NCBI GenBank assembly: GCA_016125165.1 | Contig: WGMH01000001.1 | Span: 1 to 64,000, forward strand | Direction of reading: 5' to 3' | Source of the DNA: Alphaproteobacteria bacterium | GTDB lineage: Bacteria > Pseudomonadota > Alphaproteobacteria > Micropepsales > Micropepsaceae | Length of the DNA: 64,000 nt | Shown: positions 1 to 64,000 of the stretch, piece by piece | Layout: each line of letters starts with the position of its first letter | Position numbering within the stretch: the stretch's first letter is position 1 | Made by a program: the position numbers and the translations under genes | Notes under the pieces: model-generated | What the model was told of the DNA's origin: nothing | What the model saw: only the letters and a program-made list of their open reading frames with translations | Database searches by the model: none

Positions 1-954
1 CCGATGATGGATTGGACGAACCGGCATTGCCGGTTTCTCCATCGTCAGCTCACGCGCCATGCCCTGCTCTACACCGAGATGGTGACGGCAGATGCGATCC
101 TGCATGGCCAGCGCGACCGTCTTCTGGGCTTCGATCCGCGCGAGCAGCCGGTGGCATTGCAATTGGGCGGATCGGATCCCGCCAAGCTGGCCGAAGCCGC
201 GAAGATCGGCGCGGACTATGGTTACGACGAGATCAACCTCAATGTCGGCTGCCCCTCGGACCGGGTGCAGTCTGGCCGCTTCGGCGCCTGCCTGATGCAG
301 GAGCCGCAGCTTGTCGCCGAATGCGTGGCGGCGATGCGCGCGGCGGTGAAGATTCCCGTCACCGTGAAATGCCGCATCGGCGTGGACAAGCAGGACCCCG
401 AAGTCGCCCTGCGCGATCTCATCGGGCTTTGCGCGCGCGCCGGTGTGAAAGTTTTCGCTGTGCATGCACGCAAGGCCTGGCTCGACGGTCTTTCGCCCAA
501 AGAGAACCGCGACGTGCCGCCGCTCGACTACGATCTCGTTTACCGGATCAAGCGCGAGCATCCGAAGCTCACCATCCTCATCAATGGCGGCATCGCCAAT
601 CTGGATGAAGCCGATGCGCATCTCGCCCACGTCGATGGCGTCATGCTCGGCCGCGCGGCCTATCATTCGCCCGCCATGCTGGCGGAAGTGGATGCCCGCT
701 ATTTCGGCGGCGCATTGGTGGATTTGGATATGGCCGTGGAGAACTACCTCGCCTATGTCGAAGACCAACTGACGCGCAAAGTTTCGCTGCTCGCGATGAC
801 CAAGCCCATGCTCGGCCTTTACAACGGCAAGCCCGGCGCGCGTCTCTTCCGCCGCCATCTGAGCGAATATGCCAATACCAAAGGCGCGGGCATTTCTGTT
901 CTGCGCGATGCGCTGGCGCATGTGCACCTGCGCCGCGAACAGGAAGCTGCCTGA
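1..954 (+). CDS. dusA: tRNA-dihydrouridine(20/20a) synthase DusA, 5' end outside window
   Basis: FMN-dependent reductase that makes dihydrouridine at positions 20/20a of the tRNA D-loop. The reading frame is open from base 1, and the first visible residues PMMDWTNRHCRF match the FMN-binding N-terminal strand of DusA, so only about 10-20 codons are missing. The catalytic-cysteine block NVGCPSDRVQSGRFGACLM lies near residue 80, VHARKAWLDGLSPKENR supplies the HAR-type motif of DusA, and ILINGGI is the phosphate-binding strand of the TIM barrel. The stop TGA overlaps the next start as TGATG, so dusA and the exporter downstream are probably co-translated. The family assignment is firm; only the start is unseen. 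Confidence 0.95.
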   Translation, partial: PMMDWTNRHCRFLHRQLTRHALLYTEMVTADAILHGQRDRLLGFDPREQPVALQLGGSDPAKLAEAAKIGADYGYDEINLNVGCPSDRVQSGRFGACLMQEPQLVAECVAAMRAAVKIPVTVKCRIGVDKQDPEVALRDLIGLCARAGVKVFAVHARKAWLDGLSPKENRDVPPLDYDLVYRIKREHPKLTILINGGIANLDEADAHLAHVDGVMLGRAAYHSPAMLAEVDARYFGGALVDLDMAVENYLAYVEDQLTRKVSLLAMTKPMLGLYNGKPGARLFRRHLSEYANTKGAGISVLRDALAHVHLRREQEAA

Positions 955-1790
955 TGGAATTGTTCTTCGCCTCGTCCGCCTCCGATCTCGGCACCTTCGC
1001 GCTCGGCCTTGTGCTCGCGGGTGTGGTGGGCGGACTTGTGGCCGGCATGCTGGGCGTCGGCGGCGGCATCGTGATCGTCCCGGTGCTTTATCATGTGCTT
1101 GGTCTCGTCGGCATCGATGAAGGCGTGCGCATGCACACCGCGGTGGGCACGTCGCTCGCCACCATCATTCCCACCTCCATCTCCTCCATGCGTGCACATA
1201 ATAAGAAGGGCGCAGTTGATCGTGAGCTGTTGAAGCGCTGGGCGGTGCCGATGATCCTCGGCGTCGCCATCGCCAGCGTGATCGGCGCAAATCTGCGCGG
1301 ACAATGGCTTGCCGTGATCTTCGCCAGCGTTGCCCTTCCCGTCGCGCTGCATATGGCGCTTTGGGGCGATACCAAACGCATTGCTGATCATCTGCCTGCC
1401 GGAACAGGCGGCCTTCTGCTGCCCTTCGGCATAGGCGGGCTCTCAACGCTCATGGGTATCGGCGGCGGCACGCTGGGCGTTCCCACCATGACACTGTGCG
1501 GCGTTCCCATTCATCGCGCTGTCGGTACCGCAAGCGCGTTCGGCGCCATCATCGCCATTCCCGGCACCATCGGCGCCATTCTTGGCGGTTGGGGCATGAC
1601 AAACCTGCCGCCTTATTCGGTGGGCTTCGTGAACCTGCTCGGTTTCATCCTCATCGCACCGGCATCGTTCTTGATGGCGCCGGTGGGCGCGAACCTCGCC
1701 CATTCCATCGAAAAGCAGCGCCTGCGCGCCGTCTTCGCGCTCTTCATCGCGATCACCGCGGGTCGGATGCTGTGGGATGCGCTAAGTTAG
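954..1790 (+). CDS. TauE/SafE family sulfite/anion exporter-like membrane protein
   Basis: Polytopic inner-membrane protein of 278 residues with about eight hydrophobic segments. It shows the two-fold repeat typical of TauE/SafE: GMLGVGGGIVIVP near residue 32 and LMGIGGGTLGVP near residue 166. Members export sulfite, sulfoacetate or other organic anions, but the substrate cannot be read from sequence. The ATG overlaps the dusA stop by one base. The gene converges on the methyltransferase gene, and the two stop codons overlap by 4 bp at 1787-1790, so there is no room for a dedicated terminator. Confidence 0.85.
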   Translation: MELFFASSASDLGTFALGLVLAGVVGGLVAGMLGVGGGIVIVPVLYHVLGLVGIDEGVRMHTAVGTSLATIIPTSISSMRAHNKKGAVDRELLKRWAVPMILGVAIASVIGANLRGQWLAVIFASVALPVALHMALWGDTKRIADHLPAGTGGLLLPFGIGGLSTLMGIGGGTLGVPTMTLCGVPIHRAVGTASAFGAIIAIPGTIGAILGGWGMTNLPPYSVGFVNLLGFILIAPASFLMAPVGANLAHSIEKQRLRAVFALFIAITAGRMLWDALS

Positions 1791-2386
1791 GCCTTCCGCG
1801 CCGTGACATGCGCCCACTGGCGCGGCACGCCGTCATAGCCGCCGCCCTCGCCGGTTTCGAGATCGTAGTGCGCCCAAGCCGCGGCGGCGCGATAGGCATC
1901 TTCCAGCATCTGCGCGCTCGGGAAATTGTAATAGCGGCCGAGAGAATCGCGCCCCTCGCCCTCGCCCATCTTGTAGCTGGCATAGAAGAGGCCGCCCGGC
2001 TTCAGCGCTGCATGCACGCGCGCTAGCACATCGGGCAGCGCCGCGAACGGCACATGCAAGAGGCAGGCATTCGCCCACACCGCGTCATAGGCCTCGCGCG
2101 CATCGAGTTCGGCGAATTTCATCACGCGTACCGGCAGGCCAAGCCGCGCCGAAGCCTGCGCGGCCAGTTCTGTTGAGCCGTCCGTCGGCGTCACATCGAA
2201 GCCGCGCTTCAACATCTCCGCGCTGTCGCGCCCGCCGCCGCAGCCAAGCTCCAGAATCTTCGCGCTTGATTTCAGCGTCGCGAGAAACGGCTCAAGCCGC
2301 GGCGAAAACTCCTGCACCGGTCGTTGCGCATAGACCTCGGCTTCGCGGTTGTAGAAGCCGAGCGTAGCCTCGTCATGCGCATCCAT
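1787..2386 (-). CDS. class I SAM-dependent methyltransferase
   Basis: Small Rossmann-fold methyltransferase of about 199 residues. Motif I is ILELGCGGGRDSAEML, followed by the acidic motif II region (DVTPTDGSTELA) and a post-motif block LLHVPFAALPDVLARV. It resembles tellurite-resistance/UbiE-like small-molecule methyltransferases; the substrate is unknown. Two starts are possible: an ATG at 2386, four bases past the upstream stop, and a GTG at 2413 that would overlap that gene. Neither has a clear Shine-Dalgarno sequence; I chose the ATG for its tight coupling. It is downstream of, and probably co-transcribed with, the phosphomannomutase gene. Confidence 0.8.
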   Translation of the reverse strand: MDAHDEATLGFYNREAEVYAQRPVQEFSPRLEPFLATLKSSAKILELGCGGGRDSAEMLKRGFDVTPTDGSTELAAQASARLGLPVRVMKFAELDAREAYDAVWANACLLHVPFAALPDVLARVHAALKPGGLFYASYKMGEGEGRDSLGRYYNFPSAQMLEDAYRAAAAWAHYDLETGEGGGYDGVPRQWAHVTARKA

Positions 2387-2390
2387 AGGA

Positions 2391-3887
2391 TCAAATCTTC
2401 TGGTCGTATTCACCGACTTCGGGGTGCTTCGAAAGCCGCGTATCGATCTCCTGGAACATCGCGCGCATTTTCGCCTCGCTCACCGGGCTTTCCACCACCA
2501 CCACCAGCGACGGCTTGTTGGAGGAGGCGCGCACAAGGCCCCATGTGCCGTCTTCCAACGTCACGCGTACGCCATTCACGGTCACGAGCTTGGTGATCTT
2601 CTGGCCGAGGATCGTTTCGCCCTTGGCCTGCGCGGTTTCGAACTCCTTCACCATCGCATCGACGACGGCGTATTTTTTGTCGTCCGGGCAATAGGGCGCC
2701 ATGGTCGGCGAGCCCCATGTTTTCGGAAGCTCGTTCACCAGCGCGCTCATCTTCTTGGTGCCGGTGCGATCCAGCATCTCCAGAACTGCAATGCCTGCCA
2801 CAATGCCGTCGTCATAGCCGCGCCCGATCGGCGCGTTGAAGAAATAGTGGCCGCTCTTTTCGAAGCCCGCGAGCGCCTGTAATTCATGCGTGCGCCGCTT
2901 CATGTAGGAATGGCCGGTCTTCCAGTAATCCGTCGTCGCGCCGTTTTCCTTCAGCACCGGATCGATTTCGAAGATGCCGGTGGATTTCACATCGGCTACG
3001 AATTTCAGACCCTTCGTCTGCGCGGAAAGATCGCGCGCCAGAAGCACGCCCACCTTGTCGGCGAAAATTTCCTCGCCCGTATCGTCCACCACGCCGCAGC
3101 GGTCGCCATCGCCATCGAAACCGATGGCCAATTCCGCGCCATGCTTGCGCACCTCATCGGCCATGGCGTGCAGCATGTGCAGATCTTCGGTGTTGGGATT
3201 GTATTTGGGGAAGGTGTAATCCAGCTCCGCATCCATCGGGATCACCTCCGCGCCGATGCGCTTCAAGGCTTCCGGTCCGAACGCGGCCGCCGTGCCATTG
3301 CCGCACGCCACCACAACCTTGATGGGGCGCGAAAGCTTGTGGCCCTTGGTCACCGCTTCCAGATAACGCTCGCGGAAATTCTCGACCATGCGATAGGAAC
3401 CGCCCGCGCGCGGCTTGCCTTCGCCGCCAAGCACGATTTCTTTCAGCCGCGTGATCTCATCGGGCCCGAAGGTGAGCGGGCGTTCGCAGCCCATCTTCAC
3501 GCCGGTCCAGCCGTTTTCGTTGTGGCTGGCCGTGACCATCGCAACGCCGGGGCAATCCAGGTCGAATTGCGCGAAGTAGCACATCGGCGTTGTCGCAAGA
3601 CCGATATCCACCACCTCACAGCCCGCATTCATCAAACCCACGATCAGCGCCTGTTTTATCGAGAGCGAATAGGAGCGGTAGTCGTGCCCCGTCGCCACGC
3701 GGTTCACGCCGCGCTCATGCAGATAGGTGCCAAGGCCGAGCCCCAGCGCCTGCATGCCGAGAAGGTTGATCTCCTTCCCGAACAGCCAACGCGCGTCGTA
3801 TTCGCGGAAACCGTTAGCGGTCACCAGCGGCGAGTTTTCATAGTCGTAGGTGTTGGGCTTCAGGTCGCTTCGGGGCTTCAGGGTCAT
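2391..3887 (-). CDS. phosphomannomutase/phosphoglucomutase
   Basis: Alpha-D-phosphohexomutase of 498 residues that interconverts hexose-6-phosphate and hexose-1-phosphate for nucleotide-sugar, LPS and polysaccharide synthesis in the cytosol. The phosphoserine loop is TASHNENGWTGVKMG with the active serine at about residue 121. The Mg-binding loop is FDGDGDR at 257-263. A sugar-binding GYDDGIVAG lies further on, and domain 4 carries the phosphate-contacting RASSNKPSL. The second half of the active-site loop reads HNEN rather than the usual HNP, as in the ManB/AlgC-like branch. An ATG with a 150 bp upstream gap is consistent with its own promoter. Confidence 0.92.
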   Translation of the reverse strand: MTLKPRSDLKPNTYDYENSPLVTANGFREYDARWLFGKEINLLGMQALGLGLGTYLHERGVNRVATGHDYRSYSLSIKQALIVGLMNAGCEVVDIGLATTPMCYFAQFDLDCPGVAMVTASHNENGWTGVKMGCERPLTFGPDEITRLKEIVLGGEGKPRAGGSYRMVENFRERYLEAVTKGHKLSRPIKVVVACGNGTAAAFGPEALKRIGAEVIPMDAELDYTFPKYNPNTEDLHMLHAMADEVRKHGAELAIGFDGDGDRCGVVDDTGEEIFADKVGVLLARDLSAQTKGLKFVADVKSTGIFEIDPVLKENGATTDYWKTGHSYMKRRTHELQALAGFEKSGHYFFNAPIGRGYDDGIVAGIAVLEMLDRTGTKKMSALVNELPKTWGSPTMAPYCPDDKKYAVVDAMVKEFETAQAKGETILGQKITKLVTVNGVRVTLEDGTWGLVRASSNKPSLVVVVESPVSEAKMRAMFQEIDTRLSKHPEVGEYDQKI

Positions 3888-3996
3888 GATATCTGCTGCT
3901 TGAGGGGCCGCTCTCTATAACGGCTCGGGCTTGGAAATGCCGCCCCTTCTTCTTGTCGCGCCCTTGCCGGTGGAGCAGCATTTCCTACATTCCATC

Positions 3997-4021
3997 TATG
4001 TGATATAATCATAATCACATA
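3997..4021 (+). promoter_or_regulatory. cobA promoter with an 8+8 bp palindrome over the -10 box
   Basis: Perfect inverted repeat TATGTGAT-N9-ATCACATA. A perfect TATAAT hexamer (4004-4009) lies at the inner edge of the left arm and in the spacer, placing a transcription start near 4016 and the cobA RBS AAGGA at 4021-4025. A palindrome straddling the -10 element and start site is the usual geometry of a repressor operator. The regulator is not identifiable from the window. The half-site spacing (TGTGA-N11-TCACA) does not fit CRP. Confidence 0.6.
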
Positions 4022-4035
4022 AGGATCGTGTAAAT

Positions 4036-4911
4036 ATGACCGTCACGCCGCTCACCACCGCCGAACATGCCGCCACGGCACGCATGGCCGATGCCCTGGG
4101 CCTGCCCGCTTTCGAAAAGGGCTGGGTGTGGCTGGCGGGGGCGGGACCGGGCGATCCGGGCCTCATCACGCTTCTGGGCGCGCACGCCATCGCCGCCGCT
4201 GACATCATTCTCTACGACGCGCTGGTGAACGAGGCGTTGCTGAAACTCGCGCGCCCGAACGCAGAAATCCTGTTCGCGGGAAAGCGGCGCGGCCAGCCTT
4301 CCGCAAAGCAGACGGATATTTCGCAATCGCTCGTGGGCCTCGCGCGCAAGGGCTTTCGCGTGCTGAGGCTGAAGGGCGGCGATCCGTTCGTATTCGGGCG
4401 CGGCGGCGAAGAGGCACTGGCGCTCGCGCGCGCCTCCATTCCTTTCCGCATCATTCCGGGTGTTACGGCGGGCATTGGCGGGCTCGCCTATGCGGGCGTT
4501 CCCGTTACGCATCGCGATACCAACCATGCGGTGACCTTCATCACCGGCCATGGCGCGGGTGGCACGCTGCCCGACCTCGACTGGACTGCGGTGGCGAAAG
4601 GTTCGCCTACGCTCGTTCTCTATATGGCGCTCGGGCAGGCCGAAGCGATTGCGAGCAAGCTCATCGCCGCCGGGCGAAGCACCGATGAACCGGCCGCCAT
4701 CGTGAGCAACGCCACGTTCGAAACGCAGAACATGATCACTACGACGCTCGGCGGCTTGCCCGCCGCCGCGCGCGGCTGCAAGGCGCCTTCAATCGTTGTG
4801 ATCGGTGAAAATGTGAAGCTGGCCGCGGGGCTGGACTGGCTCGGCGCGATGGCCGGCAAGGTCCTCGATCCCGATCCGCTGGATCGCGACATGCTCGGCA
4901 AAGCTGTCTGA
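4036..4911 (+). CDS. cobA: uroporphyrinogen-III C-methyltransferase
   Basis: SUMT, which uses two SAM to turn uroporphyrinogen III into precorrin-2, the branch point to siroheme (needed by sulfite/nitrite reductase) and cobalamin. At 291 residues it is a stand-alone methyltransferase without the CysG dehydrogenase/ferrochelatase domain. Signature blocks are VWLAGAGPGDPGLIT near residue 33, LRLKGGDPFVFGRGGEE near residue 113 and the P-V-THR block near 155. The first 30 residues are an unusual extension before the GAGPGDP strand. The ATG follows AAGGA by about 10 bases. Its partner sulfite reductase gene lies at the far end of the window and shares a promoter octamer. Confidence 0.94.
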   Translation: MTVTPLTTAEHAATARMADALGLPAFEKGWVWLAGAGPGDPGLITLLGAHAIAAADIILYDALVNEALLKLARPNAEILFAGKRRGQPSAKQTDISQSLVGLARKGFRVLRLKGGDPFVFGRGGEEALALARASIPFRIIPGVTAGIGGLAYAGVPVTHRDTNHAVTFITGHGAGGTLPDLDWTAVAKGSPTLVLYMALGQAEAIASKLIAAGRSTDEPAAIVSNATFETQNMITTTLGGLPAAARGCKAPSIVVIGENVKLAAGLDWLGAMAGKVLDPDPLDRDMLGKAV

Positions 4912-4989
4912 ACGAAGATTGTGAAGCGCCTTTGCGGCGCGTCTGCTAGAAACCTTGCGACACACAATCCCGCCGCGGGGCAATAATCA

Positions 4990-6216
4990 ATGACCGAACG
5001 TGTCGTGCCGGACAGCCAGCTACGTCTGCCTGCGTTCCTGATGCTGTTCATGCCCATGGGCATCACCAATGGCTATGCCGTGGTGGCGCTGGCGTATCTG
5101 CTTTCGCAGGCCGGTGTGAGCGTCGGCGAGATCGCAGCGCTGGCGGGATTGAGCCTTCTGCCCCAAACGTGGCGCGTGATTTGGGCCCCCCTTGTAGACA
5201 CGACGCTCAGCGTACGCGTGTGGTATCTGATCTCCGCCAGCCTTTCGGGCATCCTGATGGCGATCACCGGATTCGTCTCGCCCACACAGGGCAATCTCGG
5301 TCTCATCGAACTTCTCGCCTTCGGCTTTTCGCTCACCGCCACCATCACCACCATCGCCGGTTCCAGCCTGATGGCGCATGGCACCTCCGACGAAGAAAAA
5401 GGCCGCGCGGGCGGCTGGAGCCAGGCCGGCAATCTTGGCGGCACGGGGCTTGGCGGCGGCGTGGGGCTTTGGCTCGCGCATCACGGACCGGGCTGGACGG
5501 CGGGCGTCGCACTTGGCGGCATATGCGTTGCCACATCGCTCGCACTGCTTCTCCTGAAAGAGCCATCAACGGAGCACCGCGCGCGCACGTTCTTCGCGAG
5601 CCTTTCCAATGTGGCCCGCGAATGTTGGGACTTGTTCACATCGCATCGTGGCGCGCTCGCGCTCTTTTTGATGTTGCTGCCCATCGGCGTGGGCGCGGCA
5701 CAAAATCTTTGGTCGGCTGTCGCGGACGACTGGCACGCCAGCGCCGATGCGGTGGCGCTGGTCAATGGCGTGCTTGGCGGCGTGGTCGCCATGGTGGGCT
5801 GCCTGATCGGCGGCTGGATCTGCGATAAGATTGACCGCAAGTCTGCCTACATTCTGTTCGGACTTGTCATCGCCGTCGCTACGGTGGCGATGGCCGTATC
5901 ACCGCGCACGCAGGATATGTTCGTTATCTTCGTGCTGCTCTACGCTTTCCTGACGGGCTTTTGCTACTCGGCTTATGCCGCCGTGGTGTTCGAGACCATC
6001 GGCAGGGGCGCGGCGGGCACAAAGTCCAATCTCATCTCCGGTATTTCGAATGTGCCGCTGATCTATGCGGGCATCTTCGATGGCTGGGCGCACGACCGCT
6101 GGGGCGCAACCGGCCTGCTCTACGTGGATGCTATTCAGAGTGTGGTTGGCGCCATGGTGTTCATCTCGGTGGCCGCATTCGTGCGCACGCTGATGATGCG
6201 CCGCGCTGCACCATGA
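4990..6216 (+). CDS. AmpG-like MFS transporter
   Basis: Twelve-helix major facilitator protein of 408 residues. The first cytoplasmic loop carries RVIWAPLVDT, resembling the KFLWAPLVD signature of AmpG/acetyl-CoA-type permeases, and a central hydrophilic loop (about 190-215) separates the two six-helix halves. It may import muropeptides or another small metabolite; the substrate is not determined by sequence. The gene stands alone, 78 bp after cobA on the same strand, and converges with the VOC gene that ends one base after its stop. Confidence 0.8.
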   Translation: MTERVVPDSQLRLPAFLMLFMPMGITNGYAVVALAYLLSQAGVSVGEIAALAGLSLLPQTWRVIWAPLVDTTLSVRVWYLISASLSGILMAITGFVSPTQGNLGLIELLAFGFSLTATITTIAGSSLMAHGTSDEEKGRAGGWSQAGNLGGTGLGGGVGLWLAHHGPGWTAGVALGGICVATSLALLLLKEPSTEHRARTFFASLSNVARECWDLFTSHRGALALFLMLLPIGVGAAQNLWSAVADDWHASADAVALVNGVLGGVVAMVGCLIGGWICDKIDRKSAYILFGLVIAVATVAMAVSPRTQDMFVIFVLLYAFLTGFCYSAYAAVVFETIGRGAAGTKSNLISGISNVPLIYAGIFDGWAHDRWGATGLLYVDAIQSVVGAMVFISVAAFVRTLMMRRAAP

Positions 6217-6217
6217 C

Positions 6218-6634
6218 TTAGGGCCAATAGACGTATTCGAGTTTCAACCCGTCCGGATCCGCGAAGAACACCGCATAGTAACCTTCGCCATACCGCGGAT
6301 AATCAGCGGGCGGATCGAGCACATTGGCGCCGATTTTTTCCAGCATCGCATAAAGCCCATCGACATCGGCGCGGCTTTCCGCTTCCCAGGCGATGTGATG
6401 CAGCCCCGGCGAATAACGGTCATGCACGCGGCCCGCATTGGGGCCTTCCGCCTTCATCACACCGATGGAGCAGAAATCGCGCCCATGTTCGCCATTGTCA
6501 AAATCCATGCCGCGCGCATGGCGATCCTTGCACTGGTAGCCCATGTAGCCCAGCACCGCGTCGTAAAACGCGAACGAAGCCTCTGGATCGCGAACTGTGA
6601 GATCGATGTGGTTGATGCCGCCGCGTTTGCTCAA
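6218..6634 (-). CDS. VOC (glyoxalase/bleomycin-resistance) family protein
   Basis: A 138-residue two-module betaalphabetabetabeta protein. The metal-ligand pattern is visible: His in GGINHIDLTV, the central HHIAWEA and a final Glu in LKLEYVYWP. Such proteins can be dioxygenases, isomerases or lyases on aromatic or acyl-CoA substrates; none can be chosen here. It is the last gene of a seven-gene minus-strand operon, and its ATG overlaps the SDR stop by 4 bp. Confidence 0.82.
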   Translation of the reverse strand: MSKRGGINHIDLTVRDPEASFAFYDAVLGYMGYQCKDRHARGMDFDNGEHGRDFCSIGVMKAEGPNAGRVHDRYSPGLHHIAWEAESRADVDGLYAMLEKIGANVLDPPADYPRYGEGYYAVFFADPDGLKLEYVYWP

Positions 6635-7578
6635 ATGCGCCAGCCACCTTTTTCGACGAGCTGCTGAAGGAACTCCGGCGTATAGGCCTGTTCCGGCATT
6701 GCCCGCACCTGCTCATCGAGAATTTCAGCATCCTTGCCGACGAGGATGCGCCAGCGTTCCGCCTTCACGCCATCGAGAATGATCTTCGCCGCCTCGGCCG
6801 CGCTGGTGGGGGCATTGTCGCGGAACGCCGCCGCCTGCATCTCGATCATCTGCCGAACCTGATCGTCGGTGAATGCCGAAGCGTCCATACCCATGGACTT
6901 CATCATCTTGCGGGCGTTCTCAACATCCGCGCCGGAATCGCCTCCGAGAATCTTGCGCGAATTGGCAATGATGTCGGTGCCGATGTGTCCGGGCATCACC
7001 ACCGAGCATTTGATATGCGGCGCATTCATGGCCAGATCGGTGATCAGCGCTTCGGTGAAGCCTTTCACGCCGAATTTCGCGGCACTGTAGGCGGTGTGCG
7101 GGCGGCCTGCCCCGATGGAGGCCCAGAAGCCGTTAACGCTCGATGTGTTGACGATGTGTCCTTCGCTTGCCTTCATCAGCAACGGCAGGAAGGCGCGAAC
7201 GCCGTTCAGAACGCCGTGGAAGCACACATTGAATGTGCGGTCCCACTGCGCGCGGTCACCGCTCACGAAGCTGCCGCCACCGCCAATGCCCGCATTGTTG
7301 ATGAGCAGGTGAATGTGGTCGGTGTCGAGGTCTTTCTTGACCGCGTCGGCCCACGCGTTCATGCGCGCTTCGTCCGATACGTCCGCAACGAACGTCGCGA
7401 TGCGTGTTCCCTGTGTGCCCTGCGTTTTGCAGCGCTTTGCTGTCTCGGCCATGTTCTCGGCGGAGACGTCGCACATCGCGACATTGCAGCCTTCCGCAGC
7501 AAGCTGAATGGCAAGCTCGCGGCCCATGCCCGTGCCACCGCCGGTGATAACGGCAAACTTTCCGCTGAAATCCTTCAA
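6631..7578 (-). CDS. short-chain dehydrogenase/reductase (SDR)
   Basis: Classical NAD(P)-dependent SDR of 315 residues. The cofactor loop TGGGTGMGRELA is near residue 13, NNAGIGGGG near 95, and the catalytic YSAAK near 165 with the upstream Ser in NTSSVNG. A long C-terminal extension (about 225-315) contains a helical region ending GGWRI. In an operon with two acyl-CoA dehydrogenases it is plausibly a beta-hydroxyacyl or alcohol dehydrogenase. Translationally coupled to the VOC gene downstream by a 4 bp overlap, and 15 bp after the DUF1289 gene. Confidence 0.88.
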   Translation of the reverse strand: MKDFSGKFAVITGGGTGMGRELAIQLAAEGCNVAMCDVSAENMAETAKRCKTQGTQGTRIATFVADVSDEARMNAWADAVKKDLDTDHIHLLINNAGIGGGGSFVSGDRAQWDRTFNVCFHGVLNGVRAFLPLLMKASEGHIVNTSSVNGFWASIGAGRPHTAYSAAKFGVKGFTEALITDLAMNAPHIKCSVVMPGHIGTDIIANSRKILGGDSGADVENARKMMKSMGMDASAFTDDQVRQMIEMQAAAFRDNAPTSAAEAAKIILDGVKAERWRILVGKDAEILDEQVRAMPEQAYTPEFLQQLVEKGGWRI

Positions 7579-7593
7579 GTTCTCTCTCCCGGC

Positions 7594-7800
7594 TCAGGTG
7601 TTCTGTATTTTCGGTGGCACGAGGCCCTTGTCGCGCATGCGTGCAGGCAAGCTCGCCATGATGCTGCGGCGTTCATCTGCGGTGATCCGGCCCCAGCGCG
7701 CAATCTCCTGCAGGCTGCGCCCGCATCCGGTGCAGATATCATGCAACGGATGCAGGATGCAGATCTTGATACAGGGGCTGTCGATGGCGCCGCTTTGCAT
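7594..7800 (-). CDS. DUF1289 small cysteine protein
   Basis: Sixty-eight residues with the DUF1289 pattern: SPCIKICILHP followed by CTGCGRSLQEIARW. The four conserved cysteines (CxxxC...CxxC) suggest a small metal or Fe-S binding fold; no function is established. Its ATG overlaps the stop of the VOC gene upstream by one base, so it is a true member of the operon. Confidence 0.85.
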   Translation of the reverse strand: MQSGAIDSPCIKICILHPLHDICTGCGRSLQEIARWGRITADERRSIMASLPARMRDKGLVPPKIQNT

Positions 7801-8168
7801 CAGCCCATCTTGAAGACGCAGATCTTGTTGCCGTCTGGATCGCGGAAATAGGCGCCATAAAATGTCGGCAGACGCGCGCCCGGCGCACCTTCATCCGGCG
7901 AACCCAGTTCGAGCGCTTTTTTGTATACCTTGTCCACGGTTTCGCGGTCGGGCGCGGAAAGCGCCAGCATCACGCCATTGCCCGTGGTCGCGCTTTCACC
8001 GTCATAGGGCTTGCAAACCGCCACCATGCCGCCCTGCCCACCATTGCCATAAAACTGGATGCGGTCGCTGCCGAACACCGGCCTGCCGCCCAGCTCTGCG
8101 AGCAGCGCGCCATAATAGGCTTTGGCCTTCTCGAAATTGTTGGTTCCAACCGTCGTGTAACCCAGCAT
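7800..8168 (-). CDS. VOC family protein, short form
   Basis: A 122-residue VOC protein (MLGYTTVGTNNFEKAKAYY...). The sequence ends GAYFRDPDGNKICVFKMG, the usual second-module signature, but the first module has Thr (YTTVG) where metal-dependent VOC enzymes have His, so metal binding is doubtful. It may be a non-enzymatic binding protein. Overlaps the DUF1289 start by one base and follows the next VOC gene by 24 bp. Confidence 0.8.
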   Translation of the reverse strand: MLGYTTVGTNNFEKAKAYYGALLAELGGRPVFGSDRIQFYGNGGQGGMVAVCKPYDGESATTGNGVMLALSAPDRETVDKVYKKALELGSPDEGAPGARLPTFYGAYFRDPDGNKICVFKMG

Positions 8169-8192
8169 GTCTTCCTCCGTTGACGCGACGAG

Positions 8193-8588
8193 CTATCCCT
8201 CGCCGCGGAAATTCATTTCCACCATGATCCCATTGGGGTCACGCACAAACAATTGCAGCAGCTTCGTTCCAGGTACCACATTTTCGCGGTACGCGATGGC
8301 GTACTGCTTCAGCTTCTCTTTCATCGCGCCGAAACCGCTTGCGCGAAAGGCGATGTGATCGAGCGAACCGGTTTCTCCACCCGGCGTCACATGGCTGTTT
8401 TCCGGCAGCGCGCCGTCGCGGCCCAGAAGATGGACCACCGGCACCCCACCGCAATACATCCAATAGCCCGCGAAATTGAAGGGCGGGCGCTGGCCGTCCT
8501 CGAGCCCGAGCACATCCCGATAGAAGTCGCGCGTCTTTTCCATGTCCGCGCAATTGATCGTGTAGTGCTCGAGCGTTTCGAGGCCCAT
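8193..8588 (-). CDS. VOC family dioxygenase-like protein
   Basis: A 131-residue protein with complete VOC metal motifs: LEHYTINC (His), LDHIAFRA (His) and IMVEMNF (Glu). This pattern resembles extradiol-dioxygenase-like or lactoylglutathione-lyase-like members. It begins 3 bp after the acyl-CoA dehydrogenase stop, implying coupling. Specificity is unknown. Confidence 0.83.
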   Translation of the reverse strand: MGLETLEHYTINCADMEKTRDFYRDVLGLEDGQRPPFNFAGYWMYCGGVPVVHLLGRDGALPENSHVTPGGETGSLDHIAFRASGFGAMKEKLKQYAIAYRENVVPGTKLLQLFVRDPNGIMVEMNFRGEG

Positions 8589-8591
8589 CCG

Positions 8592-9836
8592 CTATCTGCC
8601 GGTCGGCATCTTGTTGAACGGTACATCCTTGTCCACGCGCACATCCTGGGGCAGACCGAGAACGCGCTCGGCGATGATGTTGCGCAGAATTTCATCCGTG
8701 CCGCCGGCGATGCGAAGGCCCGGCGCGCTCATCCAGCCCATCTGGAATGCACCGGCAGCAGGCGCATCATCGCCCTTCAGCGCACCGACTTCACCTTCAA
8801 GCTCCATGGCGAACGCCGCCAGATCCTGCAGCTTGGCGGCCACGACGATCTTGGCGATAGAGGCTTCGGGCCCCGGCTGTTTGCCCTGACTGAGCGCTGT
8901 CATGGTGCGATAGGTCGTGTATTTCAGACCCGCCGAACGCACATACCAGTCTGCAAGGCGTTCGCGCACCGATGCATTCTTGATCGCGGGGCCGTCTTCC
9001 AGTTCGAGCGTGCGCGCAAGGCCCATCAGCGCCTTTTCATCGAGGCCGCCACCCTGACCGCCGCCCACCGCGAGGCGTTCGTGCATCAGTGTGGTCAGCG
9101 CCACCTGCCAGCCCTGCCCCACTTCACCAAGACGCTGAGAATCCTTCACGCGCAGGTTGGTGAAGAACACTTCGTTGAAACCGCTGCCGCCGGAAGCCTG
9201 CTTGATCGGACGCACTTCCACTGCCGGATCATGCATGTCGATGTAGAACATCGTCAGACCCTTGTGCTTGGGCACATTCGGATCGGTACGGGTGAGTAGA
9301 ATGCCGTAATCGGAGAATTGCGCGCCGGTGGTCCAGATTTTCTGACCGTTGATGACCCATTCATCACCGTCACGTTCGGCCTTCGTGCGCAGGCCCGCAA
9401 CGTCCGAACCCCCTGCCGGCTCGGAGAAGAGCTGGCACCAGATTTCATCACCGCAGACCGCCGGCCAGACATAACGTTTCTTCGCGGCTTCGTCGCCATA
9501 GGCCATCAGGGTTGGAATGCACATGCCAAGACCAATGGCGAACGGCCCGCCGCTCGCGACATCGTATTTTGCCTCTTCCTGGCCAAAGATGATCGACTGC
9601 ATCGGCGTTCCGCCTATGCCGCCCTGTCCTTTTGGCCAGGTGATGCGGGCATAACCGGCCTCGGCCTTCTTCTTTTGCCAGGCCTTTGATGCAGCCATTT
9701 CGGCAGCAGCACCATTTTCCATTTCCGCCATGTCGTCGGCGGATTTCTTGGCGCCGCGCAGCTTGGCGTTTGCGGAAAGCCACTTGTTCGCTTCGGCGCG
9801 GAAGGCGGCTTCTTCGGGGGTATCTTCGAAATCCAT
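8592..9836 (-). CDS. acyl-CoA dehydrogenase, long subunit
   Basis: FAD-dependent acyl-CoA dehydrogenase of 414 residues starting MDFEDTPEEAAF at an ATG at 9836; the open frame upstream of that ATG is read-through of the neighbouring gene. Features are the flavin/substrate block QLFSEPAGGSDVAGL, the WxTGAQF strand (KIWTTGAQFSDYGI) and the C-terminal GGTDEILRNIIAERVLGLP. It catalyses alpha,beta-dehydrogenation of an acyl-CoA and passes electrons to ETF. It is paired with a second, shorter dehydrogenase, an arrangement known for heterotetrameric enzymes acting on bulky CoA esters such as steroid side chains. Confidence 0.9.
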   Translation of the reverse strand: MDFEDTPEEAAFRAEANKWLSANAKLRGAKKSADDMAEMENGAAAEMAASKAWQKKKAEAGYARITWPKGQGGIGGTPMQSIIFGQEEAKYDVASGGPFAIGLGMCIPTLMAYGDEAAKKRYVWPAVCGDEIWCQLFSEPAGGSDVAGLRTKAERDGDEWVINGQKIWTTGAQFSDYGILLTRTDPNVPKHKGLTMFYIDMHDPAVEVRPIKQASGGSGFNEVFFTNLRVKDSQRLGEVGQGWQVALTTLMHERLAVGGGQGGGLDEKALMGLARTLELEDGPAIKNASVRERLADWYVRSAGLKYTTYRTMTALSQGKQPGPEASIAKIVVAAKLQDLAAFAMELEGEVGALKGDDAPAAGAFQMGWMSAPGLRIAGGTDEILRNIIAERVLGLPQDVRVDKDVPFNKMPTGR

Positions 9837-9859
9837 TGTTCTGTTCCTTGTCGCGCGCC

Positions 9860-10987
9860 TTAGGCCGCGTTCGAGAGTTCGAGTTCGGTGACGAGCTTGT
9901 CTTTCCAGGTGCGCTGCGGCCCAAGGTTCAGGGCAAGATCGCGCGAGCGCTTGTAGAAAAGGTGACAGTCCATCTCCCAGGTGAAGCCGATGCCGCCATG
10001 GGTCTGCGTGTTCTCCTTGGAGGCATAGTCGAAGGCCTGCGTGGCCGAAACGCGCGCCGCTGCCGCTGCGAGCGGAAGTTCGCGCGCACCGGTGGATAGC
10101 GCCCATGCGCCGTAATAGGCATTCGAGCGCGCAAGTTCGGTATTCACATACATGTCCGCAAGCTTGTGCTTGATCGCCTGATAGGATGCGATCAGACGCC
10201 CGAAGGCATAACGCTGCATCGCGTAATCCTTCGCCATCACAAGGCAGGCATCCGCGCCGCCAACCTGTTCGAATGCCGTCATCACTGCCGCACGATCGAG
10301 AACCTGCGATGTGTTGCTCCAGCCTTCTCCCGGTTTGCCGAGCGCTTCGGCTGCCGCACCGTTGAACGTGAATTCCGCGTGCTTGCGCGAAGGATCGATG
10401 GAATCCTGCGCGCGGCGCGCAACGCCTTTGCCCTTCAGGTCCACGACGCAAAGCTGAAGTCCGCGTTCGCCCGGCTCATCGGAGCTGCGTGCGAGCACCA
10501 CGGCAAAGTCCGCATCCATGCCGTCGGACACCGCGAGCTTCTTGCCCGTGAGCGTGCCGCCCTTGAATGCGGCGCGCGTGGATTTCGGCGTCACCGCCCC
10601 TGGGCCTTCGCTCCGCGCGAAGCAGCCGATCAGTTCGCCCGCGGCGATCTTCGGCAGATACTTCGCCTTCTGCTCATCGCTGCCCGCAATCATGATCGCT
10701 TCGGCAAAGAGATAGACGGTGGACGAAAAGGGCACAGGCGCCAGCGCGCGGCCGAGTTCTTCAGCGATCACACACAGTTCCAGATAGCCAAGGCCAAGGC
10801 CGCCATGTTCTTCGGGTATGGCGGTTCCCATCCATCCCATGTCGGCGATCTGTTTCCACAGCGTTGCGTCATAGCCGTCGCTGCCTTCGAACACCTTGCG
10901 CACGGTTTTGGTTGTGCACTTTTCGGTGAGGAACTTGCGCGCCTGGTCCTTCAGCAATTTCTGGTCGTCGGAGAAGTCAAAATTCAT
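9860..10987 (-). CDS. acyl-CoA dehydrogenase, short partner subunit
   Basis: 375-residue acyl-CoA dehydrogenase family protein (MNFDFSDDQKLLKDQ...). The GWMGTAIPEEHGGLGLGYLE block is typical, as is the late QTHGGIGFTWEMDCHLFYKR motif often found in the partner subunit of alpha2beta2 dehydrogenases. It is the first gene of the seven-gene operon reading down to 6218, 23 bp before the longer dehydrogenase. That the two form one heteromeric enzyme is inference from pairing. Confidence 0.88.
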   Translation of the reverse strand: MNFDFSDDQKLLKDQARKFLTEKCTTKTVRKVFEGSDGYDATLWKQIADMGWMGTAIPEEHGGLGLGYLELCVIAEELGRALAPVPFSSTVYLFAEAIMIAGSDEQKAKYLPKIAAGELIGCFARSEGPGAVTPKSTRAAFKGGTLTGKKLAVSDGMDADFAVVLARSSDEPGERGLQLCVVDLKGKGVARRAQDSIDPSRKHAEFTFNGAAAEALGKPGEGWSNTSQVLDRAAVMTAFEQVGGADACLVMAKDYAMQRYAFGRLIASYQAIKHKLADMYVNTELARSNAYYGAWALSTGARELPLAAAAARVSATQAFDYASKENTQTHGGIGFTWEMDCHLFYKRSRDLALNLGPQRTWKDKLVTELELSNAA

Positions 10988-11119
10988 GGCGTTTCCGCAC
11001 CCCTTTATTAGCGAATTTCGCGAACATTAGAGGGCGCGCGCGCAAGCGGCAACGACCCCTTAACCGGGGTTTAACAAGGAAGTGCATATCCTTCCGCTAC
11101 GGAATTGGGACGGTGGATA

Positions 11120-11653
11120 ATGGCCAAAGCACAATTTCATAAAAACCAGCGCGTCTATGTACGCCCGGTTGGAACCTGGGCACTTGTAGAGCGCGTCGTG
11201 CCGCATTGGGCCAAAGGTCTCGATGAGCCCCTGCGTGTTTTCTATGACGTCGGTCTTGGCCGCGAATTCGCTGCGGAAGAACTGCAGATGGAGCAGGTCA
11301 CCGTCGATGACAAGACGCACAGCGGCGAACAATGGCGTGTCACGCGTGCGCGCAACAAATGGCAGCCCGCCGAAGATTGCGCGCGCCATCCCGTACCGGG
11401 AACATATCCCGTCGTCGTGACCGGCCATGCCGATTGGGGCGGCTGGCGCGTACCCGGCGCGGAATACGATCTCAATCCCGAACGCATCGAAGAGCAGGCG
11501 CGCCTCATCTCAAGCGCGCCGCAGCTTGCGGGCTTGGCGAAACGCATGATCGAATGGGCGCGCACCTCGGGCGAAGATATGCCGAGCGAACTCGTCAACC
11601 TCGCCCACGATGCGCAGGACATCCTCGCCCATGTGAAGGGCGAGGGGCTGTAA
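11120..11653 (+). CDS. conserved protein of unknown function
   Basis: A 177-residue soluble protein starting MAKAQFHKNQRVYV at an ATG; a TTG at 11105 would add five residues but has no better RBS. It begins with a KOW/SH3-like strand pattern (QRVYVRPVGTWALVERVVP), continues with a beta-rich middle (PGTYPVVVTGHADWGGWRVPG) and ends in helices. No family with a known role is recognised. It is divergent from the acyl-CoA dehydrogenase operon and stands alone. Confidence 0.7.
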   Translation: MAKAQFHKNQRVYVRPVGTWALVERVVPHWAKGLDEPLRVFYDVGLGREFAAEELQMEQVTVDDKTHSGEQWRVTRARNKWQPAEDCARHPVPGTYPVVVTGHADWGGWRVPGAEYDLNPERIEEQARLISSAPQLAGLAKRMIEWARTSGEDMPSELVNLAHDAQDILAHVKGEGL

Positions 11654-11668
11654 AGTTTCAAAAAGCCT

Positions 11669-12061
11669 TCAGTGCCACGCGCCGAGGATGAGGCCGATCA
11701 GCGTGAACTGAACAGTCACGTATCCGCCGTCGATCAACCATAACCTCAGGCTTCTGCGCGCGAACAGATAGTTCGTGCCGAAGCTCGTCGCCACCCAGCC
11801 CGCACCGGCCGCAAAACCCACTGCGGCGCCGAATTTCCAGTCCGCTTCGGGACCAAGGAACATCGCGAACACGAAAGATGCGATCAGCGAAAGCACGAAG
11901 GAAAGCCCGAATATCATCGGCATGTTGCCGCCCTTCGGTTCCGCTCCGGCATTGACCTCGCGCATCCACGCCTTCTGGAACAGCGCGGAATACCAGACGC
12001 CGCCCAGCAGGAACGACGAAAGCGCGGCAGCGATAACGGCAAGAAAATTGACTGGTGGCAT
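11669..12061 (-). CDS. DUF1761 family membrane protein
   Basis: 130-residue protein with four hydrophobic helices starting MPPVNFLAVIAAALSS. The GGVWYSALFQKAWMRE segment after helix 1 is the DUF1761 hallmark. Function unknown. The ATG at 12061 was preferred because the longer frame only reads back into the TetR gene. It lies 14 bp after the TetR stop and probably belongs to the same operon. Confidence 0.82.
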   Translation of the reverse strand: MPPVNFLAVIAAALSSFLLGGVWYSALFQKAWMREVNAGAEPKGGNMPMIFGLSFVLSLIASFVFAMFLGPEADWKFGAAVGFAAGAGWVATSFGTNYLFARRSLRLWLIDGGYVTVQFTLIGLILGAWH

Positions 12062-12075
12062 GACGTTTCCCCTTC

Positions 12076-12681
12076 TTAGTGAACGCGCGCAGGCTTGGCG
12101 CGCTCTTCCAGCATGTCGAAATACTGACGCAGGCACTGCACATTGCGGTCGAAATAGGCGACATCGCGGTGCGTTCGCGCCTGCATGATGCCGCCTTCCA
12201 TGGCGGTCAAAACGAACTCTGCCAGCGCGTGGCGATCTGTGTCACGCGGTATCCGGTCGCCGGCTTCCACGAGGCAGGCTTCAATCGCCTTTACCCAGTT
12301 GGCAAAATTTTCGGCCATCAGAAGCCGCACGCGTTCGTCCGGTTCATGCAGTTCAAGCGCCAGCGAACCGATAGGGCATCCATAGGTGCAATCGGTGGTG
12401 AGAAGATGCGTGCGATAGCTGTTCAGCAGAGCAAAGATTTTCCCGATCGGGTCGCTCACCCCGCTCCAGGCCGGCTGCAGAAGCATTTCGCCGATCCCGT
12501 CACGATAGGTTTCCAGCACGGCTATCAGTACATCCTGCTTTCCGGGAAAGAAGTGATAGAGACTCCCCGAATGAATCTGCGTGCGGCTGAGGATGTCGGC
12601 GATGGAGGTAGAGTTGAACCCCTTGAGCCAGAACAGATCCATCGCAGCAAAGACGATATTGCGGCGCGTATCGGGGCTCAT
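12076..12681 (-). CDS. TetR/AcrR family transcriptional regulator
   Basis: 201 residues starting MSPDTRRNIVFAAMDL. The N-terminal helix-turn-helix reads GFNSTSIADILSRTQIHSGSLYHFF, followed by a variable ligand-binding domain. The start overlaps the SRPBCC stop by 4 bp, so it is co-translated with that gene. Two palindromes in front of the operon fit TetR operators, suggesting autorepression. The ligand is unknown. Confidence 0.9.
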   Translation of the reverse strand: MSPDTRRNIVFAAMDLFWLKGFNSTSIADILSRTQIHSGSLYHFFPGKQDVLIAVLETYRDGIGEMLLQPAWSGVSDPIGKIFALLNSYRTHLLTTDCTYGCPIGSLALELHEPDERVRLLMAENFANWVKAIEACLVEAGDRIPRDTDRHALAEFVLTAMEGGIMQARTHRDVAYFDRNVQCLRQYFDMLEERAKPARVH

Positions 12682-13226
12682 GGCTTCTTTACCTCCGGGG
12701 AACCCGTATCGACAAAGCGCGTGAAGCGTCCAAACTGTTCGCCAAGCACGCTGTTCACCAGCGGTGGCCAGTCCACACCTTCTCCCAGCGGACCCGCCAC
12801 GCGGTAGATCAGCGTCACATCGGTTCCGCCCGCCGCTTTCGCAAAGCTCCAGGTCATCACGCCGGTCGCCGGTTGATCCTGCATGGGTCCAAGCGCGCCT
12901 GAGAGCCGAAGCGTTTTTCCGGGCGCGGCAAAAATCACGCGCATGTGCTGCACCGATCCACCGCGCGGTAACGCCTCGCACCAGCAGCCGCCAGCATTGG
13001 GCTCCAGTGTGAGATTGTGCGCATCGCCAGAGAAGGTGTGCCCCGAACTCCACCACTGGCCCAGTTTTGCCACGGCCGCATAGGTTTCATCGGGTTCGGC
13101 GGCGACATGCGCCTTGAGCGTGATTTCAAACTGGCCTGGCACCGCTTTGGTCACTTCGGCCATCGCGGCCGTCGCTTGCAGAGCGCCAGCCAGCGCCACT
13201 ACCCAGACCCAACGTGACATCGACAT
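12678..13226 (-). CDS. exported SRPBCC/START-like protein
   Basis: 182 residues with a Sec signal peptide (MSMSRWVWVVALAGALQATAAMA, probable cleavage after AMA) and an SRPBCC-type domain: AAEPDETYAAVAKLGQWW near the start and a final amphipathic helix around GEQFGRFTRF. Cytosolic homologues bind hydrophobic ligands; a secreted form would act in the periplasm. It is the first gene of the SRPBCC-tetR-DUF1761 operon, so it is probably part of what the regulator controls. Confidence 0.78.
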   Translation of the reverse strand: MSMSRWVWVVALAGALQATAAMAEVTKAVPGQFEITLKAHVAAEPDETYAAVAKLGQWWSSGHTFSGDAHNLTLEPNAGGCWCEALPRGGSVQHMRVIFAAPGKTLRLSGALGPMQDQPATGVMTWSFAKAAGGTDVTLIYRVAGPLGEGVDWPPLVNSVLGEQFGRFTRFVDTGSPEVKKP

Positions 13227-13236
13227 TCGCCGCCTC

Positions 13237-13285
13237 TTGATTGAATAATCAACTCAAGCCTGCCATCATTTGAGCGATCAATCAA
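13237..13285 (-). promoter_or_regulatory. two TetR-type operator-like palindromes
   Basis: Site 1 at 13237-13252 is TTGATT-GAAT-AATCAA, a perfect 6+6 palindrome. Site 2 at 13270-13285 is TTGAGC-GATC-AATCAA, with the same 16 bp layout and 4 of 6 matching positions in the left arm. Site starts are 33 bp apart, about three helical turns. They lie 11 and 44 bp upstream of the SRPBCC-tetR operon start, the usual place for an autorepressed TetR promoter. Confidence 0.6.
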
Positions 13286-13448
13286 CACGCTGCCTAGAAA
13301 TTAAATTTCAACCCCTTGAAACATCACGCTACTCTCACCATTTCTCTTAAATCCCGACATTTGCGTCCACTTTTAGCACTGGAGCCATGCGCTTCCGGTG
13401 TGCGGACGTATTCGTTAAGACCAGCCGTCCCCACTGATCGAGGCTTTC

Positions 13449-16085
13449 ATGCGTACCGAAGAACCCCGCGCCATCCGCCTGAAGGACTACCGCGCGCCCG
13501 ATTACCGCATCTCCGATATCCACCTCGCCTTCGATCTCGATCCGGAAGCCACGCGCGTCACCGCAGTCTCGAAGGTTTCCCGCGTGGGTGTGGGGAGCGC
13601 CCCGCTGGTGCTGGACGGTGAGCACATGAAGCTCATCTCCGTCGCAATCGACGGGCGCGCGCTCGATGCACGCGAATACACGCTGGGCGAAGAAACGCTC
13701 ATCATCCTGAACCCGCCCGCGGCCTTCATGCTGGAAGTGGTCACGGAGATTTCGCCCGCGAACAACACCTCGCTGCAGGGGCTTTATGTTTCGAAGGGCA
13801 TCTTCTGCACGCAATGCGAAGCAGAAGGCTTCCGCCGCATCACCTATTATCTTGATCGCCCGGATGTGCTCGCGGTTTACACCACGCGCATCACCGCGTC
13901 GAAAAAGGACTATCCGCTGCTGCTTTCGAACGGCAATCCCATCGAAAGCGGCGATCTGCCGGATGGCAAGCATTTCGCCGTGTGGAACGATCCGTTCCCG
14001 AAGCCCTGCTATCTCTTCGCGCTGGTGGCGGGCGATCTCGGCAAGATCGAAGACAGTTTCACCACGATGAGCGGGCGCAAGGTGGATCTGCGCATCTTTG
14101 TCGAACATGGCAATGAGCCGAAGGCGCTCTACGCCATGGATTCGCTCAAGCGCGCGATGAAGTGGGACGAAGAGGCCTATGGCCGCGAATACGATCTCGA
14201 CATCTTCATGATCGTGGCGGTGTCGGCCTTCAATTTCGGCGCGATGGAGAACAAGGGCCTCAACATCTTCAACGACAAGGTGCTGCTCGCCTCCCCCGAA
14301 ACCGCGACGGATGATGATTACGGCCGCATCGAAGGCGTCGTCGCCCACGAATATTTCCACAACTGGACCGGCGACCGCATCACCTGCCGCGACTGGTTCC
14401 AGCTCTCGCTGAAGGAAGGGCTCACGGTATTCCGCGACCAGAATTTCTCGGCGGATATGCGCTCGCGCGGCGTCAAGCGAATCCAGGATGTGCGCATGCT
14501 GCGCATGAGCCAGTTCGTGGAAGATGCCGGCCCGCTCTCCCATCCCGTGCAGCCGGACAGCTACATCACCATCGACAATTTCTACACCGCCACGATCTAT
14601 GAAAAAGGCTCCGAAGTGATCGGCATGCTGAACACGCTGGTGGGCCCGGAAGGTTACCGCAAGGCGACTGATCTCTATTTCGAACGCCATGATGGCGAAG
14701 CCGCCACGGTCGAAGACTGGGTGAAATGTTTTGAAGACGCCTGCGGGCGCGATCTGAAGCAGTTCCGCCTCTGGTATCACCAGTCCGGCACGCCCACCAT
14801 CGAGGCCAAAGGCGCATACGATCCCGCGAAGAAGACCTACGCGCTCACGCTTTCGCAGATCCTTGCGCCGACGCCCGGCCAGCCTACGAAAAAGCCGATG
14901 CACATTCCCGTGCGCATGGGTTTCGTTGCGCCGTCGGGCCGCGCCTTGCCGCTCACGCTCGAAGGCGAAAACGCCATAGGCCCCGAAGAGCGCGTGCTCG
15001 AACTCACCGAGGCCACGCAAACCTTCACCTTCGTGGATGTGACCGAGGAGCCGCTCCTCTCCATTGGCCGCGGCTTCTCCGCGCCGGTGAGTTTCAAGGT
15101 GCCGCTAGACCGCAGGGCGCGCGCGCATCTGATGGGCAAGGATGCCGATCAGTTCAACCGCTGGGAATCCGGCCAGGCGCTCGCCACCGAAATGCTGCTG
15201 GAAATGGCGGACAAGGCGAAAGCGGGCGCAACGCCCGCCACCGATCCCATCTATGTCCAAGCCATCGGCGAGGTGCTGAAGCGCGCAAACGATGATCGCG
15301 CCTTCGCCGCGCTGATGCTGGTGCCGCCGCTCGAAAGCGAACTGGCGCTTGCCCGCTCGCCCGCCGATCCGGATGCCATCAACGCCGCACGCTTGGCAGT
15401 GATCCGCGACATTCAGGCGGCGCATGGCGGCAAGATCGAAGCGCTCTATCGCGAATCTGAGAATACTGGTGATTTCTCGCCGGATGCGGAATCGGCGGGC
15501 CGCCGCGCGCTGCGCAACGTGCTCCTGCGTTTCCTCACCGCCGCCGACGATGAGAATGCCGCCGAGCTTGCCTTCGCGCACTATATGAGCGCCACCAACA
15601 TGACGGACATGATCGCAGGCCTTGCCGCGCTCACCCGCATGGAATCGAAACTTCGCACAGAAGCCTTCGCGCATTTCCATGATCGTTTCAAAACCGATCC
15701 CTTGGTGCTCGACAAATGGATGGGCCTGCAGGCCGGTTCGCCTCGCCCCGGCACGGTGGACGACGTTAAGGCGCTGATGGACCACCCGCATTTCGACTGG
15801 AAGAACCCCAACCGCGTGCGCGCGCTCGTCGGCGCATTCTCGGGCAATCATCTGCGGTTCCACGCGACGGACGGGCGCGGGTATGCGCTGGTGGGCGACA
15901 CCATCCGCAAGCTCGATGGCATCAACCCGCAGGTGGCCGCGCGCATGGCGGGCGCATTCGACTCCATCAGGCGCTACGACGCCGGGCGTCAGGCGCTCAT
16001 GCGGGGGGAGCTTGAGAAGATCGCGGCGAAGAAACCGCTCTCCTCCAACCTCTACGAAGTCGTGTCCAAGATGCTGGGTGGCTGA
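13449..16085 (+). CDS. pepN: aminopeptidase N (M1 family)
   Basis: Zinc metallo-aminopeptidase of 878 residues, the full length of the bacterial PepN group, which trims N-terminal residues from cytosolic peptides. The exopeptidase motif GAMEN lies near residue 263. The zinc site is HEYFH at 300-304 with the third ligand in LKEGLTVF near residue 323. The C-terminal alpha-helical ARM-like domain ends NLYEVVSKMLGG. The ATG at 13449 directly precedes the conserved N-terminal beta domain (RLKDYRAPDYRISDI). Monocistronic, with its own 220 bp upstream region shared with the divergent SRPBCC operon. Confidence 0.95.
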   Translation: MRTEEPRAIRLKDYRAPDYRISDIHLAFDLDPEATRVTAVSKVSRVGVGSAPLVLDGEHMKLISVAIDGRALDAREYTLGEETLIILNPPAAFMLEVVTEISPANNTSLQGLYVSKGIFCTQCEAEGFRRITYYLDRPDVLAVYTTRITASKKDYPLLLSNGNPIESGDLPDGKHFAVWNDPFPKPCYLFALVAGDLGKIEDSFTTMSGRKVDLRIFVEHGNEPKALYAMDSLKRAMKWDEEAYGREYDLDIFMIVAVSAFNFGAMENKGLNIFNDKVLLASPETATDDDYGRIEGVVAHEYFHNWTGDRITCRDWFQLSLKEGLTVFRDQNFSADMRSRGVKRIQDVRMLRMSQFVEDAGPLSHPVQPDSYITIDNFYTATIYEKGSEVIGMLNTLVGPEGYRKATDLYFERHDGEAATVEDWVKCFEDACGRDLKQFRLWYHQSGTPTIEAKGAYDPAKKTYALTLSQILAPTPGQPTKKPMHIPVRMGFVAPSGRALPLTLEGENAIGPEERVLELTEATQTFTFVDVTEEPLLSIGRGFSAPVSFKVPLDRRARAHLMGKDADQFNRWESGQALATEMLLEMADKAKAGATPATDPIYVQAIGEVLKRANDDRAFAALMLVPPLESELALARSPADPDAINAARLAVIRDIQAAHGGKIEALYRESENTGDFSPDAESAGRRALRNVLLRFLTAADDENAAELAFAHYMSATNMTDMIAGLAALTRMESKLRTEAFAHFHDRFKTDPLVLDKWMGLQAGSPRPGTVDDVKALMDHPHFDWKNPNRVRALVGAFSGNHLRFHATDGRGYALVGDTIRKLDGINPQVAARMAGAFDSIRRYDAGRQALMRGELEKIAAKKPLSSNLYEVVSKMLGG

Positions 16086-16096
16086 AAAAGCCCACA

Positions 16097-16187
16097 GATT
16101 CGCAAAAATAAGCTGCGCCGAATCATCTTGACTCGTTTGGGCCGTGACAGCGACTCGCTGAGTCGTATCATCGTTGAGACGCGAATC
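16097..16187 (+). promoter_or_regulatory. cluster of six GANTC (CcrM-type) sites before a histidine kinase
   Basis: Six GANTC pentamers fall in 91 bp: 16097, 16120, 16130, 16152, 16160 and 16183 (first bases). Chance expectation is about one per 256 bp. The segment lies between pepN and the kinase start at 16220. In alphaproteobacteria adenine methylation at GANTC by CcrM tunes cell-cycle-dependent promoters, so methylation-sensitive expression of the kinase is a reasonable inference. Confidence 0.5.
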
Positions 16188-16219
16188 AGTGAAGGGCGGG
16201 CGGGCGAATTCCCGCGTTC

Positions 16220-17875
16220 ATGGCGCACAATTCAGCCGCGTTGGGGCCATTGGAAGCCATCAGACTGGCCGCATCGCGGGCGGTGGATGCTGCGTCGCGC
16301 AGAGTGCGTTTCACCGTGGTGTTGAGCCTGGCGCTGATCGCGGGCAGCTTTGCGAGCGCCGCCCTCATCCAGATGCGGCTCGACCGTGCCCACGCGCTCG
16401 ATCAGGCCGCCTATTTCCAGTCGGTGCGCGCGCGCCAGATCGCCACCGATCTTTCGACGACGCTGGAGCGTTATGCTGCCCTCGGCGTCGCGTTCGCCAA
16501 TGCGCAGGGTGCCGAAAGCTCCGCGGCCCTTGCAGAAGCGGGCGGCCCCGCATTGCGCAATCTTGCGATCCTGGATCGCGACGGCACCCTGCAATCACAG
16601 ATGAAACGCGCTCCGACCGAATTTCTGCCTCTTACCATGGCCGCGCTAGCGGCGGCCAACGCCGGTCGCATGGTGCTGCCTTCGCGCGATGCCAAACATA
16701 TGACAATCGTATTTCGCGCCGGTGATCGTCTGATCGCGGTGCAACTCAATACAGATGCGCTTCTGCCCGGCGCATCGATGGAAGGTGCAGTCGCCGCCAC
16801 GCGAGATGGCCGCATTCTTGTGCTCGGTACCGGTTGGACGGAAATACCCTCCTTCGATACGCTAAGCCTCGCTGGTGCAGCCGAAACACGGAACGTGGAA
16901 TTTTCCGATGGAAACAGGCTTGTCGCCCTGGCTCCTGTACCCGGATGGCCTGCGACTGCGGGTGCGTCCATAGCGACTGGCGAGGCGTTGGGCGCCTGGT
17001 ATGGCGCACTTCCACTCTATCTCTTTTTCATTCTGGGGCCCGGCATAGCTGGCGCAGGTTTGGCCGTCATCTTTGTGCGCGAATTTGAGCGTCGTGCGCG
17101 CGCCGCCAAGGTGGTGAAGAACTTGCGCGCCACGCGGCCTGGGGAAGCAAAGTTGCTGATCCGCCTGGCGGATGCCGAACGACGTGCCGCGGAAGCTGAA
17201 CGATCCAAGGCCGAATTCATTGCACATATGAGCCACGAACTGCGCACGCCGCTGAACGCCGTGATTGGCTTTTCCGAGGTGATTGAGCGTGGAATTTTCG
17301 GTGCGCCAGGACATCCCAAATATGTCGAATATGCGCGCGACATCGGCAACGCGGGACGCAATCTTCATCACAAGATCGGCGACATTCTCGAATTCGCAAA
17401 CGTCGAGGCCGGCAAGGAACACATTGTCACGGAAGCGGTGGACATAGCCGATGCCGCACGCGCGGCCATCGACCGGATCGCCGGCCGCGCCTTCTCGCGC
17501 CGGATTCATCTGACCGTGTCCGTGCCTGACACCGCCATGGCGATAGCCGATGGGCGCGCGGTAAAGCGCATTCTCGGTAATCTTCTCGACAATGCTCTCG
17601 ATTACACAGCGCCCGGCGGACAGATTCGCGTTCAGGTGAAGAATGAGGAAGCAGCCGTATCGGTCAGCATCCGTGACGATGGCTTTGGCTTCACCCAGGC
17701 AGAACTGGAAAAAGCCGGAAAGGCCTTTGCCCGCTTTGATCGACCCGGCGCGGTGACGGGCGCGGGGCTGGGTCTCGCCATTTCCATGGCATTGGCGAGA
17801 CGCATCGATGGCGCACTCTTGCTCAATGGCGGCGCCGGTGGTGCATGTGCCGAACTGCGGCTGACAAAGGCCTAA
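16220..17875 (+). CDS. membrane sensor histidine kinase
   Basis: 551 residues. Helix 1 (about 30-50) and helix 2 (about 255-280) flank a periplasmic sensory domain of about 200 residues with no family I recognise. A coiled-coil-like linker rich in Ala/Glu/Arg leads to the HisKA box HMSHELRTPLNAVIGFSEV with the phospho-accepting His at about 339. The ATPase domain has an N box (NLLDNALDYTAPGG), the G1 box DDGFGF and G2 GAGLGLAIS. The HELRTPLNAVIGFSE form is that of the PleC/DivJ-like group. No response regulator is adjacent, so this is an orphan kinase, which together with the GANTC cluster hints at a cell-cycle or development role (inference). Confidence 0.88.
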   Translation: MAHNSAALGPLEAIRLAASRAVDAASRRVRFTVVLSLALIAGSFASAALIQMRLDRAHALDQAAYFQSVRARQIATDLSTTLERYAALGVAFANAQGAESSAALAEAGGPALRNLAILDRDGTLQSQMKRAPTEFLPLTMAALAAANAGRMVLPSRDAKHMTIVFRAGDRLIAVQLNTDALLPGASMEGAVAATRDGRILVLGTGWTEIPSFDTLSLAGAAETRNVEFSDGNRLVALAPVPGWPATAGASIATGEALGAWYGALPLYLFFILGPGIAGAGLAVIFVREFERRARAAKVVKNLRATRPGEAKLLIRLADAERRAAEAERSKAEFIAHMSHELRTPLNAVIGFSEVIERGIFGAPGHPKYVEYARDIGNAGRNLHHKIGDILEFANVEAGKEHIVTEAVDIADAARAAIDRIAGRAFSRRIHLTVSVPDTAMAIADGRAVKRILGNLLDNALDYTAPGGQIRVQVKNEEAAVSVSIRDDGFGFTQAELEKAGKAFARFDRPGAVTGAGLGLAISMALARRIDGALLLNGGAGGACAELRLTKA

Positions 17876-17908
17876 GCAACTTCAGGCGTTTCCTCGCGCT
17901 GCCAGCGC

Positions 17909-19309
17909 CTACAAATACCAATCATATTCTGCTGTCGAAATAATGCGCGAGAGCCGTTCAGCTTCGACACGCTTTGTTTCGCCATACAGGGTAAGTGATT
18001 CTTCGCCAAAATAGCTCTTCAGCAGTGCGGAAGCCTGCATTGCCTTCAACGCGTCGCCTAGAGAAAACGACAGCGCCGTGTCAGGTTCTCGCGAAACGCT
18101 TGTATTCGCCGGCGCGCCCGGATCGCTCCGGCTGACAAGGCCGTGATGTACACCCGCCAGAACGGCTGCCAACGCCAAATAGGGATTGGCGTCCGCACCT
18201 GCCACGCGATGTTCAACGCGCCGCGCCTCGCCGGGTCCTGCAGGAACGCGCAAGCCAGCCGAGCGGTTGTTCACCGCCCAGCGCCGGTTTACCGGCGCAA
18301 ACATGTCCGGTTGGAAACGTCTGTAGGAGTTGATGCTGGGAGCAAAAAGCGCCATCGAATCCGGCATCAGCGTTTGCATTCCGCCAATGGCGTGGCGCAA
18401 TGCATCCGATCCGGTTGATGTACCATTGTCGAAAATGTTGCGCCCGCTTTCATCGAGCACGCTTACATGAATGTGCAAACCATTGCCCGCGCGATCCGGA
18501 TAGGGCTTGGCCATGAAGGTCGCCTCAAACCCATTGGCGCGCGCAGCCGCTTTCACGATCTGCTTGAGCAGGATGGCGTGATCTGCGGCGGCAACCGGAT
18601 CGCTCTGATGTTTCAGATTGGCCTCGAACTGGCCAGGCGCATATTCCTTGCTGGCGGCACTCAATGGAATGCGCTGCAGCTTAGCCGCCTCGGTCAGCGC
18701 CTCGAGAAAGCCGCTGTAGCGATCCAGATCATCGATGCCATAGACAGACACGGCAGCTTCGCGCTCGCCCGTACGAGGACATAGCGGTGGTTGCGGCGAG
18801 CCATCCACGGCGCGCTTGAGATCGATCAGATAGAATTCGAGCTCCAGCGCGCAAACAGGGTGCAGCTTGAGATCGACGAAGCGTTGCAGCACCCGCTCCA
18901 GCACCGCGCGCGGTTCGCCAGCATTGGTATTTCCATGTTCATCACGCAACGTCATCAGAATTTGCGCGCGTGCAGGCCCTTCACCCCATACGGGCGTCAG
19001 CGTTCCAGGAAGCGGCCAAGCGGTACCGTCCGGGTCACCATCCCCGATACCCCGCCCGAGCGGGTTGGTCATCACGCCGCGCGCGTCCATGAGATAGAGC
19101 GAATGTGGAATCTGCATCCCGGAATCGAAGATCTTGTCCGCTTCCCCGATAGGCATGCGCTTGCCGCGCAGCACACCCAGAATGTCCGGGAGCAGGCAAT
19201 CCAGATAAAGCAGGTCACCATGGGCTCTGCCAAAGGCCTCATATTCCTTCTGCGCCGCCGCAACAAAGGCAGGACGCAGGAAACTGGGCGGGGTGGCGAT
19301 CTGATTCAT
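17909..19309 (-). CDS. glutamine synthetase family protein, PuuA-like
   Basis: 466-residue GS-fold ligase. The catalytic ELEFYLID strand is near residue 150, the NGLHIHVS block holds the metal-ligand His, and RRFQPDMFAPVNRRWAVNNR is the ATP/phosphate site. This non-GlnA form (N-terminal beta-grasp with YLDCLLPDILGVLRGKRMP) is that of gamma-glutamylputrescine synthetases (PuuA), which attach glutamate to an amine for catabolism. It is divergent from a PotD-like polyamine-binding protein gene, with speD, speE and potABC nearby, supporting a polyamine substrate. Other amines, such as ethanolamine or isopropylamine, are possible in this family. Confidence 0.85.
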   Translation of the reverse strand: MNQIATPPSFLRPAFVAAAQKEYEAFGRAHGDLLYLDCLLPDILGVLRGKRMPIGEADKIFDSGMQIPHSLYLMDARGVMTNPLGRGIGDGDPDGTAWPLPGTLTPVWGEGPARAQILMTLRDEHGNTNAGEPRAVLERVLQRFVDLKLHPVCALELEFYLIDLKRAVDGSPQPPLCPRTGEREAAVSVYGIDDLDRYSGFLEALTEAAKLQRIPLSAASKEYAPGQFEANLKHQSDPVAAADHAILLKQIVKAAARANGFEATFMAKPYPDRAGNGLHIHVSVLDESGRNIFDNGTSTGSDALRHAIGGMQTLMPDSMALFAPSINSYRRFQPDMFAPVNRRWAVNNRSAGLRVPAGPGEARRVEHRVAGADANPYLALAAVLAGVHHGLVSRSDPGAPANTSVSREPDTALSFSLGDALKAMQASALLKSYFGEESLTLYGETKRVEAERLSRIISTAEYDWYL

Positions 19310-19390
19310 GCAAGACCTGCATACATATTGAGCAAAACATCATAAACGCCTGGCAGGGTGGCGGGAAGGCTCCGCCGGACGGTGCTCAAA

Positions 19391-19456
19391 CATTGCGGAT
19401 GGCGGTGTCCCCCGATACCGTTAAGGTTCATTGCCGCCGCGCGCCCATTGCGGATG
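19391..19456 (+). promoter_or_regulatory. 11 bp direct repeats between puuA-like and potD-like genes
   Basis: CATTGCGGATG occurs at 19391-19401 and again at 19446-19456, 55 bp apart start to start (about five helical turns) in the 186 bp divergent intergenic region. Same-face spacing suggests cooperative binding of a regulator controlling both directions; this is inference. The RBS AGGGGG of the potD-like gene follows at about 19485. Confidence 0.4.
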
Positions 19457-19495
19457 TTGCGGCGGGGACGCAAACCCAATCGGCAGGGGGCACTC

Positions 19496-20581
19496 ATGGG
19501 GCGTATATTCGGCATCATTGCGATCATCGTGCTGGCAGTTGCTGGCTACTTTGCCTGGAAAACTTATGGCGGTGGAGGAATGACACAGGTCGCATCCAGC
19601 GGCCCGCCAACCCTTTACCAATGGGAAGACTATATGGATCCGCCCTTCCTGGCGGCTTACAAGGCGCAGTACAAGGAAGACCCAAACGTCAAGATTTTCT
19701 CCGATGAAGACGAAGCCTTCGCAACCATGCGCGCAGGCTACAAGCCTGATGTGATGGGGCCCTGCTACTACGAATTCCCGCGCTGGAAGGAAGCTGGTCT
19801 CATCCAGCCTATCGACACCTCGAAGCTGAAGAACTGGAGCAAGATTTCCGCCGCTCTACGCAATCTGCCGGGAATGGACGCAGGCAACGGCAAGGTTTGG
19901 TTCGTGCCTCATTATTGGGGAAATACCTCCGTCACCTTCCGAACGGACCTGGCGCCTGAATATGTGAACAAACCGAGCTGGGAAATCCTGTTCGATCCAA
20001 AATACAAGGGCCGTATCGCCGTCATGGACGGTGTGGATGACACCGTTCCGCTTATCGCCAGCATGATCGGCGTCAATGCCTACAACATGACCGAGGATGA
20101 GTGGAAAAAGGTACAGGAGAAGCTGCGCGAGGTCGTGAAACAGGCCCGCATGGTCACGAGCGACGACACGGCGCTCGCCCAGGGCCTTGCCAGCGGCGAA
20201 CTGGTTGCGGCGATCACATGGCGCGTTACCTACGCAACGTTGCACAAAGAAGGTAAGCCCGTTGCCTACATGAACCCGCCGGGCGGCATGTTTACCTATG
20301 TGTGCGGTCTTGTGATGCACAAAGATCCATCAGACGAGGCCAAGGCGCTGGCGCTTATAGACTCGGCGCTTTCCAACGAAGCTGCCGTCTACACCATCGA
20401 ACATATTGGCGATGAACCAGCGAATGAAACCGCGTTGGACAAGGTTCCAAACGCGACCTTTGAAGCGCTGGGCCTGTCACGAGACGTGGACAAGTTCCTC
20501 AAGAGCGGCATTTTCCAGCAGCGCTTGAAGGACAAGGACAAGATCGTCAACGCATGGACTGAAATCCACGCAGGGCTTTAG
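19496..20581 (+). CDS. PotD/PotF-like polyamine-binding protein, membrane-anchored
   Basis: 361-residue periplasmic solute-binding protein of the spermidine/putrescine type. The start MGRIFGIIAIIVLAVAGYF at 19496 has a strong RBS, and the long in-frame extension upstream is unsupported. The N-terminal helix lacks an obvious signal-peptidase site, so the protein may stay anchored. Family features are TLYQWEDYMDPPF at the mature start, where PotD has an N-W pair, then FVPHYWGNTSVTFR and GELVAAITWRVTY. It would deliver polyamine to PotABC, encoded 7.6 kb downstream on the same strand. Divergent from the PuuA-like gene. Confidence 0.87.
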   Translation: MGRIFGIIAIIVLAVAGYFAWKTYGGGGMTQVASSGPPTLYQWEDYMDPPFLAAYKAQYKEDPNVKIFSDEDEAFATMRAGYKPDVMGPCYYEFPRWKEAGLIQPIDTSKLKNWSKISAALRNLPGMDAGNGKVWFVPHYWGNTSVTFRTDLAPEYVNKPSWEILFDPKYKGRIAVMDGVDDTVPLIASMIGVNAYNMTEDEWKKVQEKLREVVKQARMVTSDDTALAQGLASGELVAAITWRVTYATLHKEGKPVAYMNPPGGMFTYVCGLVMHKDPSDEAKALALIDSALSNEAAVYTIEHIGDEPANETALDKVPNATFEALGLSRDVDKFLKSGIFQQRLKDKDKIVNAWTEIHAGL

Positions 20582-20593
20582 TCTTGTTCGTAC

Positions 20594-21082
20594 TCAGCGC
20601 CGGTGACGCTCCACAAAGCGAAACCGGCGCTGGGCACGATCCGCCAGCACCTTGCGCTCATCCGGTGTCAGCGTGGCAATCGTGTCGGCGATGGTGGCGC
20701 CCAATTCATCTGCCACCGCATTGTCAGCATCTCGAACCCTTTTGAGAGTGCTCTCGAACACCTGGCGAGAATAGCGAGGAGCGCGTAGCGCATCGATTAC
20801 CTCGCCACGACGATCAAATGCCTCATTCCGCAGGTTCAGCAGTTTTTCCCTATGCGACTCAACAATCTTGCGCGCGTGCTCGCGTTCCGCGTGCGGCAGG
20901 CTTCCAACGATTGCAGTGGGTGCAAGCGCGCCGCCAAGAGACGCAGGGTCATTGCGTGCCTGCATAACGCGCAATGACCCCATAATGATCACACCAAGAA
21001 GAAGAGCATTGAAACACAGCGATGCGATCAGGGCGACGCGGCGACGTCCGCGCGTTTCGCCAGTTGCGGAAATTGTGCTCAT
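20594..21082 (-). CDS. membrane-anchored periplasmic sensor-like protein (heavy-metal-resistance/Spy-like)
   Basis: 162 residues: one N-terminal helix (RVALIASLCFNALLLGVIIMG) then a periplasmic all-alpha domain. It matches the pattern of the Metal_resist/Spy-CpxP-like group, with LPHAEREHARKIVESH and a final TLTPDERKVLADRAQRR. Such proteins sense periplasmic stress or metals and often sit with ECF sigma/anti-sigma pairs, as here. It is the last gene of the flavoprotein-ECF operon, one base after the small membrane protein gene. Confidence 0.75.
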   Translation of the reverse strand: MSTISATGETRGRRRVALIASLCFNALLLGVIIMGSLRVMQARNDPASLGGALAPTAIVGSLPHAEREHARKIVESHREKLLNLRNEAFDRRGEVIDALRAPRYSRQVFESTLKRVRDADNAVADELGATIADTIATLTPDERKVLADRAQRRFRFVERHRR

Positions 21083-21083
21083 G

Positions 21084-21422
21084 TCAGGAACCCTCCGCCA
21101 GATCGAAATAGCCAGGCACTTCGAACGCGAAGGCCGTGTCGCCGGATTGGTTCAACAGCATCGAAGGCAACACATAGCCGACTGCGAGACCCAGCGATAG
21201 CGAAGCCACCAGTGCCGCAGCCGGTTGCCAGATGGGCACTTCCGGCCATATGGCGCGCGAAAGACGGCTGAAGGGGCCAAGGCCTCGTTCTGCCCATGCG
21301 TTGTCGAAGTCCTTCATCACCCGCGCCTGAAGGTTTGCGGAAGGGGCCACTTCACCTGCTCGGAGACTCGCTAGGAATCGATCCAGCTGTGCTTCGCTCA
21401 AAATCGGTTCGTTCTCAGCCAT
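21084..21422 (-). CDS. small single-pass membrane protein, probable anti-sigma factor
   Basis: 112 residues: a cytosolic N-terminal half (about 1-70, helical), one membrane helix (PAAALVASLSLGLAVGYVL) and a short periplasmic tail. There is no zinc-binding HxxxCxxC motif. Directly following an ECF sigma gene with a 9 bp gap is the classical place for its anti-sigma factor; that role is inferred from position and topology. Confidence 0.65.
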   Translation of the reverse strand: MAENEPILSEAQLDRFLASLRAGEVAPSANLQARVMKDFDNAWAERGLGPFSRLSRAIWPEVPIWQPAAALVASLSLGLAVGYVLPSMLLNQSGDTAFAFEVPGYFDLAEGS

Positions 21423-21431
21423 ATTGGCCTC

Positions 21432-21971
21432 CTAGTCCCGGTAAGCTTTCAGACGTTCCCGCAGTGTCCGGCGGCCGCGCGTCAAGAGAGATTCCAACGC
21501 TTCAACGCTGATGCCAAGAATTTCCGCCGCTTCAATATTGCCGCATCCCTCAACGGTGCAGAGCAGCACGGCCGCGCGCTGCCGTTCGGGCAAGGCTTGC
21601 ACCGCCGCAGCAATCGCCAATCCCGCCGCGTTCGCCGCAGCAATTCGCTCCGGACTGGGTGAAGGATCAGGTATGGGGATGGTATCATCCAATCGCGCTG
21701 GCCTTCGCTTGCGCAGCCGGTCGTAACAGGCGTTCAGGGTGATCCGGTAAATCCAGGTTTCGAAGCGCGCTGCGCCGGGTTGCCAGCGCCGGGAATGAGT
21801 CCAGACCTTCAGAAAGGTTTCCTGTGCGACATCTTCCGCCTCAGCCGTATCACCCAGCATACGGCGGGCAAGCGTGAGCACACGGGGCAGGTGTCGCGCA
21901 ACGAGTTGAGCGGCGGCGGCTTTGTCGCCTACCCCTGTGCGCCTAACCAGCTCGGCATCAGGATCGATCAC
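21432..21971 (-). CDS. ECF RNA polymerase sigma factor
   Basis: About 179 residues from a GTG at 21971 (VIDPDAELVRRTGVGDK). Sigma region 2 reads ARRMLGDTAEAEDVAQETFLKVW and continues FETWIYRITLNACYDRLRKRR. Region 4 carries ALPERQRAAVLLCTVEGCGNIEAAEILGI with a helix-turn-helix ending LLTRGRRTLRERL. A longer start at 22049 would run through the preceding gene and adds no conserved sequence. The target promoters are unknown. Its own operon has two flavoproteins upstream, so autoregulation of that module is plausible. Confidence 0.9.
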   Translation of the reverse strand: MIDPDAELVRRTGVGDKAAAAQLVARHLPRVLTLARRMLGDTAEAEDVAQETFLKVWTHSRRWQPGAARFETWIYRITLNACYDRLRKRRPARLDDTIPIPDPSPSPERIAAANAAGLAIAAAVQALPERQRAAVLLCTVEGCGNIEAAEILGISVEALESLLTRGRRTLRERLKAYRD

Positions 21972-22278
21972 GCAACGGACGTTTCTGTGACTCTTGCCTT
22001 GTTGAACGCAGAGGCCTGGCCTTTCCGTCGCCCAAAGCGGCACCAACAATTTTCAGGAGCGCCGCCTGTTCATGGCCGGACGTTGCAGGAAACCGCTCGA
22101 AGTCGTCCGAAAGCCGCACATCCGCATAGAGACATTCGTCATGCTCATGAAAGTGCAGAAATGCCCTACCCCCGTAATAGAACGCGCCACGTGACTTTTC
22201 CTTTAGCGCCGTGAGCGCTCTCAGTTTCGCGAGAAGCGGCTCAAGCTTGTCCAGCGCATGCGATCCCGCGTGCTTCAT
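21958..22278 (-). CDS. small conserved protein of unknown function
   Basis: 106 residues with RAFLHFHEHDECLYADVRL (His-rich strand) and a DDFERFPATSGHEQAALLKIV segment, a pattern seen in short proteobacterial proteins without assigned function. The start overlaps the GcvT-like stop by one base and the end overlaps the ECF start by 14 bp, so it is clearly expressed as part of the operon. The HFHEH cluster could bind a metal (inference). Confidence 0.65.
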   Translation of the reverse strand: MKHAGSHALDKLEPLLAKLRALTALKEKSRGAFYYGGRAFLHFHEHDECLYADVRLSDDFERFPATSGHEQAALLKIVGAALGDGKARPLRSTRQESQKRPLRDRS

Positions 22279-23402
22279 CAGGCTATCGGAACAGGACTAT
22301 TCAGAAAGGGCAAATCCCCAATCCAGGCTGCTGCGTCACGCGGGACCGGCGCTTCCATCGAAGGCGGCAAAGATACAGTCAGCTTTGTCGCAACGGCAGA
22401 ATGATCCAGATCCACCAGAGCCAGGGCAATGGCGCGGCGAAGTCCCGGCGAATAAACGGAAGTCATCGTATGACCGACTAATTGCCCATCACGAAATAGC
22501 GGTGCGTGTGGTGCGGGGATATCACTTTCGAGTTCCAGTCCGATCAGGGTGCGCCTCTGAATGCTCCTGCTGGATATCCATCCCGTCCGGCCATTGAAGT
22601 CGAGCTTTGCATCGTCAATGAGGCGTTCCAGTTTCAACGTGAAAGGTGAGGGTATGGAGGCATTGCCATCGTTTGCCGGCATCCAATCGCGCAGAGGCCG
22701 CGCAACCCCTGCTTCGACATCGAGCACATCGAGTGCCGACAGTCCGGCAGGTTGAATGTTGAACGGCGTGCCAGCCGTGACAATACGATCCCAGACGATA
22801 ATCGCATCCTCCGCGCCACACCAGATTTCGTAACCACCAAGTTCACCCCATCGCGAAAGCGTGACATCAAGTCCGCGCCAGAACAGCTTGCGGAATTGTA
22901 GCGGTTCAATTTCCGGGTCCAGTCCAGCCGCCGAAAGCGTGTGTTGCGCATAGGGGCCAACAACCGAAATGCCGCCCTGTTCCAGCGTAATGTCATGGGC
23001 TCTCACGCCAAACAGAGCCGTAGTCATTTCAATCCAGCGGGCGTCCCTCGCGGCAGATACGAGAAGAAAGGATTCTTTGCCGAAACGTGCAATTGCGCCA
23101 GCACCCCGCACGCCACCGCCATCGCTAAGCCACAACGCCTTGAGCGAGCTTCCAGGTTCAAGCGGCCCAACATCGCGCGTCAGCAAACGATCAAGGCATA
23201 CCTTTACGTTGGGGCCCTGCAGCATCACACGCCAGCGCCATGAAATGTCAGCAATAACTACGCTTGTGCGCGCCGCCAGCGCTTCCTCGCTCGCGCTTGC
23301 ATAGGCGGTCGCCAGCGTAAATCCGTTTCGCGAGGTCCAGGCATTCTGGATGTTCGACGAAGCCGTGCGCGCATGAAAAGGCGATGCGAGGATGGGAGTC
23401 AT
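22278..23402 (-). CDS. GcvT-like folate-binding aminomethyltransferase family protein
   Basis: 374 residues starting MTPILASPFHARTAS; the ATG overlaps the upstream flavoprotein stop by 4 bp. The fold matches the GcvT/SoxA-C/DmgDH family. Visible are the VVIADISWRWRVMLQGPNVKVCLDRLLTRD block, GGYEIWCGAEDAIIVWDRI, and a late DFNGRTGWI plus GHTMTSVYSPGLRRAIALALV typical of the C-terminal barrel. The usual D-Y/S-H motif reads ADISWRW, so canonical THF chemistry is uncertain. Beside two amine-oxidase-type flavoproteins it could accept a one-carbon unit from a demethylation or C-N oxidation step (inference). Confidence 0.8.
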   Translation of the reverse strand: MTPILASPFHARTASSNIQNAWTSRNGFTLATAYASASEEALAARTSVVIADISWRWRVMLQGPNVKVCLDRLLTRDVGPLEPGSSLKALWLSDGGGVRGAGAIARFGKESFLLVSAARDARWIEMTTALFGVRAHDITLEQGGISVVGPYAQHTLSAAGLDPEIEPLQFRKLFWRGLDVTLSRWGELGGYEIWCGAEDAIIVWDRIVTAGTPFNIQPAGLSALDVLDVEAGVARPLRDWMPANDGNASIPSPFTLKLERLIDDAKLDFNGRTGWISSRSIQRRTLIGLELESDIPAPHAPLFRDGQLVGHTMTSVYSPGLRRAIALALVDLDHSAVATKLTVSLPPSMEAPVPRDAAAWIGDLPFLNSPVPIA

Positions 23403-24862
23403 ACCAAGCCTCGCTGCAGTGCCATCTCTGCTGCTATACGACCTGCGCGGCCAGAAATCGCGCGTGAAGGTTCGGCGGTACGGCCGCACATGTACAGACC
23501 ATCAACCGGTGTCATGATACGGTCAGCCCATGTGGTGCAAAGCCTGATCGCAGCTGGCATGGTCGCGTCCATACCATATCGTGCCGACAGGTCGCCTGGC
23601 ATAAGCACATGCGAAGCCTTCACATGCCGTGTGATTTCTGGCACTCGGCGCGCAATTGCCGCTAGAACCTTCGCAACGAGGCTCTCGCGCATGCCCGCGC
23701 TGCTGCCATCTGTGGTTCTTGGCACCGCATAAACTGTAACTGACATAAGATGCTGACCGATTGGCGCGAAGGATCGATCGAAAATACTGGGAAAAACGAG
23801 TTCAAGAGGCAACTCGTCTGGCATCTGATCAAACTGCGCGGCGCTATGCGCGCTTACGAGGCTTGCCAGCCGGTCTATGATAAAATACCGGGCCTTGCCA
23901 TCGTTAGTGGACGCAAATTCCGGCAGAGCATCCAGCCCGAATGCAAGGCGGGCAATTCCCGGGGCAGGCCAAGACACCGTGCTATCGGCTGAATGGGCAA
24001 TTCCTTCAATAGCAGTGGGCAACAGGCTTGCGAATGTTTCGGCTCTCGACGCACTGCAATGAACCATTCGAGCGAATATTTCCTCGCCATTGGCGAGGAC
24101 AACACCGGCAACGCGACATCCGAGCGTGATGATTCTGTCGACGCGCACGCCGGTTCGAACCGTTACGCCCGCCGCACGCGCCGCATGAACAAGTGCCTCA
24201 GCAAATTTCGCTGGTCCGCCTGCGGGAAATGCGCAAGCGGCCTGCAGCCCCCCGGCCTCCTGCGCCAACCGCCAATGGAGCTGCAACGTCGATCCAATCT
24301 CTGCCGGCGAGCACCCGGATTCCAGGATTTCAAAGGCAAGCGCAGTCTTGAGGGCATCTGACTCGAACTTGGACTCCAGCCAGGTGATGAGCGGCAACCG
24401 CAATATTTGATCGAAATCGACATCCACACGCTGTTCTGCCGACCACCACATTGCGCGCAATGCTCGTGCCAACCCCAGAGCCTTATAGCGGAAAATGCCC
24501 CAGGCTTCGGAATCGACGCGCGATGTTCCTCCAAGATTCCGGGAGGTCAAAAACGCGTCACGGGAAACTACTAGCGGCTGCTGTGCGCCGCTGATGACAA
24601 CGGCCGGCAAATCTCGCGCAGCGAGTCGGAACCCAAATCGAGCGAGCTTCAAGTCCCGCACAACCTGTGGATCAAGAGCATGAACCTCATGCAGAACCGG
24701 CATGACGAAACCATCGGAAAATGCAATGTTCTCGCAATCTCCACCCAGTTCGTTTCGCGGCTCCACCAAAAGTGTCTTGCGGCCCGCGCGCGCAAGATAT
24801 GCGGCTGCTGTCAAGCCGTTTACGTCTCCGCCCACAACGATGGCATCGAACGTATCGTTCAT
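23399..24862 (-). CDS. phytoene-desaturase-like FAD-dependent oxidoreductase with altered GxGxxG
   Basis: 487 residues from the ATG at 24862 (MNDTFDAIVVGG). It is homologous in layout to COG1233 amine oxidase/desaturases: N-terminal dinucleotide fold, VEPRNELGGD, a substrate domain and the C-terminal FAD-closing motif PVDGLYMCGRTAEPS. The glycine-rich loop reads GGDVNG (residues 11-16) where relatives have GAGxNG, so the middle Gly is Asp. This may weaken ADP-pyrophosphate binding or mark a regulatory paralogue. It overlaps the partner flavoprotein and the GcvT-like gene by 4 bp each. Confidence 0.82.
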   Translation of the reverse strand: MNDTFDAIVVGGDVNGLTAAAYLARAGRKTLLVEPRNELGGDCENIAFSDGFVMPVLHEVHALDPQVVRDLKLARFGFRLAARDLPAVVISGAQQPLVVSRDAFLTSRNLGGTSRVDSEAWGIFRYKALGLARALRAMWWSAEQRVDVDFDQILRLPLITWLESKFESDALKTALAFEILESGCSPAEIGSTLQLHWRLAQEAGGLQAACAFPAGGPAKFAEALVHAARAAGVTVRTGVRVDRIITLGCRVAGVVLANGEEIFARMVHCSASRAETFASLLPTAIEGIAHSADSTVSWPAPGIARLAFGLDALPEFASTNDGKARYFIIDRLASLVSAHSAAQFDQMPDELPLELVFPSIFDRSFAPIGQHLMSVTVYAVPRTTDGSSAGMRESLVAKVLAAIARRVPEITRHVKASHVLMPGDLSARYGMDATMPAAIRLCTTWADRIMTPVDGLYMCGRTAEPSRAISGRAGRIAAEMALQRGLV

Positions 24863-26262
24863 TTCAGATAGCCCGCCTTGCCATCGGCAAGCAAAGCCCT
24901 GGCCGCAACCACACCCGCCACACACGTTCCATATGGCGCGGCAGCGGCGGATGGACCTGCGAGATAGAGCCCTGCAAAGGGAGTCCTTGGACACGATCCG
25001 TCCAGCCAAGGCCGGTAGCCGAACACCTGATCTCCTGCGATCTCGCCGCCGAAAATATCTCCCTCCGTTGCTCCCAATTCCTCTTCTATATCTGGCGGAG
25101 CAATGACACGCACTCCCACCAAATGCTCACGAAACCCAGGAATTACCGTATCGGCTGCAGACAATGCGATCTCGCAAAGACGTTCGCGCTTTTCATGCGA
25201 CCATGGACCATCGAAAAGGCGAAACGGGATCGCAGAAAGCGTCGCTGTCGCGACCGTCTTGCCTTTTGGCGCCATTCGCGGATCGCGATGAATGCGAAGC
25301 GTCACGGGCGCATTCCCGGACAGCAGACCATCGCGGAAATTCGCGTGTGCCTCTGCAATTGATTGCAACGATGAGACAATGTGGGTGGTGGGGCGTACGC
25401 CTTTAAGCGGCGCATCAAGGGCAAACAGCACGCGCGCTCTGGAAGCGCCCATGCGAAATTGGCTGGTGCGCGAAACGACTTCGGGAGGCAGCTCGTTCCA
25501 CGGAAACAGCGTAAGGAAGGTGCGCTTCAGATCGAGAGTTGAGACAACTGCGCGCGCCTCGATCTCGCCGCCGTCCGCCAAACATATCCCGGAAACCCGC
25601 CCCCGCGAACGCTTGATGTCAGTCACCTCAAGACCAAGTTTGACCTCAGCGCCTGCCGCCCGCGTCGCACTTTCAAGCGCCGTTGCCAACACCCCCAGAC
25701 CACCGACGGGTTCCTCGTATCTGGATATGCCCACAAGCGCTTGAACTGCGGATCCGGCTGCAAAAGGATCGCACGACCGCCCATCGAGCAAACTGGCGGC
25801 CAGCTGAGCGGGAGAAGTTTCCGTCGACGAGCCCGCAATTTCGGCAAGCGAACGGATACACCAATCCTCACTTGGCCAGACTGGCCGCGTGGGCGCTTTC
25901 GCAAAGAGGCCGCGGCGGGCGAAAGGGGCGCGCACCTCGGATGCAAACTTGAGGAGTTCCAAACGCCGCACTGCGAGGTCGTTAGCCAACAACGCCTCTG
26001 CTCCGCCGCCCGCCACCATGGTCAGCGCGCCACGCCGACCCAGATCGAGCTCCCAGAACAGTTCCTGAGGAATGGCCGCGACATGGTCGGCAAAAGGAGG
26101 CGCCCAAAAGCCTGGACAGAATTCCGTGGTGGCAAGTATGCCGCCGACCCGTTCATTTCGCTCAAGCAGGATGGCTTTCAGCCCGGCCCGCGCCAAAAGC
26201 GCTGCCGCAGCCAAGCCATCGGCCCCAGCGCCGATTACGGCCGCGTCGTAACGCACCACCAC
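24859..26262 (-). CDS. phytoene-desaturase-like FAD-dependent oxidoreductase
   Basis: About 467 residues. The canonical FAD loop VIGAGADGLAAAALLARAG is followed by LLERNERVGG, and the C-terminal closing motif is FAGLYLAGPSAAAAPYG. It is a paralogue of the next gene, and the two probably work as a pair. Start choice: three GTG codons in a row (26262, 26259, 26256) follow GGAGG/AAGGG; a GTG at 26310 would add 16 unconserved residues. First gene of the operon reading to 20594, 157 bp downstream of speD on the same strand. Confidence 0.82.
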   Translation of the reverse strand: MVVRYDAAVIGAGADGLAAAALLARAGLKAILLERNERVGGILATTEFCPGFWAPPFADHVAAIPQELFWELDLGRRGALTMVAGGGAEALLANDLAVRRLELLKFASEVRAPFARRGLFAKAPTRPVWPSEDWCIRSLAEIAGSSTETSPAQLAASLLDGRSCDPFAAGSAVQALVGISRYEEPVGGLGVLATALESATRAAGAEVKLGLEVTDIKRSRGRVSGICLADGGEIEARAVVSTLDLKRTFLTLFPWNELPPEVVSRTSQFRMGASRARVLFALDAPLKGVRPTTHIVSSLQSIAEAHANFRDGLLSGNAPVTLRIHRDPRMAPKGKTVATATLSAIPFRLFDGPWSHEKRERLCEIALSAADTVIPGFREHLVGVRVIAPPDIEEELGATEGDIFGGEIAGDQVFGYRPWLDGSCPRTPFAGLYLAGPSAAAAPYGTCVAGVVAARALLADGKAGYLK

Positions 26263-26342
26263 CGCCCTTGTTAACCTCCGCCATTCTGGCGCAGGTGATC
26301 TTGGAGCCACGTTAATGGCCCGAGCTTAAGGCGGATCGGCAA

Positions 26343-26371
26343 GCCGTGGCCACGGCGCGGAAATGGCCATT
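26343..26371. promoter_or_regulatory. two adjacent perfect palindromes upstream of the flavoprotein operon
   Basis: GCCGTGGCCACGGC (26343-26356) and AATGGCCATT (26362-26371) lie in the 156 bp between speD and the first flavoprotein gene, 81-109 bp upstream of the chosen GTG. They could be operator sites, or hairpins separating speD mRNA from the operon. No T-tract follows, so they are not standard terminators. Confidence 0.35.
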
Positions 26372-26418
26372 CGAGAGCCAAATCCGCGCATGGTTAATCG
26401 ATCGTTTGGGTAAACGCC

Positions 26419-26895
26419 CTAGAGGACGCCGCGTTTGTGTTCGCCGATGACGACGCGCGCCGGGTCGAAAGCATCCTTGAACACGCCAAGGGCCTTGCGA
26501 GGCTCCGCATCGCCGCACATGAACACGTCGAATGCTGCGTAACCCTTTTCCGGCCATGTATGGACGGAGATATGGCTTTCCGCGAGCACGGCAACGCCAG
26601 ATATGCCGCCACCATCCGTGAATTTGTGCAGATGGATATGCAGCAAGGTTGCGCCGGCTGCCTTAACGGCATCCACCAGCGCCTGCTCCATACGGTCGCG
26701 ATCATCCAGACCCTTGGCTTCCCAAAGGTCAATAATCAGGTGACTGCCCGCATAGGTCAGCCCATCGCGAGTGATAAAGTGATCTTTGTAGTCATCGTTC
26801 GTCGGTTGGACGACTACAGGAGCGGACTTCGCGGAAGGCCGGACGCGCTGCGTCTTTGCTTCTTTGGTCGCCGCCACAAGTGCGAGTTTAGCCAT
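26419..26895 (-). CDS. speD: S-adenosylmethionine decarboxylase proenzyme
   Basis: Pyruvoyl-dependent enzyme that makes decarboxylated SAM, the aminopropyl donor for spermidine. The self-cleavage site ESHIS is at residues 106-110 (cut between Glu106 and Ser107), with the proton-donor Cys in VFMCGD at 127 and HTWPE after the cut. The 158-residue chain has about 45 residues before GSHLIID that short SpeD forms lack, rich in Ala/Lys/Val. The ATG at 26895 with GGTAGG eight bases upstream is preferred over a GTG three codons earlier. Divergent from speE. Confidence 0.94.
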   Translation of the reverse strand: MAKLALVAATKEAKTQRVRPSAKSAPVVVQPTNDDYKDHFITRDGLTYAGSHLIIDLWEAKGLDDRDRMEQALVDAVKAAGATLLHIHLHKFTDGGGISGVAVLAESHISVHTWPEKGYAAFDVFMCGDAEPRKALGVFKDAFDPARVVIGEHKRGVL

Positions 26896-27237
26896 TTCGG
26901 GCACCTACCCAGTTAAGAGTTGACACCTGCGCCTTGGCCTTACGGACTTCCGGACGCGCCTTAAGAAGAAAGCGGCGCACGGGAAGGCCCGCCGCCGCTT
27001 CGTTCTGTTGCCAGAACGGAGCGGAATATATGCGTGATCTCCCGCGACGCAAGAATTTTATCGGCCAAGCGACAATTTTTTCTGAAGCTTTGCCCCAGCT
27101 GGCTGCCAGATCGCGCTTGGAGCACCGTCACAATCCGCCTCATTCCCGCACACGTCGGAACCTTTGGCGGTAGACACGGGCCTCGCGTGGGCCCTAGAAG
27201 GGCCGCCGCGCGACGAGCACCAAGGAGATCCGCCCAG
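26896..27237. other. 342 bp divergent speD-speE intergenic region
   Basis: No coding sequence is supported here. It holds both start regions, the speE RBS AAGGAGA (27222-27228) and two tandem hairpins described separately. No known riboswitch consensus is evident to me. Confidence 0.6.
26970..27020. promoter_or_regulatory. tandem hairpins in the speD/speE leader region
   Basis: Hairpin A has perfect 8 bp arms AAGCGGCG (26970-26977) and CGCCGCTT (26993-27000). Hairpin B has perfect 7 bp arms CGTTCTG (27001-27007) and CAGAACG (27012-27018) around a four-base loop TTGC, abutting hairpin A. As DNA they could be operators; in either transcript they would fold as consecutive stem-loops. Feedback by polyamines or SAM products is a testable idea only. 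Confidence 0.45.
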
Positions 27238-28095
27238 ATGACGAGCTTCAAGGAACGCCTGCACAAGGGCTACGCCCAGAGCATGGAGTTGAACGGAAAG
27301 CCGCTGGTCGACGAAAAAAGCCGATATCAGCGTATCAAGATCTTCGACACCGTCGCCAACGGGCGCGTCATGACGCTGGATGATATCGTCCAGATCACCA
27401 CGCGTGACGAATCTGCGTATGCCGAAATGCTCACTCATTTGCCGATGCTGGAACACGGACATGTCGAACGCGTCATGATCGTGGGCGGCGGCGATCTGTC
27501 CATTGCGGATGAGGCACTGAAACACAAGGGCGTGAAGGAAGTCGTCCTTGTGGACATCGACGGACGTGTGGTCGAGGTTTGTAAAACGCATTTCGGCGAG
27601 ATCAACGCCAAGGCGTTCAAGGATAAGCGCCTCAAGATCGAAATCGCGGATGCTTTCGAATATCTGGGACGTCCCGCCTCCAAAGGCCGCTTCGACCTGA
27701 TCGTGGCAGACAGGCCCGATCCTGTGGGGCCCGGAAAGGCCCTGTTCGGCGACACCTTCTACGACCGCGTAAAGACCGCGCTAAAACCGGGTGGCTACGC
27801 CACGTTCCAGACCGGCGTGCCATTCTACCAACCGTGGGAGATCACCGAAGCGCTCGAAGAACTCGCCCATTTCTTCCCCCAGAGCGGCCTCTACCTTACC
27901 GTCGTGCCGACCTATATCGGTGGCTTCATGGCCCTTTCCTGGGCAGGCAAGGGCAAGAAGTTAGGCACACCTCCGGGAATCAAGCGCGCCGCCCGGGCCT
28001 ATAAGGCCGCGAAGCTTAAGACCGACTACTACAATCCAGACATCCATGAAGCGTCCTTCGCGCTGCCAGAATGGATCAAACGACTGATCCCCTGA
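27238..28095 (+). CDS. speE: spermidine synthase family aminopropyltransferase, divergent
   Basis: 285 residues from the ATG at 27238 with RBS AAGGAGA; the 68-codon frame upstream is not supported. It transfers aminopropyl from decarboxylated SAM to putrescine or a related amine. Catalytic aspartates are kept in ADRPDPVGPGKALF (about 157-170) and in DESAYAEM. Two signature blocks deviate: the SAM loop reads GGGDLSIADE (family: GGGDGG..RE) and YAEM replaces YHEM. These changes flank the donor and acceptor pockets, so amine preference may differ from classical SpeE. Adjacent to speD and upstream of potBCA. Confidence 0.88.
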   Translation: MTSFKERLHKGYAQSMELNGKPLVDEKSRYQRIKIFDTVANGRVMTLDDIVQITTRDESAYAEMLTHLPMLEHGHVERVMIVGGGDLSIADEALKHKGVKEVVLVDIDGRVVEVCKTHFGEINAKAFKDKRLKIEIADAFEYLGRPASKGRFDLIVADRPDPVGPGKALFGDTFYDRVKTALKPGGYATFQTGVPFYQPWEITEALEELAHFFPQSGLYLTVVPTYIGGFMALSWAGKGKKLGTPPGIKRAARAYKAAKLKTDYYNPDIHEASFALPEWIKRLIP

Positions 28096-28197
28096 CGGCG
28101 GCACGAAAGCAACGGCCGCCCACTTTCGGCGCCGATGCGATTGCGCCGGGCCTCCTGACTTTCTAACAATTCCCCTCAAGATTGATGGGGAAGGGCC

Positions 28198-29124
28198 TTG
28201 GCGCCTGCGAATCTGAGCACGCGAATTCCGACGGCAGCACGCTTCGGCGCCCGGGTGGAAGCCTTCTTCCGGCGCTCGGATGCCGCGCGCGGCTATCTGC
28301 TCCTCTCGCCCGCCATCCTGATCATGCTGGCGGCGCTTGCTGCGCCGCTACTTCTGCTCGTGCTCTACAGTTTCTGGTCGCAGGACGGTTACCTGGTGAA
28401 CACGCAGCTGACGCTCGATCAATACAGCACCGCGCTCGGACGCGAGGCCTATCGCACGCTCTTCTACCGCTCCCTCTCCATCTCCGGGATGGTGACGATC
28501 GTAACCGTGCTTCTGTCCTACCCGATGGCGTATTTCATCGCCTTTCAGGTTCAGAGAAACAAATTCGTCTGGTTGATCCTCGTCACCATTCCGTTCTGGA
28601 CGAGCTATCTTTTGCGCGTTTTCGCGTGGAAGATCATTCTTGGCTACAATGGCGTCATCAATTCCGGGCTTATGAGCCTCGGTATTCTGAAGCAGCCGCT
28701 CGAATTCCTGCTCTATAATCCCACCTCCGTTGTTGTGACGCTGGCCCATGCGTGGGCGGCGTTCGCGATTCTTCCCATCTATGTGAGCCTCGAAAAGATC
28801 GACCGTTCGCTGCTGGAAGCCGCGAGCGATCTGGGCGACGGGCCAATCCGCCGTTTCTTCCGCATCACGCTGCCGCTTTCGCTGCCCGGCGTGATCGGTG
28901 CGGCAGTGCTCATCTTCGTGCCGACCACAGGTGATTATGTGACACCGGCACTTGTTGGCGGCACGGACGGCGTGATGATCGCCAATGTCATACAGGTACA
29001 GTTCACGAAGATCGGTAACTGGCCGCTCGGCGCGGCACTGGCACTGGCGAGCATGGCGGCAGTCGGGATCTTCGCGCTTCTGATCGTGCAGGCCATGCGC
29101 CTTGCCATTTCACGGGTGAAATGA
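28198..29124 (+). CDS. potB: polyamine ABC transporter permease PotB
   Basis: 308-residue inner-membrane permease with six helices. The EAA loop reads EAASDLGDGPIRRFFRITLPLSLPGV near residue 200. A long first periplasmic loop after helix 1 is typical of PotB. The only in-frame start before helix 1 is a TTG at 28198, just after a TGA at 28183; the SD-like GGGAAGGG is unusually close, so the start is uncertain. Translationally coupled to potC by a 4 bp overlap. Confidence 0.88.
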   Translation: MAPANLSTRIPTAARFGARVEAFFRRSDAARGYLLLSPAILIMLAALAAPLLLLVLYSFWSQDGYLVNTQLTLDQYSTALGREAYRTLFYRSLSISGMVTIVTVLLSYPMAYFIAFQVQRNKFVWLILVTIPFWTSYLLRVFAWKIILGYNGVINSGLMSLGILKQPLEFLLYNPTSVVVTLAHAWAAFAILPIYVSLEKIDRSLLEAASDLGDGPIRRFFRITLPLSLPGVIGAAVLIFVPTTGDYVTPALVGGTDGVMIANVIQVQFTKIGNWPLGAALALASMAAVGIFALLIVQAMRLAISRVK

Positions 29125-29948
29125 TGGCAAAGGTGCGCAATAAGGCAGGTCAAGGGCGCGGACTCTTCGGCTATGCGATCTTCTACCTCGCCTTTCTCTA
29201 TGTGCCGGTGCTGTTTCTGCCGATCTTCTCCTTCAACGATTCCGCCTTCATCGCCTTTCCGCTCGTTGGCTTCACCACCAAGTGGTATACGGAGATGTTT
29301 GCCGACACGGGTATGCAGATCGCGCTTTGGAACAGCCTGAAGGTTGGGATGTTTACGGCCTTGATCTCGACAACTCTGGGCCTGCTCGCAGCCAAGGCGC
29401 TCACGCGATATCAGGTTCCCGGTAGTGCAGCGGTGCTGGGTTTCACCAGCCTTCCGCTCTTCGTTCCCGACATCGTACTCGGAATTTCGCTCCTTATCCT
29501 GCTCAATTCAGTTCACATTCCTCTGTCGCTTTGGACCGTCGTGGTCGGACATGTGCTGATTTGCATGCCGTTCGCGATGGCCGTCCTGATCTCGCGCATG
29601 GAAGGCTTCGACAAGAGCCTGGAAGAAGCGTCGCTTGACCTCGGGGAAGACGGCTGGATGACGTTCTGGCGGGTGACGTTTCCGCTCGCGCTGCCCGGCG
29701 TAATTGCAAGCCTGCTTCTGACATTCATCGTTTCCTTCGATGAATTTCTGATCGCCTACTTTCTCGCAGGCACCGATGCCACGCTGCCCATCTATATTTG
29801 GGGCCAACTTCGCTTTCCCTACAAACTTCCCGGCGTGTTGGCGCTGGGTGCGCTCATTCTGGTTGCCTCTTGCGTGCTCGTGATCTTTGCCGAATGGGTG
29901 CGCAGCCTTGGCACCGACCCGAACAAAGCCCCGACCGTTGGCGCCTAG
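29121..29948 (+). CDS. potC: polyamine ABC transporter permease PotC
   Basis: 275 residues, six membrane helices, EAA loop EEASLDLGEDGWMTFWRVTF near 170. It is the partner of PotB in a heterodimeric channel. Its ATG lies inside the potB stop region and it ends 9 bp before potA. Confidence 0.9.
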   Translation: MMAKVRNKAGQGRGLFGYAIFYLAFLYVPVLFLPIFSFNDSAFIAFPLVGFTTKWYTEMFADTGMQIALWNSLKVGMFTALISTTLGLLAAKALTRYQVPGSAAVLGFTSLPLFVPDIVLGISLLILLNSVHIPLSLWTVVVGHVLICMPFAMAVLISRMEGFDKSLEEASLDLGEDGWMTFWRVTFPLALPGVIASLLLTFIVSFDEFLIAYFLAGTDATLPIYIWGQLRFPYKLPGVLALGALILVASCVLVIFAEWVRSLGTDPNKAPTVGA

Positions 29949-29957
29949 GAGAAAACC

Positions 29958-31040
29958 GTGACCGACGCCTTCATCAAGATCGATCATGTCAGCAAGCGCT
30001 TCGGCGGATTTGCAGCCGTGGATGACGCCAATATCGATATCCAGCGCGGCGAATTCTTCTCGCTGCTGGGACCATCGGGCTGCGGAAAAACGACACTGCT
30101 GCGCATGATCGCGGGCTTCGAATACCCGACTGAAGGCGCGATCTATATCGATGGGCAGGACGAAAGCGATGTTCCGCCCAACAAACGACCTACGAATATG
30201 GTCTTCCAGTCCTATGCCATTTTTCCGCATCTGAATGTCTTCGACAATATCGCTTATGGTTTGCGCAGATTGCGTCTCCCAAAGAGGGAAATGACGGCAC
30301 GCGTGAACGAAGCACTCGCAATGATCAAGCTGGAGGGCTACGGCAAACGCCGCGGCGATCAGCTGTCGGGCGGTCAGCGGCAGCGCGTCGCCCTCGCCCG
30401 CGCACTGGTGAACCGGCCCAAAGTGTTGCTGCTCGATGAGCCGCTCGGCGCCCTCGACAAGCGCTTGCGGGAAGCCATGCAAATCGAGTTGCGCCAGCTC
30501 CAGCGCAACGTGGGTATTACCTTCGTGTTCGTAACACACGATCAGGAGGAAGCCCTGTCCATGTCCGACCGCATCGCCGTGATGTCGGCTGGAAAAATTC
30601 TCCAGGTTGCCGAGCCCAGAACGCTTTACGAAGCACCGAATTGCCGTGAAGTGGCGGACTTCATCGGTACCATGAATTTCTTCGATGCCAAGGTGGCGAG
30701 TCACGAAAACGGCGCTGCTATTCTGGACGCCGGCCCAATCGGCAAGGTGCGCGCGGCGGGCGAAAATCTGCCGGACGTCGGCACGCCTGTCCTGGTGGCG
30801 GTGCGGCCGGAGAAAATCACGCTTTCAACGACGCCCCGTGAGGGCGCGATCAAGGGCACCGTGGATGCTGCGGCCTATCTGGGCGAACGCAGCCATTTTC
30901 ATGTTCGCGTGGATGGCATTGCAACGCCTGTGGCGATCGCATCGCAGAATGTCATGCGATCTGGCGATGCGGTTTCACACGGCGCAACAGTTTTTCTGTC
31001 GTGGCCGGACGATGCGGCGGTAATTTTGCCACGTGAATAG
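29958..31040 (+). CDS. potA: polyamine ABC transporter ATP-binding protein PotA
   Basis: 360-residue ATPase starting at GTG 29958. Walker A GPSGCGKTT is near residue 37, signature LSGGQRQRVALARAL near 135, Walker B LLLDEPLGALDKRLR near 158 and the switch His in VFVTHDQEE. The C-terminal TOBE region (about 270-355, VRPEKITLS) is that of the PotA/PotG type. It drives uptake with PotBC and a PotD-like receptor. The downstream glnE gene converges 43 bp away. Confidence 0.93.
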   Translation: MTDAFIKIDHVSKRFGGFAAVDDANIDIQRGEFFSLLGPSGCGKTTLLRMIAGFEYPTEGAIYIDGQDESDVPPNKRPTNMVFQSYAIFPHLNVFDNIAYGLRRLRLPKREMTARVNEALAMIKLEGYGKRRGDQLSGGQRQRVALARALVNRPKVLLLDEPLGALDKRLREAMQIELRQLQRNVGITFVFVTHDQEEALSMSDRIAVMSAGKILQVAEPRTLYEAPNCREVADFIGTMNFFDAKVASHENGAAILDAGPIGKVRAAGENLPDVGTPVLVAVRPEKITLSTTPREGAIKGTVDAAAYLGERSHFHVRVDGIATPVAIASQNVMRSGDAVSHGATVFLSWPDDAAVILPRE

Positions 31041-31083
31041 GCAGCCCGCGCGCTTATAGAAATGGTGATCCGCAAGGCTCATT

Positions 31084-33990
31084 TCAAGAGCTGGCAGCCA
31101 TCACTCTGACAAAAATTTCTCGCGCGCTGTCCTGCATCTCGGAAAGTGACTTTTCCAACGACGCGAAGTCGGTTGCAGCGGCGGCACGAACCAAAAGATT
31201 CTTGAGGCCGGGTGATGCTGATTGCGGTTCAAGAATACCATCCAGGGCGATCCGCAGCACATGCATCAGCGCATGCTGCAGTTCCGCCGCCCCGACCAGC
31301 GACTCCGCATCTGCCACTGTCAGGGCACCGGCCACGCTGAGCGCACGCAGGGACTGCACAGTATTTGGCGACAGCACATCTGGAAACATTGGCGCAGCGG
31401 CCAGTTGAAGTGTTTGGGCCACGAATTCGATATCCACCAACCCGCCCGGCGCAAATTTCAGGTCCCACCGATTCCCGGCAGGAAACTGGGCCGCGAGCTT
31501 TGTGCGCATTTCGCGCGCATCGGCGAAAAGTTTGCCGCGATCCATCGGCGTAGTCAGCGTGGCGCGAATGGCGGCGGCCACCTCCCGGCCTAACCTCACG
31601 TCACCCCCAACGACACGCGCGCGTGTAAGTGCGAGACGCTCCCAGGTCCAGGCTTCGCGCCGGTGGTAGTTCCGGAACGACTCGAGACTGACAGCCACCG
31701 GCCCCTTGTTGCCACTCGGACGGAGCCGCATGTCCACTTCATAAAGACCGCCCTCGGCCGTGTGCGCTGTGAGCGCCGAAATAAATCGTTGGGCGAGACG
31801 CGCATAGTAGACGACAGGCGATAATGGCTTCGGGCCATCTGTTTCCTCAATGCCTTCAGGAACATCATACACGAATATGAGATCGAGGTCGGATGCCGCG
31901 CTCATTTCACGCCCGCCGAGCTTGCCCATCGCAATGACGCAGAACGCGCCACCGGGGACGCGGCCTGCGCTGCGCGAAAGCTCCTTCTCCGTTTGCGGGA
32001 GAAGCTCTTCGATGACGCATTCCGCGACATTGGCAAAGGCAGGACCCGCCGCATTCACCGTAACGGCGCCTTCCATGATCTGAACGCCAACGCGGAAAAT
32101 CTGCTCACGGGTAAAGCGGCGCGCAGCATCGAGCGCGCCTTCATAGTCGAGCGTGACCGGGAGCTGGTTGCGGAACGCCGCACCAAGTTGCGCGCGAGAT
32201 GGAAGTTCGCTGAGGAAATGCTCGTCCATCAGCGCATCCAGCGTGGATGGCGATGCAGCCAAATGCTGCGCTAAACGCGGCGCGGAACCGCAAATTTCTG
32301 CAATCAGTCGGAGCAACTGCGGATTGTTCAGAAACATCGAAAAGAGCTGAACGCCCGCCGGAAGCCGCGACACGAAGCGGTCGAATTGCGTGAATGCAAC
32401 ATCCGGGTCAGCAGTATTTGCAAGCGCTCCCAGCAACGCCGGCATGAGCTTGGTCAGGATTTCGCGAGCGCGCGCGCTGCGCGTGGCGCGGATACGGCCA
32501 TGATGCCAGCCCCGTACCGCCCCGGCGATATGCCGCGAATCGCGAAAGCCCAGGTTCGTCAAGGTTTCGAGTGTTTCAGGATCATCTTCCACGCCGGTAA
32601 AAACGAGACTTCCACCTTCTTGGGCCGCAAGCGGTGCTTCGCGCTCGAAGAGGCGCGCATAGTGGCCTTGCACGGTACGCAATTCGCCAAGAAGAATATC
32701 CGCAAACGCTTCGCGGGTCTCGAATCCGGAAAAGTTCGCAATGTGCGTCAGGCCTTCATTGTCGCGTGGCAAGACATGCGTCTGATCGTCTTCGATCATC
32801 TGCAGCCGGTGTTCGACATGCCGCAGGAAACGATAGGCTCGCGTGAGATCGGTTGCTGTCGAATTGGAAACCAGATCGGCCGCCCGCAACGCCTCAATGG
32901 CTTCCAGCGTCCCGCATGACCTCAGGGCAGGATTGCGGCCGCCGAGGATCAATTGCTGGGTTTGCGCAAAGAATTCAATCTCGCGAATGCCGCCGCGCCC
33001 AAGTTTGATGTTGTGCCCCGCCAGCGCGATCTGGCCATGTCCGCCATGCGCGTGAATCTGGCGCTTGATGGAGTGGATATCCTCGATCGCGGCATAGTCG
33101 AGATTGCGACGCCAGATGAAAGGCTCCATGGCCTTTAGAAAATTGGCACCTGATACCGGGTCGCCTGCGCAGGCGCGCGCCTTGATGAAGGCGGCGCGTT
33201 CCCAATTCTGGCCCATGGCCTCGTAGTAGCCTTCCGCCGCTTCGGTGGAAATCGCCACTTGCGTTGCGCCTGCATCTGGACGAAGCCGCAAGTCGACGCG
33301 GAACACATACCCTTCCACGGTGAATTCGCTCAGGAGCTTCACGAGCCCTTTGACCAGATCCACCGCAGCCCCCCGGCTGTCTCCCTTCTTGGAAAACGGG
33401 AATTTCTCCGCGTCATAGAAGACAACCAGATCGATATCGCTCGAATAATTGAGTTCGAAGGCTCCGTATTTCCCCATCGCCAAAACGACAATGCCCGTGC
33501 CTTTTTCCAGGATCGCGCCATCGCGCTCGGCATGACCATACGTTTCCGCCATGTCGCGCAACAGGAATCGCAGCGCCCCGCCCACGGCAGAATCTGCAAA
33601 CCGAGAGAGCGATCTGGTGACCTGATCGACAGACCAGAACCCCGCAATATCCGCCAGCGCAATGCCGAGCGCGGCATTGCGGCGTGCGCGCCGCAGTGCG
33701 GTCATCACTGCTTTTGCGTTGTCCAGCATGTGAACGGCAGAAGCTTTGGCCATGACCGCTTCAAGAGCGAGCTCTGGACCTTCCTTCAGCAGGTGGGTGA
33801 GAAATTCGGCATCACGAATTGCAAGGCGTGCGAGAAACGGGCTGTTGCCAAATGCCGCTTCCAGCAATGGACGCACGCCATCATCCGGCACAAAGCCCTT
33901 CTCTGCGAGAGAATCGAGCGTCCGCGCCGCGCGTGCCGGATCATGGGGAATCGCTGCAGGGCGCATGTCTGCGAAGGCGGGGAAGACCAT
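31084..33990 (-). CDS. glnE: bifunctional glutamine synthetase adenylyltransferase/adenylyl-removing enzyme
   Basis: 968 residues, full length for GlnE, which adenylylates and deadenylylates GlnA in response to PII. Both nucleotidyltransferase domains are present: YSSDIDLVVFYD near 182-193 (adenylyl-removing half) and AASDLDLIFVYD near 700 (adenylyltransferase half), each with the Gly-Ser-x-Asp metal motif, plus linked GlnD_UR_UTase-like helical regions. Start ATG at 33990; an internal Met9 is an alternative. It sits 57 bp after the sensor kinase, the tail end of the ccm-degP-regulator-kinase-glnE synteny block. Confidence 0.95.
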   Translation of the reverse strand: MVFPAFADMRPAAIPHDPARAARTLDSLAEKGFVPDDGVRPLLEAAFGNSPFLARLAIRDAEFLTHLLKEGPELALEAVMAKASAVHMLDNAKAVMTALRRARRNAALGIALADIAGFWSVDQVTRSLSRFADSAVGGALRFLLRDMAETYGHAERDGAILEKGTGIVVLAMGKYGAFELNYSSDIDLVVFYDAEKFPFSKKGDSRGAAVDLVKGLVKLLSEFTVEGYVFRVDLRLRPDAGATQVAISTEAAEGYYEAMGQNWERAAFIKARACAGDPVSGANFLKAMEPFIWRRNLDYAAIEDIHSIKRQIHAHGGHGQIALAGHNIKLGRGGIREIEFFAQTQQLILGGRNPALRSCGTLEAIEALRAADLVSNSTATDLTRAYRFLRHVEHRLQMIEDDQTHVLPRDNEGLTHIANFSGFETREAFADILLGELRTVQGHYARLFEREAPLAAQEGGSLVFTGVEDDPETLETLTNLGFRDSRHIAGAVRGWHHGRIRATRSARAREILTKLMPALLGALANTADPDVAFTQFDRFVSRLPAGVQLFSMFLNNPQLLRLIAEICGSAPRLAQHLAASPSTLDALMDEHFLSELPSRAQLGAAFRNQLPVTLDYEGALDAARRFTREQIFRVGVQIMEGAVTVNAAGPAFANVAECVIEELLPQTEKELSRSAGRVPGGAFCVIAMGKLGGREMSAASDLDLIFVYDVPEGIEETDGPKPLSPVVYYARLAQRFISALTAHTAEGGLYEVDMRLRPSGNKGPVAVSLESFRNYHRREAWTWERLALTRARVVGGDVRLGREVAAAIRATLTTPMDRGKLFADAREMRTKLAAQFPAGNRWDLKFAPGGLVDIEFVAQTLQLAAAPMFPDVLSPNTVQSLRALSVAGALTVADAESLVGAAELQHALMHVLRIALDGILEPQSASPGLKNLLVRAAAATDFASLEKSLSEMQDSAREIFVRVMAASS

Positions 33991-34046
33991 GATTCGAGCA
34001 TACCAATACGCGCCCGCTTTGGTAGTCAGAGCTCTTCAGTTCCGCG

Positions 34047-35435
34047 TCATGCGACCTCGGCGCGCGGGCGTGCGTAGGGAGGAAAATGAATTGTGGCCTT
34101 GAGGCCCGGCATGTTGTCGGCCAATTCGAGCCTTGCCTCGTGCATGCGGGCAACGGCGGCAACCAAACTGAGGCCAAGCCCCATGCCAGGTGAATTGCGC
34201 GAGGCTTCCAGTCTGACGAAACGCTCGATCACCCGCGCGCGATCGCCGGCAGGAATGCCAGGACCGGAATCGGCCACAGAGAGTGCGGCGCCTTGCGGAG
34301 TATCGCGCAACTCCACACGCACCTTGCCACTCTCCGGCGTGTATTTGATGGCGTTGTCCAGAAGATTGGCGAGAGCCTGCGTTATGAGCGACTTGTTGCC
34401 TTTCACCATAATGCGGCCGGAAGGCGCTATGGACAGCGATATCCCCTTTTCCTCCGCGACCGGTTCATAGAGCTCGGCTATGCCATCGACAATGGCGGAA
34501 AGCTCGATCGGTTCCATCGCTTCGCGTGCCACGCCAGCTTCCGCTTCGGCGATCAGCAGGAGCGCATTGAAGGTACCGATCAGGCGATCAGTTTCCGAAA
34601 CCGCACCTTCGATCTTGATTGCCTCCGGACTTTCCAGCGGCAGATCGTGCAATGTGTCCTCCAATCGATTTCGCAGCCGATTGAGCGGAGAGCGCAAATC
34701 GTGCGCGATGGAGTCCGTGACTTCGCGCATTCCCGCCATCAGCCGTTCGATGCGGTCGAGCATCCGGTTCAGGTTCTGCGAGAGCGCATCGAATTCATCG
34801 CCGGGTTCACGCGCAGGAACCCGGCGCGACAGATCGCCCGCCATGATCTCGCGCGCCGCGCGATTGATGGTATCGAGGCGCGCGAGGAAGTTCCGGCTGA
34901 TGAGCGCGCCGCCAATGAGGCCCAGCGTGAGCATGAGGGCCGCCGTCCAAGGCAGGGTAGTGGTAAAAAGCCGTTCCGTCTCGTAGCGCTCATGCACGTC
35001 ACGCGCGACGAGCAGCAGAAATCCGCCCTTGAGTTGGAAAGCTCGGCCGCGTGCGCGGCGTACCTGTGTAGTGCCGCCGCTGGTGCGTTCATAGTCGAAT
35101 TCCACGAAATACCCGGGCCGCATTTCCACTTCCGGCCAGGCATCGAGATTGCCGACAACCGGATAGCGGAAACGATTCACGAGCAGATAGAGGCCCTGAC
35201 TGTTGCGAACGCGCGTGAGCACAGCGGATTGCAGCCCGTTCAGGCCAAGACGCTGATATTGCTCGATCAGGCCGGTGGTCTCTGCCTCGATCACCTGATC
35301 GGTGCCCGCAATGATCGCGCGTTCCGTATTCCAATAGGTGAACGCGATCAGCGCGCCTGCGGATATCGCGAAGAGCGTGACGTAAGCAAGAACAATACGA
35401 AACGCGAGGCTTGAGAGGATTCTAGGCGCGCGCAC
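34047..35435 (-). CDS. OmpR-partner sensor histidine kinase with HAMP domain
   Basis: 462 residues: TM1 (about 13-33), a periplasmic domain of about 125 residues, TM2 (about 160-180), and HAMP (NRAAREIMAGDLSRRVPAREPGDEFDALS). The HisKA box SIAHDLRSPLNRLRNRLE has the phospho-His at about 245. ATPase boxes are NLLDNAIKYTPESG, DSGPGIP and GMGLGLSLVAAV. The start overlaps the response-regulator stop by 14 bp. Next to a DegP-type protease it probably monitors the envelope, like a CpxA-type system (inference). Confidence 0.9.
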   Translation of the reverse strand: MRAPRILSSLAFRIVLAYVTLFAISAGALIAFTYWNTERAIIAGTDQVIEAETTGLIEQYQRLGLNGLQSAVLTRVRNSQGLYLLVNRFRYPVVGNLDAWPEVEMRPGYFVEFDYERTSGGTTQVRRARGRAFQLKGGFLLLVARDVHERYETERLFTTTLPWTAALMLTLGLIGGALISRNFLARLDTINRAAREIMAGDLSRRVPAREPGDEFDALSQNLNRMLDRIERLMAGMREVTDSIAHDLRSPLNRLRNRLEDTLHDLPLESPEAIKIEGAVSETDRLIGTFNALLLIAEAEAGVAREAMEPIELSAIVDGIAELYEPVAEEKGISLSIAPSGRIMVKGNKSLITQALANLLDNAIKYTPESGKVRVELRDTPQGAALSVADSGPGIPAGDRARVIERFVRLEASRNSPGMGLGLSLVAAVARMHEARLELADNMPGLKATIHFPPYARPRAEVA

Positions 35436-36099
35436 GGATCATGTAACCCGCGCCACGCACGGTGTGCAGAAGGGGCGTATCGAAGCCCTTGTCGATCTTG
35501 GCCCGAAGGCGGGAGATGTGCACATCGATGACATTCGTCTGAGGATCGAAATGATACTCCCAAACGCTTTCCAAAAGCATCGTCCGCGTTACCACCTGCC
35601 CAGCATGGCGCATGAGATACTCCAGAAGACGAAATTCGCGCGGCTGAAGGTCGATGGGGGTATTGCCGCGGTTGGCAGCACGAGTAAGCAGGTCGAGCTC
35701 CAGATCGCCGACCTGCAGGCGGGTTTTTACCGCAGCGGGACTGCGACGCCGCATCAGGGCATCGATCCGGGCGAGCAATTCCACGAAGGCATAGGGCTTG
35801 GTGAGGTAGTCGTCGCCGCCCGCCTTCAGGCCTTTCACACGGTCGTCCACATCGGAAAGCGCGCTGAGAAAGAGAACTGGCGTGACGTTGCCATGTTCGC
35901 GGACTTCTTCAACAAGCTTGAGACCGTCCATCTTCGGCAGCATCCGGTCGACGATGGCCACATCATAGGGACGTGACAACGCCAGATTGAGTCCGGTCTC
36001 GCCATCAGCCGCATCATCGACGACGTGTCCGGCCTCTTTCAGTCCCTGCACAAGATAGCGCTGTGCCTCAAGATCATCCTCGACAACCAGAATGCGCAT
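35422..36099 (-). CDS. OmpR-family response regulator
   Basis: 225 residues from the ATG at 36099, preceded by AGGAGG; the long frame beyond it is not coding. Receiver: VVEDD near 5-9, phospho-acceptor Asp51 in VAIVDRMLPKMDG, and Lys in LTKPY. The C-terminal winged helix (LQPREFRLLEYLMRHAGQVV ... VIDVHISRLRAKID) is OmpR/PhoB type. Cognate kinase follows; the degP-type gene precedes by 140 bp and is a likely target. Confidence 0.93.
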   Translation of the reverse strand: MRILVVEDDLEAQRYLVQGLKEAGHVVDDAADGETGLNLALSRPYDVAIVDRMLPKMDGLKLVEEVREHGNVTPVLFLSALSDVDDRVKGLKAGGDDYLTKPYAFVELLARIDALMRRRSPAAVKTRLQVGDLELDLLTRAANRGNTPIDLQPREFRLLEYLMRHAGQVVTRTMLLESVWEYHFDPQTNVIDVHISRLRAKIDKGFDTPLLHTVRGAGYMIRARA

Positions 36100-36238
36100 C
36101 ACGGGTGCTCCTCCTGTAGGGGCTGCTCTGAAAAGGGTCCGCGCCGGCGGCGGCAACGGGGGGATGGGGCCACCGCCACCGGCACGGTTACCGGACGGAT
36201 TGCGCTCGGGGGAACACAACACCGCCGGTTCTGGAAAC

Positions 36239-37822
36239 TCAGCTCTTGCCGATATCGAGCGCGACGAAGCGTTGTCCACCCTGCCCGACCACCAGCAGCA
36301 AGACGCTGCTACGGCCGGCGGCGCGGGCGTTAGCGACGCGTGCGGCAATATCTTTCGGTGAACGCACGGGCTGATTGCCAACAGTTGTCACCACATCGCC
36401 GGGCTGAAGGCCCAGATCGGCGGCATTGCTGTTTGGATCGACACCCGTGATGACGACGCCGTCGACGTTTTCATCGAGATTGTAGGCACGGCGCATATTG
36501 GGCGTGATGGCTGCCAGACCAAGACCCATCGCCTTGCCCGTGGAATCATCCGCGTCCGGCGAGCCTTGGCCCGGTTCGGCGGATGCAAGCTGATCGTCCT
36601 TGCGCGGGGCAATCGATGCGGTAAGCGTTTTCTGTTCGCCGGCGCGCATCACGGTGAAGGTTGCCTTCGTGCCCGATGCGAGTGCGCCAACGCGGCGCGT
36701 CAGCACGCGGGAATCGTCCACCGCCTGCCCGTTGATCGCGAGCACTAGATCGCCTGCCTGGAACCCGGCTTTGGCGGCGGGGCTTCCCGGCACAACGGAC
36801 GCAACAATCGCGCCCTTCAGGTTCTTGTTGCCAAGGCTGGCAGCGATCTCAGGCGTCACGGACTGGATCTGCACGCCGAGCCAGCCACGCTCGACTTTGC
36901 CGTGCGCTTTCAATTGCGCAACGACGTCATGAATGGTGGATGACGGGATTGCAAAGCCGATTCCGATGCTGCCGCCGGAGGGCGAGAAGATCATCGAGTT
37001 CATGCCGATGACGCGGCCCTGAAGATCGAAGGTGGGACCGCCGGAGTTTCCGCGATTGATCGATGCATCGATCTGAATGAAATCCGTATAGGCGCCATTG
37101 CCCACATTGCGGCCGATGGAAGAAACGATGCCCGCTGTCACGGTGTTCGACAGGCCGAAGGGATTGCCAACCGCGATCACCCAATCGCCAACGCGCACGT
37201 GCTTGTCATCGGCGAACTCGACTGTTGGGAACGCCTTGCTGTCGGAAATCTTGAGCAGGGCAATATCGGTGGCCGGATCGGTGCCAATCAGCTTTGCAGT
37301 GTATTCGCGATCATCTGTGAGTTTCACCGTGATCTTTTGCGCGCCGTCGATCACGTGGTTGTTGGTGACGATGAACCCGGATTTGTCGATGATGAAGCCG
37401 GAGCCCATCGCAACCGCATTGCGCTGCGGTTGATTGAACTGGCGCCCGCGGGGACCGCCAAAGAACTGGCGGAACGGCGCGGGAATATCGTCGAGATCAA
37501 ATTGCGGCTGGGGCTGCGCCTTTTCGACCACGGTGACGGTGACCACAGCCGGTCCCACGCGCTCGACCAGATCGGCAAAACTGAAGGGCGCGCCCGTCTC
37601 CAACATGCGCGGCGTCGCCGCCATCGCTGTGGCGGCCGCCGGAACGATATTGGTTTGCGCGGCTCGTTCCTGGCGTGCCAACTCGGCGCCGGGGTGGGCC
37701 CACATGCCAAACGCGCCCAAGCCGATCAGGATGATCGCGGCAGCCGAACCGGCGGCAAGCAGGCGGGTTCGCATAGTATGGGTCATGTGACGCTTTGGGG
37801 TTGCGGGGGTTTCGTCCTGCAT
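36239..37822 (-). CDS. degP: Do/DegP-family periplasmic serine protease
   Basis: 527-residue trypsin-fold protease/chaperone for misfolded envelope proteins. An N-terminal membrane or signal helix is at about 18-40. Catalytic triad: His156 in TNNHV, Asp186 in PATDIALL and Ser260 in RGNSGGP. Two PDZ domains follow, the first starting around RGWLGVQIQ and the second around GVVITGVDPNSNAADLGLQ, linked by a region with QGSPDADDSTG. It follows ccmH by 140 bp, an arrangement also described in rhizobia (cycHJKL-degP). DegQ or MucD naming would also fit. Confidence 0.93.
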   Translation of the reverse strand: MQDETPATPKRHMTHTMRTRLLAAGSAAAIILIGLGAFGMWAHPGAELARQERAAQTNIVPAAATAMAATPRMLETGAPFSFADLVERVGPAVVTVTVVEKAQPQPQFDLDDIPAPFRQFFGGPRGRQFNQPQRNAVAMGSGFIIDKSGFIVTNNHVIDGAQKITVKLTDDREYTAKLIGTDPATDIALLKISDSKAFPTVEFADDKHVRVGDWVIAVGNPFGLSNTVTAGIVSSIGRNVGNGAYTDFIQIDASINRGNSGGPTFDLQGRVIGMNSMIFSPSGGSIGIGFAIPSSTIHDVVAQLKAHGKVERGWLGVQIQSVTPEIAASLGNKNLKGAIVASVVPGSPAAKAGFQAGDLVLAINGQAVDDSRVLTRRVGALASGTKATFTVMRAGEQKTLTASIAPRKDDQLASAEPGQGSPDADDSTGKAMGLGLAAITPNMRRAYNLDENVDGVVITGVDPNSNAADLGLQPGDVVTTVGNQPVRSPKDIAARVANARAAGRSSVLLLVVGQGGQRFVALDIGKS

Positions 37823-37962
37823 CGTCAGCTCCTAACGGATAAAGCGGGCCATTGATCCGGCTGCCCGACGCCGCCAGCCTCGGCTCCCTACATAATGGCC
37901 GAACATTTCTCAATTATGGTCTATAGATTACAAATAATACATCTAACGGAAATGTAATCAAC

Positions 37963-38403
37963 TCAGATAAACGGCGGCGACTTGTTTCCAGCCTTTGCGG
38001 AGCGCCCGGCGCGGAGGATCACCATCGCCGCAATCGCGCCACCCACCAGCAAGATGACGAACGGACCGAACCAGAGCGCCACAGTTCCAGATTTCAGGGG
38101 CGGCTTCATCAGGATGAAGTCGCCATAGCGGTCCACCAGATAGGTCTCAATTTGCTGGTCGCTTTCCCCGGCCTTGATCCTGGCGCGGATCAGGCGGCGC
38201 AAATCCGCGGCGAGCGATGCTCCAGAATCATCCAATGACTCGCCGCGACAGACGAGGCAGCGAAATTGCTTCTGCAAAGCGACGGCGCGGGCTTCCTGTG
38301 CGGGATCGGAGAGTTTCTCCGGGCCGGATGGTTCTGTCTGCGCGAATCCGGCAGGTGCGCCAACGAACAACAGCAAGACCAGAAGGAATGCAGCCCGCTT
38401 CAT
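37963..38403 (-). CDS. ccmH: cytochrome c maturation protein CcmH/CycL
   Basis: 146 residues starting MKRAAFLLVLLLF at 38403 with a signal peptide ending at about GFA. The thiol motif FRCLVCRGES holds Cys49 and Cys52, which reduce apocytochrome c or hold it for heme ligation. One C-terminal membrane helix (VALWFGPFVILLVGGAIAAMVI). It is the short CcmH form, without the TPR (CcmI-like) domain. The start overlaps the ccmF stop by 4 bp. Confidence 0.92.
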   Translation of the reverse strand: MKRAAFLLVLLLFVGAPAGFAQTEPSGPEKLSDPAQEARAVALQKQFRCLVCRGESLDDSGASLAADLRRLIRARIKAGESDQQIETYLVDRYGDFILMKPPLKSGTVALWFGPFVILLVGGAIAAMVILRAGRSAKAGNKSPPFI

Positions 38404-40331
38404 TCCGCGGGCACCGCATCGACAGATGACACAACAACGCGGCGTCCAAAGCGCGCGAAGAGCCCCATCAGTCCACCGAACGCCATGATCGCACCACCAA
38501 TCCAAATGAATGGCGCGAGCGGGTTCACATAGGCACGGATCGTCCAGGCGTCGGGGCCACGCTGGTCGCCAAGGGCAAGATAGAGGTCCGAAACGCCTGT
38601 AGTACGGATCGCAGTTTCGGATGTGGCCTGACCTTCTGTTGGAAAGGAACGCTTTTCAGGCGTCAGCACAGCGATGCGCGCGCCATCACGCAGGACACTG
38701 ACGGTTGCTCGCACGGCTTCAAAGTTCGGACCCGCATACGCGTCGAGCTTGTCGAGGCGCAGCGAATAGCCGGCCACGGGCATGGTTCCGCCGACACGCA
38801 CAACATCCAATGCCTCACTGCGCCAAAGCGTTGTACCGGTAACGCCCAGCAATGTGACCCCGAGACCTGCGTGAGCGATCACAGCAGCAAAGGTGGTGAA
38901 GGTTGGACGCCCGCTTTGGCGCTTCCGCCAGAGATCCAGCGCGCTTGCACCGATCACCCAGGCCGCCAGCGCGAAACTCAATGCTGCAATCGCGCTGTTC
39001 GGCACAGAAAGAAGCAGAACAATGAAGCCTGTCAGCACAGCAAATACGGCGACAGGTATAAGTGCGCGCAGCGTGGCGCGTGGATCGGCGCGATACCATG
39101 CCAATTGCGGGCCAAACGGCACTATCAACAGGAGACCCGCGAATACCGGTGCGAAAGTAAGCGAGAAATAGGGGCTTCCCACGCTTATCTTTTCACCACC
39201 GATGGCGTCCAACAGCAGCGGGTAAATCGTACCGATGAAGACGCTGGCGAGCGCGCCCGTAAGAAGCACATTGTTCAAAAGCAACGCGCTTTCGCGGCTC
39301 ACCGGTTCAAATGCCGCGCCGGTTTCAAGACTGGGGGCACGCCAGGCAAACAGCGCCAATGCGCCGCCGATAGCCGCCACAAGCATTCCCAGAATGAAGA
39401 TTCCTCTTTCCGGATCGTTCGCAAATGCATGCACCGAGGTGATAACGCCAGAGCGAACCAGAAAGGTGCCAAGCAGGCTGAACGAAAACGCCGCAATGGC
39501 GAGAAGCAGAGTCCAGCTCCGGAAAGCTCCCGAGCGCTCGGTGGCCAATGATGAGTGCAGCAGCGCCGTGGCAGCCAGCCACGGCATGAGGGACGCATTC
39601 TCCACGGGATCCCAGAACCAGAATCCGCCCCAGCCAAGCTCGTAGTAGGCCCACCAGCTACCCAGCGTGATACCGAGCGTGAGCGCGATCCACGCAATGA
39701 GCATGAAGGGACGTGCCGCGCGCGCCCAATTGCCGTCACCTTCACGCGTAATGAGAAACGACGCCGCATAGGAAAACGTCGCCGACATGCCGACGTAACC
39801 CAGATAGAGCATGGGTGGATGAAATGCGAGACCAGGATCCTGCAGCAGCGGATTGAGCCCCCTTCCTTCAAAGGGTGGCGGATCAAGCCGCAAGAACGGA
39901 TTTGACGTGAAAAGCAGGAAAACCAGAAATGCCAACGCCAACAGGCCTTGCACGCCCAAAGCCGCCGAAATCAGCCGTTCTCCGCCACGCCTCAGAAAAA
40001 CAATGAGCAGCGAATACAGCGCCAGCACAAGAATCCACAAAAGCATCGAACCTTCGTGGTTTCCCCATACGCCGGTGATCTTGTAGAGCAGCGGCTTGGC
40101 CGTATGGGAATTCGAAGCCACGCCAATGAGAGAGAAGTCCGATTCAACGAACGCGTAAGTGAGCGCACCAAACGCGACAATCACGAAGACGGCAAATCCG
40201 ATCGTGGCGCTGGAAGCCACCGCACGCGCCACAGCGGCGCCGGGTCGTGCACCGGATAACCCCGAAATCGCCATGACCAGCGCAAGCGCCATCGCAAGGC
40301 ACAGCGAAAGCTGGCCGATTTCGCCAGTCAT
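38400..40331 (-). CDS. ccmF: cytochrome c heme lyase subunit CcmF/CycK
   Basis: 643-residue polytopic membrane protein. The WWD signature is in LGSWWAYYELGWGGFWFWD near residue 235, with flanking histidines (SNSHTAKPLLYKITGVWGNHEGS and the later LLHS) as heme ligands. It moves heme from CcmE to apocytochrome c with CcmH. Start MTGEIGQLSLCLA at 40331 overlaps the ccmE stop by 4 bp; a start five codons earlier is possible. Confidence 0.95.
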   Translation of the reverse strand: MTGEIGQLSLCLAMALALVMAISGLSGARPGAAVARAVASSATIGFAVFVIVAFGALTYAFVESDFSLIGVASNSHTAKPLLYKITGVWGNHEGSMLLWILVLALYSLLIVFLRRGGERLISAALGVQGLLALAFLVFLLFTSNPFLRLDPPPFEGRGLNPLLQDPGLAFHPPMLYLGYVGMSATFSYAASFLITREGDGNWARAARPFMLIAWIALTLGITLGSWWAYYELGWGGFWFWDPVENASLMPWLAATALLHSSLATERSGAFRSWTLLLAIAAFSFSLLGTFLVRSGVITSVHAFANDPERGIFILGMLVAAIGGALALFAWRAPSLETGAAFEPVSRESALLLNNVLLTGALASVFIGTIYPLLLDAIGGEKISVGSPYFSLTFAPVFAGLLLIVPFGPQLAWYRADPRATLRALIPVAVFAVLTGFIVLLLSVPNSAIAALSFALAAWVIGASALDLWRKRQSGRPTFTTFAAVIAHAGLGVTLLGVTGTTLWRSEALDVVRVGGTMPVAGYSLRLDKLDAYAGPNFEAVRATVSVLRDGARIAVLTPEKRSFPTEGQATSETAIRTTGVSDLYLALGDQRGPDAWTIRAYVNPLAPFIWIGGAIMAFGGLMGLFARFGRRVVVSSVDAVPAE

Positions 40332-40768
40332 TCGCCTTCCTTCCAACGCCCCTGGCGCTTCAGCGCCTGAACCACTTCTGGCGGCATATATTTTTCATCG
40401 TGCTTTGCGAGAACCTCGCTCGCATCAAACACACCGGTTTCGTTGAGTGAACCGATAGCGACGACCCCCTGCCCTTCGCGGAAGAGGTCCGGCAATACAC
40501 CATTGAATGCAACTGGCACCGAAGTTTTCCCGTCAGTGACTGCAAATTGCACGGCAGCGCCGGGGCCGCGCTTGACCGTTCCGGTCTCGACCAATCCACC
40601 GATACGGAAAGGAACGCCCGACCGAACATGGCGCTCTGCGACATCGGTAGGGCTGTAAAAATAAAGAACATTGTCCTTCAGCGCTGTGAGCACGAGGGCG
40701 GCGCCACCCGCGCCCGCAAGCAGCAGGGCGGCAATGAAGGCAATTCGGCGGCGCTTTCTCGGGGTCAT
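40328..40768 (-). CDS. ccmE: heme chaperone CcmE/CycJ
   Basis: 146-residue membrane-tethered OB-fold protein. N-terminal anchor helix (about 9-30), then the heme-binding motif LAKHDEKYMPPEV with the covalent heme His123 and axial Tyr127. First gene of the ccmE-F-H operon; no ccmI/cycH gene is present upstream, which distinguishes this locus from the rhizobial cycHJKL order. Confidence 0.95.
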   Translation of the reverse strand: MTPRKRRRIAFIAALLLAGAGGAALVLTALKDNVLYFYSPTDVAERHVRSGVPFRIGGLVETGTVKRGPGAAVQFAVTDGKTSVPVAFNGVLPDLFREGQGVVAIGSLNETGVFDASEVLAKHDEKYMPPEVVQALKRQGRWKEGE

Positions 40769-40890
40769 CGGCGTCCTTGAACGCGGGGAGTATACAGTCT
40801 TGGCGGGGCTTTGAATGCGGCCTGTCGTCTCCCGCCGTCATTCGGCCATCATCGTCCGGAAAGCTGATGGCAGATCTGGAGGACTTTGGC

Positions 40891-41496
40891 ATGGGCGCGA
40901 TGCGAGCGGTTTGCAAGCTGGTTCTGGCCAGCATTTTGGCGGTCTCGCTGGCCGGGTGCCTGCCGGTGACCAGCCAGACGCCGGTTGGGACTACCGCGGG
41001 CCTTGGAACCGATCGCAGTCTCATCGGCGTGTGGCGTGGCAAGATGCTGGACAACAAGAACGCCAGCTACATCACGTTTCTGGCGGGCAAAAACGACGCC
41101 AAGATCACCGCCGTAGCCGTAACACCAACTGCCGGCGACGAAAGCGGCGGGTATGGCGGCTTTGAGATTTCGACGTCGGTTCTTGCTGGAAACCACTACA
41201 TGAACGTGAAGGAAATTCACGAAGGCAAGATCAGCGAGGATGCACAACAAAACGCTGAGAAGTCTTTCCCCGTCCTCTATCGGTTCCACGGCAAGAACAG
41301 GCTTTCGCTGCTGCTTCTGAACGAAGAGCGCACGGCTGCAGCCATTCGCGCCGGAAAGATCAAGGGCACCATAGAAGAGGGCACTTATGGCGATGTTATC
41401 CTGACCGCGGATGCGGCAGAACTTGATGCCTTCTTCAAGTCGCACGAAGCAGCTGAATTGTTCGACGTACTCGCCGAACTGACACGCGTGGAATAG
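40891..41496 (+). CDS. putative lipoprotein of unknown function
   Basis: 201 residues from the ATG at 40891 (GGAGG eight bases upstream). Signal peptide with lipobox SLAGC near residue 24, followed by a domain resembling a lipocalin-like beta sheet (SLIGVWRGKML ... NASYITFLAG) and a helical C-terminus ending AELFDVLAELTRVE. No known family recognised. Divergent from ccmE; converges with the small protein gene at 41608. Confidence 0.72.
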   Translation: MGAMRAVCKLVLASILAVSLAGCLPVTSQTPVGTTAGLGTDRSLIGVWRGKMLDNKNASYITFLAGKNDAKITAVAVTPTAGDESGGYGGFEISTSVLAGNHYMNVKEIHEGKISEDAQQNAEKSFPVLYRFHGKNRLSLLLLNEERTAAAIRAGKIKGTIEEGTYGDVILTADAAELDAFFKSHEAAELFDVLAELTRVE

Positions 41497-41607
41497 CCAA
41501 CGGGGGAGCCGGCGCCCATTCCACCCGGCCAGGATCAGTTCGCAGCGGGCCATGTCCGCCGCGCCTGCCATTGCTTTCAACGGGTGGCGTATGCGCTTCC
41601 TGCGCAG

Positions 41608-41952
41608 CTAGTGCCCGCCGCGGTGCAGAACCTCATCTGCAACACCTGTGACATAGGACATGCCCTCCACGGTGAGCGTCATGCGATGCGGCCAATCGGA
41701 ACGTGCGAGGCCCTTACGCTCCAGCGCGTGCCAGACTTTTTCGTTGAAGAGCCCCGTGATGTCCTTGCCCATCACCGTCGAGTCACCGATGTGATAATGA
41801 TCGCCATGCGCCGATGGAAACTGGTGGATCGTGCGCTCCCCCGGACCCGGGCCGGCTGTCGCAGCAGCCGGAAGATTGGCGAGCAATTGCAAAATCGTGA
41901 GCGTGCGTAGCTGCAGCGGATTCAGCTTCAACGGATTGTTTTTGGGCGGCAT
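41608..41952 (-). CDS. small conserved hypothetical protein
   Basis: 114 residues starting MPPKNNPLKLNPLQLRTL. It combines a short helical N-terminus with a winged-helix-like tail (GLFNEKVWHALERKGLAR ... MTLTVEGMSYV). The central SAHGDHYHIGD is His/Asp rich. It is 10 bp downstream of the CoA-transferase and likely co-transcribed. Function unknown. Confidence 0.65.
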   Translation of the reverse strand: MPPKNNPLKLNPLQLRTLTILQLLANLPAAATAGPGPGERTIHQFPSAHGDHYHIGDSTVMGKDITGLFNEKVWHALERKGLARSDWPHRMTLTVEGMSYVTGVADEVLHRGGH

Positions 41953-41962
41953 GCAAGAGCCT

Positions 41963-43375
41963 TCAGTGACTGAGCCAGACAGGCAGGTCTGCGCCCGGCT
42001 GCGGTGGCGGGCACCGCCAGCCCGGCGGCGTTTGGGACATGTGGACGACCGGCCCAAGGTAATCGAGGCGGCCACCTTGGGTTTCGCATGACCGGAAGAA
42101 TTGGTCGAGTCCCTCTGGCCGTTCCCAAGACGCGGGTATTCTGGCACCGGGGGTGCGCGCGAGCGACTGCAGCCATTGCGCCGTGGCGGTGAGCGATACC
42201 TCCACGAGCCAACTCCCGCCCTCGCGAATGCGCCGCAGCAATGCCGCCACCGCCCCAGCCGCCGCCAGATAGCCGGTGATGTAGTCGCAGGCGGCAGCGG
42301 GGATGAGAATAGGTCGAACGTCGCGCGATCCATCGCGGGCAGCCACGAATGCGCCCTGCTCCCAGGCGATGCCCGTTGCGGTTTGGGCGAGTTGCTCCCA
42401 GCCGCGCCGCCCTGCCCAGGGCCCGCGATGCCCATAGCAACAGATGGCGACATAGATTAGGCCCGGCGTAGTGTGCGCGATCGCCTCCGGTGTCAGCCCG
42501 CGATCAGCAAGTGCGCCGGGCCGATAGGAATCCACAAGGATGTGCGCATCGCGCAGCAGGCCACGCAGCGCTTCCGCGTCGCCGGGTTTTCCCAAATCAA
42601 GATAGGTACTTCGCTTGCCATGACCCGTGTCGAGATCGAACAGATCGACTGTCGGCAGGCCGGGCGCGCGCACGCCCAGAACATCCGCGCCATGCGCTGC
42701 CAACGTGCGCCCCGCCGTAGGGCCCGCAAGAACGCGTGTGAGATCAAGCACACGGATGTCATCGAGCGGCTGCGCGGATTCGCCCAGACGCAGCGGCGGC
42801 GCATCACCAATGCGTTTGAGCACAACAGGCGCCACACCCTCCATCGCCAGGCCCTGCGAAGAGGTGCGCCACTCCTCCGCGGTGCGCGCCACCGCGCCGC
42901 ACAAATTCATGTGGGCGAGCGCATCTTCCAGCGCCCGCGCATTCCACCTTGCGACGGCATCGGCGACGCTTGCCTGCGTGTTATCCGCGTTGAGCAAATT
43001 CAGAGCACCACGCTCCAGATGCGCGAAGCCGCCATGCAAATGGATATAGCGATCATCCGCCGTTCGATGCAGCGCAACAGTGGGCTTGTTCTCGGATGGT
43101 CGCGGCACCGGCTCGCCGTTCAAGCGCAGAAGCGAGAATGACAACAGCGACCAGGCCACGGCACCCAGATCAATAGCGATCTGCTGCTGTCCGCCGCCAC
43201 GCAGCCGCCAAATCTCATGCACTGTGGATGCGGCGCAACCCAGCGCTGCGCCAGCTGCGGGGCCAATAGCAAAAGGCGTCGGCGCGACGCCATCGGAACC
43301 TGCAAACTCCGGTATACGCAGGGGCGCAAGCCCCACGTCGCGGTTTAGGCCCAGAAAGGCTGTGCGCGCCGTCAT
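41963..43375 (-). CDS. two-domain family III (CaiB/BaiF) CoA-transferase-like protein
   Basis: 470 residues from the ATG at 43375 (GGAGA six bases upstream). The family III Rossmann start PLDDIRVLDLTRVLAGPTAGRTL, normally at the N-terminus, appears only near residue 214. It is preceded by about 210 residues that look like a second-domain segment (RYIHLHGGFAHLERGALNLL). The order is therefore permuted or fused relative to CaiB. The remainder is usual (GLIYVAICCYGHRGPWAGRRGWEQLAQ). CoA-ester substrate unknown. Divergent from a conventional family III enzyme. Confidence 0.8.
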   Translation of the reverse strand: MTARTAFLGLNRDVGLAPLRIPEFAGSDGVAPTPFAIGPAAGAALGCAASTVHEIWRLRGGGQQQIAIDLGAVAWSLLSFSLLRLNGEPVPRPSENKPTVALHRTADDRYIHLHGGFAHLERGALNLLNADNTQASVADAVARWNARALEDALAHMNLCGAVARTAEEWRTSSQGLAMEGVAPVVLKRIGDAPPLRLGESAQPLDDIRVLDLTRVLAGPTAGRTLAAHGADVLGVRAPGLPTVDLFDLDTGHGKRSTYLDLGKPGDAEALRGLLRDAHILVDSYRPGALADRGLTPEAIAHTTPGLIYVAICCYGHRGPWAGRRGWEQLAQTATGIAWEQGAFVAARDGSRDVRPILIPAAACDYITGYLAAAGAVAALLRRIREGGSWLVEVSLTATAQWLQSLARTPGARIPASWERPEGLDQFFRSCETQGGRLDYLGPVVHMSQTPPGWRCPPPQPGADLPVWLSH

Positions 43376-43451
43376 GCAATTCTCCGTGCACGGGGTATAT
43401 TCGCGTCGGGATTGCACCGCAATCGCGAGAGAACCCGTCGAGGAAGAATTC

Positions 43452-44648
43452 ATGCATGCACCGCTTGAAGGTCTGAAAGTCATCGATTTCGGCCGCTACA
43501 TTGCCGGGCCCTATTGCGCGGCCCTGTTGGCCGATTTCGGCGCAGACGTCATCCGCGTCGAGAAGCGGGATGGGCGCGAAGACAGGACCCTTGTCTCCCT
43601 GGCCGAAAATGAAGACGGCAGCCCGCGAGAGGGCGCGATGTTCCTGCAAATGAACAGGAACAAGAAAAGCCTCACACTCGATCCTGCGACCGAGAAGGGC
43701 CGTGAGGTTGTGCGTCGCCTGATTGCGGATGCAGATGTGGTGATCGCCAACCTGCCCTATGACACGCTAAAGAGCATGGGGCTCGACTACGAGAGCGTTT
43801 CGGCAATCAATCCACGCGCCATTCTGGCCGTGGTTTCAGCATTTGGCATTGAAGGACCCTATGCCGCCCGGGTGGGATTTGATGGCGTGACACAAGCCAT
43901 GTCCGGTTCTTCCTATTTTTCCGGCACAGAGGATCAGCCCGTCCGTTGCGCCACGCCGTTCGTGGATTTCGGAACAGCTTCTCTCCTGGCTTTGGGCATC
44001 ATGATGGCGCTGCGATCACGTGAGCAGACCGGCAAGGGTCAACTCGTGGAAGGTGCGCTTTTGCGAACAGCGATGACGTATTTCAGCGCCAACCTCATCG
44101 AGGAAGAAGTGCTTCGGCTTGACCGCAAGCCGAGCCTCAATCGCAGCCAGACGGCAGGGCCATCCGATATCTACAAAGCCAAGGATGGCTGGCTCACGGT
44201 TGCCGTGAACGGTGACCCGCTGTTTCGCCGTGTGGCGCGCCTGATAGGTGCATCTGAGTGGCTAGAAGATCCGCGCTTCGCATCTGACAAGGCACGCGGC
44301 GACAATGGCGAAGTCATTTCCGCGCGCGTGCAGGCCTGGGTTTCCGAACGCACGAGCGCCGAAGCCATTGCCGCTTTCGAGAAAGCGCGCGTTCCGGCGG
44401 GACCGGTTCTGAGTTTGCGCCAGGCGATGGACGATTCTCATGTGAAGGCAACCGGGATATTCACGCAGGTCGATTTTCCCGGCATCGGCACGGCGCCTGT
44501 GGCCGTAACGCCGGTGAAATTGCATGCAACTCCCGGCACCGTGCGCAACCGCGCGCCGGTCCTCAGTGAACACAGCGATGACGTTCTCACTGCGCTTGGC
44601 TACACGCAGGACGAAATCGCGGAAATGAAAAAGGAAGGGACCGTCTAG
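43452..44648 (+). CDS. family III CoA-transferase (CaiB/BaiF)
   Basis: 398 residues starting MHAPLEGLKVIDFGRYIAGP after a GAGGAAG RBS; upstream in-frame codons are the antisense of the divergent gene. Complete family III architecture: Rossmann domain with NRNKKSLTLD and DVVIANL, then VVSAFGIEGPYA and the C-terminal VPAGPVLSLRQAM. It transfers CoA between carboxylic acids; the substrate pair is unknown. It ends in a CTAG shared with the stop of the convergent gene. Confidence 0.9.
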   Translation: MHAPLEGLKVIDFGRYIAGPYCAALLADFGADVIRVEKRDGREDRTLVSLAENEDGSPREGAMFLQMNRNKKSLTLDPATEKGREVVRRLIADADVVIANLPYDTLKSMGLDYESVSAINPRAILAVVSAFGIEGPYAARVGFDGVTQAMSGSSYFSGTEDQPVRCATPFVDFGTASLLALGIMMALRSREQTGKGQLVEGALLRTAMTYFSANLIEEEVLRLDRKPSLNRSQTAGPSDIYKAKDGWLTVAVNGDPLFRRVARLIGASEWLEDPRFASDKARGDNGEVISARVQAWVSERTSAEAIAAFEKARVPAGPVLSLRQAMDDSHVKATGIFTQVDFPGIGTAPVAVTPVKLHATPGTVRNRAPVLSEHSDDVLTALGYTQDEIAEMKKEGTV

Positions 44649-46078
44649 GCCGCCGCTTCGACGCCAATGGCGGCACGGCCGCGACGACGAAGCAACTCGC
44701 CTTCTTCTTCGCTGAACAGAATCGTTGTGAGTTCGGCCGCAACGTTGAAGCAGAGTTCGGCGATCTCTCTGCGTTCGCCCTCCTGCGTCCGCAACTCTCT
44801 GACGATGCCCTCATTGTAGCTCTTGAGGGCACTCGAGATTTCCTCATCGGCATCCTTGAGCTTGGCGCCAAAGGAGGCGGCGGAAGCGATATTCCGGCAA
44901 CCGGCAATCAGGCGCGCAAAAGCGAGCGCGCGTGCAACTTTTTCGACATCCGGTGCGCGCGAGATATCCGGCACCCGCGGACCTCCGCCATACGAACCGG
45001 ATTTCTGCGAAGCAATAGCCGCAAGAATATCGCGCGGGGCACGCTCCATGAGGGCATCCATGGCGTCACCCACGGCGCCGCGCTGCTTCATCAGCCGCTG
45101 ACCCCATTTGCCATCGCGACGCATCTCGATTTCCTTGACGATGCCATTCGATGCGCGGGCAAAGAATTTCAAATGGCCAATCAAAGCTTCGGGATCGAAC
45201 GGCGCTTGCGGCCGAGAGGCGCAAATTGCGGTCGCGCGTGCCTCAATCTCCGAAAACAGGATTTCGCCTGCCAGCCCCATATCGGTGCTGCTGATCAGCG
45301 TGTCTTGCGTCTGACGGGCCAGAATCAATGGAATGCGCAGCGCTTCCCACGGACGTTCCATGCGACGCATGGCGACAACGCCCACATAGGGCTTTGCATC
45401 CTCTGCGGCTTCGGACAGTTGATCGCAGATGACGCGAATGGCGGCCAGATGTTCTTCATTCGGCGTTGGCGCCGGTGTGGGCAGCAATTCCTGAAGCGCA
45501 ACAATCTGCGGTCCGGCGGAAATCATCGTTGCAATTTCCAGCGCATCAGCCAGAGCGGAGTCGCCTCCCAGCGCCAGACGCGCTTCCTTGCGTCCCGAGT
45601 CACTGGCAAGAGTTTCACGGATCGCCTTCGCTGCCGCGCGCCAGAAGATTTCGCAATGCTCCATCATCGCGCTCTGGCGATAGGTGAGAACAGACTCGCG
45701 GACGTTGCGCTCGAAATCTGCAAAGGCATCCGGAACCAACTGTTGCAGCCAGCGCCACAGCGGCTGAATGGTGCTGCGTGCGATAACGCCCTTCTGCTTT
45801 TCCTTCCCGGGCGACGATGTCAACAAATCCGAGAACGGTACGCAAAAGAGGCGCAGCGGCGTCGGTGTCCGCTCTGCATGTGCGTGCTGCAATTGTGGAC
45901 GCAGCCCATCGAGGATGAGATCATGCGGAAGAGACGCGCCGCCGCCAAGGCGATCCACCTCGACAGCTTTCGCGAGTTTGATGGCCACCGTCTCGGGCAA
46001 AGTGCCGAGAAAGGCCTTCAAAATCTCCATTCTCTCCGGATTCATCATCTGGTTCGCCCAATGGGCAAACGTCTTCAC
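44645..46078 (-). CDS. conserved helical protein of unknown function
   Basis: 477 residues from a GTG at 46078, nearly all predicted helix, without membrane segments or signal peptide. Repeating amphipathic blocks such as NERxxE-like VPDAFADFERNVRESVLTYRQ and DAMDALMERAPRDILAAI suggest a helical-repeat scaffold. No catalytic motif recognised. It lies between the sensor kinase gene and the CoA-transferase, whose stop codon it overlaps. A role with the neighbouring kinase is possible only from position. Confidence 0.65.
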   Translation of the reverse strand: MKTFAHWANQMMNPERMEILKAFLGTLPETVAIKLAKAVEVDRLGGGASLPHDLILDGLRPQLQHAHAERTPTPLRLFCVPFSDLLTSSPGKEKQKGVIARSTIQPLWRWLQQLVPDAFADFERNVRESVLTYRQSAMMEHCEIFWRAAAKAIRETLASDSGRKEARLALGGDSALADALEIATMISAGPQIVALQELLPTPAPTPNEEHLAAIRVICDQLSEAAEDAKPYVGVVAMRRMERPWEALRIPLILARQTQDTLISSTDMGLAGEILFSEIEARATAICASRPQAPFDPEALIGHLKFFARASNGIVKEIEMRRDGKWGQRLMKQRGAVGDAMDALMERAPRDILAAIASQKSGSYGGGPRVPDISRAPDVEKVARALAFARLIAGCRNIASAASFGAKLKDADEEISSALKSYNEGIVRELRTQEGERREIAELCFNVAAELTTILFSEEEGELLRRRGRAAIGVEAAA

Positions 46079-46156
46079 ATCGAAGAGGTTGCCCAGCCAA
46101 TCAACGCCACGTTAAACCAGCCATCGTTAATTCGGCCTTGATGAAAGTGTTAACGA

Positions 46157-47578
46157 TCAGGCAACAGCCGGCAGCCTCAGTCGAACCTCCAGCCCCCCCA
46201 TTGGGCTTGCCGCAAGTTCAACGCCTCCGCCGTAAAGCTTTGAAATATCGCTGACAATCGCCAAGCCAAGCCCCGAGCCGGGCACGGATTCGTCCAACCG
46301 CCCTCCCCGTTCGAGCACCCGGGCGCGATCTTCGGGGTGAAGGCCGGGACCATCATCCCCCACGACGAGCAGCATCCACGCGCCCTCAGCCCATGCGCGC
46401 ACGGAAATGCGCGACTTTGCCCATTTGCAGGCATTGTCGATCAGATTGCCTGCCATTTCTTCCAGGTCCTGCCGATCGCCGCGGAACACAACCGGCGCGG
46501 GGCAATCGACATCGATGAAGAGGTTCTTCTCCGCATGAATGCGACGAAGCACGCGCGCGAGATCGTCAAGTACGGCCTTGACCGGCGCGCGATTGCCCAA
46601 CACATCGAGCGCACCGGACGCCCGCGCGCGTGCAAGATAGTGATCCACCTGGCGGCGCATGGTCGTGACCTGACGCTGCACGGCATCGGCCAATGGGCCC
46701 GGCGCGGAAGATGCTTCACTCGTCAATACTGTCAGGGGTGTTTTCAGAAAATGGGCCAGATTTGAAACATGCGTCCGTGCGCGGGCCACAATTTCCGCGT
46801 TATGTTCGATCAGCGCATTGAGTTCGCTGGCCAATGGCGCGATCTCGGCAGGGAATTTGCCTTCCAACTGGCGTGCCTTGCCATCACGAATATTGGCAAG
46901 CGCTTCACGCACTTTCCGTAAGGGTTGCAGGCCAATGCGCACTTGCAGAAACACCGCTACGATAAGACCCAGTCCCAATAGGCCGAATGACCAAAGCAAC
47001 GTGCCGTTGAAGTTCGAGATCTCGTCTTCAATCTCCGACAAGTCCGCCGCAACCATGAACTGGTAGGCACGCACGTCGTTGGGATCACGCGTATCGGCGA
47101 TGGGAAACTCCACGCGCTGCTGCAATGTGCGCAAACGCTGGCCAGAAGGCCCCGTGCCACGACCCCAGATGAGCGGGCCTTCCTTCTGACTGTTTGTGAC
47201 CTTGATCGTCTGATCCCACAGGGAGCGCGAAATCTCCGTATCGGACGGCCTGATATTGGCCCTGTCGACCGGGCCGATCTGCCAATACCAGCCCGAATAG
47301 ATGCGCTCAAAGCGCGGATCCGCGAAATGGCCCTGCAAGATGACATGGCCGTCCTTGTCCGGCTCCGCAGCGGCAATCATGCCTTCAAGATCAAAGCGCA
47401 GACGGGAATCGAAATCGCCTTCCACAGAGGCGCGAAACACACCGGACAGGAGAAAGCCGCCAGCCGCCAGAGCCACCAAAGTCCAAACTGCGGCAGCGGC
47501 TATAAGACGGCTTGCAAGCGAATCAAGCCTTGGCGTGATCGCCCTGCTCAACGCTCGGATCTTCGAGGCAATAGCCAA
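46157..47578 (-). CDS. FeuQ/PhoQ-like sensor histidine kinase
   Basis: About 473 residues: TM1 (about 25-48), a periplasmic sensor of about 140 residues, TM2 (about 192-212), and a HAMP-like linker. The H box HVSNLAHFLKTPLTVLTSEA has His276; the LAH-x-LKTPL form is that of PhoQ/FeuQ kinases. ATPase boxes are NLIDNACKWAKS, GDDGPGL and GSGLGLAIVSDI. The start is uncertain: the frame opens with TTG at 47578 without an RBS and overlaps the regulator by 56 bp, and no ATG precedes TM1. Works with the upstream regulator. Confidence 0.85.
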   Translation of the reverse strand: MAIASKIRALSRAITPRLDSLASRLIAAAAVWTLVALAAGGFLLSGVFRASVEGDFDSRLRFDLEGMIAAAEPDKDGHVILQGHFADPRFERIYSGWYWQIGPVDRANIRPSDTEISRSLWDQTIKVTNSQKEGPLIWGRGTGPSGQRLRTLQQRVEFPIADTRDPNDVRAYQFMVAADLSEIEDEISNFNGTLLWSFGLLGLGLIVAVFLQVRIGLQPLRKVREALANIRDGKARQLEGKFPAEIAPLASELNALIEHNAEIVARARTHVSNLAHFLKTPLTVLTSEASSAPGPLADAVQRQVTTMRRQVDHYLARARASGALDVLGNRAPVKAVLDDLARVLRRIHAEKNLFIDVDCPAPVVFRGDRQDLEEMAGNLIDNACKWAKSRISVRAWAEGAWMLLVVGDDGPGLHPEDRARVLERGGRLDESVPGSGLGLAIVSDISKLYGGGVELAASPMGGLEVRLRLPAVA

Positions 47579-48212
47579 GGCCGCGCACCGTTTGAATCAG
47601 ATTGGCGTCGAGCTTCTTGCGCAGGCGCCCGACAAATACCTCGATCGTGTTCGAATCGCGGTCGAAATCCTGATCGTACAGATGTTCTACCAGTTCGGTG
47701 CGCGACACCACCTTGCCGCGGTGATGCGCAAGGTAGGACAGCAACCGGTATTCGAGACTGGTCAGTTTTACGGGATTGCCGTCGAGCGTGACGCGCGACG
47801 CCCGTGTGTCGATACGCAGGGGACCGATCTCGATTTCCGATGTCGCGAGGCCCGCCGCGCGACGCAGCAGTGCGCGCACCCGGGCAAGGAGTTCTTCGGT
47901 ATAGAACGGCTTGGCGAGATAGTCGTCCGCCCCTGCATCAAATCCCGCGACCTTGTCGCTCCAGCGATCGCGCGCGGTAAGAATGAGAACAGGCATGGAG
48001 CGGCCATCCTTGCGCCATTTCTCCAGCACCCGCACGCCATCCATCTTGGGAAGTCCCAGATCAAGGATCACCACATCGTATGGCTCGGTATCGCCCAGAA
48101 AGTGCCCCTCTTCGCCGTCGCTGGCGGTATCGACCACATAACCTGCATCAGTCAGCGACTTTTTGAGAAGCCGCTGAAGATCTCCGTCGTCTTCAACCAG
48201 AAGAATGCGCAT
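47523..48212 (-). CDS. FeuP/PhoP-like OmpR-family response regulator
   Basis: 229 residues. Receiver with VEDD, Asp51 in VVILDLGLPKMDG and LAKPFY; C-terminal winged helix (LTSLEYRLLSYLAHHRGKVV ... NTIEVFVGRLRKKLD). Closest in form to PhoP/FeuP of rhizobia and Brucella. Encoded 12 bp after a PepSY-like periplasmic protein and overlapping the kinase, so all three genes form one unit. Confidence 0.92.
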   Translation of the reverse strand: MRILLVEDDGDLQRLLKKSLTDAGYVVDTASDGEEGHFLGDTEPYDVVILDLGLPKMDGVRVLEKWRKDGRSMPVLILTARDRWSDKVAGFDAGADDYLAKPFYTEELLARVRALLRRAAGLATSEIEIGPLRIDTRASRVTLDGNPVKLTSLEYRLLSYLAHHRGKVVSRTELVEHLYDQDFDRDSNTIEVFVGRLRKKLDANLIQTVRGLGYCLEDPSVEQGDHAKA

Positions 48213-48224
48213 GGTCCCCCGTCG

Positions 48225-48839
48225 TCAGTCGTCGCGGCCGTGATGCCGTTTGCCGGATTGTCTTTCGCTTCTGTTCCAGTTCGGGCGATCATCGCTGTTG
48301 CGCCGCTGCTCGCGATCAAAGCGCGGGCGATTACGACGGGCATCGTCGAACCGCGAATGCTCATCGTCGCGGTCGCCGAAGTTCTGGCCATCGCGGTCAT
48401 GGTTTTTCCGGCGGTTCCGGCGTTGGTCGTCGTTATCACGATCGCGGGAATTGCGATTGTAGATATCCTCGCGCTCCTGGCGGGGGTAATCCCGAAAATC
48501 GGCAGGTCTTCGTTCATCATCGCGATCACGGAAGTTCTGCTGCCGCCCGCTGCGCTCCTGACCGAGCACGCGACCGGTGCGCGCATCGGTGTTCAACCAG
48601 ATAACGCGCCCTTCCGGTGTCATCCACTTTATGCGGTAGCGATAGCCGCCATTGCCGTCCGGAAATGGCCCTTCGGCATCGTAGAAGCGACCAGGGTGCG
48701 AGCGTCCCACCTGCGATATGATTTGATCCAGAGCCTGCACGTCACCCGAACGCACATGCTCGCGCCGGCCTTGCGCCAGCGCGTCACCGCCAACCAAGGC
48801 GAAAAGTGCGCAGAGCACGAGCAGAACCACCTTACGCAT
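48225..48839 (-). CDS. exported PepSY-like protein with Arg/Asp/Asn-rich tail
   Basis: 204 residues: signal peptide (cleavage about after DALA), a PepSY-like domain of about 70 residues (ALDQIISQVGRSHPGRFYDAEG ... YRIKWMTPEGRVIWLNTDARTG), then about 105 residues almost entirely of Arg, Asp, Asn and Glu, probably disordered and polyampholytic. Position upstream of feuPQ-like genes parallels FeuN, a periplasmic inhibitor of FeuQ in Sinorhizobium, though the sequence is not recognisably FeuN. Could modulate the kinase or buffer metals. Confidence 0.75.
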   Translation of the reverse strand: MRKVVLLVLCALFALVGGDALAQGRREHVRSGDVQALDQIISQVGRSHPGRFYDAEGPFPDGNGGYRYRIKWMTPEGRVIWLNTDARTGRVLGQERSGRQQNFRDRDDERRPADFRDYPRQEREDIYNRNSRDRDNDDQRRNRRKNHDRDGQNFGDRDDEHSRFDDARRNRPRFDREQRRNSDDRPNWNRSERQSGKRHHGRDD

Positions 48840-49009
48840 GGCCCGTTCCTAGCCCTTTTTCCATGAACCGCCGATGAACGCCCCATCCAGAGTGCGTTCA
48901 GACCCCTTCTGCCAGATTGCGCCTCAACAGGAACCGACCCGGTTCAAACGAATTAACGATAGGGGTCCATCGCCAGATTGGCGAGACCCTTGGAACAACG
49001 GAGGCCAAA

Positions 49010-49354
49010 ATGACCAAGCTGAAAGCAATCCTGACGGGTGCGGCTGTCGGTCTGGCGCTGGTTGCCAGCACGGGCGCGAATGCCCGCGATCGTGACCATG
49101 ACGGCTGGCGCGACAACAGCTGGCACGAACGCCACGACCATGATGGTTATCGCGATGCCCGCCCCCATCGCCACTATGTTGGACGCGATCGCGTGTGGCG
49201 CGAACTGAATCGCCATCATTACCGGCATGTGGGCAATCCCTACTGGTATCGCGGACACTATGTTGTGCGCGCCTATGACCGCCGTGGCCGCCTCGGCTTC
49301 GTGCGGGTGGATCCTTACACGGGCTCCTACATCAGCTTCGCTATCCGGCTCTAG
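49010..49354 (+). CDS. small secreted His/Arg/Tyr-rich protein
   Basis: 114 residues from the ATG at 49010 with GGAGG five bases upstream. Signal peptide MTKLKAILTGAAVGLALVAS with cleavage near GANA, then a stretch very rich in His, Arg, Asp, Tyr and Trp (DHDGWRDNSWHERHDHDG), ending in a PepSY/RcnB-like strand pair (RGRLGFVRVDPYTGSYISF). RcnB-type proteins modulate periplasmic nickel/cobalt; the His content fits metal binding. Divergent from the PepSY-like gene, which also ends in a charged tail; a shared 170 bp promoter region is likely regulated by the FeuPQ-like system. Confidence 0.72.
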   Translation: MTKLKAILTGAAVGLALVASTGANARDRDHDGWRDNSWHERHDHDGYRDARPHRHYVGRDRVWRELNRHHYRHVGNPYWYRGHYVVRAYDRRGRLGFVRVDPYTGSYISFAIRL

Positions 49355-49422
49355 CCCGGTGCGATCTTGAAGCGGCCGGTGGCGTAAAGCCCCTCCACGT
49401 ACACCGGTTGCTGTCAAGCGAG

Positions 49423-49451
49423 AGCCCGCACGGAGTTGCTCCGTGCGGGCT
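49423..49451 (+). terminator. strong intrinsic terminator-type hairpin
   Basis: Perfect 13 bp stem (AGCCCGCACGGAG / CTCCGTGCGGGCT) with a TTG loop, followed on the + strand by TTCTCAATTT. It lies 69 bp after the secreted protein gene and 18 bp before the stop of the convergent DNA-binding protein gene, so it can terminate the + strand transcript and probably acts bidirectionally. Confidence 0.8.
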
Positions 49452-49468
49452 TCTCAATTTGCGACGAG

Positions 49469-50395
49469 CTAGTCAACGCTATCGAGAGCCCCATAATCGA
49501 ATCCCAGGCGCCTGAGATCGCCAAGCATCTGCATGAAACGGCTTGTGACCGCCGCCCCCGCCTCGTGCAATCGCCCATCACGCGGCGAAACCGTAGGATT
49601 GATGACGCCCCGGCCGCGCACCCTTATCAGGTCCCTGTCAGCGACCATCGCCAAAACATGGCGACGCACAGTTTCGCGCGGCACCCCAGTAATTGCGGAC
49701 ACTTCCAGATTCGTGACAGGCAAACGCAAATCGTCTGGCGGGGATTGCGCCAAAGTTGCGTACTTCCAAGCTCCTTCCCGATCATGCGTATAGGGACGCG
49801 CGTTTGCCCACATGATCGCGGAAAAGACATAGGCTCGCAGCATGTCGCCATCGTGTGGTGGCGCGCCGCTTTCAACAAGCCGCAGCAGAAAATCGAAAAT
49901 AACATGTTGGACGGCAGGGTCTGTCGCCATAAGCCGGCCACCAGTGCTCCCACCCGCAACATCCAGCCCAATGGCGCGCAAATCCCGCAACATGCGCAAG
50001 AAGCCCAGCGACGTTGCCGCCGCAAACTCCACAAACTGAGGACTCTGTGTTGCCGCCTCGGTGACCACATAACCCAGGTTGCGCTGGCGCGCGCACAATC
50101 CGAGTGTCACGAGCCGGGAAACGTGCCGCCGCACCGTTTCCTTTGGTTGGTCGAGTGACTGTGCCAGCGACCCTATCGAAACAGGCTTCTGAGAATTTTC
50201 CGGCATCATCGCGTCCGTGCCCAGACGCACAAGCTCTGCAAATCGCGGGCGGTTCGCCTGCGCAATCGCCAGAAATATTACACCCCGAACCGGATTGCCC
50301 TCGTGCCAGCGTACGAGGGCCGGAATCGCCTGCATCATGAACTCCAGCATGATGCGCGTCACAAGACGGTGTGGCGTATTCCCAGGTGCGCTCAT
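49469..50395 (-). CDS. internally duplicated winged-helix DNA-binding protein
   Basis: 308 residues made of two homologous halves. Each half has an N-terminal helical segment (RGVIFLAIAQANRP near 37; RAYVFSAIMWANARP near 187), a winged helix with the recognition helix (QPKETVRRHVSRLV near 83; VPRETVRRHVLAMV near 238) and a closing helix (FLRMLRDLRAIGLD near 132; FMQMLGDLRRLGFD near 287). The helix-turn-helix resembles MarR/GntR-type regulators. A single-chain pseudo-dimer would recognise an asymmetric or direct-repeat site. Function unknown. Confidence 0.78.
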   Translation of the reverse strand: MSAPGNTPHRLVTRIMLEFMMQAIPALVRWHEGNPVRGVIFLAIAQANRPRFAELVRLGTDAMMPENSQKPVSIGSLAQSLDQPKETVRRHVSRLVTLGLCARQRNLGYVVTEAATQSPQFVEFAAATSLGFLRMLRDLRAIGLDVAGGSTGGRLMATDPAVQHVIFDFLLRLVESGAPPHDGDMLRAYVFSAIMWANARPYTHDREGAWKYATLAQSPPDDLRLPVTNLEVSAITGVPRETVRRHVLAMVADRDLIRVRGRGVINPTVSPRDGRLHEAGAAVTSRFMQMLGDLRRLGFDYGALDSVD

Positions 50396-50477
50396 TTCGG
50401 GCTGGTGGATCGCAGGTGAGATGCCGATTTCATGGCAATTCTCCGCAGCATTTCCATCCCGTCAATTCGCTTCCGCA

Positions 50478-51152
50478 TCAAGCGGATTGCCGCCATGTGA
50501 CATATTCGGCGATCGGCGCCCGCTCGCTGATCAGACTGTTCACAGGCGCGGTATCATCAGCATGGCCGATTGCCATGCCGCAAAAGACGATCTCATTGGC
50601 GGGCACTTCAAGATATTCCCGGATTACAGAGTGATGCACGGCCCATGCTTCCTGCGGACATGTATGGAGCCCATGTTCGCGGGCCAGAAGCATGATCGAC
50701 TGCATATACATGCCAAGGTCCGCCCATTGGCCCTGCTGCATCTGCCGGTCCATCGTGAAGATGAGGCCCGCAGGCGCACCGAAGAACTCCCAATTCCCCG
50801 AGAAGAATTTGAGGCGCGCCATCTTGTCTTCGCGCGGGATTCCCATGGTGGCATACATGGCTTCACCAATGCGGAAGCGGCGCGACTTGTACGGTTCTGT
50901 GAGCTCCGGCGGATAGATATGATACTCCGGTGTTTCGCCCATCGGACTTGTTTTGCGCTTCTCCGCCACGCGGCGCACCAGTTCGTTGCGCGCATCTCCC
51001 AACAGAACGTGAACGCGCCACGGCTGAAGATTGCCGCCCGAAGGCGAGCGTGCCGCCGTTTCCAGAATCACTTTCAGCGTTTCCGCCGATACCGGATCTG
51101 TTTTGAAGGCACGGACGGTTTTTCGTGTATGCAGCGCTTCGGAGACTTTCAT
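50478..51152 (-). CDS. nitroreductase family protein
   Basis: 224-residue FMN-dependent NAD(P)H oxidoreductase. RKTVRAFKTDPVSAETL (FMN phosphate Arg) is near residue 10, ARSPSGGNLQPWRVHVL near 33, and GLHTCPQEAWAVH near 160 is typical of the NfnB/BluB-like group. The ATG at 51152 is chosen because GAGGA then has normal spacing; an ATG two codons earlier abuts the RBS. Reduces nitroaromatics or quinones; physiological substrate unknown. Confidence 0.9.
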   Translation of the reverse strand: MKVSEALHTRKTVRAFKTDPVSAETLKVILETAARSPSGGNLQPWRVHVLLGDARNELVRRVAEKRKTSPMGETPEYHIYPPELTEPYKSRRFRIGEAMYATMGIPREDKMARLKFFSGNWEFFGAPAGLIFTMDRQMQQGQWADLGMYMQSIMLLAREHGLHTCPQEAWAVHHSVIREYLEVPANEIVFCGMAIGHADDTAPVNSLISERAPIAEYVTWRQSA

Positions 51153-51203
51153 GGTCATTCCTCGATGGCGGATGCGCATTGAAGGCAGGCGACAGTGCAT
51201 CCG

Positions 51204-51689
51204 TCAACGCAAGGCGGGCTTGCGTGGCGCGCGGTCGCCGAACCACCACACGATTGCCGTTACGGCAGCAAAGACCAGACTGTCAGCGACATAGGCCCGG
51301 TCGATATCGCCGGGGTCCATGGCGAAGAATGCGCAGGCGAGGAACAATGCCAGACCGAGCGTGAGCGCCGGCCTTGTAAGCGCACGCACGGCATTCACCC
51401 AGGGATAAGAATTTGCAACACCGCCTTCAGCAGACACCGACGCCGTCAATCCGCCCCAGGAGCCCTGGCTCTGCGCGATCTGCATTTCCTGTTCGGTTTC
51501 GGCGGCCTTCGCCTGCATCTGCAGCCTGAGCAGATCGGTTTCATGGCTCCATTTTGCCTGTTCCTGCGTGAATGCCTGCCTGACCTCATAGATACCGACG
51601 ATCTTTGTCGCGACGTTTCCGAGAAGGCCGAACAGCCCACCACCAAACGCCGAAGCGCCGGTGCCTAAAAGAGTCCCAAGGATATCCAT
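51204..51689 (-). CDS. phage/GTA holin-like membrane protein
   Basis: 161 residues: a glycine-rich amphipathic N-terminus (GTLLGTGASAFGGGLFGLLG), a charged coiled-coil middle (about 30-75, rich in Gln/Glu) and two hydrophobic helices at the C-terminus (TLGLALFLACAFFAM and ADSLVFAAVTAIVWWF). The layout fits the holin-of-3TMs family used for gene-transfer-agent release. The start at 51689 overlaps the peptidase gene by 25 bp, as lysis genes often do. Confidence 0.65.
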   Translation of the reverse strand: MDILGTLLGTGASAFGGGLFGLLGNVATKIVGIYEVRQAFTQEQAKWSHETDLLRLQMQAKAAETEQEMQIAQSQGSWGGLTASVSAEGGVANSYPWVNAVRALTRPALTLGLALFLACAFFAMDPGDIDRAYVADSLVFAAVTAIVWWFGDRAPRKPALR

Positions 51690-52087
51690 TTGGCCTTGCT
51701 CCTTTCGCCATAGAACCAGTGCGCGGGACGCCCCCGCGTATCGAGATGCAGAAATGTCTGGCCGAAGCCGAAGCCGGTGAAGCCGATGCGGCGTGCTTCC
51801 TTTGCGAGGCGGGCGGCGTCGAGCCCGGCAAGCGAGACATCGCATGCCAGGTGCTTGTGCATAGAAAGTGGTGCACCGCCGATGCGCGCGTTGTGAAGCG
51901 CGCAGCGATGGCCCGAATTGATGCGCAGCGGCGCGTTCATGGCGACGCGGAGCCTCTCGATGGCATCGAGCGCTTCCGCCCAGATGCAGAGATCGCCGCA
52001 ACAGGGGCAGGCGATCTCGGCCGGAACGAAGTGCGGCCAGCGTCCGGCATCCCAGGCAGGATGGTCTGCAAGATTCGCAATCTGCAT
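51665..52087 (-). CDS. M15-family peptidase (phage endolysin-type)
   Basis: 140 residues starting MQIANLADHPAW. The M15_3 (D-Ala-D-Ala carboxypeptidase-like) zinc site is visible as SGHRCALHN near 58 and the late FLHLDTRG near 112, with SMHKHLACDV between them. An extra CPCCGD cysteine cluster near 27 is common in this phage/GTA group. It would cut cell-wall peptides for particle release together with the adjacent holin-like protein. Begins 6 bp after the fusion gene ends. Confidence 0.82.
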   Translation of the reverse strand: MQIANLADHPAWDAGRWPHFVPAEIACPCCGDLCIWAEALDAIERLRVAMNAPLRINSGHRCALHNARIGGAPLSMHKHLACDVSLAGLDAARLAKEARRIGFTGFGFGQTFLHLDTRGRPAHWFYGERSKAKWISLGLF

Positions 52088-52092
52088 GACCG

Positions 52093-53478
52093 TCAACCGA
52101 CGATCCAGTTCGTGCCATCGCTCACTACCGGAACCTTGTTCGCGCCGCCGCCGGCAACCGTGGACGCAAACGTGGTCGCTGTCGCATCCGTCACGAATGC
52201 ACGCGCACCGGCCCCCACCGTTCCGGCGGAGGGCAGCGCAGAGACCACATACGATCCCGTCCGCACATAGCCGCCAAAAAAGCCATTGGCGAACCGGAAT
52301 GATGACGAGCCAACACTGCGTGTGTTGTCCGCCTCGGGCATGACGTCGCCACCAACCGTCAGGACGCCGTTGTCCGTCGATGTATTGAGCAACGTGTGAC
52401 CGGCATTGGTGAGTATGCGCCCGGTGCTGAACGTGATGGCAGCACCCGCGGTGCCGCTCGCCGCGTATTGCTCGACATAGGCCCCGCCAGAGGTGAAGCG
52501 TGCGCGCCACGCGTAGCTGCTGGAGCGATAGACCACATTCGTGCCGTTGAAATAGCCATTGAAGCTGAAGCCGCCGGAATCGTTCGGCGACATTTCAATT
52601 CCAACATACCCATCGCCATGAATCCGGACCGGATAGCTTGAACTTGTCCCGAAGACACTGTGCCCCTTGACCTGAAGCTGGGGCGTTCCTGTTGTCGGGT
52701 AGGACGTGGATTCGAGCGCGGAGGCAGTGTTTACGTAGATATTGCCATTGCTGCGCACGATGTTGAGTGCGCCATACCAGGTTGACCCATCCGGCGAAAC
52801 CTTGAAATGGAAATCGTCATCCCCCGTGAGACCGATCTCGGCGCGGCCGGAATAACCCTTCTGATACAGAAGTGACGCGCTATCCGCGGATGCGGCCTTG
52901 TTGATTTTCGCCTGCACGCCATTACCGACATTGTCGAACAGCACAGCCGAAGATTTGACGGCGAATTTGTTGGTTGCATCGGCGGAGGTGTTCACGCCCA
53001 CCAGCGGAACATTCTGCAGCACCATGATGGCGGCATAGTCCACCCAGGTTGCGCCATCGTAGACGACAAGAACGGATTCATCGATGACGAATACGCTGAG
53101 GCCCGCGCGGCGGTTCGAGGGTTCGAACGTCGCGCCCGGAATCACGCGCTTCAATCCGGATTCGCCTTCGATCATCACTTGCCTTGCATCCGCATATGTT
53201 GCGGCGAGGAGCGCCACGCGGCGCATTCGCCCCTCGCGGATACCTTCTGCGATCCACTCAGCGCCCGCTCTTGTTTTTCCGGCGCCCCGTCCGCCGAGGA
53301 ACAGCCAAATGCGCCAGTTTCCTTCTGGCGCAAGCTGCTCTTCGCGCGCCCAGAAGGGCCAGAAGTCGCGGAAGAATTGCGCTTCGTCATGATTCAGACT
53401 CTTCAGAAACAATGTGCGCCGGTCCACCGGCAGCGATTCGAGCAAAGCGGCGCTCAAGGGTAATGCGGATTTCAGCAT
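52093..53478 (-). CDS. in-frame fusion: terminase large subunit N-terminus to DUF2793 tail-type C-terminus
   Basis: 461 codons without a stop. Residues 1-123 are a GTA-type large terminase start: DEAQFFRDFWPFWAREEQL and Walker A GGRGAGKTRAGAEW near 62-75, then the adenine-motif stretch ending FEPSNRR. Walker B and the nuclease domain are missing. From residue about 125 the sequence is that of a DUF2793/tail-tip protein: SVFVIDESVLVVYDGATWVD, VGVNTSADATNKFAV, GRAEIGLTGDDDFHFKVSP, followed by a Gly/Ser/Thr-rich fibre-like part and NTRSVGSSSFRFANG. Junction near 53100-53115. Packaging activity must be lost; the C-terminal part could still fold. A real deletion is favoured, but an assembly join must be excluded. 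Confidence 0.82.
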   Translation of the reverse strand: MLKSALPLSAALLESLPVDRRTLFLKSLNHDEAQFFRDFWPFWAREEQLAPEGNWRIWLFLGGRGAGKTRAGAEWIAEGIREGRMRRVALLAATYADARQVMIEGESGLKRVIPGATFEPSNRRAGLSVFVIDESVLVVYDGATWVDYAAIMVLQNVPLVGVNTSADATNKFAVKSSAVLFDNVGNGVQAKINKAASADSASLLYQKGYSGRAEIGLTGDDDFHFKVSPDGSTWYGALNIVRSNGNIYVNTASALESTSYPTTGTPQLQVKGHSVFGTSSSYPVRIHGDGYVGIEMSPNDSGGFSFNGYFNGTNVVYRSSSYAWRARFTSGGAYVEQYAASGTAGAAITFSTGRILTNAGHTLLNTSTDNGVLTVGGDVMPEADNTRSVGSSSFRFANGFFGGYVRTGSYVVSALPSAGTVGAGARAFVTDATATTFASTVAGGGANKVPVVSDGTNWIVG

Positions 53479-53794
53479 CGTTTCTTCCGGCGTTCTGCTT
53501 GCGGGTGTTGCGGGCTTCGGCCTTGTGCATCAGCCGGTCATGCGTGCGCTCGAGGCGTTCCAGCGTGCGCGCATCCCGCTCGCGTCCGGCGGACGATACG
53601 TCGGTGAAATCCTTGTTCTTGACGGATTCCAGGCGCAGCAATTGTCGGTTCAGCTCTTCATAGAGTCGCTTGCTCATTTGATCCATCCATCCTTGGGGAA
53701 TGTCATTGAGATCATCGGTGTCGTTGACCGCCCAGTACCCGCGCGTGGAACGCGACAAGTGCCCGCGGCCCGTTGGGGGGCAGGTTGCTGTCAT
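53387..53794 (-). CDS. small terminase-like/GTA gp1-like protein
   Basis: About 135 residues from an ATG at 53794 (weak RBS); shorter starts at 53686 or 53677 (MSKRLYEELNRQLLR) are possible. Highly charged helical sequence (RDARTLERLERTHDRLMHKAEARNTRKQN) directly upstream of the terminase, the place of the small terminase subunit in GTA clusters. Its end overlaps the terminase start by 92 bp in another frame, longer than normal. Identity rests mainly on position. Confidence 0.5.
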   Translation of the reverse strand: MTATCPPTGRGHLSRSTRGYWAVNDTDDLNDIPQGWMDQMSKRLYEELNRQLLRLESVKNKDFTDVSSAGRERDARTLERLERTHDRLMHKAEARNTRKQNAGRNDAEIRITLERRFARIAAGGPAHIVSEESES

Positions 53795-54288
53795 CTTCAG
53801 ATCGCTATTGTGGGGATGTAGGTGAAATGGGGTGAGCAGCGTTGCGCTACAAGAGGCAGGCGAAAGTTTTTTCAAAAAAAATTGGATGCGGATAGCAACG
53901 TCGGGATTTTCCGTTTGCATGCAATGTGTTGAGCATCATCCGCGTGACGGAAAATTCTTCGGATGCACGATGTTTTTGGGCGCGCGTTTTCGAATCTTGC
54001 GCAAGTGTGATCGAAAATTTTTTTGATCAACCCACCCTCTCCCCCTCCGGGGGGAGAGGACCCGAGAGCACGCTCAATCCCCCGCGACAGGAGATAATTC
54101 GATGGAAGAATATGGGTACGCATTCGCAACACCCCGAGACATGGTTGATCAACGGGATCGTGCGACTAGATGAGGTGCAGCAATTGAGCCTGCTTTAGCC
54201 GACATAGGCCGCTCGCTTAACATCCTGTCATCCGCCCTGCCCCTTAAAGCCTTGAATCCGCCGCAAATATCGGTCATTGGCGCTGCCT
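53795..54288. other. 494 bp non-coding, partly AT-rich gap
   Basis: Between the phage remnant and the penicillin-binding protein. The part from about 53860 to 54030 is AT-richer than its surroundings, with runs such as a T6-C-A8 stretch near 53870 and a T8 run near 54020; it may hold the promoter of the remnant. A GC-rich hairpin follows at 54036. A 28-codon open frame at 54112-54198 has no good RBS and is not called. I see no tRNA or attachment site. Confidence 0.5.
54036..54059. repeat. GC-rich hairpin (CCTCTCCCCC / GGGGGAGAGG)
   Basis: Ten-bp perfect stem with a four-base loop TCCG. No T-tract follows on either strand (the T-run lies before it on +, giving an A-run after it on -), so it is more like the dispersed intergenic palindromes common in proteobacteria than a rho-independent terminator. 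Confidence 0.5.
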
Positions 54289-56487
54289 ATGCCGGGGTTC
54301 GATTTGCGTGCGCTGTTGGCGGGGGTCTGGAGCTGGATGGAACACCATCCCTGGCTTGGCCGCGCTCTGTTCATTGCGAGCCTGTGCGTTTCCCTGCCCC
54401 TCGTCGCTCTTGTGCTGCTGCCATCCGTGCTTGGCCTGTTCGCGCCCCGGCTGGATTCCGGCCTCGACCTGTATTCGGTGAACCGGCCCGTGGCGTTCAC
54501 CTTTCTGGATGTCAAAGGCAATGAAGTGGGCCATCGCGGCGCCATCGTGGGTGACCGGCTGAAAATTTCCGACATGCCGGCCTATGTGCCTGCCGCCTTC
54601 ATCTCCATGGAAGACCGCAGCTTCTACGAGCATGGCGGCATCGACCCCAAGGGACTGATCCGCGCAACGATATCCAATCTGCGCGCCGGGCATGTGGTGG
54701 CGGGTGGCTCCACCATCACCCAGCAGACCGCAAAGATCGTGTTCACCAATTCCGAACGCTCCTATTCGCGCAAGCTGGAAGAATTGATGCAGGCGGTGGC
54801 GCTGGAGAAATCGCTCAGCAAGGAGCAGATCCTCACCGTCTATCTGAACCGCATCTATCTGGGATCCGGTGCCTATGGCGTGGATGGCGCCGCGCGCGTC
54901 TATTTCGGCAAGTCGGCCCGGAAGCTGACGCTGCCCGAAGCAGCCATGCTGGCAACGCTGACAACCGCGCCTTCCATCTTCTCGCCGCGCCGCGATCTGG
55001 CCAAGGCGCAGGCGCGCGCCACGCGCGTTCTGAATACGATGGTGGAGACCGGCGCAATCACCCGCGCCGAGGCCGATGATGCCATCGCGCATCCCGCCGT
55101 CATCACCGACCGCACCATTACCGACGCGCGCAACTATTTTCTCGATACCGCCGCCGATGAAGCGCGCAAGCTCATCAGCACCGGCGAAGGTTCAAGCACG
55201 GTCGATCTGGTGGTGAAGACGACGCTGGAACCGAAAATCCAGGAAGCGGCGCGCAAGGCGCTGGTGCGCACCCTCAACAAGCGGGGCAAAGCCTCCAGGG
55301 CCAGCGAAGGCGCGGTGGTGGTGATGAAGCCCGATGGCGCGGTCTCGGCGCTGATCGGCGGCAAGGATTACGGCGAGAGCGTTTTCAATCGCGCCACGCA
55401 GGCACGCCGTCAGCCTGGGTCATCGTTCAAGCCGTTCGTCTATCTCGCCGCCGTCGAGAATGGCATTTCGCCATGGGACATGCGCGATGATGGCCCGGTG
55501 GACATCGATGGCTGGGCTCCGACCAATTATGGCGGGCGGCAATATGGAACGCTGACGCTGGCAAGCGCGCTGGCGCATTCGGTGAACACCATCACCGCCT
55601 CGCTGGCGCAGGAAGTGGGCGTGACGCAGGTGGTGGAAGCCGCGCAGCGTCTGGGCATCACCTCGCCACTGGAAACCAATGCCTCCATTGCGCTTGGCAC
55701 CTCGGAAGTGACACCGCTGGAAATGACCACCGCCTATGCGGTGTTCGCCAATGGCGGGCTGAAAGTCGAGCCCTATTTCGTGACCGAAGTGCGCGATACC
55801 GGCGGTCATGTTCTCTACAAGCGCAGAAGCCCGCAGGAACGGCGCGTGGTGGCCAGCCATGTGGATCAGGACATGACCTACATGCTCAATCAGGTGATGG
55901 TGGAAGGCACGGGGCGCGGCGCAGCACTCGCCACCTATCAGACGGCGGGCAAAACCGGCACCACGCAGGACTATCATGACGCGTGGTTCGTCGGCTTCAC
56001 CGCCGACTATGTGGCCGCAGTCTGGGTGGGCAACGACGATTCCTCGCCAATGAAGGGCGTGACCGGCGGCTCGCTTCCTGCCGCGATCTGGAAGGACACG
56101 ATGACCGCGGCAGAAAAGGGCCATCAGCCCACCGCGCTCGCCATGTCGACACCGCCGGAAATCCTGCCGCAGGATGGAACCATCTTTCTCAACAGCGGTG
56201 TCGACACCGAATCCGGCGGCGTAACAGTGGATGGCGTGGATTTGGATCAATCCGCGCAACCGCAGAAGCCACAGCGCTCGCGCAATTTCTTCGACTGGCT
56301 GTTCGGGCGCGGCGGCGACGAGGAAAGCAACGACAGCGCGTACGACCAACAGCCGGAACGGCGCGACAGGTTCGATCACCGCAGCAATTCACACGATGAT
56401 GAAGATGATGACAGCGAAGCGCCGCGCACGCGGAACTATCGCTGGCGCGACCGCGAGGATTCGCGCGATGGCTCCTCGCCCGATTAG
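54289..56487 (+). CDS. class A penicillin-binding protein (PBP1A-type)
   Basis: 732-residue bifunctional peptidoglycan synthase: short cytosolic N-terminus, one membrane helix (about 25-50), then GT51 glycosyltransferase and transpeptidase. GT51: catalytic Glu in SMEDRSFYEHGG, GGSTITQQTAK, and KSLSKEQILTVYLN. Transpeptidase: SSFK (Ser378), HSVN and KTGT (555-558). The C-terminal 80 residues are a low-complexity acidic/Arg/His tail (HDDEDDDSEAPR). The ATG at 54289 is chosen over a TTG four codons earlier; neither has a strong RBS. Confidence 0.93.
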   Translation: MPGFDLRALLAGVWSWMEHHPWLGRALFIASLCVSLPLVALVLLPSVLGLFAPRLDSGLDLYSVNRPVAFTFLDVKGNEVGHRGAIVGDRLKISDMPAYVPAAFISMEDRSFYEHGGIDPKGLIRATISNLRAGHVVAGGSTITQQTAKIVFTNSERSYSRKLEELMQAVALEKSLSKEQILTVYLNRIYLGSGAYGVDGAARVYFGKSARKLTLPEAAMLATLTTAPSIFSPRRDLAKAQARATRVLNTMVETGAITRAEADDAIAHPAVITDRTITDARNYFLDTAADEARKLISTGEGSSTVDLVVKTTLEPKIQEAARKALVRTLNKRGKASRASEGAVVVMKPDGAVSALIGGKDYGESVFNRATQARRQPGSSFKPFVYLAAVENGISPWDMRDDGPVDIDGWAPTNYGGRQYGTLTLASALAHSVNTITASLAQEVGVTQVVEAAQRLGITSPLETNASIALGTSEVTPLEMTTAYAVFANGGLKVEPYFVTEVRDTGGHVLYKRRSPQERRVVASHVDQDMTYMLNQVMVEGTGRGAALATYQTAGKTGTTQDYHDAWFVGFTADYVAAVWVGNDDSSPMKGVTGGSLPAAIWKDTMTAAEKGHQPTALAMSTPPEILPQDGTIFLNSGVDTESGGVTVDGVDLDQSAQPQKPQRSRNFFDWLFGRGGDEESNDSAYDQQPERRDRFDHRSNSHDDEDDDSEAPRTRNYRWRDREDSRDGSSPD

Positions 56488-56603
56488 TTCCGCGATCAAT
56501 TTCATCGACGCATAGCGGCATTGGCGCGCAGGGATGGCGCATAATCGTGGCCTTATGCGTTGATGCCGTTATACTCGCGGGGCGCGGGGGAAATGCGGCA
56601 ACC

Positions 56604-57179
56604 ATGAAATTGGCAGCAAAACTGACAATTTCGCTTCTGGCAGGAGCGGTGCTCGGCCTTGGTCTGACATGGGCCACGGTGTTTCGCGGCACGCTGGGCA
56701 CGAGTTCCGACATCCGCAATGGCCCCTGGCGCACCGATCTGTCGATTGGCAGCAAGGCATCGGGCGCATACATGCGCGCATCCGTGGCGGTGCATGGCCT
56801 TCTGGCACTCAACCGCAGCGAGACGCTCTATTTCACTGCACTCACAGACAGCGCAGGCAACGCGTTCGATCCAGCCTGCACCTATCGTGTCTCCGGCAAT
56901 GATCCCAGGGCGCGGTGGTGGAGCATCACCGCTTATGCGGCCGACGACTATCTGATCCCCAATCCGGCAGGCATCTATTCGGTATCGAAGAATTCCGTGC
57001 GCCATGATGCGGCCGGACATTTCAGCGCCACCGTGAGCCGCTCGGCCGCGCCGGTGAACTGGATTCCCGTGGACGATGGCGGGTTCTCGCTGACCATTCG
57101 CTTCTACAACCCCGATCCTTCGGTGGTCGCCGATCCGGCGCATGCCGATCTGCCCACCATCGAGAAGGTGCATTGCTGA
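56604..57179 (+). CDS. DUF1214 family exported protein
   Basis: 191 residues starting MKLAAKLTISLLAG: N-terminal signal/anchor helix, then the DUF1214 beta domain (YRVSGNDPRARWWSITAYAADDYLI and NWIPVDDGGFSLTIRFYNPDPSV). In larger proteins DUF1214 is the C-terminal half of the DUF1254-DUF1214 pair; here the two halves are separate adjacent genes. Its stop overlaps the next start as TGATG. Function unknown. Confidence 0.82.
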   Translation: MKLAAKLTISLLAGAVLGLGLTWATVFRGTLGTSSDIRNGPWRTDLSIGSKASGAYMRASVAVHGLLALNRSETLYFTALTDSAGNAFDPACTYRVSGNDPRARWWSITAYAADDYLIPNPAGIYSVSKNSVRHDAAGHFSATVSRSAAPVNWIPVDDGGFSLTIRFYNPDPSVVADPAHADLPTIEKVHC

Positions 57180-57709
57180 TGAATGCGCTGAAGAATTGGG
57201 GCGGGTGGATTGTGCTGACGCTGGCCGTGGCGGCGCTGGTGCACATCGGCTCGGTGTGGGCCGTGCCGCGCGTGATCATGGCGCGGGCGATGTCGCGGCT
57301 GGGCACCGTGAACGAAATCCATCACGGCAAGCGGCCCGATGCCACCGCACGCGGCGTGGTGCGGCCAAGCCCGGACCTGCTTTATTCGGTGTGCCCCTTC
57401 GATCTTTCGCCCGCGCCGCTGCATGTGCGTGCGTCTGTGCCGCGCGACACCTATTGGTCGGTGTCGGCGTTCGATGCGGCAACCAACAATTTCTATGTCC
57501 GCAACGACAGCCAGATCCGGCGCGCGGTGGACTTCTACATGGTGGGTCCGGGGACGGACCTGACCCGCGTGCCGAAAGATGCGCGCATTGTGAAATCGCC
57601 TTCCAACAAGGGCCTTGTGCTGTTCCGCACGCTCGTGGACGAGGAAGACCGCGAGGACGATATCGATGCGGACCGGCGCAAGGCGACGTGTGCAGCCGCG
57701 CCCGGCTGA
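57179..57709 (+). CDS. DUF1254 family membrane-anchored protein
   Basis: 176 residues: one N-terminal helix (WIVLTLAVAALVHIGSVWAVP), then a short DUF1254 domain (RPSPDLLYSVCPFDLSPAPLHVRA and YWSVSAFDAATNNFYVRND). Shorter than full DUF1254 proteins. It probably forms a complex with the coupled DUF1214 protein, as the fused versions imply (inference). Confidence 0.8.
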   Translation: MNALKNWGGWIVLTLAVAALVHIGSVWAVPRVIMARAMSRLGTVNEIHHGKRPDATARGVVRPSPDLLYSVCPFDLSPAPLHVRASVPRDTYWSVSAFDAATNNFYVRNDSQIRRAVDFYMVGPGTDLTRVPKDARIVKSPSNKGLVLFRTLVDEEDREDDIDADRRKATCAAAPG

Positions 57710-57767
57710 GGGTCTCGCAACCCGCAAACCGCGATGATAGGTTCCTGTCTCCAGAGGAACCACAACC

Positions 57768-58793
57768 ATGCGCATGATGAGACGGACGGCCCTGATCGCG
57801 ATGATGGCGGCGCTCGCCGTTGCCGGTTGCGACAACAGCAAGCCCGCCGCCCCCAAGGCCGACGACAAATCCACCGGACCCGAACTGACCAAGATCGTCT
57901 TCGTGACCGACTGGAAGGCGCAGGCCGAACATGGCGGTTTCTATCAGGCGCTCGCCAAGGGTTACTACCTGCAGCGCGGGCTGGATGTGCGCATCATGCA
58001 GGGCGGTCCCGCGGTGAATGTGCCGCAATTGCTGGCCGGCGGTGCCGCCGATTTCGGCATGGGCTCCAACGGCTTCATTCCGCTGAACCTTGTGCGCGAA
58101 GGCGCGCATATCCGCGCGGTGATGGCGGTGTTCCAGAAAGACCCGCAGGTACTCATCACCCATCCGCGCAACGACGTGCGCTCGCTTGCCGACATGAAGG
58201 GCAAGCCGATCCTGATTTCCGATGCGGCGACAGCGACGTTCTGGCCCTGGCTGAAAGCGAAGTTCGGCTACACGGACAGCCAGATCCGCCGCTATACGTT
58301 CAACCTCGCTCCATTCCTGACGGACCCGAGCGCCATTCAGGAAGGCTATCTTTCCAGTGAACCCTACACGGTGGAGACCGAAGGCGGGTTCAAGCCGCAG
58401 GTATTCCTGATGGCCGATTATGGCTATCCCGGTTACGCCAACATGGTTCTGGTACCCGAGAAGTGGATCAAGGAAAATCCGAAGGTGGTGCAGGCCTTCG
58501 TGGATGCGACGATTGAAGGGTGGAAGGACTACCTCACCGGCGATCCCACGCCCGGCAACAAGCTCATCAAGCTCGACAATCCGGAGATGACCGACGCACT
58601 CCTGATGCAGGCGATCCAGAAGCTGAATGCCTATGGCGTGGCGACGGGAAGCGGCAAGGATGCGGTTCCCCTCGGCACCATGACCGAAGCGCGCTGGAAG
58701 ACCTTCTTCGATACGATGGCGAGCGAAGGTCTCTACGACAAATCGCTTCCCTACCGCGATGCGTATGATCTGCAGTTCCTGAAGGGGAAGTAG
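57768..58793 (+). CDS. NMT1/SsuA-type ABC transporter substrate-binding lipoprotein
   Basis: 341 residues. Lipoprotein signal with lipobox AVAGC at residue 21. The family fold is visible in KIVFVTDWKAQAEHGGFYQALAKGYY (close to thiamine-precursor/riboflavin-type binding proteins), VNVPQLLAGGAADFGMGSNG and the later GYLSSEPYTVETEGG. Ligands of this group include sulfonates, nitrate, hydroxymethylpyrimidine and riboflavin; none can be assigned. Encodes the receptor for the ATPase and permease downstream, but a palindromic element separates them. Confidence 0.85.
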   Translation: MRMMRRTALIAMMAALAVAGCDNSKPAAPKADDKSTGPELTKIVFVTDWKAQAEHGGFYQALAKGYYLQRGLDVRIMQGGPAVNVPQLLAGGAADFGMGSNGFIPLNLVREGAHIRAVMAVFQKDPQVLITHPRNDVRSLADMKGKPILISDAATATFWPWLKAKFGYTDSQIRRYTFNLAPFLTDPSAIQEGYLSSEPYTVETEGGFKPQVFLMADYGYPGYANMVLVPEKWIKENPKVVQAFVDATIEGWKDYLTGDPTPGNKLIKLDNPEMTDALLMQAIQKLNAYGVATGSGKDAVPLGTMTEARWKTFFDTMASEGLYDKSLPYRDAYDLQFLKGK

Positions 58794-58810
58794 AGACGCA
58801 AAGCTCAGGC

Positions 58811-58955
58811 TGTCATGGCCCGCGAATGCGGGCCACCCAGCTGGTGCCGCACAGATGTTGGTAGAATGTTTGGATTCGAATGCGAGTCGCCGTGCACAAT
58901 TTTGAGGGCTTGAGTTCGCCGTCACCTGGGTGGCCCGCATTCGCGGGCCATGACA
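58811..58955. repeat. palindromic-ended repeat element, copy 1
   Basis: 145 bp element with perfect 30 bp inverted ends (58811-58840 and 58926-58955). Each end is itself a hairpin, GGCCCGC-GAAT-GCGGGCC on the left, with the complementary ATTC loop on the right. It lies between the binding-protein stop (58793) and the ATPase start (58978). It resembles a REP-type or MITE-like element; there is no open reading frame inside. In mRNA it would fold into a large stem that could limit read-through into the ATPase gene. Confidence 0.85.
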
Positions 58956-58977
58956 ATTGTGTTTCGCGTTTGCACGT

Positions 58978-59721
58978 ATGACTGCCCTCCTCTCCCTTCG
59001 CGCCATCGCCAAGACGTTCGACACAGGCACCCACGCGCTGGGGCCGATCGATCTTGATGTGGAAGAAGGCGCGTTCGTTTCCATCGTGGGACCGAGCGGA
59101 TGCGGAAAATCGACCGCGCTGCGCGTGATTGCCGGGCTACTGAAGCCAGACAGCGGTGCGGTGGCCTGGCCCGGTAGCAAACCGGAGATCGGCTTTGTGT
59201 TTCAGGAGCCGACGCTGATGCCGTGGGTCAAGACGCTGGCCAATGTGCGCCTGCCGCTCGATCTGGAAGGCACGCCGCGCGCCGAAGCTGACGCGCGCGC
59301 GAAAACCGCGCTTGCCCGCGTGGGCCTTGCCGGGTTCGAGAACGCCTATCCGCGCGAACTTTCGGGCGGCATGAAGATGCGCGTGTCCATTGCCCGCGCG
59401 ATTGCCGCGGCGCCCAAGTTGCTGCTCATGGACGAACCGTTTGCGGCGCTGGACGAGCTGACGCGGCAAGCACTGAACGACGATCTGCTGACACTGTGGC
59501 GCGAGGACGGCATGACGGTGCTGTTCGTAACGCACTCGGTCTACGAGAGCACCTATCTGTCGGAGCGTGTGGTGGTGATGTCACCGCGTCCGGGGCGTAT
59601 CGCCGCGGACATTCCGCTTGCACCACCGCAGGCACGCGATGCGGGATGGCGTCTGACGCCCCAATTCGCATCTGAGGCTGCCAAAGTCTCGCAGGCATTG
59701 AAAGAGGCAATGGCGGCATGA
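58978..59721 (+). CDS. ABC transporter ATP-binding protein (SsuB/TauB-type)
   Basis: 247 residues. Walker [10 protein letters not shown] near 43, Q-loop [10 protein letters not shown], signature [15 protein letters not shown], Walker [13 protein letters not shown], switch THSVYES. The start MTALLSL at 58978 lies only 23 bp after repeat copy 1 and has no clear RBS, so the element may have displaced native upstream sequence. Energises the adjacent permease, which overlaps by 4 bp. Confidence 0.92.
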
Positions 59722-60503
59722 ACCGGACGCTTCGCATCGCCATTCCTGTCGCGCTCGGCATAGCGGTTCTTCTTATGTGGGAAGCGTTGGTGGCGGCGTT
59801 CGCCGTGCCGCGCATCGTGCTGCCCGCGCCAAGCGACATTGGCGAGGCGTTCGTTTCGGATTTCGGCACACTGATGGCGGCGACGTTCGTGACCTTGCGC
59901 ATCACGCTCATCGCCTTTGTGCTTGCGGTGCTGGGTGGCGTGGCGCTTGCCATCCTGTTTGCGCAGAGCCGCCTGATCGAAACCGCGCTCTATCCCTATG
60001 CGGTGGTGCTGCAGGTGACGCCGGTGGTCGCCATCGCGCCGCTTCTCACCATCTGGATCGGTTACGACAACATCGAAGCCGTTACGCTGACGCTGGCATG
60101 GATCGTGGCGTTCTTTCCGGTGCTGGCGAACACGACGCTGGGCCTGAAATCCGTGGATCGAAACCTGATCGACCTGTTCCGGCTTTATGGCGCATCGCGC
60201 TGGCAGATTCTGACGCGCCTGCAATTGCCAAACGCCCTGCCCTTCCTGCTCGGCGGGATGAAGGTTTCAGGCGGACTCGCGCTGATCGGCGCGGTGGTGG
60301 CCGAACTGGCGGCAGGATCGGGCACCTCCACCGGCCTTGCCTGGATATTGACGCTCGCCACCCGCAACCTGCACATGGGAACCGCGTTCGCGGCGCTGGC
60401 GCTTTTATCCGCGCTTGGCATTGCCATCTTCTTCGCGCTCAGCGCGCTCGAATACTGGCTCTTGCACCGCTGGCACGAAAGCGCACTGAAGGTGCAGACG
60501 TAA
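59718..60503 (+). CDS. ABC transporter permease (SsuC/TauC-type)
   Basis: 261 residues, about six membrane helices, with an EAA-type loop [28 protein letters not shown] near 155-180. It is the last gene of the transporter, followed 7 bp later by repeat copy 2. Substrate unknown, as for the binding protein. Confidence 0.92.
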
Positions 60504-60510
60504 CCCCAAT

Positions 60511-60659
60511 TGCCAGGGCCCGCAACTGCGGGCCACCCAGTTGAAGCCGCAATCATGGGCAAGCCAATGCGATGGTGATGTTGAAGACAAACTTCGGCGT
60601 GCGATACTCGTGCAAAAGTTCTGTGTCACCTGGGTGGCCCGCAGTTGCGGGCCATGACA
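60511..60659. repeat. palindromic-ended repeat element, copy 2
   Basis: 149 bp relative of the element at 58811: 30 bp inverted ends (60511-60540 and 60630-60659) matching each other at 28 positions. Hairpin loops here are AACT (left) and AGTT (right) instead of GAAT/ATTC, so the two arms have changed together. Interiors of the two copies are only partly alike, with GTCACCTGGG conserved at the right. Lies between the permease and the oxygenase gene. Confidence 0.85.
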
Positions 60660-60678
60660 TTTGGAGTTAGCGCCGATC

Positions 60679-61380
60679 ATGGACACTCCCGACTTCATTG
60701 AAATCTACGAAGATGCGCTCACGCCGCAGCAATGCCGCGAGCTGATCGGGCGGTTCGAGGCGAGCGGCAAGGCTGTGCGCGGGGAAACAGGCAGCGGCGT
60801 GGACACCGCGCTGAAAGACAGCTGGGACATCACCCTCAGTCATTATCCGGAATGGACCGATGCGGCGAATGCGTTGAACAACGCGATGCTGCGCGGGCTT
60901 GTACTTTACCTGCGCAAATATCCCTTCACGGCGCTTGCCCCGTTTCTCACCAAACGCAAGGATCCGCGCAACGGCGCGATTTCGCCAATGGGCCCGGATT
61001 CCTTCGGCGCGATGAATGATCGCGAAATCGGCGAAGTGGCAGCCAGCCTGTTCCGGCCCGGCAGCATCAACATCCAGAAATATATTGCGGGTCAAGGCGG
61101 CTACCCGCACTGGCACTGCGAAATCTATCCGCAGCTGGGCAACTTCGAATCCCTGCATCGCACGCTTTTGTGGACCATCTATCTGAACGATAATTTCGAT
61201 GGCGGCGAGACGGAGTTCTTCCACCAGCGCAAGATGATCCAGCCCAAGACGGGCGCGATCCTGATTGCGCCCGCGAGCTTCACGCATACCCATCGCGGCA
61301 ACCGGCCCACGCGGGGCGACAAATACATCGCCACATCCTGGGTGCTGTTGCAGACGGCAGAGGCCCTTTACCGGAAGTGA
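60679..61380 (+). CDS. 2OG-Fe(II) oxygenase, prolyl-4-hydroxylase-like
   Basis: 233 residues starting MDTPDFIEIYEDAL. Double-stranded beta-helix core: the metal site is HWHCE (144-148), giving an H-x-E pair where most relatives have H-x-D, with distal His in THTHRG near 203-205 and the 2OG-binding Lys in GDKYIATSW at about 215. YLNDNFDGGETEFF is the typical P4H strand. Hydroxylates an unknown protein or small molecule. The start follows repeat copy 2 by 19 bp. Confidence 0.85.
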   Translation: MDTPDFIEIYEDALTPQQCRELIGRFEASGKAVRGETGSGVDTALKDSWDITLSHYPEWTDAANALNNAMLRGLVLYLRKYPFTALAPFLTKRKDPRNGAISPMGPDSFGAMNDREIGEVAASLFRPGSINIQKYIAGQGGYPHWHCEIYPQLGNFESLHRTLLWTIYLNDNFDGGETEFFHQRKMIQPKTGAILIAPASFTHTHRGNRPTRGDKYIATSWVLLQTAEALYRK

Positions 61381-61384
61381 TGGC

Positions 61385-62671
61385 CTAGTGGCGTTTGCCG
61401 GGTGCGGATTCAATCGTGAAGGCCATGGCGATCAGGCCAAGGATCATTGCGCCGGTCCAGTAATAGGCAGGCGCCATGGGATCGCCGGTGAGCGTGATAA
61501 GGCCCTTGATCGTGAATTGCGTGGTGCCGCCGAAGATCGAGATCGCGAAGGCGTATACCGTCGCCACCGCACCCGAGCGGATCGAAGGCGGCAACGATTC
61601 GGTCAGCATCACGATCACCGGAACGGACGACACGCCCGCCAGGATCACCATGATCGATTCCGCACCATAGAGCGCCCAGGCATTGTGGAAATGATTGATC
61701 GCCCAGAAGCAGGGGAAGATCGCCAGCGCCAGCAGAATGCCGGGAACGATCATGACGGGTTTTCTGCCATATTTGTCGGAAAGAAAGCCGCTCCAGATTT
61801 CCGACAGCATCGAAAAACCGCCATTGATGATCGGCACACCGAAGGCGACGGCTGCGGACAGCTTCAGCGTATCAAGCGCATAGGTCGTCATATAGCTGAT
61901 GGAATAGGCGCCAATGGTGCCCGCTGTCAGCATGACAAGCCCCAGCACGATGATGCGGGCATGCTTGCCATAGCGCTCACGGAATTTCAGCGTGCCCCGC
62001 GTGGCATCCGGTGCAAGCGCAGCATCATCGGCCACCGGCAGGGTCTCGGGCATGGAGGAACGCGCCCACAGACCAAAAGGAATGATGAGCGCGCCAAACG
62101 ACATGGCAACGCGCCAGCCCCAATCGGTGAGCTGCGCATCGGAGAGGTGATTTGCGATGATGACCGAGATGATCCCCGCGATCAGCGCAGCGGAATCCTG
62201 CGTGGCATATTGCATGGAAAGATAGACGCCACGCCGGTGCGGTGGCGCTGCTTCAGCCATGTAAGCTGTCGTGGGGCCCACTTCGCCGCCCAGCGCAAAA
62301 CCCTGAACGAGGCGCAGCAGCACCACGATGATCGGCGCGGCAATTCCGATTTGCGCATAGGACGGCGTCAGGATCAGCCCGATGATGGCGGCGCCCATCA
62401 ACAGGAACGAAAACATCATCGTGGGCTTGCGGCCGATGCGGTCGCCCAGCCCACCGATAACGATGGCACCGATGGGCCGCGTGACGAAACCGATGCCAAA
62501 CGTGGCAAGCGAAGCCAACAGGCTGACGGTGGGATCATCGGACGGAAAGAACGTGCGCCCGATATAGACGGAGAAATAGGAGAAAGTGAGGAAGTCGTAG
62601 AACTCAAGCCCGTTGCCGACAAAGACCGCCGCGACATGACGTTTCTTCATCGCGGCCGGTCTTGCTGTCAT
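61385..62671 (-). CDS. MFS metabolite:H+ symporter (MHS family)
   Basis: 428 residues, twelve helices. GNGLEFYDFLTFSYFSVYIG near the start and GGLGDRIGRKPTMM after helix 2 are MHS signatures, as is RLVQGFALGGEVGP with the conserved Gly-Gly-Glu. Relatives carry citrate, proline/betaine or dicarboxylates; the substrate is not decided. Its start overlaps the thioesterase stop by 4 bp. Confidence 0.88.
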   Translation of the reverse strand: MTARPAAMKKRHVAAVFVGNGLEFYDFLTFSYFSVYIGRTFFPSDDPTVSLLASLATFGIGFVTRPIGAIVIGGLGDRIGRKPTMMFSFLLMGAAIIGLILTPSYAQIGIAAPIIVVLLRLVQGFALGGEVGPTTAYMAEAAPPHRRGVYLSMQYATQDSAALIAGIISVIIANHLSDAQLTDWGWRVAMSFGALIIPFGLWARSSMPETLPVADDAALAPDATRGTLKFRERYGKHARIIVLGLVMLTAGTIGAYSISYMTTYALDTLKLSAAVAFGVPIINGGFSMLSEIWSGFLSDKYGRKPVMIVPGILLALAIFPCFWAINHFHNAWALYGAESIMVILAGVSSVPVIVMLTESLPPSIRSGAVATVYAFAISIFGGTTQFTIKGLITLTGDPMAPAYYWTGAMILGLIAMAFTIESAPGKRH

Positions 62672-63105
62672 GCCCCGGCTCCGGCAATGGCGGCTTCGAC
62701 TTTCCTGTTATCGGCGCTCACTTTCACCAGCTTGGCGGTGGAGCTTCCCTTCGCCACCACCTCGCCGGCCTCATTAAGGAGACGACCTTCCAGAAACACG
62801 GTGGATCTTCCCTGCCGCTCGATCCATGCCTCGGCATGGTAGAGGCCGGGCCCGGCGGAGCGCAGGAAGCTGATCTTGATTTCCAGCGAGAGCGGGGAAA
62901 GCGTGTAGCCGCTGGCGCCCAGCACCGCATGGGCCATGGCCGCATCGATCCATCCGGTGATGAAGCCGCCCTGCACGATGCCGCCCGAATGGCACATATC
63001 CATCGTTGCGCGATAGGCGAGAACGGATTTGCCGCTGGCCCCGGTCTCGATCACGCCTTCCATGCCGAGGCGCGCCGAAAGCCCGTCCTTGAACTGTGCG
63101 CTCAT
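62668..63105 (-). CDS. PaaI-like hotdog thioesterase
   Basis: 145 residues from the ATG at 63105. Hotdog fold with MCHSGGIVQGGFITGWIDAAMAHAV (the helix with conserved HGG-like VQGG) and the strand block LSLEIKISFLRSAGPG. Hydrolyses an acyl-CoA or aryl-CoA. The long frame upstream of 63105 has no similarity. Co-translated with the symporter. Confidence 0.85.
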   Translation of the reverse strand: MSAQFKDGLSARLGMEGVIETGASGKSVLAYRATMDMCHSGGIVQGGFITGWIDAAMAHAVLGASGYTLSPLSLEIKISFLRSAGPGLYHAEAWIERQGRSTVFLEGRLLNEAGEVVAKGSSTAKLVKVSADNRKVEAAIAGAGA

Positions 63106-63196
63106 GTTTCCCCACTTCTGGAGCCATCTAGCGGAGGATTTTTTCCATGCGCAACTTGAGTGCATAATAACATACATACACTGTGAAATTACCTGA

Positions 63197-63217
63197 ACTA
63201 CATATTTCTTATGTGAT
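63197..63217 (+). promoter_or_regulatory. TATGTGAT-containing partial palindrome before the sulfite reductase operon
   Basis: ACTACATA-TTTCT-TATGTGAT at 63197-63217: inner 5 bp arms are perfect (ACATA/TATGT). The octamer TATGTGAT is identical to the left arm of the cobA palindrome, though arm order is reversed. It lies 39 bp before the DUF2849 start in an AT-rich segment, a likely promoter. A shared regulator of siroheme and sulfite reductase genes is inference. Confidence 0.4.
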
Positions 63218-63255
63218 GTCTTGAATTTGCCCGGGCGCGATGCGAGATACTCTGC

Positions 63256-63579
63256 ATGGCCGCCCCCAAGCTTCCCCAGGTTCTGACCGCCAACCGCCTG
63301 CGTGAAGGCGACGTCGTCTATTGGAATGGCTCGGGCTGGGTGGCCGACCTGCAGTCTGCGCGCATCTATGCCGACAAGGATGACGCCGCACCCGCGCTTT
63401 CCGCCGCCGACGACAGCGTGAAGGCGCGCGCGGTGGTGAACCCCTACCTCTTTCCCGTGAAAGCCGATGTGCGCCCCATCGCGCCCACCGAAGAGCGCGA
63501 GATCATTCGTGCGGCGGGGCCAAGCGTGCGCACCGATCTCGGCAAGCAGGCGAAGGAGTCGTTCGATGTATCGATATGA
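63256..63579 (+). CDS. DUF2849 family protein
   Basis: 107 residues (MAAPKLPQVLTANRLREGDVVYW). The family is characteristic of alphaproteobacteria and is almost always encoded just upstream of sulfite/nitrite reductase, as here; a role in the siroheme enzyme's assembly or regulation is suspected but not shown. Its end overlaps the reductase start by 14 bp. Confidence 0.9.
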   Translation: MAAPKLPQVLTANRLREGDVVYWNGSGWVADLQSARIYADKDDAAPALSAADDSVKARAVVNPYLFPVKADVRPIAPTEEREIIRAAGPSVRTDLGKQAKESFDVSI

Positions 63580-64000
63580 CGAGTTCGACGCGAAATTCGT
63601 GGCCGAGCGGGTGGCACAGTTTCGCGGACAGGTAGAACGGCGGCTGGCGGGCGAACTGACCGAAGACCAGTTCAAGCCATTCCGGCTGATGAATGGGCTC
63701 TATCTGCAACTGCATGCCTACATGCTGCGCGTGGCGGTGCCTTACGGCACGCTGAACGCCCGGCAGATGCGCATGCTCGCGCACATCGCGCGCAAATACG
63801 ACAAGGGCTATGGCCACTTCACCACGCGCCAGAACATTCAATACAACTGGCCGAAACTTGTTGATGTTCCGGACATCCTGACCGATCTGGCGAGCGTGGA
63901 AATGCACGCCATCCAGACATCGGGCAATTGCATCCGCAACGTGACGGCCGATCACTTCGCCGGCGCCGCAGCGGATGAAATTGAAGACCCGCGTCCGCTC
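63566..64000 (+). CDS. cysI: siroheme sulfite/nitrite reductase, 3' end outside window
   Basis: First 145 codons from an ATG at 63566 with AAGGAG seven bases upstream. The ferredoxin-like half domain is seen in NGLYLQLHAYMLRVAVPYGTL, then HFTTRQNIQYNWPKL and QTSGNCIRNVT, the last two being siroheme/substrate-contacting arginine blocks of sulfite and nitrite reductases. The distal 4Fe-4S cysteines lie beyond the window. Neighbourhood with DUF2849 favours assimilatory sulfite reductase. Confidence 0.9.
   Translation, partial: MYRYDEFDAKFVAERVAQFRGQVERRLAGELTEDQFKPFRLMNGLYLQLHAYMLRVAVPYGTLNARQMRMLAHIARKYDKGYGHFTTRQNIQYNWPKLVDVPDILTDLASVEMHAIQTSGNCIRNVTADHFAGAAADEIEDPRPL

Follow-up and report, generated by a model that had tools for sequence, protein, structure and literature searches.

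We found that a single long open reading frame (ORF) and its neighbours in the window (the whole 64,000-nucleotide stretch that we analysed) are very probably the remains of an RcGTA-type gene transfer agent (GTA) cluster, which collapsed through one internal deletion that left two gene stumps in frame by chance. We attribute the locus to internal deletion of a GTA cluster because relatives carry the intact cluster at the same site and because the missing genes are absent from the assembly; the same two results bear out the collapse of a GTA-like cluster proposed in an initial annotation of this DNA.

The ORF (52093..53478, minus strand) keeps 461 codons open and joins, in one frame, the N-terminus of a large terminase (TerL) to the C-terminal part of a tail-fibre protein of the DUF2793 type. 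Passages of PMC10883770 identify DUF2793 as the tail-fibre protein of RcGTA particles. Codons 1-124 (53107..53478, minus strand) derive from TerL, as judged by sequence, profile and comparison with relatives, and retain Walker A (GGRGAGKT). The rest (52093..53106, minus strand), assigned from PHROG matches and relatives, comprises the end of the DUF2793 domain and the C-terminal region. Pfam Terminase_6N matched residues 59-130 of the ORF with 29.5 bits against a curated cut-off of 22 (profile positions 1-73 of 215), and a PHROG large-terminase family matched the N-terminal part with an E value of 1.2e-5. TerL homology stops at residue 124, upstream of what we take to be the Walker B motif, whose position was set against the TerL sequences of relatives. 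The ORF thus has two hallmarks of TerL, the Terminase_6N match and Walker A, and lacks Walker B and Terminase_6C, the RNase H-like nuclease domain, much as initially described. The C-terminal part matched three phage families, all of unknown function: phrog_13925 (5e-23), phrog_25093 (1e-16) and phrog_15388 (3e-14). Of the profile checks suggested for the two parts, that for TerL succeeded, but the DUF2793 profile (PF10983) scored 13.1 bits, below its cut-off of 27, and covered only the last 23 of its 87 positions, so that the DUF2793 assignment is one of homology to the DUF2793 genes of relatives. Genome searches with the chimera led from residues ~1-125 to intact TerL genes and from residues ~125-250 to separate tail genes, in agreement with the proposed in-frame joining of two genes. 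In a phage collection each half likewise matched genes of its own, terminases as far as residue ~124 and hypothetical proteins from residue ~126 (best 20 of 59 records), with the exception, among these 20, of two Microbacterium phage terminases that aligned with residues 40-229 at 31.5% identity.

Several genes from the edges of the cluster persist around the chimera. Directly upstream of the terL start lies a small-terminase-like ORF (53387..53920, minus strand), which has no Pfam or PHROG match and is 31-45% identical to the ORFs directly upstream of TerL in relatives; by position and identity it is a putative GTA small terminase (g1). On the other side are an endolysin-like M15 peptidase (51665..52087, minus strand), recognized by a profile match and synteny, whose start codon as placed is 5 bases past the chimera stop, and a holin-like ORF (51204..51689, minus strand) that overlaps the end of the M15 gene. 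The latter matched PHROG 6637, a family of unknown function, with an E value of 8e-11, and scored 11.3 bits with the GTA_holin_3TM profile, below the cut-off of 24.8. The survival of small-terminase-like, peptidase and holin-like genes on either side, noted in the initial annotation, therefore stands, although of the three only M15 exceeds the curated cut-off of a profile, the other two being identified by synteny and weaker matches. Farther out are a penicillin-binding protein (PBP) gene (54277..56487, plus strand) and a nitroreductase gene (50478..51200, minus strand), which in relatives flank the GTA locus on the TerL side and the tail-fibre side, respectively.

We searched 61 genomes, namely the window's own, 36 of the same genus and 24 of other genera of the class. 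The chimera as query had matches in 37 of them, and only in the window's genome did a single match run over both parts. In six of the 36 genus relatives the two halves share a contig and strand, at a distance of 14.4-17.1 kb in G010, G021, G027, G028 and G034, and of 11.3 kb in G006, which has a deletion of its own. A wider search of 385 genomes, with at most four candidates scored per genome, gave matches in 104 and added spacings of 19.4 kb (G084) and 17.5 kb (G069). Separation of TerL from DUF2793 by the capsid and tail set, expected for GTA clusters, is thus what relatives display, with the halves 14-19 kb apart. In G021 the gene order is PBP, small terminase, TerL, the intervening genes, DUF2793, M15, holin, nitroreductase, Crp, PepSY and response regulator, which is the order of the window with the cluster inserted between. 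Profile searches identified the intervening genes of G021 as a complete RcGTA-type set: the head genes are a two-domain TerL, portal, S78 protease, capsid, connector, head completion and gp17, and the tail genes are tail tube, GTA-gp10, tape measure, DUF2460, hub, GTA_TIM with Rcc01698_C (g15), DUF2793 and M15. All fifteen genes from TerL to DUF2793 could be mapped in G010, G021, G027, G028 and G034, with frame changes or stops breaking TerL in G027 and g15 in G028 and G010.

The comparison with related genomes therefore places the remnant at the same chromosomal site as the full RcGTA-type cluster, among similar flanking genes. PBP recurs at the TerL side, and nitroreductase, RcnB, PepSY and response regulator at the other, with M15 and the holin-like gene just inside that edge. 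Retention of the flanks is uneven: a Crp-type gene turned up in G021 alone, and neither M15 nor holin could be located in G010, G012, G027, G028 and G034. In most mapped relatives 0.3-12 kb separate PBP from the small terminase or TerL (0.4 kb in the window), but in G062 PBP and g15 are about 40 kb apart; G064 has a 20-kb stretch beside PBP without GTA genes and its cluster on another contig. In two loci, L130 (G015) and L131 (G030), neither the head-completion gene nor the gp17-like gene was matched between connector and tail tube, possibly through an older common loss or strong divergence. Separately, TerL matches fell in frames of 257-259 amino acids at G170:C1:432171 and G273:C72:3471, both of family f111, which are possibly split terL genes.

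The fused gene is not an established standard family in the genomes searched: no second terL/tail-fibre fusion was found among the 61 genomes or, with at most four candidates scored in each, the 385, and Walker A and the tail part fell in one match only in the window's genome. In the 385-genome search tail matches began as early as residues 104 (G387) and 107 (G241), and several TerL matches reached residues 126-136, none spanning both parts. In viral contigs, 18 of 19 loci matched the tail part only, starting at residue 118 or later, and one matched TerL only; of the 69 genome_contigs loci, one (L060) matched residues 42-247, and proved to be a different fusion followed by a separate intact DUF2793 gene.

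To see how often such loci break, we mapped the genes of G021 on 52 stretches, then on the 69 genome_contigs loci, the 19 viral contigs and 5 further stretches. Five further chimeric GTA junctions emerged, two in frame and three out of frame. The in-frame ones are a TerL|g15 fusion at L060:2380-3450, in a 356-codon ORF, and a hub|g15 junction in G030; the others are capsid|g15 in G006, connector|g15 in L069 and connector|DUF2793 in L075. L060 belongs to an uncultured Rhizobiales bacterium and has lysis-type genes, nitroreductase and a response regulator downstream of the fusion. Chimeric collapse thus recurs in GTA loci, and among the genomes and loci searched the exact terL/tail-fibre fusion is seen only here. 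Together with the window's genome (G000), three of six junctions are in frame (P for three or more = 0.32 under an expectation of 1/3), a count that leaves out L046, with a gap inside g15, and the relics without a chimeric GTA junction (G012, G020 and G022). A bias towards in-frame junctions was accordingly rejected, the frequency being near chance.

We then compared rates in aligned sequences, using only matches that covered at least 70% of the query and expressing distances relative to the PBP gene. The TerL stump had a ratio of 1.081 (21 pairs) against 1.269 (210 other pairs), the third slowest of 22, and broke none of 26 invariant columns among 24 N-termini (23 relatives; other genomes broke 0 or 1). 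The DUF2793 core had a ratio of 0.928 against 1.179 (second slowest of 11) with 3 of 40 invariant columns broken (others 0-6), M15 0.768 against 0.704 (sixth of seven) with 4 of 59 broken (others 0-3), and holin 0.825 against 0.966 (fourth of nine) with 2 of 50 broken (others 0-6); the broken columns of the DUF2793 core and M15 may reflect some erosion. The control, the response regulator, was also low (0.226 against 0.271, second slowest of nine). The cause is a somewhat fast PBP gene in the window (mean identity 0.622 against 0.654), and these ratios therefore show the rate of the stump to be not raised rather than slow. An earlier estimate anchored on the window's own sequence favoured the window by construction, and the aligned version points in the same direction. 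The TerL stump, incapable of terminase function, thus looks as well preserved as functional genes, probably since the collapse is recent, which is the simplest reading, or since the stump is still constrained. 'Recent' must be read against a long branch, for the closest genome by PBP is only 68% identical. Among the three causes that the initial annotation named for the frame having stayed open, recency agrees best with the data, as the stump is not eroded, and an assembly artefact is unlikely (see below).

The third, that selection keeps the chimera, either for the fused gene or for an in-frame join that preserves spacing, would account for the 461 open codons, for rates not raised in the TerL part or the DUF2793 core, and for the M15 start 5 bases past the chimera stop. 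A recent event, however, accounts for the same data; moreover, the TerL part lacks Walker B and nuclease, in-frame junctions are no commoner than chance would allow, and none of the relatives searched has the fusion. We therefore regard upkeep by selection as unlikely.

The junction itself lies at 53106..53107, within 1-2 bp, between codon 124 (53107) and codon 125 (53106). In an alignment with 14 TerL genes and 11 tail-fibre genes of relatives, the chimera tracks TerL through AAC CGC CGC and the tail-fibre gene from GCG GGC CTC. At the join the relatives' TerL reads CGC GTN in 8 of 14, and the tail-fibre gene TTC GCN in 3 of 11 (TTC GCG in G034). If the parent genes read like these relatives, perhaps 2 bp (CG) were common to both sites, in register; an overlap this short would point to illegitimate recombination. 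The short R-A-G coding microhomology that the initial annotation had suspected at the join was not borne out, the overlap that the relatives suggest being only those ~2 bp. A 30-base string across the junction had no match in viral_contigs.

We also considered that the junction is an error of assembly, in which the ends of an intact GTA cluster were misjoined and the middle was lost. The genome is indeed an assembly of 14 contigs (3.04 Mb, 95.6% complete), and the junction is absent from every assembly searched other than this one. Assemblers, however, usually join over overlaps far longer than 2 bp, the GC content is continuous around the join (0.57-0.63 in 1-kb windows), and analogous junctions occur in other assemblies, three of them in named records of other projects (L060, L069 and L075). 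The missing genes also match no contig: capsid, GTA_TIM, portal and Terminase_6C gave no match in the assembly at E values up to 0.1, and neither did the g15 protein of G021 at E values up to 1e-10, the DUF2793 profile, or either half of the chimera as a second copy. A misassembly is thus very unlikely. These searches also led us to reject an intact GTA elsewhere in the genome; portal, capsid, the TerL nuclease domain and GTA_TIM/g15, by which a functional RcGTA-type cluster would be recognized, are all absent from the assembly. That the locus is a degenerate ordinary prophage, to which the resemblance of its terminase and tail pieces to phage proteins might also point, is highly improbable, given a chromosomal site common across the genus, the presence in the homologous cluster of families named after GTAs (GTA_TIM, Rcc01698_C and GTA-gp10), and a TerL part 51-68% identical to 20 TerL genes of the genus but at most ~52% identical to those of phages (best 20 of 59 records).

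We favour, then, the collapse of a GTA cluster by a single internal deletion, which, sized from the relatives, would have spanned about 14-19 kb between sites with only ~2 bp in common. The 3' portion of terL would have gone, along with g15, every head and tail gene and the 5' portion of the DUF2793 tail-fibre gene, and the remaining stumps would have come to lie in frame by chance. With portal, capsid, the TerL nuclease domain and g15 gone, the cell should build no particles and produce no GTA. The chimera would be a by-product, most likely without GTA function, and open mainly owing to the recency of the event. By being in frame, the join preserves the spacing to M15 and the holin-like gene downstream, which may be of some value.

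Other members of the genus have lost more, or different, parts of the cluster. In the stretches fetched, G012 keeps only the last 63 residues of g15 and DUF2793, G022 retains TerL as far as residue ~331 together with the small-terminase-like ORF, and G020 gave no portal or protease match; in G022 the sequence behind the cut TerL (L134, ~1-1660) has no GTA matches. Eleven PBP-adjacent loci contain no GTA gene. In nine of them the site is closed, with PepSY and response regulator near PBP (G001, G008, G013, G035, G065, G071, G075, G076 and G079), and in the remaining two (G014 and G024) the far flank was unrecognized. In a low-stringency search of the eleven loci, GTA genes were matched only weakly (E 0.12-0.49 among the matches listed), and g15 had no match in any of the eleven genomes. 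Overall, g15, fragments included, was found in 31 of 60 genus genomes and in 24 of the 42 of good quality; most have one match or none, and G082 has three, on C1, C3 and C20. At the emptied site of G076, by PBP the closest genome to the window's own, there is at L112:683-2131 a 482-amino-acid ORF of repeated units, which we presume to be TPR-like.

On a PBP tree of 43 genomes, built by a quick method and labelled partly from incomplete contigs (five genomes being unlabelled), the window's genome falls on a starred side of 27 genomes, to which all but one of the 21 cluster-labelled genomes belong. Its place within that side is weakly supported, the nearest genomes being G076 (empty) and G022 (partial). 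The tree requires five changes for the five partial genomes and four for the eleven empty ones.

The mode of GTA loss bears on why bacteria keep GTAs. According to a published cheater idea, the loss begins with receivers that do not give, and intact, partly deleted, fused and empty states at one site form a series in which this model can be tested. The window's genome keeps comEC (G000:C8:288361-289218). Among good-quality genomes, all 24 that have a g15 match carry ComEC (PF03772), as do 12 of the 18 that lack one (Fisher p = 0.0035); the figures for all 60 genomes are 29 of 31 with g15 and 20 of 29 without (p = 0.02), where fragments count as present and kinship is uncorrected, 10 of the 11 empty genomes lying on one side of the PBP tree. 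The loss of particle genes with retention of comEC fits the cheater idea weakly, comEC being found also in those 20 of 29 genomes without g15. As a speculation that we hold to be rather unlikely as a whole, the genus might show GTA loss at every stage at one site, the window's genome being a new non-producer that keeps DNA-uptake comEC and a test case for the cheater idea; in its boldest form, in-frame collapses would be favoured early, silencing the particles without disturbing translation of the neighbouring lysis-type genes. The locus also cautions annotators not to take a terminase match in an open frame as evidence for a phage or a working GTA.

Compared with the RcGTA-type head-tail cluster of alphaproteobacteria, the window shares the locus, the order of the end genes and the homology of TerL and the DUF2793 tail fibre, but has lost everything between TerL codon 124 and the C-terminal part of the tail-fibre gene. 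RcGTA encodes a small (g1) and a large (g2) terminase, as set out in passages of PMC6854486; the window still has a small-terminase-like ORF immediately ahead of the terL start, and its TerL, unlike g2, is cut before Walker B. Pseudogenization and loss of GTA clusters are described in passages of PMC10883770, and the window likewise carries an inactivating change, in a genus with complete losses; those passages make no mention of an in-frame terL/tail-fibre fusion. Nor is such a GTA fusion named in the passages of PMC6854486 and PMC7947584 or in the titles and beginnings of abstracts surveyed, a sample that says little of the whole literature. A decaying GTA cluster is of a known kind, to which this locus, a clean snapshot of the death of a GTA, and the surrounding series usefully add.
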